NCBI RefSeq assembly: GCF_030540825.1
Contig: NZ_JAUOEO010000002.1
Location: 682,001 to 746,000, forward strand
Source of the DNA: Flavivirga spongiicola
GTDB taxonomy: Bacteria > Bacteroidota > Bacteroidia > Flavobacteriales > Flavobacteriaceae
Length of the DNA: 64,000 bases
Reading direction: 5' to 3'
Under the pieces are notes generated by a model. It was not told the DNA's origin. It saw only the letters and a program-made list of their open reading frames with translations, and did no database searches. Below are positions 1-64,000 of the stretch, one piece after another (positions within the stretch are counted from its first letter, which is position 1; each line of letters starts with the position of its first letter). Position numbers and translations under genes: made by a program.

Positions 1-803
1 ATTGAATCGATTTTTTCCAGATCAATAGTCGATTCGCTCATAATACCGTATCGAAGGTAGAGCTTATCATTTTCTATCGATATAGGTCTTTTAATCATTG
101 ATTTTAAAAAACCAAAAATTTGTGTTCCGGAATAAATACTCAAAAAAGTTAAAATCCAAGCGGCAATATGACTCCATTTTGCAAGTAATATGTGAAGTAC
201 AACTGTTTCTATGGCAACAATAAATATAATGGCAATTAATAAAGATATACTACCACTATTTTTATGATATGAGAATTCATTTTCATTTAATTCTCTTTTT
301 TTCCAATAAATAAAGCCATAGTAAAAAATAGCGATTTCCGTTGCGAATGGTATTACAGCTGGTTTAGGAAGTATTTCGGAACAAGTACTTTTAAGGATTG
401 TAAAAAAATCGAGAGATGACGTCTTTTTCTGTTTGTAGCATTTTATGCCTTTTCTAACATTATAGATTACAAATGATAAAACCGATAATTCTATGATTGG
501 AAAGATCCAAGTTTTAAAAAGGTTGAGGTAATATTGATTCTCAGAAGGAAGTATCACTGAACAAATAACCATTCCAAAAACCATAAAAGGGATTATTGTC
601 GTTTTTGGAATATTGGTTTTTCTAATTAGTAAAAAATATATAAAAGGAACTGTCAATAACAGGTCAAACGTGACCCCAATTGCCAAACTATTAGGGTTTA
701 ATTGGAATACTGATGATTTAACGATCAAAATCATCAACCCAATAATCAGTAATGGAAGCCCAAATATGATTAGTTTTTTTTGAAGGTTTATTGTTTTGTT
801 CAT
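1..803 (-). CDS. Polytopic membrane protein, C-terminus cut by window edge
   Basis: I translated this by hand: an ATG at 803 opens a frame without stops to the window edge, giving 267 residues of an incomplete protein. It starts MNKTINLQKKLIIFGLP and has about five to six hydrophobic segments separated by short basic loops, so it should sit in the inner membrane. The last visible part (MIKRPISIENDKLYLRYG) looks like the start of a soluble beta-rich tail of the kind seen in bacterial PH-like membrane proteins, but this is only a resemblance. I do not recognise the family and cannot assign a function. It is transcribed in the same direction as pepT, 124 bases downstream of the pepT stop. Confidence 0.7.
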   Translation of the reverse strand, partial: MNKTINLQKKLIIFGLPLLIIGLMILIVKSSVFQLNPNSLAIGVTFDLLLTVPFIYFLLIRKTNIPKTTIIPFMVFGMVICSVILPSENQYYLNLFKTWIFPIIELSVLSFVIYNVRKGIKCYKQKKTSSLDFFTILKSTCSEILPKPAVIPFATEIAIFYYGFIYWKKRELNENEFSYHKNSGSISLLIAIIFIVAIETVVLHILLAKWSHIAAWILTFLSIYSGTQIFGFLKSMIKRPISIENDKLYLRYGIMSESTIDLEKIDS

Positions 804-927
804 TTCGTTTGTTTTTTACTAATATATAACCGTTTCTATACTGAAATAAGTTCAGTACAGATTATTTAATACCAAGATACCAAGATGCAAAAGAAGTTAG
901 CCGAAATTTTTCACAAAATCAATTTTT

Positions 928-2166
928 TTACTTCTCTAAAGCCGTCAATTCTGCTATTTTACAAATAACCTCTGTTGCTTTAATCATACTTTCAACAGGC
1001 ACATACTCATAACGACCATGGAAATTGTGTCCGCCGGCAAATATATTTGGGCAAGGCAAGCCCATATAACTTAATTGCGAGCCATCAGTGCCACCACGAA
1101 TGGCTTTAATTAGTGGTTCAATACCAAGTTGTTTCATGGCTTTTTCGGCAATATCTACAATATGCATCACAGGCTCGACCTTTTCTTTCATATTATAATA
1201 TTGATCTTTGATTTCGGTACTAATAACTTCCCTACCGTATTGCGAATTCAATTCGTTAGTTAGCTTTTGCATGACTTCTTTACGAGCCTCGAAATGACCT
1301 CTATCATGATCGCGAATAATATATTCTAAAACCGTTTCTTCAACATCTCCCTTCATATTATGTAAATGAAAAAAACCTTGATACCCCTCAGTATGTTCTG
1401 GAGTTTCTAGTCGTGGCAGAGAATTAATAAATTCCTGAGCGATGTACATAGAATTTATCATTTTACCTTTAGCATATCCGGGGTGTACAATTTTACCTTT
1501 TATTTTTACTACGGCACCGGCAGCGTTAAAGTTTTCGTATTCTAATTCACCTATTTGACTTCCGTCCATAGTGTAAGCCCAATCTGCACCGAATTTTTCA
1601 ACATCAAATTTATGTGCACCTCGACCTATTTCTTCATCGGGAGTGAACCCGACTCTTATTTTTCCATGTTTAATTTCCGGATGATTCACTAAATATTCCA
1701 TGGCTGAAACAATTTCACAAATTCCAGCCTTATCATCCGCACCCAGAAGGGTGTTGCCATCTGTTGTTATTAAGGTTTGACCTTTATATAAAAGTAAATC
1801 ATCAAAATAGTCGGGAGATAATACAATATTTTCATTTGCATTTAAAACAATATCATTACCATCATAATTTTCAATGATTTGAGGGTTTACATGGGCTCCT
1901 GTAAAATCCGGAGAAGTATCAAAATGTGAAACAAATCCAATAGTTGGAACATCATAATCTATATTACTAGGTAGTGTTGCCATAATGTATGCGTTAGCAT
2001 CAATGCTAACATCGTGCATCCCAATAGTTTTAAGCTCTTCGGCTAACTTATTAGCCAAATCCCATTGCTTTTTTGTACTAGGTGTCGTATCCGAGGTTGG
2101 ATCGGATTCTGTATCAATAGTAACGTAGCTTACAAATCGTTTTATGATGTTTTCTTTTGAAATCAT
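928..2166 (-). CDS. pepT: Peptidase T (tripeptide aminopeptidase)
   Basis: Cytosolic di-zinc M20B exopeptidase that removes the N-terminal residue from tripeptides. The family signature is complete: the first metal site HFDTSPDF, the bridging Asp in LLGADDKAG, the catalytic Glu pair in [27 protein letters not shown], and the C-terminal [18 protein letters not shown] plus [15 protein letters not shown] chose the ATG at 2166 ([11 protein letters not shown]), which gives 412 residues and matches the family; the frame stays open up to 2205 but those 13 extra residues are atypical. The gene is divergent from pyrD with a 182-base intergenic region. No signal peptide. The identification is secure; only the start is arguable. 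Confidence 0.95.
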
Positions 2167-2315
2167 TTTAAGTTTAATTTGGTTGGTTTGAGCGAAATGA
2201 CTCAATGATCTATTACGGGTTTAAAAATACGATTATTAATTTTTTTGCTTTCAGAATTGTGCAATTTTTTATTTAGTATTTTTAGTTTATTTAGTTTTTT
2301 TAATAGCACTAAAAA

Positions 2316-2333
2316 TACTTTTGCATACTTTTG
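2316..2333 (+). promoter_or_regulatory. Tandem TAnnTTTG boxes upstream of pyrD
   Basis: Two identical copies of TACTTTTG lie at 2316-2323 and 2326-2333, exactly 10 bp apart, ending 15 bases before the pyrD ATG. Each fits the Bacteroidota -7 consensus TAnnTTTG. No clear TTTG -33 element is placed 19-20 bp upstream of either. The likely role is two overlapping transcription start sites for pyrD with a very short leader; this is inferred from the consensus alone. Confidence 0.5.
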
Positions 2334-2348
2334 CATAAATAATACCGG

Positions 2349-3380
2349 ATGTACAAATTATTACTTCGCCCTCTATTTTTTTTATTCGACCCTGAAAAAA
2401 TTCACCATTTTACATTTTCGTTGATAAAATTCACATCTAAAATTCCTGGTTTTACTGCTGTTTTTAGAAGTTTATATGTGGTTAAAGATGCCAGATTAAG
2501 ACGAAATTTATTCGGATTAACATTTAAAAATCCAGTAGGCTTGGCAGCAGGTTTTGATAAAAATGCGGTGTTATATAACGAATTGGCAAATTTTGGTTTT
2601 GGTTTTATTGAAATTGGTACGGTAACTCCTAAAGGGCAAGCTGGAAATCCTAAGAAAAGATTATTTAGACTTAAAGATGATCAAGGAATTATTAACCGAA
2701 TGGGGTTTAATAATGAAGGCGTAGAAATTGCTATTTCTCAATTAAAAAAGAATAAGGGCAAATTGATTATTGGTGGTAATATTGGCAAAAATACTGATAC
2801 AAAACCTGAAGATTATACTAAAGATTATTTAGAGTGTTTTAATGCATTACATCCGTATGTTGATTATTTTGTACTTAATGTGAGTTGCCCGAATGTTGGG
2901 AGTCATGCTAAATTAAATGATAAAGATTATTTAGAGGAGTTAATAGGTGCGGTGCAAAAGGCAAATGCAACATTTGAAAATCAAAAACCAATTCTTTTAA
3001 AAATAGCTCCCGATTTAAATGATGGACAATTAGATGAAATCATAGCGCTTGTTGCTAAAACAAAATTAGATGGTGTTATTGCAAGTAATACGTCTATGAA
3101 CAGAAGTAATTTAAAAGCTTCAAAAGAGTTACTTGAAAGTGTAGGTAATGGTGGTCTAAGCGGACAACCTATAAAAGATAAAAGCACAAGGGTTATAAAA
3201 TATTTATCAGATAAAAGCAATAAATCATTTCCGATAATTGGAGTAGGAGGCATACATTCCGCTAAAGATGCTCTCGAAAAAATAGATGCTGGTGCAGATT
3301 TAGTACAAGTTTATACTGGTTTTATTTATGAAGGTCCAAGTCTTATAAAACAAATTAATAAGGCCTTGCTTGAAAGGTAG
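2349..3380 (+). CDS. pyrD: Dihydroorotate dehydrogenase (quinone), class 2
   Basis: FMN enzyme of the inner membrane that oxidises dihydroorotate to orotate with quinone as acceptor, the fourth step of pyrimidine synthesis. At 343 residues with an amphipathic N-terminal extension ([20 protein letters not shown]), it has class 2 architecture. FMN and substrate motifs visible are [57 protein letters not shown] and [11 protein letters not shown]. One odd point: the catalytic-base loop reads NVSCPNVG with Cys180, where classical class 2 enzymes have Ser (NxSSPN) and class 1A has Cys. The ATG at 2349 follows two tandem -7 boxes. It converges with the metalloprotease gene downstream. Confidence 0.95.
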
Positions 3381-3476
3381 TATAAAAGCTATTTAACGTG
3401 ACTTCAACATAATAGTTCTTGAAGCAGTCTTATTGTCTTTAGCAGGATTATAATGAATATTAATATTGAGCTTTCG

Positions 3477-5438
3477 TTACTTAATAATCTTTTTAACGAT
3501 TCTAGAATTCTCACTATGAATTGTTAGGAAGTAAGTTCCAGAAGATAAACTACTCACATTAATTGGTTGGTTAGTTAGCGTTCCAGATAAGAATACCTGT
3601 CCGACTAAATTAGAAATTTGATAATTTAAAACAGCTTCAGTGTTTCTGGATTTAATATAAAGCGAAGCGTTTGTAATGGGGTTTGGATATGCTGTTATAT
3701 TCGATAATGTTTTGGAAGAATCTTGTTCTTCTTCAATATGCTTAATAAGAATATTGTCAATAGCAATGTCACCATCCCAACTAGCACCTCTTATAGCTCT
3801 AAAACGAACTTTTATAGTTTCATTCTCATAAGAAGATAAATCAATAAGTTTCTTTAAAAACGCATCATCTTGATTAGATTGTTGGTTCCCGTGAAGTGCC
3901 GGGATAACATCATTAATATAACCGCTATCCGTTTTAATATCTATATGTAATTCTCCTATGTTTTTACCAAACATATGATACGAAAATTCTAATGCGGTGT
4001 TTGATGAGGTGATATTAATACATGGTGAAATAAATTCAGCAACATCTCCAGGGTTTGCCCCGGAAGCTTCAGCATAAATATATTTTCCTATGATATCATC
4101 TGATTTATTATTACTTAGAGGACCTGTGCCATCTGTAGCAGTTTGTCCAATATTAGAATACCAGTTATAACCACTTTTAGAAGTATCTATCGTTGTCCAA
4201 CCATGATCTCCTGCTATTTCAAAATTCTCAAAATTTTCTTCTATAGGGTTTATTTCTGTGCCTACTTTTATAAATTTCGAAAATGTTTTCTTTATAGTTT
4301 TAGACTTATTGGAGACCGTAAGCGTTACATCATATATACCAGTATCATAGGTGTGTGAAGGATTTTGATTTGTATAGTCAATAATACCATCAGAATCTAT
4401 ATCCCATTGCCAGTTGGTAATATTAGAGCAATTATTTTTAAAATTCACAGTTAAGGTTTCCTCGCAGGTTATGCTAGTATCTACACTAAAATTAGCGTTA
4501 AATGATGGACATGCTAAATAGTTTTTTGTAGTATGGTAAAAGGCATACATTCTAGCTAGTTGCTGATCGGTGAAATGGTTTCTACAGGATTTTCTGGAAT
4601 AAGACATTAAATTACCCGTATCAGGGTTAAAGGTATGTCCGTTTGCATCTGTTTCTATGCCAATAAACTCGCAAAAACTATTAACATTACTATTAGAAAG
4701 TATAGGGTCTGCAGGTGTGTCACAAATACCATCACCATCTGTATCACAGTTGCTACCATCGACTAATTCGGTGGTCATTTTGTTATTATCTGGTCCGTGT
4801 GTGTGTGTTAAAGAGAAAAAATGTCCTAATTCGTGTGCTAAAGAAGAACCGTTAGTTGCACAGCTGTTTTTCATAACAATGATATCATTATCTCTTCCAA
4901 CATTATTACTATATCCACAAATGCTTGCATCAGAAGAATTTAACAACTGATTGACAAAATAAATATTTATTAAACCCGGTGTATAGTATGCTTCTTTTAA
5001 ATCACTTTCATTACCTTTTTTAAAATGACAAAATACATCATCATCTATATAGTCAATGCTATCGCACAAGAAGAATTCCATATAAGCACCTGCATAAATA
5101 TCATTAAGGTTTTCAATGGCATTATTAAGATCGGAAGTACTAAGTCCATCACTACCATTTGAAGACCTAATAATATGTGCTTTGATAGGAATAGAGTTAA
5201 CTATTCTGTGAGTGTTACTTTTTCCAGATTTACTAAAAGCAAATGCCTTCTCGTATTTTTTAATTTGTGGTTTTATGCTATTTATATAATCAATGGACTC
5301 TGAAGTTGTTACTGTACCGCAACTGGATTCGATTTTATTCTGCCCGAAAGTATAGTATGGAGCCGACAATATTATCGAAATAAGTAATAGTTTTGGGTTA
5401 GTAATAAAAATATTCATTTGGGCAAAACATTTTTTCAA
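3477..5438 (-). CDS. Secreted pappalysin-like (M43) metalloprotease, T9SS substrate
   Basis: Predicted extracellular zinc protease. Order of parts: N-terminal signal (hydrophobic stretch about residues 15-32, ending near TFGQ), catalytic domain with HELGHFFSLTH (zinc ligands His202, His206, His212; base Glu203) and a Met-turn NLMSYS near residue 278, a PKD domain at about 313-393, a MAM-like adhesive domain at about 398-567 ending in IAIDNILI, and a type A T9SS sorting domain from about 580 (TAYPNP ... GTYFLTI ... VKKIIK). The usual Gly of the HExxHxxGxxH helix break is Ser209. Start: ATG 5438 is used; Met8 (5417) would give a shorter signal peptide and is equally plausible. It lies upstream of nothing obvious but is followed on the same strand by a second T9SS cargo. 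The substrate is unknown. Confidence 0.85.
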   Translation of the reverse strand: MKKCFAQMNIFITNPKLLLISIILSAPYYTFGQNKIESSCGTVTTSESIDYINSIKPQIKKYEKAFAFSKSGKSNTHRIVNSIPIKAHIIRSSNGSDGLSTSDLNNAIENLNDIYAGAYMEFFLCDSIDYIDDDVFCHFKKGNESDLKEAYYTPGLINIYFVNQLLNSSDASICGYSNNVGRDNDIIVMKNSCATNGSSLAHELGHFFSLTHTHGPDNNKMTTELVDGSNCDTDGDGICDTPADPILSNSNVNSFCEFIGIETDANGHTFNPDTGNLMSYSRKSCRNHFTDQQLARMYAFYHTTKNYLACPSFNANFSVDTSITCEETLTVNFKNNCSNITNWQWDIDSDGIIDYTNQNPSHTYDTGIYDVTLTVSNKSKTIKKTFSKFIKVGTEINPIEENFENFEIAGDHGWTTIDTSKSGYNWYSNIGQTATDGTGPLSNNKSDDIIGKYIYAEASGANPGDVAEFISPCINITSSNTALEFSYHMFGKNIGELHIDIKTDSGYINDVIPALHGNQQSNQDDAFLKKLIDLSSYENETIKVRFRAIRGASWDGDIAIDNILIKHIEEEQDSSKTLSNITAYPNPITNASLYIKSRNTEAVLNYQISNLVGQVFLSGTLTNQPINVSSLSSGTYFLTIHSENSRIVKKIIK

Positions 5439-5522
5439 ATGTATACCATAATGAAAAAGATGAATAATAAAAACGTTTAAACGTAAATTTTATCGGTTAC
5501 CCTTCAATTATATGCTTAACTT

Positions 5523-6479
5523 TTAGTTGATTACTAGCTTTTTTGAATTACTTGCGCCATCAATAGTTTTTAAATTTAACAGATAAATACCTTTGTTTAA
5601 GTTCGTTAAATTAACACTTAATTGGGGTATTCCTGTTTTAATTTCTATTTGTTTAACTAAGTTCCCTAGTACATTATAAACCTCTATTGAGTTTAATTCA
5701 CTATTTTGAATATTAGAAATTGTGATATCGCCTTTGGTTGGGTTTGGAAATATTTTTATATTTTCAATTGTATTAATTGTTTCAGTACTAAGAGTAGATT
5801 CAATATAGTTGAATGTGACAGTTCCTATTCTATGGCTCATATTACTATTTACGCCATCAAATGGTGCAAGATTCTCTAAACTTGTTATAACTCCTAAAGG
5901 GTTTGTGTCCAGATTATCTCCAGAATATCCACTGCCATCCTCTGTTCCGGCATCATAAGGAAATACATCTATCGTATAAGTTGCTTTCCAACCATTATTA
6001 ACAGCTCCATTTCCTGACCTTAAATTTTCACTATTAACAGCAATAAACCAATCAGGGCTTGGAGCTATCATAGTTGCCAAACTTACAAAAGGATGATCTT
6101 CGCTAATTTGAATACTTTTGGTTATTGTACCCTGAGCAGAACCAAGTCCGCTACCAATATCAAACTTATCAGCATCAGAATTTGCTGTGACCTCAGATTC
6201 AAAAGCGCTGGTGCTACCTGTTTCCGCAATTGATTCTATTCCAGCTGAAGCAGGGCTTCCCATCATTAAAATTGTATTAGCTGTTTTATGCGTAGCAATA
6301 GCTAAAGGAGACCAATGTGGGTTGCCAGGTAAAGGAATTGTACTAATACCATTTGCTGAGTCACCAGCTGTGGTTTCCCAAAAACTTTCAAAAACTATAG
6401 TATAATTTGCTGTACTTTGACCAAACGAGGTCAAGGAAATAAGAAACGCAAAAATAAACAGAAAAGTAATTTTTTTCAT
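5523..6479 (-). CDS. Spondin-domain protein with T9SS type A sorting signal
   Basis: Secreted, 318 residues. A clear signal peptide (MKKITFLFIFAFLISLTSFGQ) precedes a spondin_N-like domain at about 24-235, recognised from YTIVFESFWE, GNPHWSPLAIATHK, a SPASAGIESIAETG block, and VSLATMIAPSPDWFIAV, which carries the conserved PSPDWF core. The C-terminus from about 245 is a type A T9SS sorting domain (IFPNPTKGDITI ... LNKGIYLLNLKT ... KKLVIN). In animals the spondin domain is an extracellular-matrix module; in bacteria its role is unsettled, with adhesion or a matrix function likely. It is transcribed toward the metalloprotease gene (43-base gap plus start), so the two may be co-expressed. Confidence 0.85.
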   Translation of the reverse strand: MKKITFLFIFAFLISLTSFGQSTANYTIVFESFWETTAGDSANGISTIPLPGNPHWSPLAIATHKTANTILMMGSPASAGIESIAETGSTSAFESEVTANSDADKFDIGSGLGSAQGTITKSIQISEDHPFVSLATMIAPSPDWFIAVNSENLRSGNGAVNNGWKATYTIDVFPYDAGTEDGSGYSGDNLDTNPLGVITSLENLAPFDGVNSNMSHRIGTVTFNYIESTLSTETINTIENIKIFPNPTKGDITISNIQNSELNSIEVYNVLGNLVKQIEIKTGIPQLSVNLTNLNKGIYLLNLKTIDGASNSKKLVIN

Positions 6480-6615
6480 AGTATGGTTATTTAGAAGTTA
6501 AAGATAATGTCGCATAATTGTATAAAACCTTACAGATCAATTAAAAAAAACTTTATTTTATTGTTAATAGCTTAACTAAATTAATAGTATTTTTATCCTT
6601 CTATTTTTTGACTAA

Positions 6616-7479
6616 ATGCAAAACAAAGTGAAGATTATTGAATGCCCACGAGATGCCATGCAGGGTATTAAAGATTTTATTCCTACAGAAAAGAAAGTAC
6701 AGTATATTCAGTCGTTACTTCGTGTAGGTTTTGATACCATTGATTTTGGTAGTTTTGTATCCCCTAAGGCCATACCTCAAATGGTTGATACAGCCGAGGT
6801 ATTATCAAAACTTGATTTATCTAAAGCAACCAGTAAGTTACTGGCTATTATTGCAAATACCAGAGGAGCGGAAGACGCAAGTAAGTATCCGGAAATAGAT
6901 TATTTAGGTTATCCGTTTTCAATATCAGAAAACTTTCAAATGCGTAATACCCATAAAACGATAGCGCAATCTGTTGAAACACTTTCAAAAATATTAGATA
7001 TTGCTAATACATCGAACAAGGAAGTCGTAGTTTATATATCTATGGGCTTTGGAAACCCTTATGGAGACCCATGGAATGTTAATATAGTAGGGGAGTGGAC
7101 TGAAAAACTTTCAAAGATGGGAGTGAAAATTTTATCATTGAGCGATACTATTGGAAGTTCTAATGCAGAAAGTATAAATTATCTATTTTCAAATTTAATA
7201 CCTCAGTACCCTAACATTGAATTTGGAGCACACTTGCATACAACACCGAGTACTTGGTTTGAAAAAGTTGATGCAGCCTATAAAGCTGGGTGCAAACGTT
7301 TTGATGGAGCCATTCAAGGGTTTGGTGGGTGCCCAATGGCGAAAGATGAATTGACAGGTAATATGCCTACCGAAAAACTATTATCATACTTTACTTCAAA
7401 AAAAAATAATAGTTTAAATGCGCTTAGTTTTGAGAGCGCTTATAACGAAGCTTCTAAGGTTTTTAATTTTTATCATTGA
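6616..7479 (+). CDS. mvaB: Hydroxymethylglutaryl-CoA lyase
   Basis: Cleaves HMG-CoA to acetoacetate and acetyl-CoA, the last step of leucine catabolism. The 287-residue length fits the family. Motifs: VKIIECPRDAMQGIK (substrate and metal binding; most members have PRDGLQ), FGSFVSPKAIPQM, YISMGFGNPYGDPW, SLSDTIGSSNA, FGAHLHTTP (metal-binding His pair), and the signature loop QGFGGCPMAKDELTGN, with catalytic Cys239. It stands alone between the divergent spondin gene and the porin gene. The ATG at 6616 comes immediately after a T-rich TATTTTTTG sequence, so the transcript may have almost no leader. The Ala in place of Gly in PRDGLQ is a minor variation. Confidence 0.9.
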   Translation: MQNKVKIIECPRDAMQGIKDFIPTEKKVQYIQSLLRVGFDTIDFGSFVSPKAIPQMVDTAEVLSKLDLSKATSKLLAIIANTRGAEDASKYPEIDYLGYPFSISENFQMRNTHKTIAQSVETLSKILDIANTSNKEVVVYISMGFGNPYGDPWNVNIVGEWTEKLSKMGVKILSLSDTIGSSNAESINYLFSNLIPQYPNIEFGAHLHTTPSTWFEKVDAAYKAGCKRFDGAIQGFGGCPMAKDELTGNMPTEKLLSYFTSKKNNSLNALSFESAYNEASKVFNFYH

Positions 7480-7558
7480 TTTTACGATTTTTAAAACACT
7501 GATTTTTAGTTTCTTAAATAGATGTTTAAAAGTTTATTTAAATTTAATCTAAATAAAC

Positions 7559-7589
7559 TTTGTGTAAGTAATTATGAGTTTTATATTTG
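7559..7589 (+). promoter_or_regulatory. Bacteroidota sigma-ABfr-type promoter of the porin gene
   Basis: TTTG at 7559-7562 is followed after exactly 19 bp by TATATTTG at 7582-7589, a full match to the Bacteroidota consensus (TTTG, N19-20, TAnnTTTG). The predicted start site is about 7596, leaving a leader of roughly 54 nt before the porin ATG at 7650. This is the clearest promoter in the window. Confidence 0.8.
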
Positions 7590-7649
7590 CAACTTCAAAC
7601 TGACAATTATTTATAATAAGTCTAAATAAGAATAACAATTTAATCAAAA

Positions 7650-8831
7650 ATGAAAAAATTAACTTTACTATTTACAATTTTAATAGCATCAATTGCTTAT
7701 GCGCAAACCGCTCAAGATTCTATTACATTTAACCCTCAAAAGCAATTAAATGCTGCGCAACGTATATTGTCAGGTAATTATGGAGAAGCTGTTACTGTAG
7801 GTGCTTATGGAGAGTTAACATATAACCAGCCAGAAGCCGATAATGGAGAATTAGATGTACAACGTTTAGTTTTACTTTTTGGATATAAGTTTAATGATAA
7901 AACTCAATTTGTAACAGAAGTAGAATTCGAGCATGTTGAAGAAGTATTTATAGAACAAGCTTTTGTAAACTATGCTGTTGCACCTAACGTGAGCTTACGT
8001 GGTGGTTTAATGTTAGTGCCAATGGGGATTGTAAACGAGTTTCATGAACCAACGACATTTAATGGTGTAGAGAGACCATCAGTAGATAATGCTATTGTAC
8101 CAACTACTTGGCGTGAGATAGGTGTTGGTGTTACAGGTAGATTTAATGAAATCTCTTTAGGGTACCAAGCTTATGTTTTTAATGGATTTCAATCCGTTAA
8201 TGGAACAAAAAGACTAGGTGGAAGCAGTGGATTGAGAAACGGAAGACAAAAAGGAATAAAGTCAACTATAAACTCTCCTAATCTGTCTGTTAAATTAGAT
8301 TATTATGGACTTCCCGGGTTGCGATTAGGATTATCAGGTTATTTTGGTCGTACACAGGCTGAAGATGATGTAGATATGGTAGACGGGTCTGATATAGGAA
8401 TTTCTATGATTGGTGTAGATGCACGTTATGCTTATAAAAGATTTACAGCACGTGGACAATTTATTCACGCAAGTCTTAGTGATACTGAAGATTACAATGA
8501 CTTATATTATGATTTAGCAACGGATCCAAACCAAGGTTTGGGAAGCTCATTACAAGGTTGGTATGTAGAGACTGCTTACAATCTATTGCCACAAAATAAA
8601 GCACAACGTTTATTTGCTTTTGCAAGATATGAGCAATATGACACACATGCAGATACAGCGGGAGCTTTAGTAAAAAACGATTCTTATAACAGAAGTGATA
8701 TTACAACAGGTTTAAGTTACCATATTGCCCCAGGAGTTGTTTTAAAAGGAGATTATCAGTTTAGAGATAATGAACAATCTGGTTCTGAGGTAGCTAATAG
8801 ACTTAATTTCGGAATCGGTGTTTGGTTCTAA
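7650..8831 (+). CDS. Outer-membrane porin-like beta-barrel protein
   Basis: 393 residues with a clean signal peptide (MKKLTLLFTILIASIAYAQ). The mature part has alternating hydrophobic/polar strands and turns typical of a 16-18-stranded barrel and ends in an aromatic residue (GIGVWF), as outer-membrane barrels do. Blocks such as FNDKTQFVTEVEFEHVEEVF, VSLRGGLMLVPMG and YEQYDTH resemble the phosphate-selective porin O/P family; the actual solute is unknown. It has its own strong promoter at 7559-7589 and is followed by a large hairpin (8931-8985), so it is probably a single-gene transcript even though it lies just upstream of the FMN-binding operon. Confidence 0.7.
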   Translation: MKKLTLLFTILIASIAYAQTAQDSITFNPQKQLNAAQRILSGNYGEAVTVGAYGELTYNQPEADNGELDVQRLVLLFGYKFNDKTQFVTEVEFEHVEEVFIEQAFVNYAVAPNVSLRGGLMLVPMGIVNEFHEPTTFNGVERPSVDNAIVPTTWREIGVGVTGRFNEISLGYQAYVFNGFQSVNGTKRLGGSSGLRNGRQKGIKSTINSPNLSVKLDYYGLPGLRLGLSGYFGRTQAEDDVDMVDGSDIGISMIGVDARYAYKRFTARGQFIHASLSDTEDYNDLYYDLATDPNQGLGSSLQGWYVETAYNLLPQNKAQRLFAFARYEQYDTHADTAGALVKNDSYNRSDITTGLSYHIAPGVVLKGDYQFRDNEQSGSEVANRLNFGIGVWF

Positions 8832-8930
8832 ATTAGTTTGAATAACAGTGCTTAATAGTGGTGGAATTTTTGCCCCGCCCCAAGTCTTAAAAAAATATAA
8901 AGAATCGCTATAAACACTAATGAGATATTC

Positions 8931-8985
8931 AAATGCTCATAGCTAATTTAGAAATAAACATTTCTAAATTAGCTATTTGGCATTT
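8931..8985. terminator. Long hairpin between the porin gene and the FMN operon
   Basis: A perfect 17-bp stem (8939-8955 paired with 8960-8976, loop AAAC) extends after a small internal loop by AAATGC (8931-8936) with GCATTT (8980-8985). It lies 100 bases after the porin stop and just upstream of the -7 box of the next operon. There is no good T-run on the plus strand, so it may stabilise the porin mRNA 3' end rather than act as a classical terminator. Confidence 0.5.
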
Positions 8986-9013
8986 AAGTTGTAAGTAACA
9001 CTAAAAAAAATAA

Positions 9014-9021
9014 TACTTTTG
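9014..9021 (+). promoter_or_regulatory. Probable -7 element of the FMN-binding operon
   Basis: TACTTTTG at 9014-9021 matches TAnnTTTG and ends 4 bases before the ATG at 9026. The upstream half is poor (GTTG at 8988-8991, spacing 22). If used, transcription would start at or next to the start codon, giving a leaderless or nearly leaderless mRNA. Confidence 0.4.
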
Positions 9022-9025
9022 CAGC

Positions 9026-9553
9026 ATGAATTTTAAATACATTTCATTATTATCTGTATTGCTATTGTTAATGTCTTTTGGTTTGCCAAAGAATATTCAG
9101 AAAAAAGTAGATAAAGAAATTAAAAACACTTTTAGTGTCGAAACGTTCAAATTCACAGGTGTTGCTATTTCTTCAGATATATCAAAAAACTTACCTTCTA
9201 AATTTGAAGAAGACAATCTATTTAAAATAGAGGCTAATAATACCTTTTTGGGCTATGCTTACCTCTCCCAAGCCTCAAGTAAAACAGCACAATTTGATTA
9301 TCTAGTATTACTTGATAAAGACTTAATTGTTTTAAAATCTAAGGTATTAATATATAGAGAAGAATATGGTGGAGAAATAGGAAGTAAACGTTGGCTAAAA
9401 CAATTTATTGGAAAAAAGGGTGGTGATACGTTAAGGTACGGCGATAATATAATGGCTATTTCTGGAGCAACTATTTCAGTTCGATCTATGACAAATGCTA
9501 TGAATAACTTATTAGAATCATTAAAAATACTTCATTCAAAAAACATTCTGTAA
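9026..9553 (+). CDS. Exported FMN-binding domain protein (NqrC/RnfG-like domain)
   Basis: 175 residues with an N-terminal signal or anchor (LLSVLLLLMSFGLP) and one FMN-binding domain. The flavinylation motif is MAISGATIS at about 143-151, with Thr149 the expected site for covalent FMN attached by an ApbE transferase; the central YREEYGGEIGSKRWLKQF block also fits the family. The Asp that usually precedes the motif (DxxSGAT) is Met here. No ApbE gene is in the window. It is the first gene of a tight three-gene run: the next ATG follows its TAA directly. The family carries electrons outside the cytoplasm; the partner proteins here are unknown. Confidence 0.75.
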   Translation: MNFKYISLLSVLLLLMSFGLPKNIQKKVDKEIKNTFSVETFKFTGVAISSDISKNLPSKFEEDNLFKIEANNTFLGYAYLSQASSKTAQFDYLVLLDKDLIVLKSKVLIYREEYGGEIGSKRWLKQFIGKKGGDTLRYGDNIMAISGATISVRSMTNAMNNLLESLKILHSKNIL

Positions 9554-10054
9554 ATGCAGTTAAATGGATTAATATTTACACTTCCTAAAGAAATTAAACT
9601 GTTAATAGGTGCATTTATAATTGTATTAAGCATTGGTTTTTATACAGGCTTGCTATTTGTTGGAGAAACTTCTTCTGCTCATCCAAATGGAATAGAAGAA
9701 CAATATCTGGGAAATGAGGATGATGAAAATGCTGAGGTGATGCGTTTTAAAAAAAGCGATCAAGAAATGCTCACATTAGTTCATAACCATATTTTATCTA
9801 TGTCAATTATTTTCTTTTTAGTTGGTTTGATAATTTCTATAACTAAGCTTAATAAAAAGCTGAAATTATTTTTAATCGTAGAGCCATTCATATCAGTTGT
9901 ACTTACGTTTGGAGGCTTGTACATGCTTTGGACCGGTATCCTTTGGATGAAATATATTGTTATGCTTTCAGGAATTTTAATGACACTTACTTTTACAGTT
10001 TCTGTGCTTGTTATTTTAAAGCAGTTGCTTCCCAAAAAGGAACTATCAACATAA
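9554..10054 (+). CDS. Four-helix membrane protein coupled to the FMN-binding protein
   Basis: 166 residues, unrecognised. Hydrophobic segments lie at about 15-36, 80-97, 104-125 and 132-156. An acidic, probably external loop (about 38-62: SSAHPNGIEEQYLGNEDDEN) is followed by LVHNHIL, with His77 and His79 at the head of helix 2, where they could bind a metal or heme; that is speculation. Its ATG directly follows the TAA of the FMN-binding gene, so translation is very likely coupled and the two proteins may form one complex in the inner membrane. Confidence 0.7.
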   Translation: MQLNGLIFTLPKEIKLLIGAFIIVLSIGFYTGLLFVGETSSAHPNGIEEQYLGNEDDENAEVMRFKKSDQEMLTLVHNHILSMSIIFFLVGLIISITKLNKKLKLFLIVEPFISVVLTFGGLYMLWTGILWMKYIVMLSGILMTLTFTVSVLVILKQLLPKKELST

Positions 10055-10076
10055 TTTCTCGTATTTTTAGATCCTT

Positions 10077-10784
10077 ATGCGATGGATTATATTTTTCTTC
10101 ATACTCATTTTTAACTATACTACTTTATCAGCTAAAGAATGGAAAAGTCTTAGGGTTTATAAAAAAGAGACTCAAAAAGATACGCTATTACCTTCCGATT
10201 GGTTAAAACAAGATAGAACTAGAAATACCTTGGTATGGCAAGAAGCTAATCTGTTTAATCTTAAAAATAATTCATCACAAGAATACAAAAGCATTTCTCA
10301 GCGACGCGATTTTTACAAATGGCTTTTTAATGAATTGAAAAAAAAGAAACATGAGGTTGTTTGGGTGAAAATGGCCTATTTTATTTCAAAAAAAATGCAT
10401 CTTATGGAAGTGTTTCCTTATTCAATCTTTTCAAAAAAGGATATAAAAACCTATGCAAAGAAAGGAAGTGAAACCGTTTTTAATAATGTGTTTATTGAAT
10501 TACAAAGACTTTATAATTCCCAATCAATATTAAAAACAGAAAAGGCTTTGGAATGGGATAAAACTATTTTAAAAAAGGAGCAATACGAATGGATAGACAA
10601 TATCTATAAAACCATAGATGCTAGGAATTTAAAAACCTTAGAGCGTATTGCAAAAGGAAAGTTTTTATACGGGCTATTAGTACCAAAGGCTGTCAGGTTT
10701 AAAGGGGAGCTTTCAAAAGCTGTGACACGCTATAATTATGCTATTGAAGTACTTAAGCCATATTGTGAAAACAGATACAAATAA
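10077..10784 (+). CDS. Exported hypothetical protein, third gene of the FMN operon
   Basis: 235 residues with a signal peptide (MRWIIFFFILIFNYTTLSAKEW); the remainder is soluble, basic and helix-rich with many Lys and Trp (SDWLKQDRTRNTLVWQEAN, YKWLFNELKKKKHEVVWVK). I do not recognise the family. It follows the membrane protein gene by 22 bases with no promoter or hairpin between, so it is probably co-transcribed. Located in the periplasm if the signal is cleaved. Its link to the FMN-binding protein rests on position only. An overlapping frame starting at 9928 was rejected. Confidence 0.65.
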   Translation: MRWIIFFFILIFNYTTLSAKEWKSLRVYKKETQKDTLLPSDWLKQDRTRNTLVWQEANLFNLKNNSSQEYKSISQRRDFYKWLFNELKKKKHEVVWVKMAYFISKKMHLMEVFPYSIFSKKDIKTYAKKGSETVFNNVFIELQRLYNSQSILKTEKALEWDKTILKKEQYEWIDNIYKTIDARNLKTLERIAKGKFLYGLLVPKAVRFKGELSKAVTRYNYAIEVLKPYCENRYK

Positions 10785-10810
10785 TATCATACTATCTTAG
10801 ATTTTAGTTG

Positions 10811-10840
10811 TATATTTGCACGCAATTATAACGTAATTGC
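10811..10840 (+). promoter_or_regulatory. guaB -7 box and leader inverted repeat
   Basis: TATATTTG at 10811-10818 fits the -7 consensus; no TTTG lies at -33. Directly downstream is a perfect 7-bp inverted repeat, GCAATTA (10822-10828), spacer TAACG, TAATTGC (10834-10840), which ends 3 bases before the ATG at 10844. It covers the expected transcription start and the ribosome-loading region, so it could be a repressor site or a leader hairpin controlling guaB. Confidence 0.5.
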
Positions 10841-10843
10841 ATC

Positions 10844-12316
10844 ATGACTGCACATCAAAATAAAATAGTAGGAGAAGGATTAACCTACGATGACGTCCTT
10901 TTAGTTCCAGCTTTTTCAGAAGTTCTTCCACGTGAAGTTAATATTCAAACAAAATTTACTCGTAACATTACTATTAATGTACCTGTTATTTCGGCAGCAA
11001 TGGATACAGTTACCGAGAGTAAAATGGCTATAGCCATGGCGCAAGAAGGAGGTATTGGCGTTTTGCATAAAAACATGACTATTGAAGCGCAAGCTTTAAA
11101 AGTTAGAAAAGTAAAACGTGCTGAGAGTGGTATGATTATAGATCCTGTTACTTTGTCTCTTACAGCCAATGTTAAAGATGCCAAACAGAATATGGCAGAG
11201 CATGGTATTGGAGGAATTCCCATTGTTGATGATGAAGGTGTATTAAAAGGCATTGTAACGAACCGTGATTTGCGTTTCGAGCATGACAATTCAAGACCCA
11301 TTGTTGAAGTGATGACTGGTGAAAACTTGGTGACTTCTTCTGTAGGTACTTCTTTAAAAGATGCTGAAAAAATCCTTCAGAAGCATAAAATTGAAAAATT
11401 ACTTATTGTTGATGATTCTTATAAATTATCTGGGTTAATTACGTTTAGAGATATCACGAAGCTTAGTCAGAAACCAATAGCTAATAAAGATCAGTATGGG
11501 CGTTTACGTGTTGCTGCTGCTATAGGTGTTACTGGTGATGCTGTTGATAGGGCTGAAGCTTTAGTAAATGCTGGTGTTGATGCTGTTGTCATTGATACAG
11601 CACATGGCCATACTAAAGGTGTGGTTGGTGTATTAAAAGAAATAAAATCTAAGTTTCCGAGTTTAGAAGTTATAGTTGGTAATATTGCGACAGGTGCAGC
11701 TGCAAAATATTTAGTTGATGCAGGAGCAGATGCCGTAAAAGTTGGTATTGGACCAGGATCAATTTGTACAACACGTGTTGTTGCAGGTGTAGGATTTCCA
11801 CAATTTTCTGCGGTTTTAGAAGTTGCTGCTGCTTTAAAAGGTACCGGTGTGCCAGTAATTGCAGACGGTGGTATTCGCTATACAGGAGATATTCCAAAAG
11901 CGATCGCAGCTGGGGCAGATACGGTCATGTTAGGGTCGCTATTAGCAGGGACTAAAGAATCTCCTGGGGAAACTATTATTTACGAAGGAAGAAAATTTAA
12001 ATCTTACCGTGGTATGGGGTCTGTGGAAGCCATGAAACAAGGTAGTAAAGATCGTTATTTTCAAGATGTCGAAGACGATATTAAAAAACTAGTACCAGAA
12101 GGTATCGTTGGTAGAGTGCCTTATAAAGGAGATTTATACGAAAGTATTCATCAATTTATAGGTGGTTTACGAGCTGGTATGGGATATTGTGGAGCTAAGG
12201 ATATAGAGGCATTAAAAGAAAATGGGAAGTTTGTAAAAATCACGGCAAGTGGTATTAATGAAAGCCATCCTCACGATGTAACTATTACTAAAGAATCACC
12301 TAATTATTCCAGATAA
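10844..12316 (+). CDS. guaB: Inosine-5'-monophosphate dehydrogenase
   Basis: Oxidises IMP to XMP with NAD+, the committed step of GMP synthesis; cytosolic homotetramer. The 490-residue length is standard. Order of parts: barrel start ([18 protein letters not shown]), a CBS pair at about 95-205, [10 protein letters not shown], the catalytic loop [11 protein letters not shown] with Cys308, the phosphate-binding [10 protein letters not shown] and [16 protein letters not shown], and the flap [14 protein letters not shown]. The SHPHDV motif near the C-terminus is also typical. It starts 60 bases after the FMN operon but has its own -7 box. Nothing unusual in the protein. Confidence 0.97.
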
Positions 12317-12440
12317 AGTAGTTTTTTTTGTTATTATATAAAAAGAGAAATTACAATAAGAGCGTAATCAAACGGGTTTTAATGCTGTGTTGTGTTGTAT
12401 AGTGTTTCAACTAAAGTTGTAATTGGGCAAGGCATCGTTT

Positions 12441-13334
12441 TTAATTTTTCCAAATATTAATGTTTTCGTTATCCGATTTGTATAATATTAAATTTGGTTT
12501 AGGCATTGCTCCATTAAAAACTAATTTTGAAGAGAATAACAGTTTTTCATTACCGTAGTAGGCTACCCAATGAGGAACAAACGGTTTTTTAAGTTGTATT
12601 ATGGTTTTTCGAGTTCCATCATTATTCAAGATGTCAAAAGACCGTTTCCCCCAATATGCTAATAATAATTCTCCATTTTTAAAGTCGGCATCAAATATTT
12701 GATTTCTATTAATTGGAGCATCACTAATTTGTAAGTCTATTAAATGTGTCCATTCTTTAATTATTTTTCCTGTTTGATCAGTTAACCAACAAGAACTATC
12801 ACCTAGAAGAAGAATTTGATTGTTGTTAATAGCTCTTATTCTTTTGATTGGAACGTCAAACTTAAAATACTTTTTTGAGTTTTGACCTTTTTTCAAACTA
12901 TAGATATTCGGGTATCTTCCAAAAATAATTTCTTGATCAGAGTTCATGAAAAAACCGCCATCTCCAATTCGCCATTTATCTTCGAACCAACCCCAAATTT
13001 CAGACAGTTTTTCACCAATTTGAGTTTTAAGAATTCTTATTTCAAATTTATCGGTCTTCTCTAGATATCTTTGTTCAATTATGTAAATATGGTCCCCATT
13101 GCTAGAAAACATATAATCACTCGCAGGAAATTCAGATTTCAAAAGTATTTCAGGATCTGAATTTGGATCCCAAATCATTACACATGCATGATGATCTGTA
13201 TCATTAATAGGGCTAACATACGACCAAAGAACATATTTGCCTACGACTATCATATTACCTCCAGGATGTGCAAAAACTTGAAAAGAAGTAACAAATGCTA
13301 TAATAAATATTATTCGTCTAATTTTTTTCTTCAT
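12441..13334 (-). CDS. Exported hypothetical protein, possible beta-propeller
   Basis: 297 residues from the ATG at 13334 (MKKKIRRIIFIIAFVTSFQVFA), which gives a standard signal peptide; the frame is open from 13343. The mature part starts HPGGNMIV and has repeated short strands with Trp/Gly turns (YVLWSYVSP, IGDGGFFMNSDQEIIFGRYP, NGELLLAYWGKRSFDILN) suggestive of a WD-like propeller, though I cannot name a family. Single gene, convergent with guaB. Function unknown. Confidence 0.7.
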   Translation of the reverse strand: MKKKIRRIIFIIAFVTSFQVFAHPGGNMIVVGKYVLWSYVSPINDTDHHACVMIWDPNSDPEILLKSEFPASDYMFSSNGDHIYIIEQRYLEKTDKFEIRILKTQIGEKLSEIWGWFEDKWRIGDGGFFMNSDQEIIFGRYPNIYSLKKGQNSKKYFKFDVPIKRIRAINNNQILLLGDSSCWLTDQTGKIIKEWTHLIDLQISDAPINRNQIFDADFKNGELLLAYWGKRSFDILNNDGTRKTIIQLKKPFVPHWVAYYGNEKLLFSSKLVFNGAMPKPNLILYKSDNENINIWKN

Positions 13335-13539
13335 TACCTTCAATTGTGCCTAACTATGCTTCCCGATACAGTCTTGTTTTAGACCTTGAATAAATTTGGA
13401 TGGCAAGTTATTTTTGATAAACTAAAATAAGGATTTTTATTACTAGTAGAAAAAATATTGTGAAGAGGTAGTATGTTCTTTTTAAATAGTGGCTAATTTT
13501 TTATAATTAATAAGTGTAAAAAGCGCATTATAGGTGATT

Positions 13540-13776
13540 TTAGCCGTTGTAGACTTGTCCGCGATGTGGTTTTAAAGCATCTCTTACAGGTTTCATTTTA
13601 TCTTCTTCAACAACTAAAAAGGCTATAACATGTGTATCATTTAAATTTTCAATGCCAGTGATAGAAATATTTAGATTTTCTAATTGGATGTATTCTTTTA
13701 AGTGAATTTCATGATGTTGTGCTATTTTAGTAGCATCTGGTCCGCGAAAATCCCAAATAAGTTTTAATTTGCGCAT
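13540..13776 (-). CDS. Small conserved protein of about 78 residues
   Basis: The frame is open from 13953 but the upstream 59 codons are low-complexity Lys/Tyr/Ile/Phe and overlap the promoter and start of the divergent gene, so I chose the ATG at 13776: MRKLKLIWDFRGPDATKIAQ, 78 residues. Alternating strands and helices, with paired His (IAQHHEIHLKEY) and LVVEEDKMKPVRDALKPHRG, suggest a small alpha/beta ferredoxin-like fold. No signal or membrane segment. I believe it belongs to a conserved Bacteroidota family of unknown function. Confidence 0.7.
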   Translation of the reverse strand: MRKLKLIWDFRGPDATKIAQHHEIHLKEYIQLENLNISITGIENLNDTHVIAFLVVEEDKMKPVRDALKPHRGQVYNG

Positions 13777-13857
13777 AAAAAGAAAAGTAATAATATTGCA
13801 ATCCAAATATAATCTAAAAAGCGTAATAATAGCCTTTTTTAATCGTTTATAAAACAA

Positions 13858-13888
13858 CTTGTAATATAGGTTTATATTACTATTTTTG
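13858..13888 (+). promoter_or_regulatory. Promoter of the SurA-like operon
   Basis: CTTG at 13858-13861 (one mismatch to TTTG), exactly 19 bp, then TATTTTTG at 13881-13888 (full TAnnTTTG). The predicted start site is near 13895, about 20 nt before the ATG at 13916. It likely drives the three chaperones and moxR, which follow with gaps of 8 bases or less or with overlap. Confidence 0.65.
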
Positions 13889-13915
13889 TAAACCATTGAA
13901 TAATTTTTCACTCTC

Positions 13916-15868
13916 ATGCCATTAAGATATTTAGTTACTTTTTTATTAATCACATTAATATTAAATGTTAAAGCACAATCTGCCCAAGAAGGTGTTCTTT
14001 TTTTCGTTGATGATAACCCTGTTTATACATCGGAATTTTTAAGAGTGTATAACAAAAACCTGGACTTAGTTCAAGACGAATCTCAAAAAGATGTTGATGA
14101 ATATTTAACACTTTTTACTAATTACAAATTAAAATTAAAAGAAGCTAGAGCTTTAGGGTTTCATGAAAAGCCATCATATAAAAGAGAATTAGCTAGTTAT
14201 AAGAAGCAATTAACAAAAAGCTTTATGACCGATGCTAAGGTTACTGATGCCATGGTAGAGGAAGCCTATGAACGTATTTCTTATGATGTAAAAGCAGCGC
14301 ATATTTTAGTGAAAGTGGATGCAAATGCAAGTGCAAAAGATACACTTATAGCTTACAATAATATTTTGAAGCTTCGAAATAGAACTTTAAATGAAGGGTT
14401 TGAAGTTGTTAGAAAAGAAGTGCATAATGGACAAACTGTTTTTGGAGAATCATTAGGTTACTTTTCTGGTTTTAGAATGGTATATAAGTTTGAGACTGCC
14501 GCTTTTAATACTAATGTTGGAGAGATATCAAAACCTTTCAGAACCCGTTTTGGGTACCACATAGTTCATGTTCTAGATAAGCGTAAATCTAGAGGAGAAC
14601 GCACCGTAGCACATATTATGGTTGCTGAAAAAAAGGTAGGGGCTTTAGCTGAAAAACCAGAAGTTAGAATTCAGGATATTTATAAAAAAATTAATCAAGG
14701 TGAAGACTTTGATGTTTTAGCAAAACAATTCTCTGATGATAAAAGCTCTGCTTCGAAAGGCGGCGTACTAAAACCTTTTTCAAGCGGACAATTGGGGTCG
14801 CAAGAATTTGAGGATGTTGCTTTTGGTTTAAAAAAGGTTAATGATGTATCAGAACCTTTTAAAACTAAATATGGATGGCATATTGCTAAATTAATAGCAA
14901 AAAAGCCAATACCAGAATTTAAAGCTATCAGACCTGAATTAGAAGAGAAAGTAAAACGGGATGATCGTTCTAAATTAATAGACGAAGCTTTATATGCATC
15001 ATTAAAAACAAAGTATAATATTAAAAAAGGACAACCGGCATTAGATTATTTTGAGTCTATACTTAATGATGACTATTATAAAAGAGTATGGAAGTTACCA
15101 GGTGATTTTAGCGAGAATAAACCATTAGTTAAAATTGGTAAAAAACAGTTTTTGTATAAAGATTTTGGTCACTATTTATTAAAAACACAGCGAATAGGTG
15201 TGCAAAGGACTTCAATTAGATTAATTGTTTTAAGTAGATATGACGATTTTTTAAACTATCATTTAATTAAGTATCAAGAGGATAATTTAGAAACTGAAAA
15301 TGAAGAGTTCGCTCATATTATTAATGAATATAGAGATGGTTTATTATTATTTGATTTAATGGAAAAGACCATTTGGAATGCAGCTAAAACAGATTCTATT
15401 GGTATTCAGGATTTTTACAAGGTACATAAAAGTAAATATATATTACCCCAGCGTATTGATGCTATAGTAGCTTCTTCATCAAAACAAAAAATATTAAAAA
15501 AAGTAGCCAAATTGTTAGACCAAGGCATGGCATTAGACCAAATAAAAAGACTTGTAAACAGTAAGGATAAAGTAGAAGTGATGTTTACTTCTGGTATCAT
15601 GGATGCAGAACATCAGGCACTTCCTAAATCTTTTCAATTTAAAAAAGGCATTTCAAAGATTTATAATCATAATGGAGCTTTCGTGATTGTTCAAGTTAAA
15701 GACGTATTACAAAAAACGAATCAAACTCTTGAAGAGGCTAAAGGAATTGTTATAAGTGACTACCAGACCTTTAAAGAAGAAAATTGGTTAAAAGATTTAG
15801 GTAATAAGTATAAAATTAAGATCAATCAAGAAGCTTTAAACAAGATAAAGAATCAAATTAAAAAGTAA
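13916..15868 (+). CDS. Periplasmic peptidyl-prolyl isomerase with two parvulin domains
   Basis: 650 residues. Signal peptide (MPLRYLVTFLLITLILNVKAQ), then a SurA-like N-terminal helical part, two parvulin domains at about 120-225 (VKAAHILVKV ... GESLGYFSGF ... RFGYHIVHVLDKR) and 227-330 (RTVAHIMVAEK ... GGVLKPFSSGQLGSQEFEDVAF ... KYGWHIAKLI), and a long C-terminal region of about 320 residues with no recognisable motif. It should act on unfolded outer-membrane proteins in the periplasm. First gene of a chaperone run. Bacteroidota often carry several SurA-like proteins; this one is the two-domain long form. Confidence 0.85.
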   Translation: MPLRYLVTFLLITLILNVKAQSAQEGVLFFVDDNPVYTSEFLRVYNKNLDLVQDESQKDVDEYLTLFTNYKLKLKEARALGFHEKPSYKRELASYKKQLTKSFMTDAKVTDAMVEEAYERISYDVKAAHILVKVDANASAKDTLIAYNNILKLRNRTLNEGFEVVRKEVHNGQTVFGESLGYFSGFRMVYKFETAAFNTNVGEISKPFRTRFGYHIVHVLDKRKSRGERTVAHIMVAEKKVGALAEKPEVRIQDIYKKINQGEDFDVLAKQFSDDKSSASKGGVLKPFSSGQLGSQEFEDVAFGLKKVNDVSEPFKTKYGWHIAKLIAKKPIPEFKAIRPELEEKVKRDDRSKLIDEALYASLKTKYNIKKGQPALDYFESILNDDYYKRVWKLPGDFSENKPLVKIGKKQFLYKDFGHYLLKTQRIGVQRTSIRLIVLSRYDDFLNYHLIKYQEDNLETENEEFAHIINEYRDGLLLFDLMEKTIWNAAKTDSIGIQDFYKVHKSKYILPQRIDAIVASSSKQKILKKVAKLLDQGMALDQIKRLVNSKDKVEVMFTSGIMDAEHQALPKSFQFKKGISKIYNHNGAFVIVQVKDVLQKTNQTLEEAKGIVISDYQTFKEENWLKDLGNKYKIKINQEALNKIKNQIKK

Positions 15869-15876
15869 ATAAGTAG

Positions 15877-16728
15877 GTGGGGGACAAAATCATCATATTT
15901 TTTATGTTATTAACGGTATTGTCATGTGATTTTTTTAAAAAAGCAGATGAGCAAATTCCGGTTGCTAGAGTAAATGAAACCTATTTGTATTACGATGATA
16001 TCAAATATTTAGTATCTGAGGGAACATCAAAAGAAGATAGTACTTTGGTAATACAGAGTTTTATTAATCGTTGGGCAACGCAACAGTTATTTGTAGATGG
16101 AGCTATGCTTAATCTAAGTGAAGAAAAGCAAGAAGCGTTTAATAAATTAGTGGTTCAGTATAAAAACGATTTATATACCAAAGCATATATAGAAGCTTTA
16201 GTTAAAAGAAGTATCGATACCACAGTTAATAAAGAAGAAGCTCAAGATTATTATGATGGTAATAAAGAAGTTTTTAAACTAAATGAAGAGCTTCTTAAAT
16301 TTCGTTATATACATGTAGATGAAAATATTATTGATTTTAAAAATATTAAAGAAAAGTTTAAACGTTATAATGATGAAGATAAAAAAGAATTGGACTCTAT
16401 ATCTATACAGTTTAAATCCTATTCATTAAACGATTCTATATGGATAAAATTAACTCAGATAGTTGATAAAATTCCGGTAGTTACCCCCGAAAATAAAAAT
16501 CAACTGTTAAAAAAATCTAATTTTGTACAACTCAAAGATTCATTAGGAGTATATTTGATGCAAATTAATGATGTTTTATTGAGAAATGATAATGCTCCCC
16601 TTGAGTATGTTAAACCTACCATAGATCAAATAGTTATTAATAATAGAAAACTTGAGCTTATTAGAGAATTAGAAAAAGACATAACAAAAGATGCCATTAA
16701 AAATAAACAATTTGAAATTTACGATTAA
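15877..16728 (+). CDS. SurA-like lipoprotein without a recognisable parvulin domain
   Basis: 283 residues starting at a GTG (15877): MGDKIIIFFMLLTVLSCDFF, which gives a proper lipobox LTVLSC with Cys17, so the mature protein is a lipoprotein. The GTG is 8 bases after the preceding stop; no ATG gives this signal. The mature part (VARVNETYLYYDDIKYLVSE, SFINRWATQQLFVDGA) resembles the N-terminal chaperone part of SurA, but there is no HxL/GxLG parvulin signature. It probably works as a holdase next to its two isomerase neighbours. Confidence 0.75.
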   Translation: MGDKIIIFFMLLTVLSCDFFKKADEQIPVARVNETYLYYDDIKYLVSEGTSKEDSTLVIQSFINRWATQQLFVDGAMLNLSEEKQEAFNKLVVQYKNDLYTKAYIEALVKRSIDTTVNKEEAQDYYDGNKEVFKLNEELLKFRYIHVDENIIDFKNIKEKFKRYNDEDKKELDSISIQFKSYSLNDSIWIKLTQIVDKIPVVTPENKNQLLKKSNFVQLKDSLGVYLMQINDVLLRNDNAPLEYVKPTIDQIVINNRKLELIRELEKDITKDAIKNKQFEIYD

Positions 16729-18142
16729 TTTGAAACATATATCAGTTTTATGCATAGCCTTACTAATAGTAAATGTTATGTCTGCACAGGAAATTATTGA
16801 AGAAGAAGCAAAAAAAGAAGTCGTTAAGAAAGTAGATTCAACGCTTACGCAGAATGCTAAAAAAGTGGATGGAGTTGCCGCCGTTGTAGGTGATTATATT
16901 ATTTTAGATTCTGATGTGCCAAGAGAAAGAGAGCAAATAATAGCGTCTGGAGGCTCGGTAGAAGGCGTTACAGATTGTCAATTATTAGGAAAATTACTGG
17001 AAAATAAATTATATGCACACCATGCCATTCAAGATAGTATTCAAGTATCCGATGCAGAAGTTAGGCAGGAAGTTGAATATACGATTCAGCAATTTTTACA
17101 GCAAAAACCAGATATAGATGAGCTTGTTAAATTTTATAAGCAAGAAGATGAAAAAGGCTTAAGGGATTATATATTTGAAATTATTAAAGGAAATAAACTT
17201 TCTGGCAAGATGCAAGCTAAGATTGTTGAAGAAGTTGAAATAACTCCAGAAGAAGTTCGCATATTTTTTGATAAAATACCAGAAGATGAACGGCCTGTTT
17301 TTGGTACCGAACTTAAAGTAGCCCAAATTGTTGCTAAGCCAAAAATATCTGAAGAAGAAAAACAAAAAGTGATAGATCGTCTAAAACAATTCAAAGTAGA
17401 CGTTGTTGAAAATGGTGCTAGCTTTCGTTCAAAAGTCGTTCTTTATGGTCAAGATCCAGGCATGAAGCAGTCAGGATATATTTATACATTGAACAGAAAG
17501 AAGCCTAAGATGGTAAAAGAGTTTAGGCAAGTAGCTTTCTCACTTCAAGAAGGGGACGTGTCGGATCCTTTTGAGACAGAATATGGTTATCACATAGTAT
17601 ATTGTGAAAAAATCAGAGGCCAGGAATATGACGTAAGTCACGTTTTGTTATTCCCAAAAGTTTCAAGTGAAGCCGTAAAAGAAGCTAAAGAACGTTTAGA
17701 AAATGTAAGGAAGCGTATTGTTGATGGAGATATTACATTTGCGGATGCTGCAAGAGAATCGAGTGATGAAAAAGAAACGCGTGGCGATGGTGGTCAACTT
17801 ATTAATCCAAGAACTCAAGATTACAATTTTGATTTGACAAAAATGGGTCCTGAACAATATGCACAGATCCAGAATTTAAAAGATAATGAAGTGAGTCAGG
17901 TTTTAACAGAACAAGATCGCAAGGGGAATCTTTCATTTAAGATTATGAGGGTTACAGACAGAATAGATGAGCATGAAGCCAGCTATGCAAGAGATTATTT
18001 AAAAATTAAAGAATTAGCACTTACCGAGAAAAAAATTAAGGCTATTGAAAAATGGCAAGAAGAAAAAATATTAGATACATATATAAAAATTAGCGGATCA
18101 CATAGAGGTTGTGAATTTTCAGGTAATTGGTTAAAAAAGTAA
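16691..18142 (+). CDS. surA: SurA-type periplasmic chaperone / peptidyl-prolyl isomerase
   Basis: 483 residues from the ATG at 16691, which overlaps the previous gene by 38 bases. A TTG at 16730, 1 base after the previous TAA, would encode MKHISVLCIALLIVNVMSAQ, a textbook signal peptide, and is at least as likely. Domains: SurA N-terminal chaperone region (DGVAAVVGDYIILDSDVP) at about 55-200; parvulin 1 at about 205-310 (LKVAQIVAKP ... GYIYTLNRKKPKMVKEF ... EYGYHIVYCEK); a second, degenerate parvulin at about 315-420 (YDVSHVLLFPKV ... RGDGGQLINP). It delivers outer-membrane barrels to the BAM machinery. Third of three related genes. Confidence 0.88.
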   Translation: MPLKINNLKFTINLKHISVLCIALLIVNVMSAQEIIEEEAKKEVVKKVDSTLTQNAKKVDGVAAVVGDYIILDSDVPREREQIIASGGSVEGVTDCQLLGKLLENKLYAHHAIQDSIQVSDAEVRQEVEYTIQQFLQQKPDIDELVKFYKQEDEKGLRDYIFEIIKGNKLSGKMQAKIVEEVEITPEEVRIFFDKIPEDERPVFGTELKVAQIVAKPKISEEEKQKVIDRLKQFKVDVVENGASFRSKVVLYGQDPGMKQSGYIYTLNRKKPKMVKEFRQVAFSLQEGDVSDPFETEYGYHIVYCEKIRGQEYDVSHVLLFPKVSSEAVKEAKERLENVRKRIVDGDITFADAARESSDEKETRGDGGQLINPRTQDYNFDLTKMGPEQYAQIQNLKDNEVSQVLTEQDRKGNLSFKIMRVTDRIDEHEASYARDYLKIKELALTEKKIKAIEKWQEEKILDTYIKISGSHRGCEFSGNWLKK

Positions 18143-18146
18143 ATAT

Positions 18147-19100
18147 ATGTCTGATGTAGTTGCTATCGAACAATTTGTAAAACAATATAAAGATTTAAAA
18201 ACTGAAATTGCGAAGGTAATTATTGGGCAAGATGATGTTGTAAATCAAATTTTAATCTCTATATTTTCAGGAGGACATTCATTACTTATAGGTGTTCCTG
18301 GATTAGCAAAGACCCTCATGGTAAATACTATTGCACAAGCATTAGGGTTAGACTTTAAGCGTATTCAATTCACTCCGGATTTAATGCCAAGCGATATATT
18401 AGGGAGTGAGATTTTGGATGAAGATCGTCATTTCAAATTTATAAAAGGACCTATTTTTTCAAATATTATTTTAGCCGACGAAATTAATAGAACCCCACCA
18501 AAAACACAAGCGGCTCTTTTAGAGGCTATGCAAGAAAGAGCAGTTACTGTTGCTGGACACCATTATAAATTAAGTTTACCATATTTTGTTTTAGCAACCC
18601 AAAATCCTATTGAGCAAGAAGGAACTTACCCATTACCTGAAGCGCAATTAGACCGTTTTATGTTTGCAATCAATTTAGATTACCCTTCTTTTAAAGAAGA
18701 AGTAGAAGTCGTTAAAGCCACTACTTCCGATACTCAGGCTAAAGTTAATGCTTTGTTTTCGGCGCAGCAAATAATCGATTTCCAACACCTTATTCGTCGT
18801 ATTCCAGTAGCAGATAATGTTATTGAATATGCAGTTTCCATGGTAAGCAAAACAAGACCTAACGGAAATGTGGCAGCAGATTTGGTTAAAACATATATAG
18901 ATTGGGGAGCAGGACCAAGAGCCTCTCAGAATTTAATTTTGGCAGCGAAAACACATGCAGCTGTTAATGGTAAATTCTCCCCGGATATTGAAAATGTTCA
19001 GGCTGTAGCGAATAGTATTTTAAGGCATAGAATCATCAAAAACTACAAAGCAGAGGCCGAAGGTATTTCAGAAGAAGAAATCATTAAGAGTCTGTTTTAA
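18147..19100 (+). CDS. MoxR-family AAA+ ATPase
   Basis: 317 residues, cytosolic. Walker A GVPGLAKT at 49-56, Walker B IILADEINR, sensor region LATQNPIEQEGTYPLPEAQLDRF, and the C-terminal lid with GAGPRASQNLILAAK, all typical of MoxR. These ATPases act as chaperones that insert metals or fold partner proteins, usually with VWA or DUF58 proteins; none is adjacent here. It starts 4 bases after the surA stop and should be the last gene of the chaperone operon. An acyltransferase gene follows after only 25 bases, so read-through into the accessory block is likely. Confidence 0.93.
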   Translation: MSDVVAIEQFVKQYKDLKTEIAKVIIGQDDVVNQILISIFSGGHSLLIGVPGLAKTLMVNTIAQALGLDFKRIQFTPDLMPSDILGSEILDEDRHFKFIKGPIFSNIILADEINRTPPKTQAALLEAMQERAVTVAGHHYKLSLPYFVLATQNPIEQEGTYPLPEAQLDRFMFAINLDYPSFKEEVEVVKATTSDTQAKVNALFSAQQIIDFQHLIRRIPVADNVIEYAVSMVSKTRPNGNVAADLVKTYIDWGAGPRASQNLILAAKTHAAVNGKFSPDIENVQAVANSILRHRIIKNYKAEAEGISEEEIIKSLF

Positions 19101-19125
19101 ATTTTTGTACATTGAGGTCATATCG

Positions 19126-20250
19126 ATGTATATAAATAGTAAGCATAGAATTTTTGGATTAGATATTATTAGAGCATTAGCTATTTTATTGGTTTTATGC
19201 TCACATTCTACACTGTTACTTTTTCCAAATCAAAATAATGTATACCTAACTGTCACTCAGTTTTTCGGAACAGTTGGAGTAGACCTTTTCTTTGTTTTAA
19301 GTGGTTACTTAATTGGAGGGATCTTGCTAAAACAGATCAATGAAGGAAAAGTAACGGTTAAAGACTTTCTGTATTTCTGGGTACGAAGGTGGTTTAGAAC
19401 TTTACCAAATTACTTCTTAATTCTTATTTTAAATATTCTGCTCTTTTATTTTTTACATGAAAAAATCATCGAAAATATTTTTTATTTTTTTGCTTTTTTA
19501 CAGAATTTTTCAAGCCCACACCCGGGCTTTTTTACAGAAGCGTGGAGTTTGTCCATTGAGGAGTATGCCTACATAGTTGGCCCTTTAGCCCTACTTATTT
19601 TAATGACCTTTTTTAAAAATTGTTCTAAAAAGACTTTATACATAGTAATGTCGCTGGTCATCATAATTATAATAACTTTTTTACGCATAAATTATCATAC
19701 GAATCATGATATCATTTCACATCACGATTGGAGTAAGCACATAAGGAAAGTAGTTATTTATAGAATAGATAGCATTTATTATGGTTTCCTTGCTGCATTT
19801 TTAGCGCAAGTATTTCATTCAGCTTGGAATAACTATAAAAAATGGTTTTTAGTACTAGGGATATTGTTATTTATTGGATTGCATAGCTGTGTTTTCTTAT
19901 TTAATATGCAACCGGAAAATTCCCAATTGTTTTTTAATGTTTTTTACTTACCATTATTATCAATAAGTCTATTGTTGTTTTTTCCTTTTTTTAGTAGCTG
20001 GAAAACAGGTGGGCCTTTTAAGAATACAATCACTAAGATAAGTGTCCTGTCCTATGCTTTATACCTTATTAACTATTCTATAGTGCTGCTTACAATTCAA
20101 AACTTTATTAGTGTAGAGGGGACACCATTGGTGATCAAATTTTTAATTCTCTTACTGTATTGGTTTTTATCATTTGGATTATCATATTTATTATTTAAAT
20201 ATTTTGAAAGACCAATGACTAATTTAAGAGATTCAAGTTTTTTTAAATGA
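19126..20250 (+). CDS. OafA/YrhL-type membrane acyltransferase (copy 1)
   Basis: Family 3 acyltransferase, about 374 residues and ten hydrophobic segments. I chose the ATG at 19126 (MYINSKHRIFGLDIIRALAI); the frame is open from a TTG at 19105. Motifs: FGLDIIRALAILLVLCSH with the catalytic His, FFVLSGYLIGG, YFWVRRWFRTLPNYF, FFTEAWSLSIEEYAYI and the C-terminal FERPMTNLRDS. The family moves acyl groups across the membrane onto glycans, lipids or small molecules. A paralog with the same ends (copy 2) lies 2.9 kb downstream. The real acceptor is unknown. Confidence 0.88.
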   Translation: MYINSKHRIFGLDIIRALAILLVLCSHSTLLLFPNQNNVYLTVTQFFGTVGVDLFFVLSGYLIGGILLKQINEGKVTVKDFLYFWVRRWFRTLPNYFLILILNILLFYFLHEKIIENIFYFFAFLQNFSSPHPGFFTEAWSLSIEEYAYIVGPLALLILMTFFKNCSKKTLYIVMSLVIIIIITFLRINYHTNHDIISHHDWSKHIRKVVIYRIDSIYYGFLAAFLAQVFHSAWNNYKKWFLVLGILLFIGLHSCVFLFNMQPENSQLFFNVFYLPLLSISLLLFFPFFSSWKTGGPFKNTITKISVLSYALYLINYSIVLLTIQNFISVEGTPLVIKFLILLLYWFLSFGLSYLLFKYFERPMTNLRDSSFFK

Positions 20251-20276
20251 ATAAGGAGATTTATAAGAGCTATGAT

Positions 20277-20870
20277 TTATTCCGATAGAAGAAAAGAAAT
20301 GTCTCTTTTTAATCGATTAACTTCTTCGTCAACCAATATATTATAAAACCCTCTTATGGATTGTTTTTTATCAACCAAGGAAACATAACTGCTGTGATAA
20401 AAATCAAGGCCATCTTTTTTAGGCTTAAAATCAGTTATAAATTGATTAGCCTGATCTCTGGTTTTATCAGTATTAGCATATAAAAACTGCCATGTATCAT
20501 TAGGAATTTCCGTTGATTCTGAGTAAGATTTTAAAACGGAGATGCTATCATTTTTTGGATCGATTGTATGCGAAACGATCATAAAATGATGGTTATTTTT
20601 AAAGGCTTTAGCAATGTCTATTAATTCATCCCTCATTGGTGGACAAATACTTGGACAGCGCGTAAAGAAGAAATTTGAAATGAAGACTTTATTCTCGATA
20701 TTTTTAGTGCCAAAAGTTTCATTCAGTTGATTCGTAAATCCTTCGTATTTAATTGAATAATGTGTTTTATTTCCTGAGTCATCAATCTTATAACTTAAAA
20801 CAGGAAGCTTTTCTGAATTGTTTTGACAACTCAAAATGAGCAATAAAATAAGAACCCTAAGAAGTTTCAT
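20277..20870 (-). CDS. Sco1/SenC-family copper lipoprotein
   Basis: 197 residues. Signal MKLLRVLILLLILSC with lipobox Cys15. Thioredoxin-like domain with the Sco metal site: Cys72 and Cys76 in RCPSICPPM and His159 in DFYHSSYVSLVD. Sco proteins carry copper (or reduce thiols) for copper enzymes such as cytochrome oxidase; no oxidase gene is near. Its start overlaps the end of the upstream gene by 14 bases, so the two are translationally coupled, which suggests it supplies copper to that protein. Confidence 0.85.
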   Translation of the reverse strand: MKLLRVLILLLILSCQNNSEKLPVLSYKIDDSGNKTHYSIKYEGFTNQLNETFGTKNIENKVFISNFFFTRCPSICPPMRDELIDIAKAFKNNHHFMIVSHTIDPKNDSISVLKSYSESTEIPNDTWQFLYANTDKTRDQANQFITDFKPKKDGLDFYHSSYVSLVDKKQSIRGFYNILVDEEVNRLKRDISFLLSE

Positions 20871-22017
20871 CTGGCTTTTGATTGTATCTTTTTAATTTTT
20901 CATCCATCTCCTTGTCATATAAAAACATAAACATACTGGCCATCATGTCTTGATTAATATTTGAGGTATTATTCGTTTTTAAAACTAACTCGTATTTGTG
21001 ATCGGAATAAAGTTCAATGCCTTTTTCACCAGAAAAATAGGTAACCTCCTCGAGGCCTATTTTATTTATATAATTTTTCGCTTTACTAACAAATAATGTA
21101 GAGTCAATAGTTTTGTCTCTAAAAGATAGAGTTTCAGAAAAAGGATGTAAATGAGTAGCAATAAGGTGTAAAGTGGTGTTTTCTGATAATTGTAACTGTT
21201 CAGTAATATCTGTTTTATAAATAGCCTCACCTGGAAAAATAACCCAGTGTCCAGAATAAGAAATACCATCTTTATAAGTATAACTATGATTTTTAGTCTC
21301 AATAGGTAAACACATATTTGGGTTTTTTGTAGTTGGACCATCATAAGGGTTTTCGGAATCGTATGGTAAAACAATCATAACTGGTTTTGTCATAATTGGT
21401 TTCATATTTTCGTTGTGCTTCTCATAGCCAATATTTATTTCATGTTTAACAGAAAATGCATCTCCAACAATATTATGATTTAGAGTTTGAGTGGTTAAAA
21501 ATAAATTTTCGTTACTAAAAACAGGAAAGCCAAAACCTTTAGGAAGTCGATAATTTTCAATACCACTAGTCATTGTTGTTAAACGTGGATATTGTGAGCC
21601 AATTCTATGATTTAATCCCCACCTCCCATAGTGTTCACTATCATAAAAATCAATATTTGTGTGACATATAAAGTCATTTGAAATGTCGCTATCTTCGTTG
21701 TTATTTATGGCTTTAGTTTCAAAAGAAGTTATCCAAAGTAAGTCTGATTTTTTAGAATTTAATTGAAATGGTTTTATTACTTGGGGCCCTTCCATAGATT
21801 TATATATATTATCAATTACCATCGTTGGAGTAATTAGTGAAATAGAATGATCTTTTGAAGTTATATTCCATGTATTGTCAACGAATCCAAGTTTGTGAGA
21901 CAGGTATGTTTTTACAATAGCTTTATGTCTATTAGAAAGATTTAGATAATAGAGACCGGCAATTGTAATTACCAATAAAATTAGAAAAACAAAATATTTT
22001 GTTACTTTAGATTTCAT
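20857..22017 (-). CDS. Membrane-anchored protein resembling PHM/DBM copper monooxygenases
   Basis: 386 residues with one N-terminal anchor (about 7-25) and a large external domain. I see a pattern like the type-2 copper monooxygenase fold: Cys118-His119 in DFICHTNIDF (first copper site, where PHM has His-His), His181 in LTTQTLNHN, the His-x-His of the second site in IATHLHPF (His289, His291), and a late Met in DMMASMFMFLYD (Met359), corresponding to PHM DEMCNLYIMYY. Spacing and order agree with PHM, but overall similarity is low and there is no classical HHM triplet. Overlap with the Sco gene supports copper. It could instead be a structural relative without activity. Transcribed divergently from the next membrane protein. 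Confidence 0.5.
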   Translation of the reverse strand: MKSKVTKYFVFLILLVITIAGLYYLNLSNRHKAIVKTYLSHKLGFVDNTWNITSKDHSISLITPTMVIDNIYKSMEGPQVIKPFQLNSKKSDLLWITSFETKAINNNEDSDISNDFICHTNIDFYDSEHYGRWGLNHRIGSQYPRLTTMTSGIENYRLPKGFGFPVFSNENLFLTTQTLNHNIVGDAFSVKHEINIGYEKHNENMKPIMTKPVMIVLPYDSENPYDGPTTKNPNMCLPIETKNHSYTYKDGISYSGHWVIFPGEAIYKTDITEQLQLSENTTLHLIATHLHPFSETLSFRDKTIDSTLFVSKAKNYINKIGLEEVTYFSGEKGIELYSDHKYELVLKTNNTSNINQDMMASMFMFLYDKEMDEKLKRYNQKPDETS

Positions 22018-22073
22018 TTAAACCATTTCATTATTAGAATAACGAAAATACTAATTAAAACAATAGAGTAATA

Positions 22074-23129
22074 ATGTCAAAAAGGTTATTGATTAGAGTA
22101 TTATTAATTATTAGTTTCGTAATTCCATTAATATTAAGTTTTTCTGTTTGGTTCTCAAATAGAGGATTTCCAACTACACCATTATTTTTTAAAACTTTAG
22201 AATTTAATTATTATATAGATGTATTGCTATTAATAGTTTTTTGTGCGTCAGCTGTTTGGTTTCTTTTAAAAGATAAGGGGAGCGGAGGCTTATGTTTTTT
22301 TCTTATATACATTTTATTGTCTGTTTTTGATCAAACACGAATTCAACCTTTCTTTTTTGAAATTGCCATAATTATTTTCTTTTACTATTTATTTAGGAAT
22401 AATTTTAATCATTTTAAAATGGCCTTTTTCCTGCTTATGGCAGGTACTTACATTTGGAGCGGTTTACATAAAGCCAATGTTGTTTTTTATGAATTTTGGT
22501 TTGAAGGCTTAAATAAAAGAATACCATTTATCCCCGTTTTTTTTAGACAAATTTTTACTTGGTTAGTGCCTTTTATCGAGGCATTATTTGGAGTGGCATT
22601 ACTGTTTAATAAAACTAGAAAACTTGGTATTTATATGTTAGCACTCATGCATGCAATGGTTTTAATAACCTTGATTTATAGTGGTGTAGGTTTTACTGTA
22701 TTTCCATTAAATATGATTAATGTTGTATTGCTTTTTATGCTATATAATGGTTTTGATTGGAATATATTTAAATTAAGGAATAGCAAGAGCATAAAAATAA
22801 AAATCGTTGCTTTTTATGCTTTAATATTACCAGCCTTAAACCTGATAGGTTATTATGATCATTTATTGGCATTTAGTTACTTTTCCGGCAAGCCATCATA
22901 TTGCAATATCTTTTTTTTAAATAAAGAAGACAAAAGTAAAGTTCCTGAAAAGGTTCAGAGCATTATAAGAGAGCACGAAGGAAGATATTATATAAATGTA
23001 AATGAGTGGAGTCTTGTTTACGTAAATTTATTATGTTATCCGGAAGATCGTGTTTATTTATATTTACAAGATTATTTAGAAACGTTTACAGGGACGAAGA
23101 CAACCTCCTTACAGTATTATAAAAAATAA
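22074..23129 (+). CDS. Polytopic membrane protein, HTTM/DoxX-like
   Basis: 351 residues, about eight hydrophobic segments followed by a soluble C-terminal tail of about 75 residues (IIREHEGRYYINVNEWSLVY). The stretch TYIWSGLHKANVVFYEFW followed by helices with FIEALFGVALLFNKTRKLG looks like HTTM/DoxX-type proteins, the membrane part shared with vitamin-K carboxylases, but I am not certain. It is followed by the second acyltransferase after a single base, so both are co-translated. Function unknown; the neighbourhood points to modification of an envelope or exported product. Confidence 0.55.
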   Translation: MSKRLLIRVLLIISFVIPLILSFSVWFSNRGFPTTPLFFKTLEFNYYIDVLLLIVFCASAVWFLLKDKGSGGLCFFLIYILLSVFDQTRIQPFFFEIAIIIFFYYLFRNNFNHFKMAFFLLMAGTYIWSGLHKANVVFYEFWFEGLNKRIPFIPVFFRQIFTWLVPFIEALFGVALLFNKTRKLGIYMLALMHAMVLITLIYSGVGFTVFPLNMINVVLLFMLYNGFDWNIFKLRNSKSIKIKIVAFYALILPALNLIGYYDHLLAFSYFSGKPSYCNIFFLNKEDKSKVPEKVQSIIREHEGRYYINVNEWSLVYVNLLCYPEDRVYLYLQDYLETFTGTKTTSLQYYKK

Positions 23130-23130
23130 T

Positions 23131-24255
23131 ATGAAGCAAAGAGTTTTTGGCTTAGATTTAGTTAGAGCAATTGCTATAGTCATGGTTGTTTTTTCACATG
23201 TTGCATGGATAATCCCTAAAGACAAGAAGTTAACATTGGATGTCTTGAGTGTTTTTGGGGTTCTTGGTGTAGAAATCTTCTTTGTACTCAGTGGGTTTTT
23301 AATAGGCAGAATTATATTTAGAATATACACTTCTGATGATTTTAGTTTTTCGAGTATTTTTTATTTTTGGATCAGGCGTTGGTTTAGAACGTTACCAAAT
23401 TATTATTTAGCATTACTGATTAATATTTGTGCAGCTGTTTATATTGGAATGACACTACCAGATGGTTTATGGAAATATGTTTTCTTTATTCAAAATTTTT
23501 CATCGGAAATGCCAAGGTTTTTTATGGAGTCATGGAGCTTATCTATTGAAGAATTTGCATATCTTTTATTACCATTATGCTTGTTTTTTACACTTTTTAT
23601 AAAAACAAAAATTTCAAAGCCTAATACGTTTTTAGGGATGACGCTTCTAATTATTTTTCTATTTATTATTTCAAAGACAATTTACAATTTTAATGAGCCA
23701 GTTCGAACATTGATTAATTGGAATAATAGCCTTAAATCTATCGTTATTTATAGAATAGATGCTGTTTATTACGGTGTATTAGCTGCTTATATTTCAATTG
23801 TAAAAACGAAATTTTGGAAGCGCATAAAATATACTTCTTTTGGTTTGGGAATGCTTCTATTTTTAAGTTGGAATGTATTAATGTTAATCAAAGCAGTGCA
23901 AATTGAAGAATATTCTTTTGTATGGAATGTATTATATCTCCCAATGAACTCTATTATAATCATGTTAATGTTTCCTTTGTTAAGTCAAATGAATACTGCT
24001 CCTGAGTTTATTTTGAAACCTATTACTTTTATTAGTGTTATTTCATATGCCATATACGTTATACACTATTCTGTAATATTACAATTACTTAAATACTTTA
24101 TACCCTCTAATAATTTACCTGATTTTGATATTATGGTCTATATCATAGTATATATATCCTCGACTATCTTGATATCTTATATCATTTATCGATTTTTTGA
24201 AAGCCCAATAACTAAATTAAGAGATTCAAATTTTATCAAAAAAAGATTTATTTAA
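23131..24255 (+). CDS. OafA/YrhL-type membrane acyltransferase (copy 2)
   Basis: 374 residues, paralogous to the gene at 19126 along its whole length. Shared motifs: FGLDLVRAIAIVMVVFSH (catalytic His), FFVLSGFLIGR, FYFWIRRWFRTLPNYYL, FFMESWSLSIEEFAYL, YRIDAVYYGVLAAY and a C-terminal FESPITKLRDSNF. The ATG follows the TAA of the HTTM-like gene after one base. The pair of acyltransferases brackets the copper genes, so duplication may have accompanied formation of the block. Acceptor unknown. Confidence 0.88.
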   Translation: MKQRVFGLDLVRAIAIVMVVFSHVAWIIPKDKKLTLDVLSVFGVLGVEIFFVLSGFLIGRIIFRIYTSDDFSFSSIFYFWIRRWFRTLPNYYLALLINICAAVYIGMTLPDGLWKYVFFIQNFSSEMPRFFMESWSLSIEEFAYLLLPLCLFFTLFIKTKISKPNTFLGMTLLIIFLFIISKTIYNFNEPVRTLINWNNSLKSIVIYRIDAVYYGVLAAYISIVKTKFWKRIKYTSFGLGMLLFLSWNVLMLIKAVQIEEYSFVWNVLYLPMNSIIIMLMFPLLSQMNTAPEFILKPITFISVISYAIYVIHYSVILQLLKYFIPSNNLPDFDIMVYIIVYISSTILISYIIYRFFESPITKLRDSNFIKKRFI

Positions 24256-24444
24256 TAAGAAGACTTATTAAATCATCAATTTTATTCATTTTTTAGTGAT
24301 AAAACGTAAGTCATATTAATTAATAATGTCACTATAACAAATTAATATTATCAGGTAATGTATTGCACCGTTTATTTTTAAAACTTTGTTTTTATTTTGT
24401 AATTTGCATGACTTTTAAATTAACTGATACTTAAAATATTTTTT

Positions 24445-26715
24445 ATGGCATTTGACATCGATATGATTAAGGGTGTATACACCAAAATGGTTGAACGCGT
24501 TGATAAAGCGCGCGAAATAGGCGGAAAACCATTAACACTTTCTGAAAAGATTTTGTATTCTCATCTTTGGGATGGGAATCCTACAAAGACATTTGTAAGA
24601 GGAAAGGACTATGTAGACTTTGCACCAGATAGAATAGCGTGTCAAGATGCGACAGCTCAAATGGCATTATTACAGTTTATGCAAGCTGGAAAATCTAAGG
24701 TAGCTGTGCCTACTACTGTGCATTGTGATCACTTAATACAGGCGAAAGAAGGTGCCAAAACAGATTTAAAACATGCTAACGCAGTAAGTAGTGAGGTATT
24801 TAATTTTTTAGAGTCTGTTTCTAATAAATATGGTATCGGTTTTTGGAAACCAGGAGCTGGGATTATTCACCAAGTAGTTTTAGAAAATTATGCTTTTCCG
24901 GGAGGTATGATGATAGGTACAGATTCTCATACAGTAAATGCAGGTGGATTAGGAATGGTTGCTATTGGTGTTGGAGGTGCTGATGCTGTAGATGTGATGG
25001 CGGGTATGGCTTGGGAATTAAAGTTTCCTAAACTAATAGGAGTCAGGTTGACTGGTAAATTATCTGGTTGGACAGCTCCAAAAGATGTTATTTTAAAAGT
25101 AGCTGAGATTCTTACTGTTAAAGGTGGAACAGGAGCTATTGTTGAATATTTTGGTCCAGGTGCTACATCTATGTCTTGTACAGGAAAAGGTACTATTAGT
25201 AACATGGGGGCTGAAATTGGAGCGACTACATCAACATTTGGTTATGATGATTCTATGGAGCGATATTTACGTGCCACAGATAGAGCAGATGTTGCAGACG
25301 CTGCAAATAGTGTAAAAGAATATTTAACTGCTGATGCAGAAGTGTATGCAAATCCTGAGCAATATTTTGATCAGGTTATTGATATAAATTTATCTGAATT
25401 AGGTCCCCTTTTAAATGGACCTTTTACACCAGATTTATCTACTGAAGTAGGCTCAGCAATGACGGAAAAAGCAAAAGCTAACGATTGGCCAGTTAGAGTA
25501 GAATGGGGCTTAATAGGTTCTTGTACAAATTCTTCTTATGAAGATTTATCACGTGCCTCTTCCATTGCTCAACAAGCTTTAGATAAAGGGTTGAAAATGA
25601 AGGCAGAGTTAGGTATTAATCCAGGTTCTGAGCAAGTTCGTTATACGGCTGAAAGAGATGGTATTCTCAATGTGTTTGAGAAATTGGATGCTAAAATATT
25701 TACGAATGCATGTGGGCCTTGTATTGGACAATGGGCTAGATATAGCGATCCTAAAAATGCACCTAAAAACAGTATAGTACATTCGTTTAATAGAAACTTT
25801 GCTAAGCGAGCAGATGGCAATCCAAATACACATGCGTTTGTTGCTTCTCCAGAATTAACAGCCGCAATAGCTGTTGCAGGACGTCTAGATTTCAACCCAC
25901 TTAGAGATAAGTTAATTAATGAAAATGGACAAGAAGTTATGTTCGATGAACCAACAGGGTGGGAATTACCACCAAAAGGTTTCGCTGTAGAAGATGCTGG
26001 TTATGTAGAACCAGTTGCAGATGGAAGTAGCGTAAAAGTATCTGTTAGCCCAACATCAGAAAGGTTACAATTATTAACACCATTTGAACCAATTGGAAAT
26101 GAAATTAAAGGTGCTAAATTATTAATTAAGGCATTTGGTAAATGTACGACAGACCATATATCTATGGCTGGACCTTGGTTGCGTTTCCGTGGGCATTTAG
26201 ATAATATTTCTAATAACTGTTTTATTGGAGCTGTTAATGCGTTTGGACAAAAAACAAACTTTGTTAAAAACCAACTAACAGGTGATTATGCTGGTGTTCC
26301 AGATACGGCGAGGGCTTATAAAGCTGCTGGAGTTAAAACCGTAGTTGTAGGAGATCATAACTATGGAGAAGGTTCATCTCGCGAACACGCAGCTATGGAG
26401 CCTAGACATTTAGGTGTTGCTGCTGTTATTGTAAAATCATTCGCACGTATTCATGAAACAAATCTTAAAAAACAAGGGATGTTAGGATTAACGTTTGCTA
26501 ATGAAGCAGATTACGATTTAATTCAAGAAGATGACACATTTAACTTTACAGATTTAAATGCATTTACTCAAGGAAAACAGCTAACTTTAGAAGTAGTTCA
26601 TGCGGATGGAAGTAAAGATATTATTATGTTAAATCATACCTATAACCAATCTCAAATAGAATGGTATAATGAAGGATCTGCCTTAAACTTGATTAAAAAA
26701 CAAAATGCTGTATAA
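24445..26715 (+). CDS. acnA: Aconitate hydratase
   Basis: 756 residues. Interconverts citrate and isocitrate in the TCA cycle with a 4Fe-4S cluster held by Cys360 (GSCTNSS), Cys423 and Cys426 (NACGPCIG). Other motifs: [62 protein letters not shown], and the swivel-domain [15 protein letters not shown]. Length and sequence type match the mitochondrial-like aconitases of Bacteroidota rather than the long AcnA or AcnB of enterobacteria, so the symbol is by function. It has its own 189-base upstream region and ends at a strong terminator. Confidence 0.96.
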
Positions 26716-26738
26716 TTAACAGTATTTTATTTATAAGT

Positions 26739-26767
26739 AAATCCAGCTTTTTAAGCTGGATTTTTTG
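26739..26767 (+). terminator. Intrinsic terminator after aconitase
   Basis: Perfect 11-bp stem: AAATCCAGCTT (26739-26749), loop TTT, AAGCTGGATTT (26753-26763), running into a T tract. It lies 24 bases after the acn stop codon and separates it from mazG. Confidence 0.88.
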
Positions 26768-26822
26768 TTTTATCATAATAAATAAAATCATTTATAATTG
26801 TATTTTTACTAAAACACTATAT

Positions 26823-27596
26823 ATGAATTCTAGAACGGCTCAACTAAAAGCTTTTGATAGGTTGTTAACTATCATGGACGAACTTCGAGACCAATGTCCG
26901 TGGGATAAAAAGCAAACTATGGAAACTTTACGTCATTTAACAATTGAGGAAACATATGAGCTAGGTGATGCTATTTTAGATAATGATTTGGATGAGATTA
27001 AAAAAGAATTAGGAGATGTGTTATTACATATAGTTTTCTATTCAAAGATAGGAAGTGAAACGAATGATTTTGACATTGCAGACGTTTGTAATAGTATTTG
27101 TGAAAAGTTAATTAGTAGACATCCACACATTTATGGTGATGTTAAAGTTGAGAATGAAGAAGATGTAAAACGAAATTGGGAAAACTTAAAGTTAAAAGAA
27201 GGAAAAAAAAGTGTTTTAGAAGGTGTACCTAAAAGTTTACCTGCACTAGTAAAAGCAAATAGAATACAAGAAAAAGTAGCTGGCGTTGGTTTTGATTGGG
27301 AAGCACCTAATCAAGTTTGGGAAAAAGTAGAGGAGGAGTTAGCAGAATTTAAAACAGAAGTACAATCTGGGAATCTAGATGCGATGGAAAGCGAATTTGG
27401 AGACGTTATGTTTTCTATGGTAAACTATGCCAGATTTTTAGATATCAACCCAGAGAATGCTTTAGAACGCACTAACAAGAAATTCTCTAAGCGCTTTCAA
27501 TACCTAGAAGAAAAGGCTAAGACAATTAATAAACCTTTAAAAGATATGACTTTAGCAGAAATGGACGTTTTTTGGGAAGAAGCAAAATTGTTATAG
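26823..27596 (+). CDS. mazG: Nucleoside triphosphate pyrophosphohydrolase MazG
   Basis: 257 residues, cytosolic. Hydrolyses (d)NTPs to monophosphates and pyrophosphate. Two MazG units: the N-terminal one with DQCPWDKKQTMETLRHLTIEE, ETYELGDAI and EIKKELGDVLLHIVFY (the ExxE...ExxD metal site), and the C-terminal one with VEEELAEFKTEVQ and MESEFGDVMFSMVNYARFL. The KRNWENLKLKEG link and IQEKVAGVGFDW are also typical. Stand-alone gene after the acn terminator. Confidence 0.95.
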   Translation: MNSRTAQLKAFDRLLTIMDELRDQCPWDKKQTMETLRHLTIEETYELGDAILDNDLDEIKKELGDVLLHIVFYSKIGSETNDFDIADVCNSICEKLISRHPHIYGDVKVENEEDVKRNWENLKLKEGKKSVLEGVPKSLPALVKANRIQEKVAGVGFDWEAPNQVWEKVEEELAEFKTEVQSGNLDAMESEFGDVMFSMVNYARFLDINPENALERTNKKFSKRFQYLEEKAKTINKPLKDMTLAEMDVFWEEAKLL

Positions 27597-27656
27597 TGTC
27601 TGAATAATTCAAAATATGAATTTTTTACAAAAATTTTCAATTCTCATTTGTGATCT

Positions 27657-29228
27657 ATGAATAAAACTGCCATTATTATTGGTGCTGGGCCAGCAGGATT
27701 AACCGCAGCTTACGAACTAATTAAGCGAACAGATATAAAGCCCATAGTTGTAGAACAATCCAATAAAATAGGCGGTATTTCTAGAACTGAAGTATATAAA
27801 GGAAATAGAATTGATATTGGAGGACATAGGTTTTTCTCCAAGTCAGATATCGTGATGCAATGGTGGCAGCATATATTACCTGTACAAGGTGCTCCTGCTA
27901 AGGATGAGTTTAATTTTAAAAATGAAGTTGATAAGAAAAAATTATACAGAAAATTAAAAACAGATGGACCTGATCCAGAAAAAGTAGATAAGGTGATGCT
28001 TATAAGATCTAGGTTATCGAGAATCTTCTTTTTAAGAAGGTTTTTTGATTATCCGATTTCTATAAATTGGGAAACAATATCTGCCTTGGGGTTTATAAAG
28101 CTCGTTAAGATAGGGTGGACATATTTGTTAATTAGAGTTTTCCCAATCAAAAATATAGAATCGCTTGAAGAGTTTTTTATCAGCAGATTTGGTAAAGAGT
28201 TATATGAGACATTTTTTAAAGATTATACTGAGAAAGTATGGGGAACACCATGTTCAGAAATCTCAGCTAGTTGGGGAGCACAAAGAATAAAAAAATTATC
28301 GGTCTCAAGAACAATACTTCACGCTATAAGATCACTTTTTATAAAAGCAAAGACTATAGAACAAAAGAAGACAGATACTAGTCTTATTGAACAATTTATG
28401 TATCCAAAGTTGGGACCAGGTCAAATGTGGGAAACTGTGGCTAAACTAGTGATTGATGGAGGTGGACAAATAATTATGAATAGCAAAGTGACCAGTATAT
28501 CTTTTAAGGATCATCAAATTAAAGAACTGGGATATTCAGACTCTAATTCAGATTCGATAATGACTTTAAAAGGCGATTATTTTTTATCTACAATGCCGGT
28601 TAAACACCTTATTAAATCAATGGGGAAAAAGGTCCCATCTGAAGTGCAACGAATAAGCAAAGGGTTACAATATAGAGATTTTATAACCGTAGGGATTCTT
28701 TTAAATAAACTAAAAATTAAAAGTGCTAATAAAGGATTAATATCAGATAATTGGATCTATATTCAAGAAAAAGAAGTAAAAATAGGAAGGTTACAAATAT
28801 TTAATAATTGGTCACCATATTTAGTTGCTAATGATGACAAAGTATGGATAGGGCTTGAATATTTTTGTAATGTAGGAGATGAGCTATGGCAAAAAGAAGA
28901 TGATGAGTTTATCAAATTTGCAATTAAAGAATTAGCAAGCATAAATATTATTGAAGAATCTGAAGTGATCGATAGTACCATTATAAAAGTTCCTAAGGCC
29001 TACCCAGCATATTTTGGAACTTATTCTCAATTTAATGAAATAAGAAATTTTACAAATAAAATAGAGAACCTATTTTTAATAGGAAGAAATGGTATGCATA
29101 AATATAATAATCAAGATCATTCTATGATAACAGCCATAACTTCAGTTAATAATATTATTAATGGAGAATTGTCTAAAAATAATATATGGGATATAAATCT
29201 AGAGAAGGAATATCATGAAGAAAAATAA
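27657..29228 (+). CDS. NAD(P)/FAD-dependent oxidoreductase, amine-oxidase/UDP-galactopyranose-mutase-like
   Basis: 523 residues. Rossmann FAD motif [15 protein letters not shown] (GxGxxG at 9-14), the second FAD segment [17 protein letters not shown], and a C-terminal FAD-closing part [19 protein letters not shown]. The family covers protoporphyrinogen-oxidase-like, amine-oxidase-like and galactopyranose-mutase-like proteins; this long form is common in polysaccharide clusters. Its last 14 bases overlap the start of a GT39-type glycosyltransferase, so the two are translationally coupled and probably act on the same lipid-linked sugar. The exact reaction is not visible. Confidence 0.75.
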
Positions 29229-30693
29229 TTTATATATAATATTAAATAATCCTTTATATATTTCGATTTTTCTTTTTGTTGTATTGTGTTATATAGCCCT
29301 TTGGCCATACATGGGATATGATGAAGGTCTTTGGACATACATTGGTAGGGTTTGGAATAGAAACGGAATAAGACCATATATTGGTGTTGTAGAAAATAAA
29401 ACACCAGGAGTTTTATTTTTGTATGCTCTTTCTGATTATTTATTTAAAGGCAGTATATTATTCATTAGAATTATTGGCGTCTTATCAGTAGTTATTTCTT
29501 CGAATATTCTTTTTTTGATAGTAAAAAAACTTCATACTCAGCAAGCAGGAGTATTTAGCATGTACATATATGGATTTACAATGAGTTGGATCATGATGGA
29601 TGGATTTGCTTTTGCTCAAACAGAGACTTTTATGGTTCTGTTCTCTATTATTTCTTTCTATTTTATAATACTCGGAAGGGATACTAAGAACATTAATTTA
29701 TGGTTGTTTTTAAGCGGGATCTCTATGGGATTTGCAATAGCATTTAAACAAATTGCTTTAACAACTTTTATAGCATTAACCATATCTTTTTTAGTGCTTA
29801 TAGCCAAAAATTCATCTAAAAAACATAAACTATTTGGGATCTTTTTAATGGGTTCTGGAGTTATAGCATCAACATTGTTTACTTATTTTATTCTTTTTAT
29901 AAATGGAGTGCCATTCAATGATTATATTGAAGGTGCTTGGTTAATTCTATTAAATTCAGGTTCTAGAACTCAAGGTTTAAAAGATCATTTTAATAATTTT
30001 ATTACTATTTTTTTGTCTTCTAGAATTACATGTTTTTATCCTTTTGTTGTTTTATTTTTTCTTCAAAGAAAAAGAAAATACTTGAAAAGTGAATACTTTT
30101 GGATATTGATAATATGGTTATGTTTTGATTTTATAGGCGTGAATGCATCTGGATATTATTACGGACATCAAATAAAACAACTTATTCCTGTTTTGGCAAT
30201 TATTACAAGTATTGTATTAGTTGATATAATAAATGAAGAATCATATAAAGACGTAATAAAAAAGTATTCTACAAAATTTATAATAGCAATAATTATATTG
30301 TTTTTTCCATATGAACAATTAATTAGAACAACAAACTTGTTATTGAATGTTTCTCAAGCACCATATGAGGAAATAGGGAATTGGATAAAAGGACAAACAG
30401 AGGAATCTGATTATATATATATAATTGGAAATGATTCAGATCTGATCAAATCACTTTCATTCTCTAATAGAATATCGTCAAGTAAGTATCTTAACTCATT
30501 ATTTATTAATGGAGAAAAGGAAAGGAGTATAGTTTATTCAGATTTAATGAATAAACCTCCTAAATTCATATTAAAAGAAGAAAATGACACTTTGAGTGTA
30601 AAAAGATTAGGAAAAGAAATTACTAAATTAGTAAATGATCATTATAGCTCATTTACTATAAAAAAGGGAGCCGAAATTTTAAAGAGAAACTAA
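29215..30693 (+). CDS. GT39-type (ArnT/PMT-like) membrane glycosyltransferase
   Basis: 492 residues with about 10-11 membrane segments. The first external loop carries [13 protein letters not shown] and [13 protein letters not shown], the acidic catalytic motif and the second conserved loop of GT-C transferases, which use polyprenyl-phosphate sugars and act on the periplasmic face. A soluble tail of about 110 residues follows. It overlaps the FAD enzyme gene by 14 bases. The acceptor could be lipid A, a glycan or a protein; nothing in the sequence decides this. Confidence 0.75.
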
Positions 30694-30877
30694 AGTAAGC
30701 CTTTACCATTAAATTTTCAGAGAATGTACTGAAAAAGACTGATTTATTCATGGATAACTGATAAACGATAAAGTATTGACATTTCATCCTTTTAAATTAT
30801 CATTTGGTGTATAAAGTTGATTAATCAAAAATATATTTCTTTAAATTGTATATTTTTAATTATCAACTTTTAAATTG

Positions 30878-33800
30878 ATGTTTTGTAGAATAAGTACTTT
30901 GTTAATGCTTTTGGTCTTTTTCGTTATTGCTAATAGTAGTGCGCAAAATATTGCTCCAACTTTATCTGCAACTGGGAACCAAGTGTACTGCCCTTTAAGT
31001 CAGATTAATATAGTTACTGATTTTAATATTGTAGATCCAGATGATACAGGAATAGATGCGTTATTTGTTCAGATCTCAACAGGATATCAGTCAGGAGAAG
31101 ATACCTTGTTACTAACCGGAACACATCCAAATATTATTACATCGTGGAATGCTCTCGAAGGAAAACTAACCTTAGAAGGAATGGTGGCTGGACCTGTTAG
31201 CTATGTTGATTTAATTGCAGCAATAAAAGATGTTGTGCTTCAAAGTACAAGTACAAGCCCATTAGATAAGTCTTTTTCAATTACTATTGGAGACGCTAAT
31301 TATTTACCTTCTACAGACCATTATTATGAATATGTACCTTCATTAGGTATTACTTGGACAGATGCTAAAACTGCCGCAGAAGCCAGAACTTATTTTGGAA
31401 TTAAAGGGTATTTAGCAACAATAACATCTCCAGAAGAAGCGCAATTATCAGGAGAACAAGCTGCTGGAGCAGGGTGGATAGGAGGTAGTGATGCAGGAAC
31501 TGAAGGCGTTTGGAAATGGGTTACTGGCCCTGAGGCTGGCACTATATTTTGGAACGGTGGTATTAATGGCTCAACTCCAAATTATGCCAACTGGAATACA
31601 GGAGAACCCAATCAAGTAGGGGATGAGGATTATGCCCATGTAACTGCTCCAAATGTTGGTAGAGCAGGTTCCTGGAATGATTTGAGTAATACAGGTGCTC
31701 CATCTGGAGACTATCAACCAAAAGGCTATATAGTTGAATATGGTAGTCCATCTGAACCAAGTCTTAATATATCAGCAAGCACAAGTATTTATACTGCTAG
31801 TATTATAGATAACAAAGGGAGTTCTAGGTGCGGTGATGGAACGGTCACCATTGAAGCTACCCCTTCTTTAGGCGCCACTGTATTTTGGTACGATTCAGCA
31901 ATTGGAGGCACTCAATTAGGCTCTGGAAATTTATTTACTACACCAGTAATTAGTACAACAACAACATATTATGCTTATGCATCTATTAATGGGTGTCTTG
32001 AAGGTGATAGAACGCCTGTTCTTGCAGAAATTATAACAATTCCAACTATATTGTCTGTTGATGATGCTATAGTATGTGAATCAGGTTCAGGAGTTTTAAG
32101 AGCAACATCATCATCAGGAGTTGTAAATTGGTATGCTTCTTTAACCGGAGGTGCCTCACTTTTTACAGGAAATAACTTTACCACACCAGTTCTTTCCAAT
32201 ACAGCGACTTATTACGTCGATGCGACGTTTAATGGTTGTACAACGGCTTCTAGAACTCCAGTAACTTTAACAGTACAGAAAACACCACCACCAATAGCTA
32301 GTGTATTACAAACTTTTTGTGATATTCAAGATGCAACAATTTCAGATTTAATTGTTACTGGTATTGCTATTCAGTGGTATACAACAAGTACTGGAAGCGT
32401 ACCATTAGATAGTACTGAAAAATTAACTAATACTACCTATTATGCAGCTCAAACGATTAATAATTGTGAGAGTGTATTAAGGTTTGCTGTTGATGTAGAA
32501 GTTTATGAGACAGTGGAAGCGCTTCAGCCAGCTAATATTCCTATTTTGCACGCATGTGATACGGATGTAGATGGGGATGATACGAATGGTTTTTCTACTT
32601 TTGATTTAACCTTAAATGAAGCTATTTTATTAAACGGAAAAACTGCTGCAGACTTTACTTTTTCTTATTTTATTGATACTGCTTATAATACTCCAATTCC
32701 AACACCTTCTAATGCTTTCGAAAATACGATTAAAGATGGCCAAACTATATACGTGAGAATATCAAATAATATTGATAGCAATTGTTATACGGATATTTCT
32801 TTCGATATTGAAGTAGATGTATTGCCAGTAATTCAATCTGCAATTGTATTTAAAAACTGTGATGAAGATGGCACCCCTGATGGAATTACCGATTTTAATC
32901 TAAATGAAGCTAACGATGTTATTACGAATAATAATGCTTCCAATTTAACTATTACGTATCATTTATCGATGATAGGTGCCAATACAGATACTGATATGGT
33001 CAATAATGCCATGTTATTTAATAATTCAACCGCAAATACCGTTTATGCACGAGTAGAAAACCCTAGTGGTTGCTATCGGATTTCAACTGTTAATTTGCAA
33101 GTTTCAACAACTTCATTTCCGTTAAATTATTTTGAAACATTGGAATTTTGTGATGATGATGATACCATTGATGGTTTGCGTGAGTTTGATTTAACGCAAG
33201 CTTCAGCATTATTTATTGCTCAATTTCCTTTAGGGCAAAACTTAAGTGTTCACTATTTTAGAAACTTAAGTGATGCACAATTAGAACAGAACGAAATTGT
33301 AACTCAAACCAATTATGTAAATGAAGAAAGTTTTGAGCAGATTTTGTATGTACGTGTTGAAAGTGATGATAATGGAGATTGTTTTGGGCTTGGACCTCAT
33401 TTAGTTTTAAAAGTAAATCCAAGACCGGAATTTGAAGTGGATCAAACGGAAACCTACTGTTTAGATAATAACCCCATCACGCTAACAACCTTTAACCCAA
33501 ACGGTAATTATACTTACGAATGGCAAGATGAGGATGGAGCGGTTGTAAGTAATTCATCAGATGCAACAGTTGTTTCTGGAGGAACATATAATGTTATTGC
33601 TACATCTGGTTTTGGTTGTGAGTCTTTTCCCGTTTCGTTCACGGTTGTTGAATCTGCAAAGGCTAGTATTGATATAGATGATATTACTATTGTTGAGTTA
33701 TCTGATAATAATAGCATAGCTATTAATAATGATAATAATAATTTAGGCATAGGTGATTATGAATTTGCTTTAGACAATGAATTTGGCTCCTATCAAGATG

Positions 33801-34168
33801 AACCCTTTTTCGATCAAGTAGGTGCTGGATCACATACTGTTTATGTAAGGGATAAAAAGAAATGTGGTATAGCCAAATTAGATGTGTTTATTCTTGGATT
33901 CCCTAAATTCTTCACCCCTAATAATGATGGAAGTAATGATACGTGGCAAATAAAAGGTATAGAAACAGATTTCTCCAATGCATCGGTTGTGAATGTTTAT
34001 GACAGATATGGTAAATTAGTTAAACAACTAAATGCTAAAAATGGTAAATGGGATGGCACATTTAATGGTAGTCAATTACCAACGTCTGACTATTGGTTTG
34101 TTGCACAACTTATTGACCAAACAGGTGTTAAACGTATTTACCGTGGGCATTTTAGCCTAATTAATTAA
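30878..34168 (+). CDS. Large secreted C-type-lectin/Ig-like protein with T9SS type B sorting domain
   Basis: 1096 residues from the ATG at 30878 (frame open from a TTG at 30875). Signal peptide (MFCRISTLLMLLVFFVIANSSAQ region), an N-terminal cadherin-like stretch, a C-type lectin domain at about 147-290 (YYEYVPSLGITWTDAKTAAE ... WIGGSDAGTEGVWKWVTGPE ... NWNTGEPNQ ... SWNDL), three Ig-like repeats with TVFWYDS/GVVNWYAS/AIQWYTTS cores, several acidic repeats of the form CDxDxDGxxxFDLxxA, and a C-terminal type B sorting domain (PKFFTPNNDGSNDTWQIKG). Exported by T9SS and likely an adhesin binding glycans at the surface. The EPN motif of the lectin loop suggests mannose-type specificity. Confidence 0.88.
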   Translation: MFCRISTLLMLLVFFVIANSSAQNIAPTLSATGNQVYCPLSQINIVTDFNIVDPDDTGIDALFVQISTGYQSGEDTLLLTGTHPNIITSWNALEGKLTLEGMVAGPVSYVDLIAAIKDVVLQSTSTSPLDKSFSITIGDANYLPSTDHYYEYVPSLGITWTDAKTAAEARTYFGIKGYLATITSPEEAQLSGEQAAGAGWIGGSDAGTEGVWKWVTGPEAGTIFWNGGINGSTPNYANWNTGEPNQVGDEDYAHVTAPNVGRAGSWNDLSNTGAPSGDYQPKGYIVEYGSPSEPSLNISASTSIYTASIIDNKGSSRCGDGTVTIEATPSLGATVFWYDSAIGGTQLGSGNLFTTPVISTTTTYYAYASINGCLEGDRTPVLAEIITIPTILSVDDAIVCESGSGVLRATSSSGVVNWYASLTGGASLFTGNNFTTPVLSNTATYYVDATFNGCTTASRTPVTLTVQKTPPPIASVLQTFCDIQDATISDLIVTGIAIQWYTTSTGSVPLDSTEKLTNTTYYAAQTINNCESVLRFAVDVEVYETVEALQPANIPILHACDTDVDGDDTNGFSTFDLTLNEAILLNGKTAADFTFSYFIDTAYNTPIPTPSNAFENTIKDGQTIYVRISNNIDSNCYTDISFDIEVDVLPVIQSAIVFKNCDEDGTPDGITDFNLNEANDVITNNNASNLTITYHLSMIGANTDTDMVNNAMLFNNSTANTVYARVENPSGCYRISTVNLQVSTTSFPLNYFETLEFCDDDDTIDGLREFDLTQASALFIAQFPLGQNLSVHYFRNLSDAQLEQNEIVTQTNYVNEESFEQILYVRVESDDNGDCFGLGPHLVLKVNPRPEFEVDQTETYCLDNNPITLTTFNPNGNYTYEWQDEDGAVVSNSSDATVVSGGTYNVIATSGFGCESFPVSFTVVESAKASIDIDDITIVELSDNNSIAINNDNNNLGIGDYEFALDNEFGSYQDEPFFDQVGAGSHTVYVRDKKKCGIAKLDVFILGFPKFFTPNNDGSNDTWQIKGIETDFSNASVVNVYDRYGKLVKQLNAKNGKWDGTFNGSQLPTSDYWFVAQLIDQTGVKRIYRGHFSLIN

Positions 34169-34270
34169 CTAAAATTGGGCTTTTAAAAATTATATATTAT
34201 ATAACAGTGTTTTTTGTTTAGTTAATAAACCAGACTAATTAAACCCAATTTTGAAATTCAATAGTTACTG

Positions 34271-36760
34271 TTAATATAACTCCTTAATTTTTTGAAGCTT
34301 GCTTTTCCAAAGCTTTAGAGATTCTTTGTGTGTTTTAATATTTTGATGAACTTCTTTTACAAGCGGGTTATCATCGTTAACATTTGTGAAAAACTGTAAA
34401 TTGTTTTCTAACTGATTGATTTGACTTTTTACTTCATCAATTTTTTTACGAATAAAAGAGCGTTCATTGTCTAAATTTCTGTGATCATCATCAGAAGTAT
34501 TAATGCTATCAAGTTTGTTTTCAAACTTAATCATTTCAACTTCATTTTTATCCATATTTAAGCTTGTGAGTAAACCATCAATAGTCTTTTGAAATTTACC
34601 TTCAATATATCGTTTATCATTTGGTACTCTTCCAAGAGTTCTCCATTGTGTAATCTGCTCTTTTATAATTGCTAGATTCTTATCTTTAGTATCAGTTAAT
34701 TTTAAATCTTTAAGCGCGCTTAAGAAATCGTGTTTTTTATTAAAAGCATCTATGTTTTCTTGATTTGCAGCATTTCTTTTAGCATGCAACTTATCAAAAT
34801 AACTGTTGCACGCGGATTTAAATTGTTTCCAAATTTTATCACTGTCTTTTCTAGGGACATGTCCGATTTTTTTCCAATCACTTTGGATTTTCTTCATTAA
34901 AGGCGTTGTTGCTTCAAAATCATCACTGTCCTTATTATCTTCTGCTATTTTAATTAAATCTAGTTTTAGCTGGAGGTTTTTATACTGTTCTTTTTTAAGC
35001 CCTTTATAAAAAGCATTTTTTTGTCTATTAAAAATACGTACAGATTCTTTAAACTTAGCCCAAGTACTTTCATTCAATTTTATAGGAACTTTTCCGGCAT
35101 TAAAAAAGGCATTACGTAGTTCTTCAATCTCTTTAATTTTCTTTTGCCAAGAGCTATGGGATTTACTTTCTTGTGTATTTATAGCATTAATGTTAGCTAT
35201 AATTTCAAGCTTAGTTTCAAGGTTTTTTTCGTAAACTTTATCTATTTCTTGATAGTAAACTTGTCGTTTATCATTAATAATTTTTGTTGCGGCTTTAAAG
35301 CGTTCCCAGATTTCTTCTCTATGTTCTCTACCCACAGGACCAAGCTCTTCTTTCCACATTTTATGTAACTCTTGTAGCTCTCTAAAAGCCCGCATGACAT
35401 TGTCATCTTGAGCTAACTCTTCAGCGCGATCAATAATCATTAACTTTTTCTCCAAGTTATGTTTGAAATCTAAATCGCGTAGGTCTCTATTTAAATGCAA
35501 GAAGTCGTAAAATATCTCCACATGGTGATGATAACTATTCCATGCGTTATTATACTTATCCCTTGGAATAGGACCTGTTGTACGCCAGCGTTCTTGTAAT
35601 TCTTTAAAGTGCTTGTAGGTTGTATTTATATTCTCTTCAAGATTAATTAAGCCTTTTAACTCTTCGATGATCTCCAACTTATTCGCTAAATTTTGCTTTA
35701 AGTTTTTTTCTAAGCTTTGGTAATGTTCATTTAATCTTCTTCGATATTCTTTATATGCTTCTTTAAATCTTTTTTGAACGGGGGAAGAATAATAAAAATC
35801 TATTTCGTTGCCACCATCATTCAAAAACTCTTCTTTTTTCTCGTCTATTAGAGCTTGAAATTTGGTTTTAAACTCGGCATTTATATTATCTACATGAGAT
35901 TTTATAGCTTGTACCTTTTCATTTTTTAAAAGCTTTTCTAATTCAATAGCAAGGGCTTCTAAAGACATAGTATCGTAGTCTTTAACTTCAATTGTATGTC
36001 TCTCTTTATTGCCTTCGTCTTCTGCATCTTCTGCATTAGATTCTTCTATTTCATTAATAACTTCATCACCTTTTTCATTCGTTTCTGAAGTTTTGGCTTC
36101 TGCTGCTTCTTTCGCAACATTTTCGTTCGCATCTGGGATTTCAATGTTTTCGCTCGCAACTTCATCAACTGTTTCCTCAGAATTGACAGTATCAGCCTTT
36201 TGAGTTTCATTAGATTCTAATGATTCATCATTCGTTAAACCATTATCAGGTTGGCTTACAGTTGCGTTATCTTCGTTGCTTTCTTCTTTTTCTGTAGTTT
36301 TAGCTTCTGTATCAATCTCAATATTTTCGCTTGTATTAGGGGCTTCAATGTCTTCATTAGTAACATTATCAACAGTTTCATTGGTATTAACTGTTTCCCC
36401 AGAATCGACAGTATCAGCCTTTTGAGTTTCATTTGATTCTAATGATTCATCATTCGTTGAACCATTATCAGATTGGCTTACAGTTGCGTTATCTTCGTTG
36501 CTTTCTTCTTTTTCTGTAGTTTTAGCTTCTGTATCAATCTCAACATTTTCGTCTGTGTCTGGGATTTCAATGTCTTCATTAGTAACATCATCAACAGTTT
36601 CATTGGTATTAACTGCTTCTTCAGAATCGACAATATTTGCCTTTTGAGCTTCATTTGATTCTAATGAAGAATCGTTCGTTAAGTCAATATCAGATTGGCT
36701 TACGGTTGAATTATTTTTGTTACTTTCTTCTACTTCTTGTAGTTTATCAATATCAGACAT
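34271..36760 (-). CDS. DUF349 repeat protein with acidic tandem-repeat N-terminus
   Basis: 829 residues, cytosolic. The first ~230 residues are extremely acidic and low-complexity, made of a 74-residue unit repeated three times. The remainder is helical with five DUF349 units, each with a GxxPR-type core: TTGPIPRDKYNNAW, LGPVGREHREEIW, AGKVPIKLNESTWAKF, IGHVPRKDSDKIWKQF and LGRVPNDKRYIEGKF. The family is universal in Bacteroidota but its role is unknown. Start ATG 36760 (MSDIDKLQEVEE). It is the last gene of the run DUF368, DUF368, aroE, DUF349, but has its own promoter at 36800-36831. Confidence 0.85.
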   Translation of the reverse strand: MSDIDKLQEVEESNKNNSTVSQSDIDLTNDSSLESNEAQKANIVDSEEAVNTNETVDDVTNEDIEIPDTDENVEIDTEAKTTEKEESNEDNATVSQSDNGSTNDESLESNETQKADTVDSGETVNTNETVDNVTNEDIEAPNTSENIEIDTEAKTTEKEESNEDNATVSQPDNGLTNDESLESNETQKADTVNSEETVDEVASENIEIPDANENVAKEAAEAKTSETNEKGDEVINEIEESNAEDAEDEGNKERHTIEVKDYDTMSLEALAIELEKLLKNEKVQAIKSHVDNINAEFKTKFQALIDEKKEEFLNDGGNEIDFYYSSPVQKRFKEAYKEYRRRLNEHYQSLEKNLKQNLANKLEIIEELKGLINLEENINTTYKHFKELQERWRTTGPIPRDKYNNAWNSYHHHVEIFYDFLHLNRDLRDLDFKHNLEKKLMIIDRAEELAQDDNVMRAFRELQELHKMWKEELGPVGREHREEIWERFKAATKIINDKRQVYYQEIDKVYEKNLETKLEIIANINAINTQESKSHSSWQKKIKEIEELRNAFFNAGKVPIKLNESTWAKFKESVRIFNRQKNAFYKGLKKEQYKNLQLKLDLIKIAEDNKDSDDFEATTPLMKKIQSDWKKIGHVPRKDSDKIWKQFKSACNSYFDKLHAKRNAANQENIDAFNKKHDFLSALKDLKLTDTKDKNLAIIKEQITQWRTLGRVPNDKRYIEGKFQKTIDGLLTSLNMDKNEVEMIKFENKLDSINTSDDDHRNLDNERSFIRKKIDEVKSQINQLENNLQFFTNVNDDNPLVKEVHQNIKTHKESLKLWKSKLQKIKELY
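36059..36724 (-). repeat. 222-bp tandem repeat inside the DUF349 gene
   Basis: Three in-frame copies coding for 74 residues each: 36503-36724, 36281-36502, and a shortened, diverged third copy from 36280 to about 36059 which has lost about seven codons. Copies 1 and 2 share blocks such as TVSQSD, SLESNE, NTNETVD and EIDTEAKTTEKEE. Near-identical shadow frames on the plus strand at 36251 and 36473, exactly 222 bases apart, show the same period. The array probably varies in copy number between strains. Confidence 0.85.
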
Positions 36761-36799
36761 TTTAAAAAATGTTAAGGTTCATCAAATTACTTAAGACTT

Positions 36800-36831
36800 T
36801 AAAGATACTAACAAGTCTTATTATTTACAAA
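36800..36831 (-). promoter_or_regulatory. Promoter of the DUF349 gene
   Basis: On the minus strand TTTG (36831-36828) is followed after 20 bp by TATCTTTA (36807-36800), seven of eight to TAnnTTTG. The predicted start is near 36793, leaving a leader of about 33 nt before the ATG at 36760. It would let the DUF349 gene be expressed independently of aroE. Confidence 0.55.
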
Positions 36832-36867
36832 GATTAAGAAGGGGTTTTAACTATTGTAAGATAGGTC

Positions 36868-37608
36868 TTACTGTAAATTCCATATAGACCAAGCTTTTTC
36901 TGCTTGTAATTTTAACATATTAAGTCCATTAATTGTCACTGCCCTATTTTGTTTGCCCAATTTTAAGAATTTAGTTTCTTCGGGATTATATATTAAATCG
37001 AATAGAATATGGCGGTTTGTTATAGATTGATATGGAATATTCGGGCAATCGTCAATATTTGGAAAAGTGCCTAGTGGTGTACAATTTATGATTATTTGAT
37101 GTTTTTTAATGTCATCTTCAGTCAAAGAATGGTAAGTGAAACCAATTCCTTTAGACTGTTTTCTCGAAACATATTGATAAGAAATACCTAATTTTTTTAA
37201 ACTGTAAGCAATTGCTTTACTCGCTCCCCCAGTTCCTAAAATCAAAGCTTTTTTGTGATGCAATTTTAAAAAGGGTTCTAGCGTTTTTTTGAAACCATAA
37301 CAATCTGTGTTGTAGCCTACTAGTTTTCCTTTTTTAGTAATTTTTATAGTGTTTACAGCACCTATGGCCTTCGCTTTTTTATTTACTTTATCAAGATATG
37401 GAATAACGACTTCTTTGTATGGTATTGTGACATTTAAGCCCTTCAAATTTGTAGTATTTTTTATTATAGAAGGGAATAAATTGATAGTTTCAATATCGAA
37501 GTTTTCATAGGTTGTATTTGTTATTTGTTCATCTTCAAATTTCTTTTTGAAATATGCTCTTGAAAAAGAGTATGATATATTTTTACCTAAAAGACCTAAT
37601 TTATTCAT
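36868..37608 (-). CDS. aroE: Shikimate dehydrogenase
   Basis: 246 residues, reduces 3-dehydroshikimate to shikimate with NADPH in aromatic amino-acid synthesis; cytosolic. Start chosen at 37608 (MNKLGLLGKNISYSFSRAYF); the frame is open from 37632. Motifs: SYSFS substrate-binding Ser pair, LNVTIPYKEVVIPYLD with catalytic Lys, GAVNTIK, GYNTDCYGF with the catalytic Asp, the NADP loop LGTGGASKAIAYSL and NGLNMLKLQAEKAWSIW. It overlaps the end of the upstream DUF368 gene by 8 bases. Confidence 0.95.
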   Translation of the reverse strand: MNKLGLLGKNISYSFSRAYFKKKFEDEQITNTTYENFDIETINLFPSIIKNTTNLKGLNVTIPYKEVVIPYLDKVNKKAKAIGAVNTIKITKKGKLVGYNTDCYGFKKTLEPFLKLHHKKALILGTGGASKAIAYSLKKLGISYQYVSRKQSKGIGFTYHSLTEDDIKKHQIIINCTPLGTFPNIDDCPNIPYQSITNRHILFDLIYNPEETKFLKLGKQNRAVTINGLNMLKLQAEKAWSIWNLQ

Positions 37609-38620
37609 GTGTTTTTCTAGTTTTTTGACCATACCATTCTAAGGCTAATACAATAGCGATTCCGAAAAAAACGAATGCTATTGCATAATAAGTTTCTGTA
37701 TTTAATTCTGGAATGAAACGCTTATAATTTTCTATTATTTTTTGGCCTGTTGAATCTAATATAAAATGGCCATCAATAGTCGTTTTATAGATTGTTTCTT
37801 TCCATGGCCATACAACACCCAGTGATCCAATAATAAAGCCTATAATGGTAGATGTTGTAATATTTTTATAGTATTTGAGAATATAGCTTAGAACATGAGA
37901 AAAAGTAACTAAGCCTGTTACAGATCCTAATGTGAAAATCGCCAGAACTTTAAGCATTCTTATGCGTTCAGTATTGTTAATAAAGGAGAAATTGCCCCCT
38001 AAAATCTCATAGAAGGTATCATAAAGAGCATTTACCGAATCTACGAGTAGTAACACATAGTTGCCAAGTAAAATTAGTATGAAAGAGCCTGAAAAACCTG
38101 GGAGTGTCATACCAGATACACTTATGATACCACAAAAAAACACAAACCAGAGATTGTCGTTTTCTTTCGCGGGATTAAAAAAGCTAATACTTAAGCCCAA
38201 TATAATCCCTAAGGCTAGTGAGCTATAAGTTTTATAATTCCTACCTCTAAAGTCTTTGTTGATGTAATAAATAGAGCCTATAATCATTCCAAAGAAAACA
38301 CTCCAAACATAAAGTTCATAGTATTTTATTAGATAATCTAAAACTTTAGAAACACTAAAATAACTAATAATCATTCCTAAAAAGAGAAGACTTAAAAAAC
38401 GACCGTTTATATAATTAAAAAAACTTTTATATCGACCGTTTATAAGTAATTTGAAAGCTTTACCATTTACCTTTTTAAGCGAATAAATAAACTCTTCGTA
38501 AAAACCAGCGACAAAGGCAACGACACCTCCAGATACGCCAGGAACTTTATTGGCAGCTCCCATGCCCAATCCTTTTAGAATGAGAAAAATTTTATCAGTA
38601 AATGTTCTGGTGCTTTCCAT
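37601..38620 (-). CDS. DUF368 membrane protein, PopT-like (copy 2)
   Basis: 339 residues, about eight to ten membrane segments. Carries the two DUF368 signatures as an inverted pair: AANKVPGVSGGVVAFVAGFYEE near the N-terminus and MTLPGFSGSFILILLGNY mid-protein. DUF368 proteins (PopT) have been shown in other bacteria to return undecaprenyl phosphate across the membrane; I infer the same role here. Its ATG overlaps the previous stop as TAATG, so the two paralogs are coupled. It is longer than copy 1 because of a 30-residue insertion around NYKRFIPELNTETYY. Confidence 0.85.
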   Translation of the reverse strand: MESTRTFTDKIFLILKGLGMGAANKVPGVSGGVVAFVAGFYEEFIYSLKKVNGKAFKLLINGRYKSFFNYINGRFLSLLFLGMIISYFSVSKVLDYLIKYYELYVWSVFFGMIIGSIYYINKDFRGRNYKTYSSLALGIILGLSISFFNPAKENDNLWFVFFCGIISVSGMTLPGFSGSFILILLGNYVLLLVDSVNALYDTFYEILGGNFSFINNTERIRMLKVLAIFTLGSVTGLVTFSHVLSYILKYYKNITTSTIIGFIIGSLGVVWPWKETIYKTTIDGHFILDSTGQKIIENYKRFIPELNTETYYAIAFVFFGIAIVLALEWYGQKTRKTHE

Positions 38621-39540
38621 TATTGTTTTTTTGAACCTATTTTTTCTAAAATGAAAATAGTTAAAAAACCAATAACCATTAAAATGATAGCAAACAAAAG
38701 TTGGCTTTCACCATTGAAAGAAAGAGGAGAAATGCTTTCTTGTAAAACGGGTGTTTTTATGCCTTTAGAGTTAGTGTGCCATGTTATGGTTTCTTTCCAT
38801 GGCCATACTTTATTTAACGATCCAAAAATAAAACCGGTAAGTAATGCTAATGTAATATTGTGATAATGTTTGAAAAGCCATTTTAAAACATGACTAAAAC
38901 TAAGTAATCCTACTATAGCACCACCGGCAAAAATCAATATTTTTTTTATGTCCATATCATGGATAGCATCGCTAAGTGTTTTATAAGCTCCTAGAATTAT
39001 TAATATAAAGGATCCTGAAATACCGGGTAATATCATAGCACAAATAGCAATAGCTCCAGCAAAAAATAAAAATAAAGGGCTTTCATTTGTTGCTAAAGCA
39101 GGAAGTCTCGTAATATAAAAAGCTATACCAGCACCAATAATTAAAGCTACGATTACTAATATATTCCATTTAGAAATTTGTTTTCCAATAAAATAAATAC
39201 TAGCCACTATTAATCCGAAAAAGAAAGACCAAATTAAAACAGGGTGATTTTCTAACAAATATTTGGCAAGTTTCATAAATGACACAAAACTTATTATAAT
39301 ACCTGACGCCAATGCCAGTAAAAAGTTTCCGTTTAATTGTGCCCAAAAAGCTTTTAAACCTTTAGCGAAAAGTGTTTTAAAAAGAGACACGTTTATATTA
39401 CTAATCGACGAAATTAATTCTTCGTAAATACCAGATATGAATGCTATAGTGCCGCCAGAAACACCTGGAACAGCATCGGCCGCTCCCATGGCTAAGCCTT
39501 TTAAAGAAATAATTAAATAATCGGTTAATCGTCTTTGCAT
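38620..39540 (-). CDS. DUF368 membrane protein, PopT-like (copy 1)
   Basis: 306 residues, polytopic. Signatures AADAVPGVSGGTIAFISGIYEE and MILPGISGSFILIILGAY match the DUF368/PopT family, candidate undecaprenyl-phosphate translocases. Both paralogs share FSHVLKWLFKHYHNITLALL-type helices and a conserved GSLxxVWPWKETI motif. It is the first gene of an operon with the second DUF368 gene, aroE and possibly the DUF349 gene. The upstream spacer holds a MITE-like palindrome. Confidence 0.87.
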   Translation of the reverse strand: MQRRLTDYLIISLKGLAMGAADAVPGVSGGTIAFISGIYEELISSISNINVSLFKTLFAKGLKAFWAQLNGNFLLALASGIIISFVSFMKLAKYLLENHPVLIWSFFFGLIVASIYFIGKQISKWNILVIVALIIGAGIAFYITRLPALATNESPLFLFFAGAIAICAMILPGISGSFILIILGAYKTLSDAIHDMDIKKILIFAGGAIVGLLSFSHVLKWLFKHYHNITLALLTGFIFGSLNKVWPWKETITWHTNSKGIKTPVLQESISPLSFNGESQLLFAIILMVIGFLTIFILEKIGSKKQ

Positions 39541-39625
39541 ATTCTGATTTTTAAGCTAAAATCAAAGGTATACATTTTAACCCAAATTATGTATTAGAAA
39601 ATCTATTACAACTTAAAACAACTGC

Positions 39626-39711
39626 AAACCATAACGCTTCTCTACTTTTATAAATTTCAGCATAACATCGCCATGCTAAAATTTATAAAAAGTCATAGTT
39701 TTTTGTGGTTT
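39626..39711. repeat. Hairpin with symmetric internal loop
   Basis: Inner arms 39644-39663 and 39673-39693 pair with one mismatch and one bulge around a 9-base loop (AACATCGCC). Outer arms AAACCA (39626-39631) and TGGTTT (39706-39711) pair after 12 unpaired bases on each side. The even 12/12 spacing suggests a folded element rather than chance. Could be an RNA structure in the DUF368 leader or a small dispersed repeat. Confidence 0.55.
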
Positions 39712-39817
39712 TAACCTTCATAACGAAGTTCTAATGTATGACCTGGGCTTAATGAAATATCCATTGATTAAAAATTAAATCGGAAATAAAAATAACTATT
39801 TTGGATACCTACATTTA

Positions 39818-39980
39818 ATACCAATTAACAAATAAAATGAGCCTTAAATAATTTGAATTATAGTGTGCTTAGATAAAATAGAAAATTAAAGCATAGCCTT
39901 AGCTTATGGTTTAATTTTATCTTGAAATATAAGTGCAATAGAAGCGAATTACTAGGTTTATTTTATTTGTTAATTGGTAT
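39818..39980. mobile_element. MITE-like palindromic element with 21-bp terminal inverted repeats
   Basis: Termini are perfect 21-bp inverted repeats: ATACCAATTAACAAATAAA.. at 39818-39838 and its complement at 39960-39980. The interior is also imperfectly palindromic: GATAAAAT (39872-39879) pairs with ATTTTATC (39914-39921) around the same axis. Size 163 bp, no coding frame, located 28 bases past the stop of the TPR gene. No clear target duplication and no transposase in the window. Confidence 0.6.
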
Positions 39981-40008
39981 AACTCCTTTAAAAAGATAAG
40001 ATATTGGC

Positions 40009-41403
40009 TTAAAGGTTTGTTTTAAGTAGTTTTTTAACTAATATTCTGTTAGAAACCTCAGGGAAAAGCTCTTCAATTATAAAAGCATATTCCTCGTTAG
40101 AAACGATGCCGTTTTTTAAATGAAATATGCCTTTATCGTTTTCATTTAAAGAAAAATATAAACCAGCTAAACGATATTCTAATTCTGCGTTTTCTGGATA
40201 AAACTCCAAAGCTTGTTCAAAATTATAAATAGCAGCTTGTGATTCGCCAAGCTTAATTAATAAATCGCCACGAGACAGCCATGTATTGAGTTCATAATTT
40301 CCTAATTCTAAAGTTCTTTTGAACCCGCGTTCGGCTTCTTCATAAAAATTGAGTCTCTGGTTAATTTGGGAGTATAACTTCCAGTAGATAACATTTTCAG
40401 GATCAATATTAATTGCTTTGTTTATATAATATAATGCTTTTTGATAATTCTTTTTCCCATTATAAAACTTTGTTATCGCTATCCACCCTTTATCTAATAA
40501 AGGATCTTCATGTACAGTTTTGTAATAATATTGAACCGCCAAGTCATCATTTTTTAACTTTTCATGACAATTACCTATCCTTAATAAAGCAAAAGAAGTG
40601 GGTTCGTCTAGTTTTAAAGAGATACTATAATTTTCAATGGCATCATCATAACGTTTTAGAGCTTCAAGTACTTTGCCTCTTTCGAGATATGCCCCTACAA
40701 ATGTATCGTCGGAGATAATAGCAAAATCAAAAGCGGCTAATGCTTTTTTGTACTTTTTTAAGGTATAGTATTGTTTGCCTAATTGGTGCCATGCTACTTC
40801 GCAATAAGGGTTTTTATCTAGAAATACGTTTAAATAAGAAATGGCTTCTTCATTTTGACTTAGATACTCAAAACAATATATGATATTGTAAAGAGCAGAA
40901 TAATCTTCTAAATCTTCTTCCAAACATTTCATGAAATACATTTTAGCATTTTCAAATTGGTCTAAAAAAAGATATTCCATACCAATTAAAGAATATAAAT
41001 CAATCACGTCATTTGTAAGTTCTAATGCTTTCTTTAATACGTCTATAGCTTGTTGATGCTCATCCTTTTTTGATAATATATTAGCTTTTTGAATGTAGAT
41101 TTCCTCATTCATAGGGTCTAAACTATAAAGTTCATTTAATAAAGTATCTGCTTCAACTAGTTTGTCTTCAAATACATAAACTTCAACTTTAAAAAGTTTT
41201 AGATTAATAGAGGTGGTGTGCTGGTTTAAACCTAATTTAATGGCCTTCTTTGCCAAAGCTATTTTACCATGATTTAGATAATGGTGAATAATGTTTTCAA
41301 ACTCTTCAGAATCGAAAAACAAAACATGATTTGTTTTTAACATCGATTCGAATTTTGATAGAGGCAAATTGTTGTTGTCGTTATGACTAAACTCCATAAG
41401 CAC
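40009..41403 (-). CDS. Tetratricopeptide repeat protein
   Basis: 464 residues, almost all TPR-type helix pairs, roughly 11-12 repeats (for example AWHQLGKQYYTLKKYKKALAAF, AYLERGKVLEALKRYDDAIENY, TWLSRGDLLIKLGESQAAIYNF). No signal peptide, so a cytosolic scaffold. The frame opens MLMEFSHND; the second Met (41397) is equally possible. Standing between the aminotransferase and the DUF368 operon, it appears to be a single-gene transcript. Partners unknown. Confidence 0.85.
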   Translation of the reverse strand: MLMEFSHNDNNNLPLSKFESMLKTNHVLFFDSEEFENIIHHYLNHGKIALAKKAIKLGLNQHTTSINLKLFKVEVYVFEDKLVEADTLLNELYSLDPMNEEIYIQKANILSKKDEHQQAIDVLKKALELTNDVIDLYSLIGMEYLFLDQFENAKMYFMKCLEEDLEDYSALYNIIYCFEYLSQNEEAISYLNVFLDKNPYCEVAWHQLGKQYYTLKKYKKALAAFDFAIISDDTFVGAYLERGKVLEALKRYDDAIENYSISLKLDEPTSFALLRIGNCHEKLKNDDLAVQYYYKTVHEDPLLDKGWIAITKFYNGKKNYQKALYYINKAINIDPENVIYWKLYSQINQRLNFYEEAERGFKRTLELGNYELNTWLSRGDLLIKLGESQAAIYNFEQALEFYPENAELEYRLAGLYFSLNENDKGIFHLKNGIVSNEEYAFIIEELFPEVSNRILVKKLLKTNL

Positions 41404-41556
41404 TTTTGTAAGTTTCTACTTGAATAAATTTAAGCTTCTATTTGTCTTTTTAAGACAGATTAAGCAAATGTTTTTAACAAAGTAATCAACAACCATGCCT
41501 TTAGTAGGGTTTTTGGGAGCTTTTGTTTTGATTTTTAGAACGTTGATGGCATGTAA

Positions 41557-42738
41557 TTAATCCTGAATTGCGTTTAAAACGGTAATGATTATTGAGCATC
41601 CTTTAGTGATTTCTTCATTTGAAATAGTTAAAGGGGGTGTAATTCTTACTGCTTTAGGTTCAAAAAGGAGCCAAAATAGTATTAAACCTTCTTCTTGACA
41701 CTTAAGAATTAGTGAATTTGTTATTTTTTCTGAAGTAGTTATAATGGCAAGCATGAGTCCTTTGCCTCTAATTTCTTTAATTAATGGATGGACTAAAAGT
41801 TTGCGAAACAAGGTTTCTTTTTCTAAAGTTTGATGTATTAAGTTGCTTTCTGTGATCTCTTGTAAGGTTGCTAGGGCAGATGCAGCAATAACCGGGTGAC
41901 CTCCAAAAGTCGTAATATGTCCTAATTTAGGGGTGTTTTGTAGTAAATCCATGAGTTTACTTGATGCTGTAAAAGCACCTATGGGCATACCGCCACCTAA
42001 ACCTTTACCGGTAACTAAAATATCTGGAATACAATTATAATGTTCAAACCCAAAAAGTTTACCTGTTCTGCCTATACCTGGTTGTATTTCATCTAAAATT
42101 AAAAGTGCTCCAACGGTATTGCAACGGTTTCTTACTTTTTCTAAATATCCTTTTTCTGGTTCTATAAAACCAGCACCACCTTGTATGGTTTCTAGGATAA
42201 CACATGCTGTTTTAGTGGTGATGCGCCCTAAATCGGTTTCATTATTAAAAGAAATGAATTGTACGTTTGGTAGTAATGGTCTATATGCTTGTTTTCTTTC
42301 TTCAAAACCCATAACACTCATAGAACCCATAGTATTACCATGATATGCTTTATGTGCTGCTATAATTTCACTTCTACCCGTAGCGCGTTTTGCTAGTTTA
42401 AGGGCACCTTCAATAGCTTCAGTACCAGAATTGGTTAAATATGTTTTTTCTAAAGAGGAGGGGAGTTTATTTGCCAATAATTTAGTAAGCTCTACAGCTG
42501 GTTTTTGTATATATTCCCCATATACCATGACATGTAAGTAGGTGTCTAATTGGTCTTTAATGGCATTCACAACTTTGGGATGATTATGTCCTAAAGGGCA
42601 AGCAGATATGCCAGCAACAAAATCTAAATGTGCTTTATTATTGATATCATAAATATAGGAACCACTAGCATGAGAAATTTCCATAGCTAACGGATGAGGC
42701 GAGGTTTGCGCTTGATATTTAAAAAAATCAGATGTCAT
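41557..42738 (-). CDS. Class III (acetylornithine-type) PLP aminotransferase
   Basis: 393 residues. PLP motifs: LTNSGTEAIEGALKLAKRAT, KAYHGNTMGSMSVMG, LDEIQPGIGRTGKLFGFEHY and the Schiff-base Lys245 in LVTGKGLGGGMPIGAF. Family members transfer amino groups between omega-amino acids such as acetylornithine and 2-oxoglutarate; without other arginine or lysine genes nearby the substrate is open. Its ATG lies 2 bases after the stop of the OstA-like gene, so the two are co-expressed. Confidence 0.85.
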   Translation of the reverse strand: MTSDFFKYQAQTSPHPLAMEISHASGSYIYDINNKAHLDFVAGISACPLGHNHPKVVNAIKDQLDTYLHVMVYGEYIQKPAVELTKLLANKLPSSLEKTYLTNSGTEAIEGALKLAKRATGRSEIIAAHKAYHGNTMGSMSVMGFEERKQAYRPLLPNVQFISFNNETDLGRITTKTACVILETIQGGAGFIEPEKGYLEKVRNRCNTVGALLILDEIQPGIGRTGKLFGFEHYNCIPDILVTGKGLGGGMPIGAFTASSKLMDLLQNTPKLGHITTFGGHPVIAASALATLQEITESNLIHQTLEKETLFRKLLVHPLIKEIRGKGLMLAIITTSEKITNSLILKCQEEGLILFWLLFEPKAVRITPPLTISNEEITKGCSIIITVLNAIQD

Positions 42739-42740
42739 TA

Positions 42741-44561
42741 TTATTTATCTGAAACCTTAGAGTTTCTAAGCTTTTTTTGATTTTCTATGATAGACTTTGG
42801 TCCCAAAAAATTTTGTTTTTCTTTTGCCGATTTAGGTATGTTTCTTGAAGCTTTAGAAGGTTCTGTCTTATCGGTTTTCTCTCGGTTATCTGCATTTTCA
42901 ATACGTTTTAACAGCTCTTCATCAAAGAAATCTTCTTGAGGAACATAATCTTCTAACCCTTTTATAACTGGTAAAACTAAAGGAGGATCATCTTTAAATA
43001 AATCTTCAACGCTCATGGGGCGCTCGTCTTCACGCCAATCAAAACCTTTTAAGATTTTTTCTTTTTCCGGATATTGAGATTCAGGATATAATTTACCGTC
43101 AACTTGATTTATTCGGTTATACTCTTCAATATCGCCTTCAGCAAAAAGCATGGAAATACTTCCAGATTTTGCTTTATCAATCCCTATAAGTTCTTGTTTA
43201 TCATTACGTGTATAAAAAATAGACTCAGCATTTTTAATAATATCAACTTGTCTTAACTGGTTTTCTTCATTAAATAGCCCTATTAATCTCATACCGTAAA
43301 TTTGATTGTATCCATTTTCGCTTATAGTGTCTTTACTTATAATAAAGGCATTATTGAAAACTCTCAGAGAGTCTATTTTTTCTGTTTCGGGATTTGAAAT
43401 TAAATGAATGGTATCGCCTGTCATTTGATTGGCTATATTCCAAAGGATAGGTTTTCGTTGCGTAGAAAATTTATCGTCAGACGAAAAACGGTTTATATTT
43501 ATTAATTGCGTAATACCGGTTTTTTGGTTAGAATGTATGGAGTCTGCTTTTCCACTTAGATCCGACTTGAATATTTTAGCATTGTAATAGGCTCTAACAA
43601 TACGGTGTTCAGGTTTACCGGTTACCATGATTCTATCTGCATGCATATAGATAGAATCGTTTTCTTGTTGTGTAATTGCTAGGGCATGTTTTGTAATAAA
43701 TAAAGAATCTTTTTCTTTAAAAACCTCGGCGTAATGCCCTTTTATAATACTATTATTTATAGTGTCTGTTACTTTTATATTATTGGTAGCCGAAGCAAAA
43801 CTAATGTTATTGTCAAAATATAAACTGTCGCCTTCTATAATACGATTATCGTAATCTATTCTTGCTTTTTTAAGAGCATAACCTACTTTGTTTTCGGTGT
43901 CATAAAACCCTTTTTCACAATATGTTACACTTGTTTCTGTTGTTATGGTCGAAGGACCAAATAAGTAGGCATGACCACTGTCTGAATAGAAATCGAAAAA
44001 ATTAGAATTAATAGTTGACTCCTTATTTACTAATACCACATCCTCAACAAATTGATATTTTTTAAGGTCCATGTAATACCGACCAATTTTACTGGTAATC
44101 GTTCCAGAGGAATCTTTTACAACAGTTCCACCATTTTTATAAAATGCTTGTTGTTTGATGCGGTCTAAATACAGGGTGTCCGAAGATATTGTAGAATTGG
44201 GATCTTTTAAAACAACATCTCCACTTGCAAAAGCTAAACCACTTGCTCCACTATATTCAACATACTTGGAGGTCATATTAATAGTATCCCCTTGTTTCAT
44301 TTGAACATTACCATAGGCTTCGATGAAATTTTCTTTACCGTAGTGTATGGCTTTATCACACCACATGTCTGATCCCTTGTGCTTTATATGTACTTGTTGT
44401 GAATCATCACGTGTTAATACTTTGGCACCAGGGTAATTTTCTTCATCAATAGTAAGTTTACCGGCATATTCGATTTCAATTTTCTTTTTTTCCTGAGCCT
44501 CGGTAGCTATTGAAACAAAGCCAATAATAAGCGTAAAAAATAAAACTTGTAGTTTGTTCAA
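42741..44561 (-). CDS. OstA-like protein (LptA/LptD N-terminal fold)
   Basis: 606 residues. Signal peptide (MNKLQVLFFTLIIGFVSIATEAQ), then successive beta-jellyroll OstA repeats: AIHYGKENFIEAYGNVQMKQ, SGLAFASGDVVLKD, DTLYLDRIKQQAFYKNGGTV, HAYLFGPSTI, YAEVFKEKDSLFITKHA. This fold carries LPS across the periplasm. The last 100 residues are charged and low-complexity. A long OstA-like protein of this kind is typical in Bacteroidota. First gene of a two-gene unit with the aminotransferase. Confidence 0.85.
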   Translation of the reverse strand: MNKLQVLFFTLIIGFVSIATEAQEKKKIEIEYAGKLTIDEENYPGAKVLTRDDSQQVHIKHKGSDMWCDKAIHYGKENFIEAYGNVQMKQGDTINMTSKYVEYSGASGLAFASGDVVLKDPNSTISSDTLYLDRIKQQAFYKNGGTVVKDSSGTITSKIGRYYMDLKKYQFVEDVVLVNKESTINSNFFDFYSDSGHAYLFGPSTITTETSVTYCEKGFYDTENKVGYALKKARIDYDNRIIEGDSLYFDNNISFASATNNIKVTDTINNSIIKGHYAEVFKEKDSLFITKHALAITQQENDSIYMHADRIMVTGKPEHRIVRAYYNAKIFKSDLSGKADSIHSNQKTGITQLININRFSSDDKFSTQRKPILWNIANQMTGDTIHLISNPETEKIDSLRVFNNAFIISKDTISENGYNQIYGMRLIGLFNEENQLRQVDIIKNAESIFYTRNDKQELIGIDKAKSGSISMLFAEGDIEEYNRINQVDGKLYPESQYPEKEKILKGFDWREDERPMSVEDLFKDDPPLVLPVIKGLEDYVPQEDFFDEELLKRIENADNREKTDKTEPSKASRNIPKSAKEKQNFLGPKSIIENQKKLRNSKVSDK

Positions 44562-44730
44562 AATATAAAAAGTTTGTCACAAAAATAACGATAATTATAA
44601 TGTATAATTGTATAAATTAAATGATCAGTTATAAAACTTGACTTTTCACTTAAATAAAAAAGGAAAGATGGTTTCTATTTTAAAAAAAATTAAATTTTCC
44701 GAGGAACTATAAATTTAAGTTGTAGAAATC

Positions 44731-44781
44731 GAGTTAATGATACCCTTGAGTAAAAAACTCAAGAGTATCTCAAATTAACTC
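44731..44781 (-). terminator. Long hairpin at the end of the glycan operon
   Basis: GAGTTAAT (44731-44738) pairs with ATTAACTC (44774-44781), and inside it CTTGAGT pairs with ACTCAAG around AAAAA with GATAC/GTATC outside. It lies 24 bases past the stop of the last operon gene. No strong T-run follows on the minus strand, so it may protect the mRNA 3' end as well as terminate. Confidence 0.55.
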
Positions 44782-44804
44782 AAAAAATAAACAAACTAAC
44801 TAAT

Positions 44805-46640
44805 TTATTCAATAATATATGCTTTAATTTCAGCCATTGCAGCATTTTCAGTACCATCATGTGATGATGTAGAAATGAATTTTAAATACCTAAATGTTTG
44901 AGCTGATGTAAAATTCACATCTTGTACCTCTTTTATATTTTGTAACTCAAAATTACCCAATGAGGACCAACTTGAATTATCTGTACTTACTTGTATCTCA
45001 ATATTTTTAACAGTTCTAGATAAAGACTGTCTTTGTGCAAATCTTATACCTAATACTTCCGTTTGTGCTCCCATATCTATAGTAATATGGTGTGGTGAAG
45101 TTGCAGTACAACCGCTCCAACAAGAGTGCCAATAGGTATCTAAATTATCATCTAAAACATCGGCAGCACGACCTGTATCTCCTTCTCCTCCTTTGTCTTC
45201 TTGAGTACTATAGTCGATAACCGACCACGAACTCCTATCTAATAATGTCACAGGAGTTGGAGGATCAGGAAGTTTAGGTGTTTCTAAGGAATTGAAATCT
45301 ATATTTGGTGAAGCCCCAGACGCTGTTCTTGAAAATGCTGTATTTGGCTGTACATTAGCATTAAAAAATCCACAGTTTTTTAGAAAAAAGGTATTGCCAT
45401 TGGTACCCCCTTCATAATCTAATCGATCTCCGTTACTTGCAGTTGCATCTGCAGTAAATGTTCCGCTTGTCATTTCTGCCCATGCGTTATCGGTTGTATA
45501 GACCCATTGATTACCATAATTTACGCGTCTAGAAAGATATCCAGTACTAGGGTTGAAATTTTCTAAAAATGAATGTAATCTTTTTAAATGAGTATTGGTT
45601 TTTGGTCTTCTTAAACCTGCAATCAATTGCCAATCTCCAATTTCTGGATCAAAGAAATACGCTGTATAATCTGTTGATTCAGGAATAGTAGAAGGTTCTC
45701 CTTTCAACAAAAACTTATAAGTAACTCCAGCTTTCCAATCTACATCTTTAAAACACTGTATTCCTGACCCTTCATTACCAAAATCTTGAACAGTTACTCC
45801 TGTTCCATTTCCTAAATTAGTAACCTTATAATCTTCAGGAATCTGATTAGGGTCGTCTGTACTGAAAGCACTCCATATTGAGAATAATACACGTCTTTCA
45901 GTAGCTGAATTTACTTGTATACCAAAATAACCTTGTGCATGTCCGTTAGCCATAAAAAATGATCCTATTTTATCATCACCTTCTGGAACTGTAACTTCAT
46001 TATAAAACCATTGTACATCTTTCCCTGATGGTTCATCATAACCCATGTGTACCGAAGGTCCTCTTCTGCCAAAGTAAAAATTACTTGTGGGGTTAAACGT
46101 TACTCCTGAAGCTATGGCAACACCGCCGAAAAGGATATCGCTAATATCAACGATATAATCTCCTGATTTTTCCAATCCTTTTATTTCTACATAATTATAT
46201 CCAGCCGGTACTGTAAATGTTCCAATTTCTTCTGTTTTATAAGTCGTACTAGAACTCGTGATTTCTTTAGACGTATTGCCAACTGTAACTTTTATTTTTG
46301 AGGAACCATCTGAAGATTTCATTTTTAATCCGACATTTAATTCACCAGCTCCTGTTTTAACATAGGTACGAATAACATCATCTAAGGACGACCAATTCTG
46401 GATCCCAGATTCTGAAATTATATTTTGGTCCTGAGTAAGATTGTTCATAACCCAACTATTAGCACCTATGGGGATTGTTTTTGTTAAACTTAAGGTTTCT
46501 TCTTCTTCCTCTTTTTCAACTTCTTTTGATTCGGAGGTATCACTTTTTGAACATGAAGAACAAGAAAATGATATATTAATGAGAAGTATAAACACCAGAA
46601 TAGTGTTTCTTAAATTTAATTTCGTAATTATATTTTTCAT
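44805..46640 (-). CDS. Lipoprotein with DUF5077, DUF3472 and discoidin (F5/8C) domains
   Basis: 611 residues. Lipoprotein signal (LINISFSC). DUF5077-like part at about 53-175 (PIGANSWVMNNLTQDQNI), DUF3472-like part at about 195-430 (GRRGPSVHMGYD, DVQWFYNEVTVPEGDD, HAQGYFGIQV), and a C-terminal discoidin domain at about 465-610 (SWSVIDYSTQEDKGGEG, DTYWHSCWSGCTA). Surface-exposed and probably glycan-binding or acting; the catalytic activity of DUF3472 is not established. Its discoidin domain is a paralog of the small lipoprotein at 50132. Last gene of the operon. Confidence 0.8.
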   Translation of the reverse strand: MKNIITKLNLRNTILVFILLINISFSCSSCSKSDTSESKEVEKEEEEETLSLTKTIPIGANSWVMNNLTQDQNIISESGIQNWSSLDDVIRTYVKTGAGELNVGLKMKSSDGSSKIKVTVGNTSKEITSSSTTYKTEEIGTFTVPAGYNYVEIKGLEKSGDYIVDISDILFGGVAIASGVTFNPTSNFYFGRRGPSVHMGYDEPSGKDVQWFYNEVTVPEGDDKIGSFFMANGHAQGYFGIQVNSATERRVLFSIWSAFSTDDPNQIPEDYKVTNLGNGTGVTVQDFGNEGSGIQCFKDVDWKAGVTYKFLLKGEPSTIPESTDYTAYFFDPEIGDWQLIAGLRRPKTNTHLKRLHSFLENFNPSTGYLSRRVNYGNQWVYTTDNAWAEMTSGTFTADATASNGDRLDYEGGTNGNTFFLKNCGFFNANVQPNTAFSRTASGASPNIDFNSLETPKLPDPPTPVTLLDRSSWSVIDYSTQEDKGGEGDTGRAADVLDDNLDTYWHSCWSGCTATSPHHITIDMGAQTEVLGIRFAQRQSLSRTVKNIEIQVSTDNSSWSSLGNFELQNIKEVQDVNFTSAQTFRYLKFISTSSHDGTENAAMAEIKAYIIE

Positions 46641-46650
46641 ATTTTAAATT

Positions 46651-49600
46651 TTATTTGAATATTTTAAATGTTTGATGAGCATCGTTATTATTAGCGACTA
46701 AAACGAGGCTACCTTGAACACTTTTTATATGCATTATGGCTCTTACATCTCCATCTACATAAAGACCTATAGAATGATTAGGGATATACTGAAATTCTCC
46801 TTGGTTTTTACCTTTTAAAAACGTTCCTATTCCAGCGTCTGCACGTGTTGTTTCAACTTCAGAATGATAGTTATTTCCAGCCATTAAAAGGTCTTTTATA
46901 TTATCACCATCAAAGTCTTTATAAACGATACTGTTTATTGGAGATTTTTGTGCTTCTATCTGAAAAGGCTCAAAAGTGAATTGACCATTTCCTTTATTTA
47001 TAAAAATCCCAGATCGAAATTCTGTAACTTCATAATGTAATGAAGATTGAATTCCATCACCAAGAATACCTTGTAAATCTAAACTTGCAAACTCACTATA
47101 AGTTTCTATCTTTTCTTTTAGATTAGGCATTTGTTGCGCTGTACAGCCTTTACCTCTTACAGGCACTTGTTTATCGTTATAATGTTTTGCAAGCATAATA
47201 TCTTCAATACCGTTGCCATCAAAATCTTTCGTATAGACATGGAAAGGTTTTTCTTTTGATGCATGGAATTTGTAATTAAGCCCCAAATTCCCGGCAATGA
47301 TGTCTTTATTTCCATCTCCGTCAATATCTTCAATCACTACAGAATTCCACCATCCTTTTGCTGAAGCTAAAGAACTATAAGTCTCGTTTTTTGAAAGGAA
47401 TCCATTTTGATTTGTAAACACCTCAATCCCCATCCATTCACCAGTAATAATTAAATCTTCGTCAGAATCATTATCAATATCTGCCCATTGGGCATCTGTA
47501 ATCATTCCTATAGTTTCTGCTTGTGGTGCTAGTGATGCAATTTTATTCTTAAAAGTTCCTTTTTCATTAATGAGTAAGAAATTGGTTGGAGCATAAGGAT
47601 ATTTTCCTGGAATAACACGGCTCCCTATAAATAAATCTAAATCACCATCATTATCAAAATCTGAAGCCCTAACTACTGAGCCTGCTGTTCTTATGTTTGG
47701 TATTTTTGATTGAGAGCGTTTAAAATTAAAATTCCCATGGTTTATATAAAGTCTATCTTGAAGTATATCTGAATCTTCAGTAAATTCATAGCTTCCGCTT
47801 GCAACATATAAATCCTGATCTCCATCATTATCGGCATCAAAAAAGCAAGCAGCTACATCTTCATGATTTTTATCTTTTGTAAAATCTGAGATATTGACAG
47901 CATGAAAACCGCCCTCTTTATTTGCGATTAGCAATTGCCCCGATTGTTGATGCGCTCCACCAATAAAGACATCATCAAACCCATCATTATTTAAATCTGT
48001 TTTGGCTATTGCTGGACCTGTTTGTGATAGTTTATGTGGTAGCAATAATTGTTTATCATAATCATTGAAAACTTTTTCTTCATGTAAAAATTCAAAAGTC
48101 TCATCTTCAACAAATAGCTTTGTGCTTAAGCTTAGATTACTTATATTGGTACTATTAGAATCTATTTGTTCTTGATATTCTATTTTTAATGATTGGTTTG
48201 CTTCAATATTTTCTAAAACCTGAACATTTCCATTAGACCATGTTACTTCTATTTTTTTAATAGTTTTGTCTTTACCTAAACCAAAATGTAATTGGTTTGG
48301 CAAAGCAGAAAGGTAGCCTCTAGAGTTAATTAGCTCTCTAAAAAGTATAACGCCGCTATTAGTATGAACTTTAACTTTAGTTCCTACTCCAAAGGGATTG
48401 TTTTTTTGCCCTTTAAAAGAAATTTGAAGATAATTTCCTTTATTTAATTCTCTACTGTTATTCTTTAATATAGTGGCAGGTTCATCTAAATTACTAGTAA
48501 CTAAATCTAAATCGCCATCATTATCTAAATCTACATAAACGGCACCGTTAGAAAATGTTTCTTTTATATCTGACCACGCTTCTGTTTTTTTGCTAAACGT
48601 TAGGTTACCTTCATTTTTAAATAAGTAATTCTTTAATTTTTCCTGAGGAAGTTTCTGAGATAACCTAAAAAAATCTTCTTCTTTAAGATCTTCTTTATTG
48701 GTATTTATATAATCATCAATTTTTTTATTAACATCTCTATCTTGTACATTTCTATACATTCCATTTGTTACATACAAATCATTATAACCATCTAAGTCAA
48801 AATCTGCTAATAGAGTTGCCCAACTCCAATCTGTTTTGGCAACACCAGAGAGGTAAGCAATTTCACTAAAAGTACCATTGCCATTGCTTAGTTGTAATAC
48901 ATTATGCATGTACTGATAGTGATGTCCGTTGGCAGTCATAGCATTAAACCTTTCAATAGGCATCATAGCCATGGTTGTTTTAGACCTTACATAATCTTCG
49001 GGACTCATATCAGCCACAAACATATCTGTAAATCCATCATTATTAATATCAGCAATATCGGCTCCCATGCTGTAATGTGAAATATGCTTAAATAACTCTT
49101 CACTTTTGTCTGTGAACGTGCCGTCTCCATTATTAACATAGGCAAAATCTGGCCCCGTAAAGTCATTGCTAACATATATATCTGGCCATCCATCATTGTT
49201 TAAATCTCCAATTTGGGCATTTAAGCCATAAGCCAAATCTGGAACAATTCCAGCCTTATGACTTACATTTTCAAATGTACCATTGCCATTATTACGATAT
49301 AACCTATCACTACTTTTGTGCTTAGCAGTACCAAATCTGTTATTCTTTATATGCTTAAGATTTAATACTTTACCAGCGTATTTAGAATTTTCGAGTGTGT
49401 TAACAACATATAAATCCAAGTCGCCATCTTTATCATAATCAAAAAAAGTCGAATTTACAGACCTGTTACTATCTGCTATACCATATTCTTTTGCCTTTTC
49501 AGTAAATGTTAGATCGCCATTGTTTATGTATAGCATGTTAGCGAGTTTTACATCACCTTTATACCAACCTGCTCTATTAATGTATATATCAAGATAACCA

Positions 49601-49977
49601 TCATTATTAACATCTGCTAAAGAAACTCCTGTATCAAATCCAGGGCGTTTAATAATATTAGCTTTTTCAGTGATATCTTCGAATTTAAACCCGCCCTTAT
49701 TAAGGTAAAGTTTATTGGAATAGATATTAGAAATAAAAAATAGGTCTTTTAGACCATCATTATTAAAATCACCTGCTGCAACACCACCCCCACTATATAA
49801 GTTTACATACTTATAATAGTGTAACTGTTCTGTTTCATAAACTTTATTTTCAAACGTAACTCCAGAAATTTCTATGGGAACACTTGTAAATAATTTATCA
49901 GTATTCAAATTCTCAATTCCCTTACTACATGAAAATATACTAACTACTGACACTATATATAAGACATGTTTTTTCAT
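46651..49977 (-). CDS. VCBS/FG-GAP repeat lipoprotein with ASPIC/UnbV domain
   Basis: 1108 residues from the ATG at 49977 (frame open from 50007), giving MKKHVLYIVSVVSIFSC with a lipobox Cys. Many FG-GAP/VCBS blades with calcium loops of the DxDxDG type (FNNDGLKDLFF, DVNNDGYLDIYIN, DFDNDGDLDLFIG, DIDGDGNKDIIAG), and a mid-protein ASPIC/UnbV domain (GVGTKVKVHTNSGVI ... SALPNQLHFGLGKDK) at about 535-610. A calcium-stabilised surface propeller, probably binding the substrate. Such CRTAC1-like proteins are common partners of SusD in marine Bacteroidota. It ends 11 bases before the next gene. Confidence 0.87.
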   Translation of the reverse strand: MKKHVLYIVSVVSIFSCSKGIENLNTDKLFTSVPIEISGVTFENKVYETEQLHYYKYVNLYSGGGVAAGDFNNDGLKDLFFISNIYSNKLYLNKGGFKFEDITEKANIIKRPGFDTGVSLADVNNDGYLDIYINRAGWYKGDVKLANMLYINNGDLTFTEKAKEYGIADSNRSVNSTFFDYDKDGDLDLYVVNTLENSKYAGKVLNLKHIKNNRFGTAKHKSSDRLYRNNGNGTFENVSHKAGIVPDLAYGLNAQIGDLNNDGWPDIYVSNDFTGPDFAYVNNGDGTFTDKSEELFKHISHYSMGADIADINNDGFTDMFVADMSPEDYVRSKTTMAMMPIERFNAMTANGHHYQYMHNVLQLSNGNGTFSEIAYLSGVAKTDWSWATLLADFDLDGYNDLYVTNGMYRNVQDRDVNKKIDDYINTNKEDLKEEDFFRLSQKLPQEKLKNYLFKNEGNLTFSKKTEAWSDIKETFSNGAVYVDLDNDGDLDLVTSNLDEPATILKNNSRELNKGNYLQISFKGQKNNPFGVGTKVKVHTNSGVILFRELINSRGYLSALPNQLHFGLGKDKTIKKIEVTWSNGNVQVLENIEANQSLKIEYQEQIDSNSTNISNLSLSTKLFVEDETFEFLHEEKVFNDYDKQLLLPHKLSQTGPAIAKTDLNNDGFDDVFIGGAHQQSGQLLIANKEGGFHAVNISDFTKDKNHEDVAACFFDADNDGDQDLYVASGSYEFTEDSDILQDRLYINHGNFNFKRSQSKIPNIRTAGSVVRASDFDNDGDLDLFIGSRVIPGKYPYAPTNFLLINEKGTFKNKIASLAPQAETIGMITDAQWADIDNDSDEDLIITGEWMGIEVFTNQNGFLSKNETYSSLASAKGWWNSVVIEDIDGDGNKDIIAGNLGLNYKFHASKEKPFHVYTKDFDGNGIEDIMLAKHYNDKQVPVRGKGCTAQQMPNLKEKIETYSEFASLDLQGILGDGIQSSLHYEVTEFRSGIFINKGNGQFTFEPFQIEAQKSPINSIVYKDFDGDNIKDLLMAGNNYHSEVETTRADAGIGTFLKGKNQGEFQYIPNHSIGLYVDGDVRAIMHIKSVQGSLVLVANNNDAHQTFKIFK

Positions 49978-50077
49978 CGAATATCTATTAAATATCAAAT
50001 TCCACAATACGCTGATCTAAAACCTTTACTATCTAAGATTTAGTTGATCGTGGAATGGTGTGAATAAATAAAAAATA

Positions 50078-50120
50078 TTAGTATAAACCCAAAATATTAT
50101 CCATTTTGGGTTTATACTAA
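50078..50120 (-). terminator. Perfect 17-bp hairpin between discoidin and VCBS genes
   Basis: 50078-50094 and 50104-50120 are perfect complements (17 bp) around a 9-base loop. On the minus strand the stem is followed by a T-rich stretch (TATTTTTTATTTATTC), as in an intrinsic terminator. It would partly separate SusC/SusD/discoidin expression from the downstream VCBS gene. Confidence 0.7.
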
Positions 50121-50131
50121 AAAAGTGTAAT

Positions 50132-50704
50132 TTAAAAATAAGGAGCCATTTCTGCCAAAGCAGCATTATTTGTTCCGTCAAAGACTTTAACGACATTAAA
50201 TCTAATATAACGACCACTAACTGTTTGATCTAAAGCTATATCTTGACCTGTCTTTACTTTTTCTAAAGTAAATTCCCCTAAAGAAGTCCAGCTAGAATTA
50301 TCCGTACTAATATCTATCGAACAAACCTCAATGTTTCTAGAAAGAGATTGTCTCTGCGTAAGGATAATACCATTAATTTCTTTAGATTCTAACATATCTA
50401 TAACAAAATAATGTGGAGGTACTGCAGTACAACCTGCCCAGCAAGTATGCCAAAACGTATCCGGGTTTCCATCAAATGTATTAAAAACCCTTCCATTACC
50501 TGCTCCTTCTCCGTCTTGATCTTCCTGACTTGTATAATCAGTAACTACCCAACCTGTAGTGTCTAAAGGTACTGGTGGTAATTTAAGACTCGTATCTATA
50601 AGTATCTTATCTGGGTCACATGATTGTATTACCAATAAAGTGACCATTGTAAAAAAAGTGGCAACTGCCAAGGTTATCTTTTTTTTAATTTTTAAGTTTT
50701 TCAT
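50132..50704 (-). CDS. Discoidin (F5/8 type C) lipoprotein
   Basis: 190 residues. Signal with lipobox (LLVIQSC), short linker, then one discoidin domain at about 50-190: WVVTDYTSQEDQDGEGAG, DTFWHTCWAGCTAVPPHYF, LTQRQSLSRNIEVCSI, TDNSSWTSLGEF, NNAALAEMAPYF. Same domain as the C-terminus of the gene at 44805, including the CWxGC motif. Likely a surface carbohydrate-binding protein working beside SusD (a SusE/F-like position, but unrelated in fold). Confidence 0.82.
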   Translation of the reverse strand: MKNLKIKKKITLAVATFFTMVTLLVIQSCDPDKILIDTSLKLPPVPLDTTGWVVTDYTSQEDQDGEGAGNGRVFNTFDGNPDTFWHTCWAGCTAVPPHYFVIDMLESKEINGIILTQRQSLSRNIEVCSIDISTDNSSWTSLGEFTLEKVKTGQDIALDQTVSGRYIRFNVVKVFDGTNNAALAEMAPYF

Positions 50705-50717
50705 ATATTTTAGTTTT

Positions 50718-50759
50718 TAATGTTCCAAAAGAGTTTATTATAAACTCTTTTGGACATTA
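50718..50759 (-). promoter_or_regulatory. Intercistronic hairpin between susD and the discoidin gene
   Basis: A 13-bp perfect stem, CCAAAAGAGTTTA (50725-50737) with TAAACTCTTTTGG (50741-50753), loop TTA, extended by TAATGT/ACATTA across one bulge. There is no T-run after it, so it is more likely an mRNA processing or stability element that sets different levels of SusC/D and the downstream lipoproteins. Confidence 0.55.
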
Positions 50760-50763
50760 TGTA

Positions 50764-52443
50764 TTAATCATTTTGAATCAACGAAGGTTGTAATAATATC
50801 TGCTGTTCTGGAATAAATTCTATAATGGCATTGTTTGTAGCATCAATTTCAGGGAACGGGTTTGAGTTATCTAGATGCGTACCTGGGTACCTTCTATTCA
50901 TGATTCTTCCATTTCTAAAAACATCAAACTTTCTATGTCCTTCAAAAGCCAGCTCTAATTGACGCTCCTCTAAAACAACATCTAATACGGTTTGTCCTAC
51001 AGGCAGTGTTGCCAATGTATAAGGAGGTACTTGCGCTCTATTCCTTAGCACATTTATATTATCTAACGCAGCTTGGTCTGCACCTTGTTTAGCTAAAGCC
51101 TCAGCTTTATTTAAGTACAGTTCTGCTAGACGTGATACTGTTGGCGACCATAAATGCAAATCCTGTTCTTGGTATGATGCTTTTAGGATATAAAAAAATG
51201 GAAATCCATTTCGCTTATTCATATCAAAATCGAAAGTTACATCTTGTCGTCCATTTGGTCCGTTAAAATAGTACGCAGTTCGTCCACCAACAACTTCAGA
51301 TTCCAACGTATAATTGTTTCCTTCATAATCAAAGGTAATTGTGCCTCCATTATCTGTTGTTCTAGCAAATTCGTAATCATAACCATTCTGATCACTACCA
51401 ACTACCCAATTGACAGCTGGTATTTTTTGTCCATTGTCATCCTCTAAATACTGAGGCTCTATAAAACTTCCCCTTAGGTCACCTTCATTTTTAGCTAACA
51501 AATCAAGGTAAGTTTTAGACGCACTCATTTCTCCCCAACCTACGCCATCAATTTTTGCATAAAAAGAACCTATTGTGTTCCAATCATCTGGAAAACCTCC
51601 ACCTCCAGCAATATCAATACCTTTGGTTAAGGTAATAGAAAATATGGCTTCTTCATTCTCAAATGGAGCTAACTCATTCATCTTAGCAAAGCGTTCACTT
51701 GATAATAAGCTATAAACGCTAGAATTAATCACTTTATCGGCATACTCAATGGCCTTTGCATTATCACCCATATACAGATATACCCTTGATAACAATGCTT
51801 GAGCTGCTTCTTTTGATGCAAAAGAAGGCCCTTTATTTTCATTCATTAATTCTTCTGCCTTCAGTAAATCAGCAATCACTTGATCATATACTTCACCTAC
51901 CGTATTTCTGTCTGGAATATCATTTAAGTCTGCAGTTAATTTTAATGGCACTGATAAGTTTGAAACACCTTGATTATATGGTTTTCCATAAATATTACCC
52001 ATTTGAAAATAAACCAAAGCTCTTATGTAGTAGTTTTCACCAAGTACTTGATTCGCTTCAGGTGTGCCTTCTTCAAGTAATTCTAGTACGGTATTAACTC
52101 CAACAATAGCTTTATAGGAATTTCCCCAGAATCTGTTGGATCTCCCGTTAGTAGCTACTCTTTGATAATTGTAAAAAAAGAATAATGCATCTGTTGTTCC
52201 TCCAGTAATCATTACGTTATCTCCAGAATATTCGGACATTCTATGTAAATCGTCTGACCATCCATTAAAACCTTCATCTCCTTTTAGGAATAAATAATTT
52301 CCTAATGTTGCAGCTTGAGCAGCTCCAGGATCTGAAAAAAGTTGTTCGGCCGATATTTCTGTAAAAGGACCTCTATCTAAATCACACGAGGTAGCAACCA
52401 CATTGATTAATAATAGTAGTATATAATTTATTTTTTTCATCAT
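50764..52443 (-). CDS. susD: SusD/RagB-family glycan-binding lipoprotein
   Basis: 559 residues. Lipoprotein signal (MKKINYILLLLINVVATSC) and the SusD fold: N-terminal TPR-like helices (ALVYFQMGNIYGKPYNQG, EAAQALLSRVYLYMGDNAKAI), AELYLNKAEALAKQGAD, and the C-terminal signature VLEERQLELAFEGHRKFDVFR. It lies on the cell surface and captures the substrate for SusC. The double Met at the start leaves the exact ATG open (52443 or 52440). It is 17 bases downstream of susC. Confidence 0.93.
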   Translation of the reverse strand: MMKKINYILLLLINVVATSCDLDRGPFTEISAEQLFSDPGAAQAATLGNYLFLKGDEGFNGWSDDLHRMSEYSGDNVMITGGTTDALFFFYNYQRVATNGRSNRFWGNSYKAIVGVNTVLELLEEGTPEANQVLGENYYIRALVYFQMGNIYGKPYNQGVSNLSVPLKLTADLNDIPDRNTVGEVYDQVIADLLKAEELMNENKGPSFASKEAAQALLSRVYLYMGDNAKAIEYADKVINSSVYSLLSSERFAKMNELAPFENEEAIFSITLTKGIDIAGGGGFPDDWNTIGSFYAKIDGVGWGEMSASKTYLDLLAKNEGDLRGSFIEPQYLEDDNGQKIPAVNWVVGSDQNGYDYEFARTTDNGGTITFDYEGNNYTLESEVVGGRTAYYFNGPNGRQDVTFDFDMNKRNGFPFFYILKASYQEQDLHLWSPTVSRLAELYLNKAEALAKQGADQAALDNINVLRNRAQVPPYTLATLPVGQTVLDVVLEERQLELAFEGHRKFDVFRNGRIMNRRYPGTHLDNSNPFPEIDATNNAIIEFIPEQQILLQPSLIQND

Positions 52444-52460
52444 TATATTTATTTTTTTAA

Positions 52461-55400
52461 TTAAAACGAAAGATTAAGACCTAAAGCAAAACGTCTTGGT
52501 ATAGGATAGCTTAAATTTGTTGTACCTAAAACCGTTCTACCAGAACCATCAGTATCATTAACTGTTGGGTCTACACCTGTAAACTTAGTAAGCGTAACCA
52601 GATTATCTCCAGAAACATAAATGTTTGCACCAGATATTCCTACTTTGTCTAATATAGACTGAGGTAAATTATAAGATAATCTTACATTGTTTAATCTTAA
52701 ATAACTACCGTCTTCTAAGTCGCGTGTAGATGTTTGATTACTTGATAGATACCCGCCTACCTTTGGTAATGGATGCGTTACGATATCTCCAGGCTGTTGC
52801 CATCTTGCCCATCCATTAGGCAATACCATCTGATTAAATGCTAGGTAAAATCCATCAGAATCAAACAAGGTCCGTGATCCGTTTAATAATTCAGCACCAT
52901 AAGAAAAACTCCAGTTAGAACTTAAGGTAAAATCCTTATACCTAATATTTGTATTAAAGCCTCCTGTAAAATCAGCATTTGCTGATCCTGCTACCTGTAG
53001 TGTTGCAGCATTGTAATCAAAAGTTGTAGATCTTGTTCCATCTTCATTAACAACTTCAAAAACTGGTTCTCCGTTTGCAGGATGCACTCCAAGCCATTTT
53101 CTTAAATAAAATGCTCCAAATTCTTCGCCTTCTCTAATAATGGTATTACCAGCACCAAAAATGTCTGATCCATCAGGTAATTCATTTACCTCATTATTAT
53201 TAAAACTAATATTAGCTCCTACACTTATACCAAAATCATCTTTGTTTACAATATGAGCAGAAACTCCAATTTCTAGTCCTTTATTGGTAACCGATCCAAT
53301 ATTCTGAAATCTTCCCGAAAAACCAGACAAATCTGGTAATCGTCTAAAGAATAATAAATCGGAACTTTCTTTATTATAAACATCTACCGTTAAATCTACG
53401 GCATTAAATAGCGTAGCATCTAAACCAATATTGGCTTCAGTAATTTTTTCCCATGAGACATCGGGTGTGCCTAATCTTGCAGGCTTAGCTGCTAATACTC
53501 CCGCATATTGAAACTCTACATTATACGTTGTTAAATAGGCAAAACCACCAATTAGATTACCTACAGATCCATAACTTCCTCTTAATTTTAACTTATTTAT
53601 TTTATCTGTATTGAAGAAACCTTCTTTATGAATGTTCCAACCTGCTGCTGCCGCATAAAAAGTACCATAACGATAATCAGGAGCAAAAGCAGAAGCTCCA
53701 TCTACTCTTACAGAACCTTTTACAAAGTATTTACTCTTGTAATCATAATCTGCAGTAAATAAAAAGGATTGCTGAGCAGATTCTCCTGCGGATCCTTGAA
53801 TTTCTGTTGCCTCTAAGCCTATATTCTGTACTTGGCCATTAACTAAAACATTTTGAGATTCAGCACTAAACCACCGCGACGATCTATCGTTATATTCATA
53901 AGCTGCTAAAACATTAAGCGTATGGTCTTCGTTAAATGTATTAGAATACTTTAACATTTGGTTGGTAAACCTACTTAAAGACCTAGAGTTATAATCATAA
54001 ACAGAACCATTAAAAGCACGACCTGAATTAGATCTTGGATCTGTGTAGCTGAACGACTCAAAGTGACCCCATCTAAAATTGTTAGTAGAGACAAAGGTTA
54101 AGTTAGGTAACAACTTATATTCAAAATCAAAACTTGCAAACAAGTCAAATGACCTTGAATCGGTATAATTCCACTGGGCATCATAAAAATAATTACCTCT
54201 ATCCCTGCCTATCCAATCATCACCTGGTGCCGTTTGTGCATTGACTACCGAACCATCTGATGCAAAGGGTAAATCCCAAGGCATGTTGGTATAGGCTTGA
54301 TATAATGAGGCTTCGTTAACGTTTTCTCTTCTATCAAAAACAAAATAAAGCTTTGGCTTAATAGTTAACTTATCTGTTATGTTATAATCTAAATTGGTAC
54401 GGAAATTATATCTTTTTAAATCGTTACCAATTACTGTACTTTCTTCATCATAATAACCAGAAGATATTAACAAATTATGTGTATCAGTAGCAGAAGTAAA
54501 CCTTATAGAGGCATCCTTTACCAAAGCGTCCTGTGTTAATCCTTCTACCCAATTATAATCTCTTTGCAATAAATCTTCGGTAAACCAAGGTTCAGTATTC
54601 CCTAGCTGCTGATGAAAATCATATAACTGTTGAGAATTCATTACTTCAAAATTCCCAGTATTAAATTGGTTTATAGCCGTTTTTAAGAAAACCTCCATCT
54701 TAGGCTTTGTTCCTTTAACACCTCTTTTTGTAGTAACAATTATTACACCATTGGCTGCTCTATTACCGTATAAAGCGGTAGCAGATGCATCTTTTAAAAC
54801 CGATAAGCTAGCTACGTCATTAGGGTTTAACTTAGGGTCTGAATTACCAAAAATAACACCATCAACAACCCATAAAGGCTCGTTATTTCCGTTGTCTATA
54901 GATGAACGCCCTCTAATAAAAACGTTTGGCGATGACCCTGGCCTACCACTACTAGGCAAAACCTGAACACCTGCGACCTTACCTTGTAGCATAGTTGCTA
55001 CTTCTGGCACAGTTACGTCTGCTAATTTTTCTGATTTAACTTCTACCACAGATGATGTTAATGTTTCTTTTTTCTGTATACCATAAGCTACTACAACTAC
55101 CTCATCTAAACCAGAAGCATCTGTTTGTAAGGTTACATTAATAACTGTTTGGTTATTTATTGTTATCTCTTGAGGGAAGAACCCTAAATACGAAATAATA
55201 AGAATAGCATTGGTATCAGCTACATTTAAAGAAAAATTACCATCAAAGTCGGTTTGCACTCCGTTGGTAGTTCCTTTTTCTATAATGTTTGCTCCTGGTA
55301 AAGGCTGTCCATTTGTATCTACCACTGTTCCTTTTACAGAAATTTGCGGTTTTACTTCTGGTAATGGAATGCTTACTCGTTTTACTATGACAGTTTCATT

Positions 55401-55739
55401 TTCTGTAAACTCAAAAGTACATCCTATAGGTTTTAAGCCTATATCTAATAATTTTTTTGCAAGAATGACACCTTTTTTCAATTCAATCTTAGGAGCATTT
55501 ACTATTAAGTCATCACTATAAATAAATTTATAGCCAGCTTGTTGTTGAATCATCTCAAAAATTTCAGCTACCGATATGGTTTTATTAGCATCAATTTTAA
55601 TTTTTGCATTCTGAGAAAATGTACTATTAGGCGAAAAGCTGAAAGCTGTTGTGAAGCATAATAATATAAATGTTCTCATAATGGTTAGTAATAGTTTTTT
55701 CCTTTTATGGAGAAAAACATTAGTAAAGTTAATTTTCAT
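52461..55739 (-). CDS. susC: SusC/RagA-family TonB-dependent transporter with STN domain
   Basis: 1092 residues. Signal region (a second Met at residue 21 could be the true start), STN signalling domain at about 45-117 (TISVAEIFEMIQQQAGYKFI), carboxypeptidase-regulatory-like domain at about 133-205 (VKGTVVDTNGQPLPGANI), plug from LDEVVVVAYGIQKKETLTSS, and a barrel ending ALGLNLSF with terminal Phe. It imports oligosaccharides or glycopeptides across the outer membrane with SusD and ExbBD/TonB. The STN domain marks a transducer that signals to the FecR anti-sigma factor encoded just upstream. Confidence 0.95.
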   Translation of the reverse strand: MKINFTNVFLHKRKKLLLTIMRTFILLCFTTAFSFSPNSTFSQNAKIKIDANKTISVAEIFEMIQQQAGYKFIYSDDLIVNAPKIELKKGVILAKKLLDIGLKPIGCTFEFTENETVIVKRVSIPLPEVKPQISVKGTVVDTNGQPLPGANIIEKGTTNGVQTDFDGNFSLNVADTNAILIISYLGFFPQEITINNQTVINVTLQTDASGLDEVVVVAYGIQKKETLTSSVVEVKSEKLADVTVPEVATMLQGKVAGVQVLPSSGRPGSSPNVFIRGRSSIDNGNNEPLWVVDGVIFGNSDPKLNPNDVASLSVLKDASATALYGNRAANGVIIVTTKRGVKGTKPKMEVFLKTAINQFNTGNFEVMNSQQLYDFHQQLGNTEPWFTEDLLQRDYNWVEGLTQDALVKDASIRFTSATDTHNLLISSGYYDEESTVIGNDLKRYNFRTNLDYNITDKLTIKPKLYFVFDRRENVNEASLYQAYTNMPWDLPFASDGSVVNAQTAPGDDWIGRDRGNYFYDAQWNYTDSRSFDLFASFDFEYKLLPNLTFVSTNNFRWGHFESFSYTDPRSNSGRAFNGSVYDYNSRSLSRFTNQMLKYSNTFNEDHTLNVLAAYEYNDRSSRWFSAESQNVLVNGQVQNIGLEATEIQGSAGESAQQSFLFTADYDYKSKYFVKGSVRVDGASAFAPDYRYGTFYAAAAGWNIHKEGFFNTDKINKLKLRGSYGSVGNLIGGFAYLTTYNVEFQYAGVLAAKPARLGTPDVSWEKITEANIGLDATLFNAVDLTVDVYNKESSDLLFFRRLPDLSGFSGRFQNIGSVTNKGLEIGVSAHIVNKDDFGISVGANISFNNNEVNELPDGSDIFGAGNTIIREGEEFGAFYLRKWLGVHPANGEPVFEVVNEDGTRSTTFDYNAATLQVAGSANADFTGGFNTNIRYKDFTLSSNWSFSYGAELLNGSRTLFDSDGFYLAFNQMVLPNGWARWQQPGDIVTHPLPKVGGYLSSNQTSTRDLEDGSYLRLNNVRLSYNLPQSILDKVGISGANIYVSGDNLVTLTKFTGVDPTVNDTDGSGRTVLGTTNLSYPIPRRFALGLNLSF

Positions 55740-55788
55740 AAATTTGCATTTTAGATTAGTTAAACAATATGATTAATCTTACTTAAAA

Positions 55789-55828
55789 GGAATGAAGTCT
55801 AAACTGTAGGAGGTGGTGACTTTATTCC
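55789..55828 (-). terminator. Hairpin between the anti-sigma gene and susC
   Basis: GGAATGAAGTC (55789-55799) pairs with GACTTTATTCC (55818-55828) with one G-T pair and an 18-base loop. On the minus strand the stem ends in TTTTAAG. It probably limits read-through from the FecR gene into susC, which would then rely on its own sigma-dependent promoter. Confidence 0.5.
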
Positions 55829-55840
55829 TTTTCCTTTTTT

Positions 55841-57016
55841 TTATTCAATGATGACAATATTATTTCCTATACGGTAATTTATTTCATTAGTTTTTTGTAT
55901 ATAAATTAATATTTGGTCTATGGTACTTTCTCTATCTAATACACCTGAAAAACTTTTATTCTCTATCTCCGGGTTTCTAAAAATATACTCTACATCATAC
56001 CATCTGGATAATGTCTTCATAATGTCTTTCATAGTTTTTTGTCTAAAACTAAAATAGCCCTCTTTCCAAGCAATTTCATCAAATAGTTTATTGACTTTTT
56101 GAACAGTAATGCCTTGTCCTTTCATATTGATTATAGACTGTTCAGAAGGTTTAAGAAATTTAGATTCTATACCGTTACCAACTTTTACCTGACCTTCTAC
56201 TAAAGTTGTAACAATATCATTTTCATCTTGGTAAGCTTTAATATTAAATTCTGTACCTAATACTTCTATTTCCTGCATTCCTGTTTTAACCATAAACCGA
56301 TCTCCGTCATGCATTGTACTTTTTGAAACCTCAAAATAAGCTTCTCCATAAATTAATTCTACCATACGGGTTTGTCCCTCAATAAAGAAAACAGGATATT
56401 TCAGTTTAGAATCTGAATTTAGCCATACACGTGTGTTATCTGATAATTGTACGAAATATTGCCCACCCCTGGGTATTGTTAAATAATTAAACTGAAGTGC
56501 TTGTTTCTTTTTAGATCCTGATTTAGAATCATATATCAGTTTATCTTCATTAAGTGTACGTCCTTTTAATGTCACTTTTTTTCCCTTTTCTAAAACAACT
56601 TCAGACCCGTTTTCTAAGGTAAGTATGGCTTTGTCCATACCTGGTAAAATAGTTGCGTCATTTTTAGTGTTACTAATTTGTTCTTCTTTATCAAAAGAAA
56701 AATTATTTATCAGATATGCATATCCTAACCCTATCGTAACTATAAATATTGCTGCATATTTAAAGACTCGTTTAAAAGCACTTTTTCGTAAACTGGTTTT
56801 GTCTTGCTTTATCTTTTGCAGTACTTTTTCTCTTTCACCTTCTATATCAAAGTCAAGCATATTGGAGTCTATTAAGTAATTGGTATTAACGAAATTCTTA
56901 AAAACCAAATAATTGGATTCTTCACGCATCCATTCCGTTAATTCGATCATTTCATCTATGGAAGCTGATCTGGAGAAGTACTTGATTATTATGGTTTCTA
57001 TATTTTTATTTGGCAT
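55841..57016 (-). CDS. FecR-family anti-sigma factor
   Basis: 391 residues. Cytosolic N-terminal part that binds sigma (YFSRSASIDEMIELTEWM), one membrane segment at about 85-105 (YAAIFIVTIGLGYAYLI), the periplasmic FecR domain (TIPRGGQYFVQLSDNTRVWL, GEAYFEVSK, VLGTEFNIKAYQDE, LVEGQVKVGN) and a C-terminal DUF4974/STN-like domain (FSGVLDRESTIDQILIYIQK). It holds the neighbouring ECF sigma until SusC reports substrate. It is divergent from the sigma gene across 100 bases. Confidence 0.93.
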   Translation of the reverse strand: MPNKNIETIIIKYFSRSASIDEMIELTEWMREESNYLVFKNFVNTNYLIDSNMLDFDIEGEREKVLQKIKQDKTSLRKSAFKRVFKYAAIFIVTIGLGYAYLINNFSFDKEEQISNTKNDATILPGMDKAILTLENGSEVVLEKGKKVTLKGRTLNEDKLIYDSKSGSKKKQALQFNYLTIPRGGQYFVQLSDNTRVWLNSDSKLKYPVFFIEGQTRMVELIYGEAYFEVSKSTMHDGDRFMVKTGMQEIEVLGTEFNIKAYQDENDIVTTLVEGQVKVGNGIESKFLKPSEQSIINMKGQGITVQKVNKLFDEIAWKEGYFSFRQKTMKDIMKTLSRWYDVEYIFRNPEIENKSFSGVLDRESTIDQILIYIQKTNEINYRIGNNIVIIE

Positions 57017-57116
57017 TTTGGCTGCTCATTTGAAGTGAGACGTACCAAAATCACATAATACTTACGCTTTTTATTTTTTTTTTATATTGTAGCATAATTT
57101 TTTTAAATTTTATCCA

Positions 57117-57713
57117 TTGTATACTGATCTCTCAAATATTAAAACATTAGTCCAAGAGCTTGAAAAAGGTAATCATCAAGCATTGGTGTTTTTAATGAAT
57201 ACCTATCATCACCAGCTTTGTTTATATGCTTATAGTCTCTCGAATGATTTTGATGGTGCTAAGGATATTGTACAAAATGTTTTTGTTAAAATATGGGAAG
57301 ACAAACATAAACTACAACATGTAAAATCTATAAAGAGTTTTTTATATAAATCTGTGTATAATGGCTTTATAGATCAATGGAGAAAGGATAAAAAAATGTT
57401 AGCTATTGAACAAAAACATTTTGAAGCTTTGGAAGATATCGTTAAAAACGAAAATGCAGATGTGTTAAAAAAACAACTATCACTGGTTAAGCTTGAAATT
57501 CAAAGATTGCCTCCAAAATGTAAAGAGACATTTTTATTGAGCAAGCAGGAAGGTTTAACCAATATTGAGATTGCTAATTTTATGAATGTTTCTATTAGAA
57601 CTGTAGAGGCGCAAATGAATAAAGCTTTTAGAATACTTCGCAAAAAGCTTCAAAATAAGATTAAACCTATGTTGTTTTTATTATTTGGCATTAATTTTCA
57701 TGTTGAAAGTTAA
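57117..57713 (+). CDS. ECF RNA polymerase sigma factor
   Basis: 198 residues. The only canonical start before sigma region 2 is a TTG at 57117 (MYTDLSNIKTLVQELEKGNH); an in-frame stop sits at 57090. Region 2: FLMNTYHHQLCLYAYSLSND ... DIVQNVFVKIWEDKHKLQ, with SFLYKSVYNGFIDQWRK. Region 4: LPPKCKETFLLSKQEG and the helix-turn-helix NIEIANFMNVSIRTVEAQM. It would direct transcription of the susC operon. Followed by a strong terminator. Confidence 0.9.
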   Translation: MYTDLSNIKTLVQELEKGNHQALVFLMNTYHHQLCLYAYSLSNDFDGAKDIVQNVFVKIWEDKHKLQHVKSIKSFLYKSVYNGFIDQWRKDKKMLAIEQKHFEALEDIVKNENADVLKKQLSLVKLEIQRLPPKCKETFLLSKQEGLTNIEIANFMNVSIRTVEAQMNKAFRILRKKLQNKIKPMLFLLFGINFHVES

Positions 57714-57832
57714 ATAGAATAGGTATTTTATGAGACAAAATTTTCAATATCCTTAATTGATTACATTTCTAAAAAATACTTAAAATATTTTGGTAGGAAT
57801 TAGAATGATATTCAGTTTTAATTTATAATAGT

Positions 57833-57866
57833 AAAATGCCTTTGAATAAAAATTCAAAGGCATTTT
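57833..57866 (+). terminator. Intrinsic terminator after the ECF sigma gene
   Basis: A perfect 15-bp stem: AAAATGCCTTTGAAT (57833-57847), loop AAAA, then its complement (from 57852) ending in TTTTT at 57862-57866. The stem is A/T-flanked on both sides, so it may work in both directions. The rest of the 294-base gap (57714-58007) shows nothing else I can support. Confidence 0.8.
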
Positions 57867-58007
57867 TGACTAACTAAAAATAATCAAAATTACGACTTAG
57901 TGTAATGAATGATGTATATTAAAATTTTGTTTTTGATTCATTATCAGTTCTATCATTTTAAGGGTTTGACAATAAAATGAAAGAATCTAATTGCTTTATT
58001 TTTCTCT

Positions 58008-59345
58008 TTAAAATGGGACTTTAACAATAACAGTATCTCCTTTTCCATTATCATCTGTTATGCTTTGTATGGTCCACAAATCCTTTAAATTATCACCATC
58101 AATAATACTGCCGCTATAATCGCCCCACGCAACGCCATCCGTAAATCCTTTTCCTTCACCTAAACTTACAATTTCACGTAACGTACCTTTTGGGTCTTTT
58201 GCCTTTCTAAAAGCCAATCTTGGACTAATAAACATATTTTCATTTGTTTCTTGAAACCCAACAAGTACATCATTTTTCTTGTTAACGGCAATGGTAGTTT
58301 GAATGTAATTAGAATGCTCACTACTAATTAGCCCTGTTTGAACAATAGTCCCATCTGTTTTTATCTGGTGCCATTGTACTGCTGCCCTATCATTAATATT
58401 AATGGTATGTGAAAACCAAATGTAATCATTCTGTAAAACCAAGTTTTTAGGGTTTCTATCTCCCGAAGATGTCAATTGATCTGTATTTTTTTGAGGTGAT
58501 TTAGGCGGCCACTTAAAATGATCTAATTTTGGCATTGTTTCAGCAACAAGCTCACAAACAGGAGACCCATCTTCTGCTGTAACAATGCGTCTAATTACAA
58601 ATCCACCTTGACGAGTTATTTGAAAAAAGTATAAGTCATCTATCTTATCTTGAGTGGCTACTGGGTGTCCCAAACTACCTGGGAAATGATAAACTGTAGC
58701 TGGTTTTCCAGATTTGGCTTCTTTCATTTTCATAACAAAGGTTCGTTCTTTTCCTCCAGGAAAAGAATAACCTATCCATTTTTTACTATAACTAATACCA
58801 CCGCCATCAACACCATTTGGGGCTGGTACTGGATATGTATTCCAAGCCTGTGTTGGATCTTTTGTTTCTGAAATGGAAATATTTACGGGTTTCTTCTTTT
58901 CTTTATCCCAAGGGTTCCATAAATCAAAACCAAAAACCTTATTATGTGGGTCGAAAAATAATTTAGGGTCAATGCCTTTATTAAAACAATTTTGAGATAC
59001 ACCTTCTATAAAATTTCCTTTTTTATCATATATAATTAAGCCACTATTACTTCCATGTAATACATAGCCTCCTCCAACAGCAATTTGTGGATCTACCTGT
59101 CTATTGCCGTCCATAGAGCCATCAAAAGCTAAATAACCGGCTTCTTTTCTCGGATTACCTCCTTGTTTACGCTCTTTACATTTACCATTATTATTGAAAG
59201 ACGTTTTTTTAATTGGTAAAATAACTTCTGTTCGTGATGGTTTTACTATTTTATTTAAAGGGGTAACCTTATTATTTTGTGCCCCTAAAGAAAGGACACT
59301 ACTCGTAATGGCTAAAAAAAAGAGATTGTTTATAAACTGCTTCAT
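58008..59345 (-). CDS. Exported hypothetical protein, propeller-like
   Basis: 445 residues from the ATG at 59345 (MKQFINNLFFLAITSSVLSLGAQ), which gives a clean signal peptide; the frame is open from 59393. The mature part has repeated blade-like units with conserved Trp/Gly/Asp (YLAFDGSMDGNRQVDPQIAV, FFDPHNKVFGFDLWNPWD, NTYPVPAPNGVDGGGISYSK, VLVGFQETNENMF, VAWGDYSGSIIDGDN). I do not recognise the family; similar proteins accompany glycan loci. It starts 52 bases after the GH109 gene and is probably in one unit with it. Confidence 0.7.
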   Translation of the reverse strand: MKQFINNLFFLAITSSVLSLGAQNNKVTPLNKIVKPSRTEVILPIKKTSFNNNGKCKERKQGGNPRKEAGYLAFDGSMDGNRQVDPQIAVGGGYVLHGSNSGLIIYDKKGNFIEGVSQNCFNKGIDPKLFFDPHNKVFGFDLWNPWDKEKKKPVNISISETKDPTQAWNTYPVPAPNGVDGGGISYSKKWIGYSFPGGKERTFVMKMKEAKSGKPATVYHFPGSLGHPVATQDKIDDLYFFQITRQGGFVIRRIVTAEDGSPVCELVAETMPKLDHFKWPPKSPQKNTDQLTSSGDRNPKNLVLQNDYIWFSHTININDRAAVQWHQIKTDGTIVQTGLISSEHSNYIQTTIAVNKKNDVLVGFQETNENMFISPRLAFRKAKDPKGTLREIVSLGEGKGFTDGVAWGDYSGSIIDGDNLKDLWTIQSITDDNGKGDTVIVKVPF

Positions 59346-59396
59346 TATTTGACTTTTATTTGTTTTGAGAATGACTATTTCTTTAAAGTTCAAAAA

Positions 59397-60761
59397 TTAA
59401 TAAGTATCCTTAATCCAGTTATAAGGTTTACGTTTTACCCACATGCCCCTAGTAAAATCTGGGAAATCTTGTGGTTCTCCATTGTTCTCTATTGATAGTT
59501 CTGATAATGGCGTTACTGCACTCCATGCTGCTGCATCGTAAGCATCCATTGGTGGTGCTATATTTTGTTTTGCAGATTCTACAAAGGCATTCATTACGAA
59601 AAAGTCTATTCCACCATGACCAGCTTCTGTCGCATCATTGCCATATTTTTTCCATAAAGGATGATCATATTTTTTAAACCATGCATCCATATCTTCCCAG
59701 CCATGTCCTTTTGTTACACCTTCTATATGAATACGTTGTGTATGGTAATCGAAATCTGTAAGTCCTTGTACACCTTGTACCTTAAATCCTAAAGAGTAGG
59801 GGTGTGGGGTATTTACATTATGTGTTACAATAATAGTTTCACTATTAGAAGTCTCTATTGTAGATGTTATAATATCTCCTTGTTTCCATTTCAATTTCGC
59901 ATTAGGGTGATCCTTACCTCCATTGTCAACAATATATTTGTTCAATCCAATGGCTTTGGTAGCGTGGGATGTTAAAGAGAGGAAACGATTACCTCTGTTT
60001 ACATCTGCCATGGTAGCTACTGGTCCTAGACCATGAGTTGGATATACATCTGCATTTCTTAACAACGAATGCTGTGTTCTCCATGTCGATTCTGAAATAC
60101 CTTTTTCTCCAAATTCAACTCCTTTTCCATAAGCTGTTTTTCCGTCGTTAAGTTTTACATGTCTAAGATCATGTTGGTAACCACATGTAAAGTGTAACAA
60201 TTCTCCAAACACATTTTGCTTTACCATATTTAGTACAGCCAAAACATCTCTTCGGTAGTTTACATTCTCTAGAATCATTAGATGTGATCCAGTTTCTTCA
60301 TGTGTATTTACCAAATCCCAACATTCCTCTAAGGTATTAGCTGCAGAAACTTCTAATCCTGTATATTTGCCAGCCTTCATAGCATCTACAGCCATTTTTG
60401 TGTGCCATAGCCAAGGAGTAGCTATAATGACTGCATCTATGTCTTTTAAAGCTAATAAATTTCTATAATCATAATCACTTTTACCAAATACTTGTGGTTT
60501 TTTATGATTCGCTTTTTCTATTTTATCTAAGGCTATTGAAATTCTTTTTGAATCTATATCACAAATAGCTAATACATTTACATCGCTTCTTTGCAACAAA
60601 TTTCCTAAGTGATTGGTCCCTCGTAGTCCAACACCTATTATTCCTATATTTAATTTTTCTCCTCTTCCTTTATTAGATATCCCAAATGTTAAGTTTGGAG
60701 CCATAGCTATTCCTGCTCCTGTTATAGCAGATTTCTTTATGAAATTTCGTCTTGAATTCAT
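59397..60761 (-). CDS. GH109-type alpha-N-acetylgalactosaminidase (Gfo/Idh/MocA fold)
   Basis: 454 residues. A Tat-type signal (MNSRRNFIKKSAITGAG) leads into an NAD-binding Rossmann domain (GIIGVGLRGTNHLGN) and the oxidoreductase-like C-terminal domain. Blocks match GH109 enzymes closely: ATPWLWHTKMAVDAMKAGKY, LENVNYRRDVLAVLNMV, CGYQHDLR (Tyr195), YPTHGLGP (His243), NRGNR, HPNAKLKWKQGDI and DHPLWKKYGNDA. The family uses a bound NAD and an oxidation/elimination cycle to remove terminal alpha-GalNAc. The Tat signal implies folding with cofactor before export. It is the only glycosidase in this stretch. Confidence 0.87.
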   Translation of the reverse strand: MNSRRNFIKKSAITGAGIAMAPNLTFGISNKGRGEKLNIGIIGVGLRGTNHLGNLLQRSDVNVLAICDIDSKRISIALDKIEKANHKKPQVFGKSDYDYRNLLALKDIDAVIIATPWLWHTKMAVDAMKAGKYTGLEVSAANTLEECWDLVNTHEETGSHLMILENVNYRRDVLAVLNMVKQNVFGELLHFTCGYQHDLRHVKLNDGKTAYGKGVEFGEKGISESTWRTQHSLLRNADVYPTHGLGPVATMADVNRGNRFLSLTSHATKAIGLNKYIVDNGGKDHPNAKLKWKQGDIITSTIETSNSETIIVTHNVNTPHPYSLGFKVQGVQGLTDFDYHTQRIHIEGVTKGHGWEDMDAWFKKYDHPLWKKYGNDATEAGHGGIDFFVMNAFVESAKQNIAPPMDAYDAAAWSAVTPLSELSIENNGEPQDFPDFTRGMWVKRKPYNWIKDTY

Positions 60762-61058
60762 GTGAATTTTAATAAAAAGTTATTAATGTTAAAGCTTAAC
60801 CAAAAATACTATACACAATTAATAATCGTGATGATATTTTAGTCATTTTGGAGTACTATTTAGTTTAAAAGTATGGTTTGACTATTTTTTACTCCTTTTT
60901 GATTAATATACCTCTCTCTTTGTTCTTGTTTATAGCATTTCAAATAAACTCAAATGGAATTTATTAATATATTTACATGATTCTTTCTTTTTACAATATT
61001 TAGTAGTTTTTAAAAAAATAGCCCTTACAAAAACTATTTTTCACTAAAAATATAATCA
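60762..61058. other. 297-bp divergent intergenic region
   Basis: Lies between the GH109 gene (minus) and the hybrid sensor (plus) and must contain both promoters. I find no full TTTG/TAnnTTTG match on either strand and no convincing operator; an AGTACT palindrome near 60852 is too short to support a claim. Confidence 0.5.
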
Positions 61059-64000
61059 ATGCTCTCATTAAAACTTTATCATTTTCTACTCATTGCTTTT
61101 TTTTACTCTTCATTTTCGTATGGGCAAAATCATGCAAATTTTAAGCACTTATCACCAATTTTTAATAATAAATCTGTAGCTATATCAAAAACAGCTCAAG
61201 ATCAACAGGGAAACATCTGGATGCTTTCAGTTTATGGTATTTTAGTGTATGATGGATATAATTATAAAGCAGTAAAAAATGAAACTATTTTTCCTAATTG
61301 GAAAGAAGAAGATGTTATAAAGGATATTGTTTTAGATAATAATAATAACATATGGATAACATCTACATTAGGGTTGGTGTCCAAATATAATGCACCAAAA
61401 GGGCAATTTGAAGATATTTCAATACTGGTAAAAGATGGCATTACAAAAGTTCGCCCAAAAGAAGAAAATGTTTGGTTAATTTCAAAAAACAGTGCGATAT
61501 ATTGTTATTCAGGCTCTAAAATTGATCATATTACAACAATTTATAATGAGGGTTTACCTCTTAAAAACAGTATTGATATTGATTTTGTAAAACCAAATGA
61601 GTTATATGTAAGCACAGACAATGGGAAAATTTTTAACTATTCCTTAAAATCAAAAAAAACGACTGAATTAGTAGGTGTCTATACCGATTACCCAGGGACT
61701 ATAATTCTAAGAACAGATAACAATAACAAACTTTGGATAGGTACTGAAGCCTTTGGAGTTCTTGTGTATGATAGTGTACTTAAACAATTCATTCAAGAAT
61801 CTCTTTTTGAAAAAAAGAGCTATAATATTAATAAAGAAATATTCTTAACACTGTTTTGCGATAAGGAAGGCTATATGTGGGGAGGTACAGATGGAGGTGG
61901 TTTGTACAAAATAAATTCTAACAATGGAGAAATTGAGATATTCACTAAACAAGATTCTAATGAATTTTCTTTGGGGAGTAATACCATCTTAAATATTAAT
62001 GAAGACAATCATAAAAATATATGGATATGCACAAATTATGGTAAACTTAACGTACTACCAAGTGCTAATAACAATATTAAATACCATGAAGGTTCCGCAA
62101 ACAATACACCTCTTAGAGTTTTATCTGTCTATAAAAGCTCTCAAGGCGACTTATGGGCTGGAACAGATGGCTCTGGCATAACAAAAATCAGTTATAACTT
62201 AGATGGTTCTACGAATGAAACACAATACTTTAATAATATAGCATTAAATAAAGGCTTTTATGTACAATCTATAATTGAAGATAATCAATCTAATATTTGG
62301 TTTGGTACCTATAAAAATGGACTTTATTTTCATAATACAAAGAAAGGGACTTTTGAAAAAGTTAATATTGTTAATTCTAAAAAGCAGGAAGCTACTGATG
62401 TAAGAACTGTATTTAAAGACTCTAAAGATCGTATTTGGGTTGGATCAAATATTTCAATAAATGTCTATTCTTCTAATTTAAGCCTATTAGCCTCTTTTGA
62501 GAATAATACAAAAGGTTTAAAAGGCTCTATTGTTGAAAGTTTTATTGAAGATGAAACAGGTGCTATTTGGTTAGGAATTTATCAAGGAGGTTTGTTTATG
62601 TTTAATGAAAATAAAAACAACCTAAAGCACTCAACGTTTTCAAATCATTCTTATAGTAAAAATAATGAGAGTAAAAACCATAGAGTCAAGTATATGGCTC
62701 TTGGAGATTCCAATGATATATGGTTAATAAATAGCGTTAGCAAACTTTTAAAGTTTCACACAAAGAGTAAATCATATTCAACTTTTGACCATATAGAATC
62801 TATTAACGAGCAAGATTTTAGTTCTGTAATAGTAGAAGACAATAATAATATTTGGTTGAGTTCGAACAATGGGATATGTCATATAAATATTGAAAAAGCC
62901 AGTTTAAAAAGATATTACAGTACAGATGGTCTGCAAGATAATTCCTTTTTATCTAGAAGTGCTTTTAAAGATAAGCAGGGTACCATGTATTTTGGCGGAC
63001 TTAAAGGTTTAAATTATTTTAATCCAAAACAGTTAAGCAAAAAAGTACCGCACCCTTCACTCTCTATTAATACTATAGAGATTCTTAATCAACCAGCCGA
63101 TGCTTTAATTCCTTCACAAATTCCTTCGGGAATTTCTAATGTTGAATTATTAAAATTAAAATATAACCAATCTTCTTTTTCGTTTAGGTTTTCTGCTATT
63201 GATAATATTCTCAATCCAAAATATTATTATGCATATAGATTAAAAGGATTTGATGATGATTGGATAACTAGCCGTTCTGAACGCATTGCTACTTATACAA
63301 ATATTCCTTCAGGTAGTTATATTTTTGAAGTTAAGGCAGGCACAAAAAAAGGTGTTTGGGATATTCCAAAGAAGCAAATTACTATAGAAATAGACCAGCC
63401 TATTTGGAATAAACCAATAGCATATTTTATTTACATGTGTTTTTTTGGGTTATTTATATTTGGACTAAAACGGTGGTATTCGTTGAAAAAAAAATTATTC
63501 TTAGAAAAAGTTAGCCATAAAAAAGAAAGTGAGTTACATGACCTTAAAATGAATTTCTTTACTAAAATGTCTCACGAAATTCAAACTCCAATAACACTAA
63601 TTTTAGGTCCAATTGATGATATGTTAAGATTGGCCGAACAAAATGGAAACTTACTACTTAAACAACGCCTAAATATTATAGCCAATAATACGAATCGACT
63701 TTCTAAAATAGCTCGCGAGTTAACCTTAGTTAGGAATAAAGAATTAAACAAGTTAAGGTTAACAGTTACTAAAAATAATTTGTTTAAAAATATTGAAGAC
63801 ATTTCTTTGTCATTTAAAGAATTAGCAAGAAAAAAACAAATTGATTTTGCTATAAACTGTCCAGAAAATTTGTCAGAAGCATGGTATGATAAAGAAAAAA
63901 TAGAACACATTATATATAACCTACTTTCCAATGCATTCAAGTTTACTCCAAAAGAGGGAAATATTCAGTTAAGTATAATTCCAATCAATTCAAAAAAACA
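61059..64000 (+). CDS. Hybrid two-component system sensor (HTCS), 3' end cut
   Basis: I translated this by hand: ATG 61059, open to the window end, 980 residues visible. Signal peptide (MLSLKLYHFLLIAFFYSSFS), then about 12-14 Reg_prop beta-propeller repeats (DNNNNIWITSTLGLV, DNNNKLWIGTEAFGVLVYD, SSQGDLWAGTDGSGI, DSKDRIWVGSN) to about residue 680, a Y_Y_Y domain (YYYAYRLKGFDDDWI), one membrane segment at about 788-805, and a histidine kinase with His839 in KMSHEIQTPITLILGP and the N box YNLLSNAFKFTPKEG. The receiver and AraC domains expected in an HTCS lie beyond the edge. It senses a glycan fragment in the periplasm and probably controls the GH109 genes or genes further right. Confidence 0.92.
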   Translation, partial: MLSLKLYHFLLIAFFYSSFSYGQNHANFKHLSPIFNNKSVAISKTAQDQQGNIWMLSVYGILVYDGYNYKAVKNETIFPNWKEEDVIKDIVLDNNNNIWITSTLGLVSKYNAPKGQFEDISILVKDGITKVRPKEENVWLISKNSAIYCYSGSKIDHITTIYNEGLPLKNSIDIDFVKPNELYVSTDNGKIFNYSLKSKKTTELVGVYTDYPGTIILRTDNNNKLWIGTEAFGVLVYDSVLKQFIQESLFEKKSYNINKEIFLTLFCDKEGYMWGGTDGGGLYKINSNNGEIEIFTKQDSNEFSLGSNTILNINEDNHKNIWICTNYGKLNVLPSANNNIKYHEGSANNTPLRVLSVYKSSQGDLWAGTDGSGITKISYNLDGSTNETQYFNNIALNKGFYVQSIIEDNQSNIWFGTYKNGLYFHNTKKGTFEKVNIVNSKKQEATDVRTVFKDSKDRIWVGSNISINVYSSNLSLLASFENNTKGLKGSIVESFIEDETGAIWLGIYQGGLFMFNENKNNLKHSTFSNHSYSKNNESKNHRVKYMALGDSNDIWLINSVSKLLKFHTKSKSYSTFDHIESINEQDFSSVIVEDNNNIWLSSNNGICHINIEKASLKRYYSTDGLQDNSFLSRSAFKDKQGTMYFGGLKGLNYFNPKQLSKKVPHPSLSINTIEILNQPADALIPSQIPSGISNVELLKLKYNQSSFSFRFSAIDNILNPKYYYAYRLKGFDDDWITSRSERIATYTNIPSGSYIFEVKAGTKKGVWDIPKKQITIEIDQPIWNKPIAYFIYMCFFGLFIFGLKRWYSLKKKLFLEKVSHKKESELHDLKMNFFTKMSHEIQTPITLILGPIDDMLRLAEQNGNLLLKQRLNIIANNTNRLSKIARELTLVRNKELNKLRLTVTKNNLFKNIEDISLSFKELARKKQIDFAINCPENLSEAWYDKEKIEHIIYNLLSNAFKFTPKEGNIQLSIIPINSKK

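Follow-up and report, generated by a model that had tools for sequence, protein, structure and literature searches.

A locus of Flavivirga spongiicola raises the question of whether a bacterium makes a relative of the animal copper monooxygenases PHM and DBM in which the first copper site has been rebuilt around a cysteine. The locus lies in the window, a term used here for the whole stretch of DNA that was analysed (64,000 nucleotides, contig 2, positions 682001-746000).

The gene and its product

The 386-amino-acid open reading frame, P0001, is read from the minus strand (Table 1), the plus strand of the same interval being full of stops. The initial annotation was exact in its limits and in the numbering of Cys118, His119, His181, His289, His291 and Met359 in the translation. 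The gene is present in a single copy in the 5.9 Mb genome, and among the matches listed the closest named relatives of P0001 were from Flavivirga species (80-86% identity). Searched alone, P0001 matched nothing in Pfam or NCBIfam at E values up to 5, the profile HMMs Cu2_monooxygen (PF01082) and Cu2_monoox_C (PF03712) included, and nothing among PDB sequences at E values up to 10. PF03712 was absent from the whole F. spongiicola genome (profile HMM, E up to 10), and a PF01082 search of 40 relatives gave zero matches even in the controls, so that its outcome carries no weight.

Table 1. Features of the locus and of a sister-family member (window positions unless another locus or residues are named).
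Feature	Position	Strand	Basis or remark
P0001, 386-aa PHM/DBM-fold protein (predicted)	20857..22017	-	Open reading frame; AlphaFold2 model; PHM/DBH are top PDB fold matches
N-terminal helix of P0001, taken as membrane anchor	residues 2-26		Precedes a beta-rich body, which matches the two domains of the PHM core
Cys118-His119 codons, at the CuH His-His pair (PHM H107-H108)	21661..21666	-	Conservation; profile alignment to sister family
His181 codon, candidate third CuH ligand, motif LNHN	21475..21477	-	Conservation; aligned to sister H156
Cys236 codon, second invariant cysteine, within an insert absent from the sister family	21310..21312	-	Conservation; profile alignment
His289-Leu290-His291 codons, candidate CuM HxH	21145..21153	-	Conservation; aligned to HxH of sister and bacterial PHM-like proteins
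Met359 codon, candidate CuM methionine	20941..20943	-	Conservation; aligned to sister Met302; low-probability direct alignment to the DEM methionine of PF03712 proteins
Sco1/SenC-like copper chaperone or thiol reductase	20277..20870	-	Pfam PF02630, E 3.7e-16; Cys72, Cys76, His159; possible lipid-anchor Cys15
Sister-family member, genome G356	L119:3185-4210	-	Grouped with P0122-P0232

Predicted fold

The AlphaFold2 model of P0001 (pLDDT 85.5, pTM 0.82) contains the two beta-sandwich domains of the PHM core, and its top PDB fold matches were PHM and DBH, so that the PHM/DBM fold first proposed from the sequence is borne out by structure prediction and fold search. Foldseek TM-scores against the PHM/DBH entries were modest (0.32-0.47 by query length); in the structure comparison the best Z went in one step from 9.3 to 16.5. 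The best-matching structures were two closed forms with one copper, 6ALA and chain A of 4ZEL; in such closed forms, as described in one published study, the two copper sites come together (PMC6123673). Little weight can be put on the angle at which an AlphaFold model sets its domains, and the model of a His-His sister family (see below) matched the same closed forms best.

Sequence comparison by HMMER did not reach the known enzymes. The family profile gave only 35 weak matches to PDB sequences (nucleoproteins and one receptor, E 0.69 or worse), and the sister-family profile gave a single match, to a Nudix-type hydrolase (E 0.35); all were taken as chance. The link from the sister family to PHM is therefore carried by HHalign and fold, not by HMMER.

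Conservation of the candidate ligands

Genome contigs were scanned with conserved family peptide patterns, one of which contains the Cys-His pair itself, and at least 79 loci were found. One of them, L078:5995 on the Flavobacterium chromosome CP096136.1, has a reading frame broken after 61 amino acids and was excluded from the counts. In the alignment of P0001 with the 78 remaining loci, C118, H119, H181, H289, H291 and M359 were kept in 79 of 79 rows. Protein database searches with P0001 (the best 120 of 785 matches were used) and with a divergent member (56 matches, some with a C-terminal cyclophilin domain) extended the collection to 248 sequences, 238 of them distinct (P0001-P0120, P0233-P0282 and the 78 loci); these include near-copies and were gathered by similarity to P0001 or to the divergent member, and are not independent draws.

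Among these 248 homologues, the candidate ligands of CuM (H289, H291 and M359) were invariant, even in members about 28-35% identical to P0001. C118 and H119 were each present in 247, the sole exception being P0065, which lacks both and was kept in the counts, and H181 was present in 243, replaced by Gln in three and by Leu in two. The six residues first picked out as ligands are thus conserved beyond chance (243-248 of 248). A seventh had been missed: Cys236 is present in 248/248. C118 and C236, the only two cysteines of P0001, are also the only columns with a cysteine in almost every homologue; the next such column has one in 32. Other conserved positions were H192 (246), H284 (245), H257 (239), M358 (235) and H244 (232). 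Met358 was considered as the CuM methionine, QDM resembling DEM, and was rejected: Ser or Ala replaces it in 13 of the 248 sequences, and Met359 never varies. In P0267 and P0268, His181 is replaced by Leu, His192 by Tyr or Phe and His257 by Phe, with Cys118, His119, Cys236, HxH and Met359 kept; these members bear on what the first site needs.

Mapping of the ligands onto PHM

Ligand positions were compared with those of PHM through the sister family (P0121-P0232), which is unannotated, has a predicted PHM fold and has few named members, from Rhodothermia and Gemmatimonadota. In a Pfam scan, SURNod19 weakly matched 2 of 45 sister proteins (best E 0.16), possibly by chance. Profile alignment placed C118-H119 on the invariant His102-His103 of the sister family, matched H289 and H291 to its HxH, and paired M359 with its invariant Met302; the insert carrying Cys236 had no counterpart. 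The sister family was aligned in turn with bacterial PF03712 proteins, in two subgroups taken separately (HHalign, 85.2% and 65.7%). Its residues fell on the ligand columns, except that the place of the third CuH histidine is taken by Met154, not by His156 two residues further; one of the profile alignments left Met302 unaligned. Direct HHalign comparison of the P0001 family with the PF03712 proteins was weak (2.4%, subgroups 3.2% and 0.5%), and a further one, at 7.1%, left C118 and H119 unaligned. A profile match of 99.3% was given no weight, because an obviously incorrect alternative alignment in the same comparison scored 98.9%.

The His-x-His and Met of CuM are therefore found in the second domain at the level of sequence (248/248, profile-aligned to the sister HxH and Met), but the three-histidine CuH of PHM (H107, H108, H172) is not: the H107 position, mapped via the sister family, is Cys in 247/248. 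The equivalence of His181 to PHM H172 appears ambiguous from the alignments, since the direct alignment pairs the two at 7.1% probability, and the route via the sister family places H181 on H156, M154 taking the H172 place two residues earlier. The proposal that the ligands follow the PHM order thus holds for Cys-His on His-His, for HxH and for Met359, but not securely for His181 as third CuH ligand. Similarly, the changed first site does have Cys at the first CuH histidine, but it cannot be read simply as Cys-His-His, given the ambiguous third ligand and the invariant C236.

The adjoining Sco gene

The Sco gene starts 14 nucleotides inside the end of the PHM-like gene, and its product has the Sco1/SenC features, a CxxxC motif and a distal His. 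In linked Sco proteins, C15, C72, C76 and H159 were kept in 31 of 31, and 13 of 31 match a simple lipobox pattern. A Sco gene directly follows the PHM-like gene, abutting or overlapping it, in 30 of the 76 loci that continue for 700 bases or more beyond it, two further loci ending too early for this test. No adjoining Sco was found in the other 46 in a scan that used the window's Sco as query, which a far diverged Sco could escape; the branch formed by Flavobacterium and Gilvibacter was without one as a group. The coupling first proposed is thus plain here, as overlapping genes, but it is not general among the relatives.

In a tree built from 77 family members with four sister sequences (L063 and L076, which are short, were left out), the presence of Sco requires 5 changes, compared with a mean near 25 after shuffling. 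It occurs on several deep branches, the long-branched L079 among them, which is consistent with an old link and later losses; the deep forks are weak and the bootstrap unsettled. The F. spongiicola genome has seven Sco-family places at E values up to 0.001, six of them over the cut-off, so the Sco of the window is not the only one. Furthermore, C118 and C236 persist in lineages that have no linked Sco, which indicates that Sco is not required in cis; for these lineages it may be supplied from elsewhere. A PHM-like protein of the same bacterial family (L099:1450-3246, minus strand, genome G118) weakly resembles the thiol-disulfide oxidoreductase ResA at its N-terminus (E 1.6e-5, short of the curated cut-off), possibly a fused parallel to the Sco linkage, judging by this match.

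Distribution and gene neighbourhood

Clear members were found in 3 of 395 genomes sampled across the phylum, the window's genome included, with weak further matches in G049, G220 and G254 (E 0.09-0.26). In a sample of the bacterial family of P0001, 19 of 249 genomes carry a member; 20 had matched, and one (G499, E 0.0055) was judged chance because its match falls in an alanine racemase-like gene. Copies from metagenome bins titled Bifidobacterium breve (L061), Sphingobacterium thalpophilum (L063) and Algicola (L022) group with Flavobacteriaceae, L061 and L022 by the tree and L063 by 47% identity; these bins are probably misnamed or contaminated.

Upstream sequence of 3 kb was available for 69 loci; it contained an aconitase gene in 65 of them, a gene for an acyltransferase-3 protein in 55 and one of MauE-like type in 11. 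A MoxR-type ATPase gene follows the PHM-like locus in many relatives. In the window, the PHM-like/Sco pair is flanked by genes for a MauE-like membrane protein and two acyltransferase-3 proteins (22074-23129, 23131-24255 and 19105-20250, all on the plus strand). Conserved gene order of this kind is by itself no functional link.

Proposed function and alternatives

On balance, the gene product probably belongs to the PHM/DBM copper monooxygenase superfamily, as a periplasmic protein anchored to the membrane, with a rebuilt CuH, an intact CuM and assistance from Sco. From the fold match, the homology chain, the residue conservation and the gene overlap, we infer its location, metal binding, electron route, hydroxylation, Sco role and substrate as follows. 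The C-terminal domain would keep the oxygen-activating CuM site (His289, His291 and Met359). In the N-terminal domain, the electron-supplying copper site would be rebuilt, with Cys118 in place of the first CuH histidine, His119 as the second, and His181, Cys236 or both completing it. Sco would load copper or hold both cysteines reduced. The thiolate-containing site would hand electrons to CuM, where O2 would hydroxylate a periplasmic substrate.

Since C118-H119 is nearly fixed, C236 is fixed, and H181 is neither fully fixed nor unambiguously placed, the first site can be read in three ways: as Cys-His-His, as Cys-His-Cys, or as a copper-free Cys118-Cys236 disulfide. Cys2His is the ligand type of Sco, and Cys-His-His is the core of type 1 copper. 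We tentatively propose, as a possibility rather than a probability, that the electron-entry site is a thiolate one, either Cys118-His119-Cys236 or Cys118-His119-His181, in a Sco-matured, non-coupled two-copper monooxygenase with a cysteine-ligated electron-transfer copper. If the two cysteines instead formed a disulfide, structural or redox-active, CuH would hold no copper, and the protein, with a single copper at CuM, would serve as a one-copper oxygenase, in copper carriage or in redox sensing, with Sco as its thiol-disulfide partner. The joint presence of C118 and C236 in 247/248 homologues as the only family-wide conserved cysteines, the lack of both in the sister family (His at 118, and no insert carrying 236) and the CxxxC of Sco all speak for a disulfide, as does the best match of the model to closed one-copper forms (6ALA and chain A of 4ZEL; PMC6123673). 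However, that match is also made by the His-His sister and turns on the inter-domain angle of a predicted model, which counts for little, and a plain disulfide would need neither H119 (247/248) nor H181 (243/248); we consider this reading unlikely.

Proteins of related folds, such as those of the PNGase F type, illustrate that fold alone does not fix function, and P0001 might have inherited the fold without a catalytic metal, as a structural or glycan-binding periplasmic protein. The CuM ligand set, unchanged throughout the homologues, those about 28-35% identical to P0001 included, and the step in best Z make this quite improbable. The predicted fold would also suit an ordinary peptidylglycine alpha-hydroxylating monooxygenase, with glycine-extended peptides as substrates, but the residues at several positions speak against it. 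In PHM, an Arg two residues before the first CuM histidine contacts the peptide carboxylate; the corresponding position, 287, is Ala in P0001 and in 204 of 248 homologues, and in the 245 of 248 listed it is Ala, Thr, Val, Ile, Ser or Gly, and Arg in none. PHM also carries several disulfides, which are absent from P0001 with its two cysteines, and Cys-His replaces the CuH His-His in 247/248. Such an activity is scarcely credible, and peptide amidation is not deduced, because of the differences in the CuH set and at the Arg position preceding the CuM HxH. In rat PHM, the CuH histidines are described as highly conserved, and H107A, H108A and H172A are each inactive, according to the same study (PMC6123673); the changed CuH site might therefore mean that P0001 has no activity. 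Strict membership of PHM/DBM fails on the three-histidine CuH, and P0001, if it works at all as an enzyme, would do so in the manner of PHM/DBM.

What is new

P0001 is a promising putative variant of a known copper enzyme; the fold predicted for it is that of the animal enzymes of hormone amidation and noradrenaline synthesis, and one histidine of its presumed first copper site is nearly always a cysteine in its family. In the scanned members of its family and of the sister family, no Pfam or NCBIfam family was above cut-off for the PHM-like part, and a search of open-licence literature found neither family, nor any bacterial PHM-like protein whose first copper site contains a cysteine. Relatives of PHM are not uncommon in bacteria, PF03712 being above cut-off in 17 of 198 Bacteroidota genomes. 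The idea of a distant bacterial branch of an essentially animal family is therefore to be narrowed: bacterial PHM-like proteins were already known to Pfam, and the novelty is an unannotated branch of predicted PHM/DBM fold with a cysteine at the first CuH position. The P0001 family and its His-His sister, both bacterial and unnamed in Pfam and NCBIfam, are thereby identified as predicted PHM/DBM-fold proteins. A natural family that fixes Cys at CuH together with a second, co-conserved Cys is a ready-made experiment on what an electron-transfer site needs, and it also bears on whether PHM/DBM enzymes work through a closed form. The usual client of Sco is cytochrome c oxidase; the present locus suggests a PHM-like protein as a further client.

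Comparison with known and unnamed relatives

P0001 shares with rat PHM (1PHM, 1SDW, 6ALA) and human dopamine beta-hydroxylase (4ZEL) a predicted two-domain beta-sandwich over residues 47-375, an adjacent ligand pair in the first domain, and HxH then Met, in the same order, in the second. It differs from them in having Cys first in the pair, an uncertain third CuH position, the extra Cys236 insert and only two cysteines; identity in structural alignments is about 10-12%, and P0001 is bacterial and apparently membrane-anchored.

The bacterial PF03712 proteins (Bacteroidota loci L084-L103) have HxH and Met on the same profile columns but, unlike the P0001 family, are detected by Pfam. Their His-His is invariant in 18 of 18 aligned (L090 and L098 were omitted from the 20 loci), as is a CxxCH motif of the heme-binding type, and a pattern scan found HH in 20 of 20. 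The sister family has His102-His103 in 112/112 in contrast to Cys-His, and no counterpart of Cys236. Some relatives with Cys-His carry a fused cyclophilin domain (P0272 and P0274, with their own relatives), and in these Cys-His, Cys236, HxH and Met359 are all conserved. They differ by Ser or Ala in place of Met358 and by a C-terminal Pro_isomerase domain, above the Pfam cut-off in P0272 and P0274; P0273 and P0279 carry the same cyclophilin-type peptidyl-prolyl isomerase fusion by precomputed domains.
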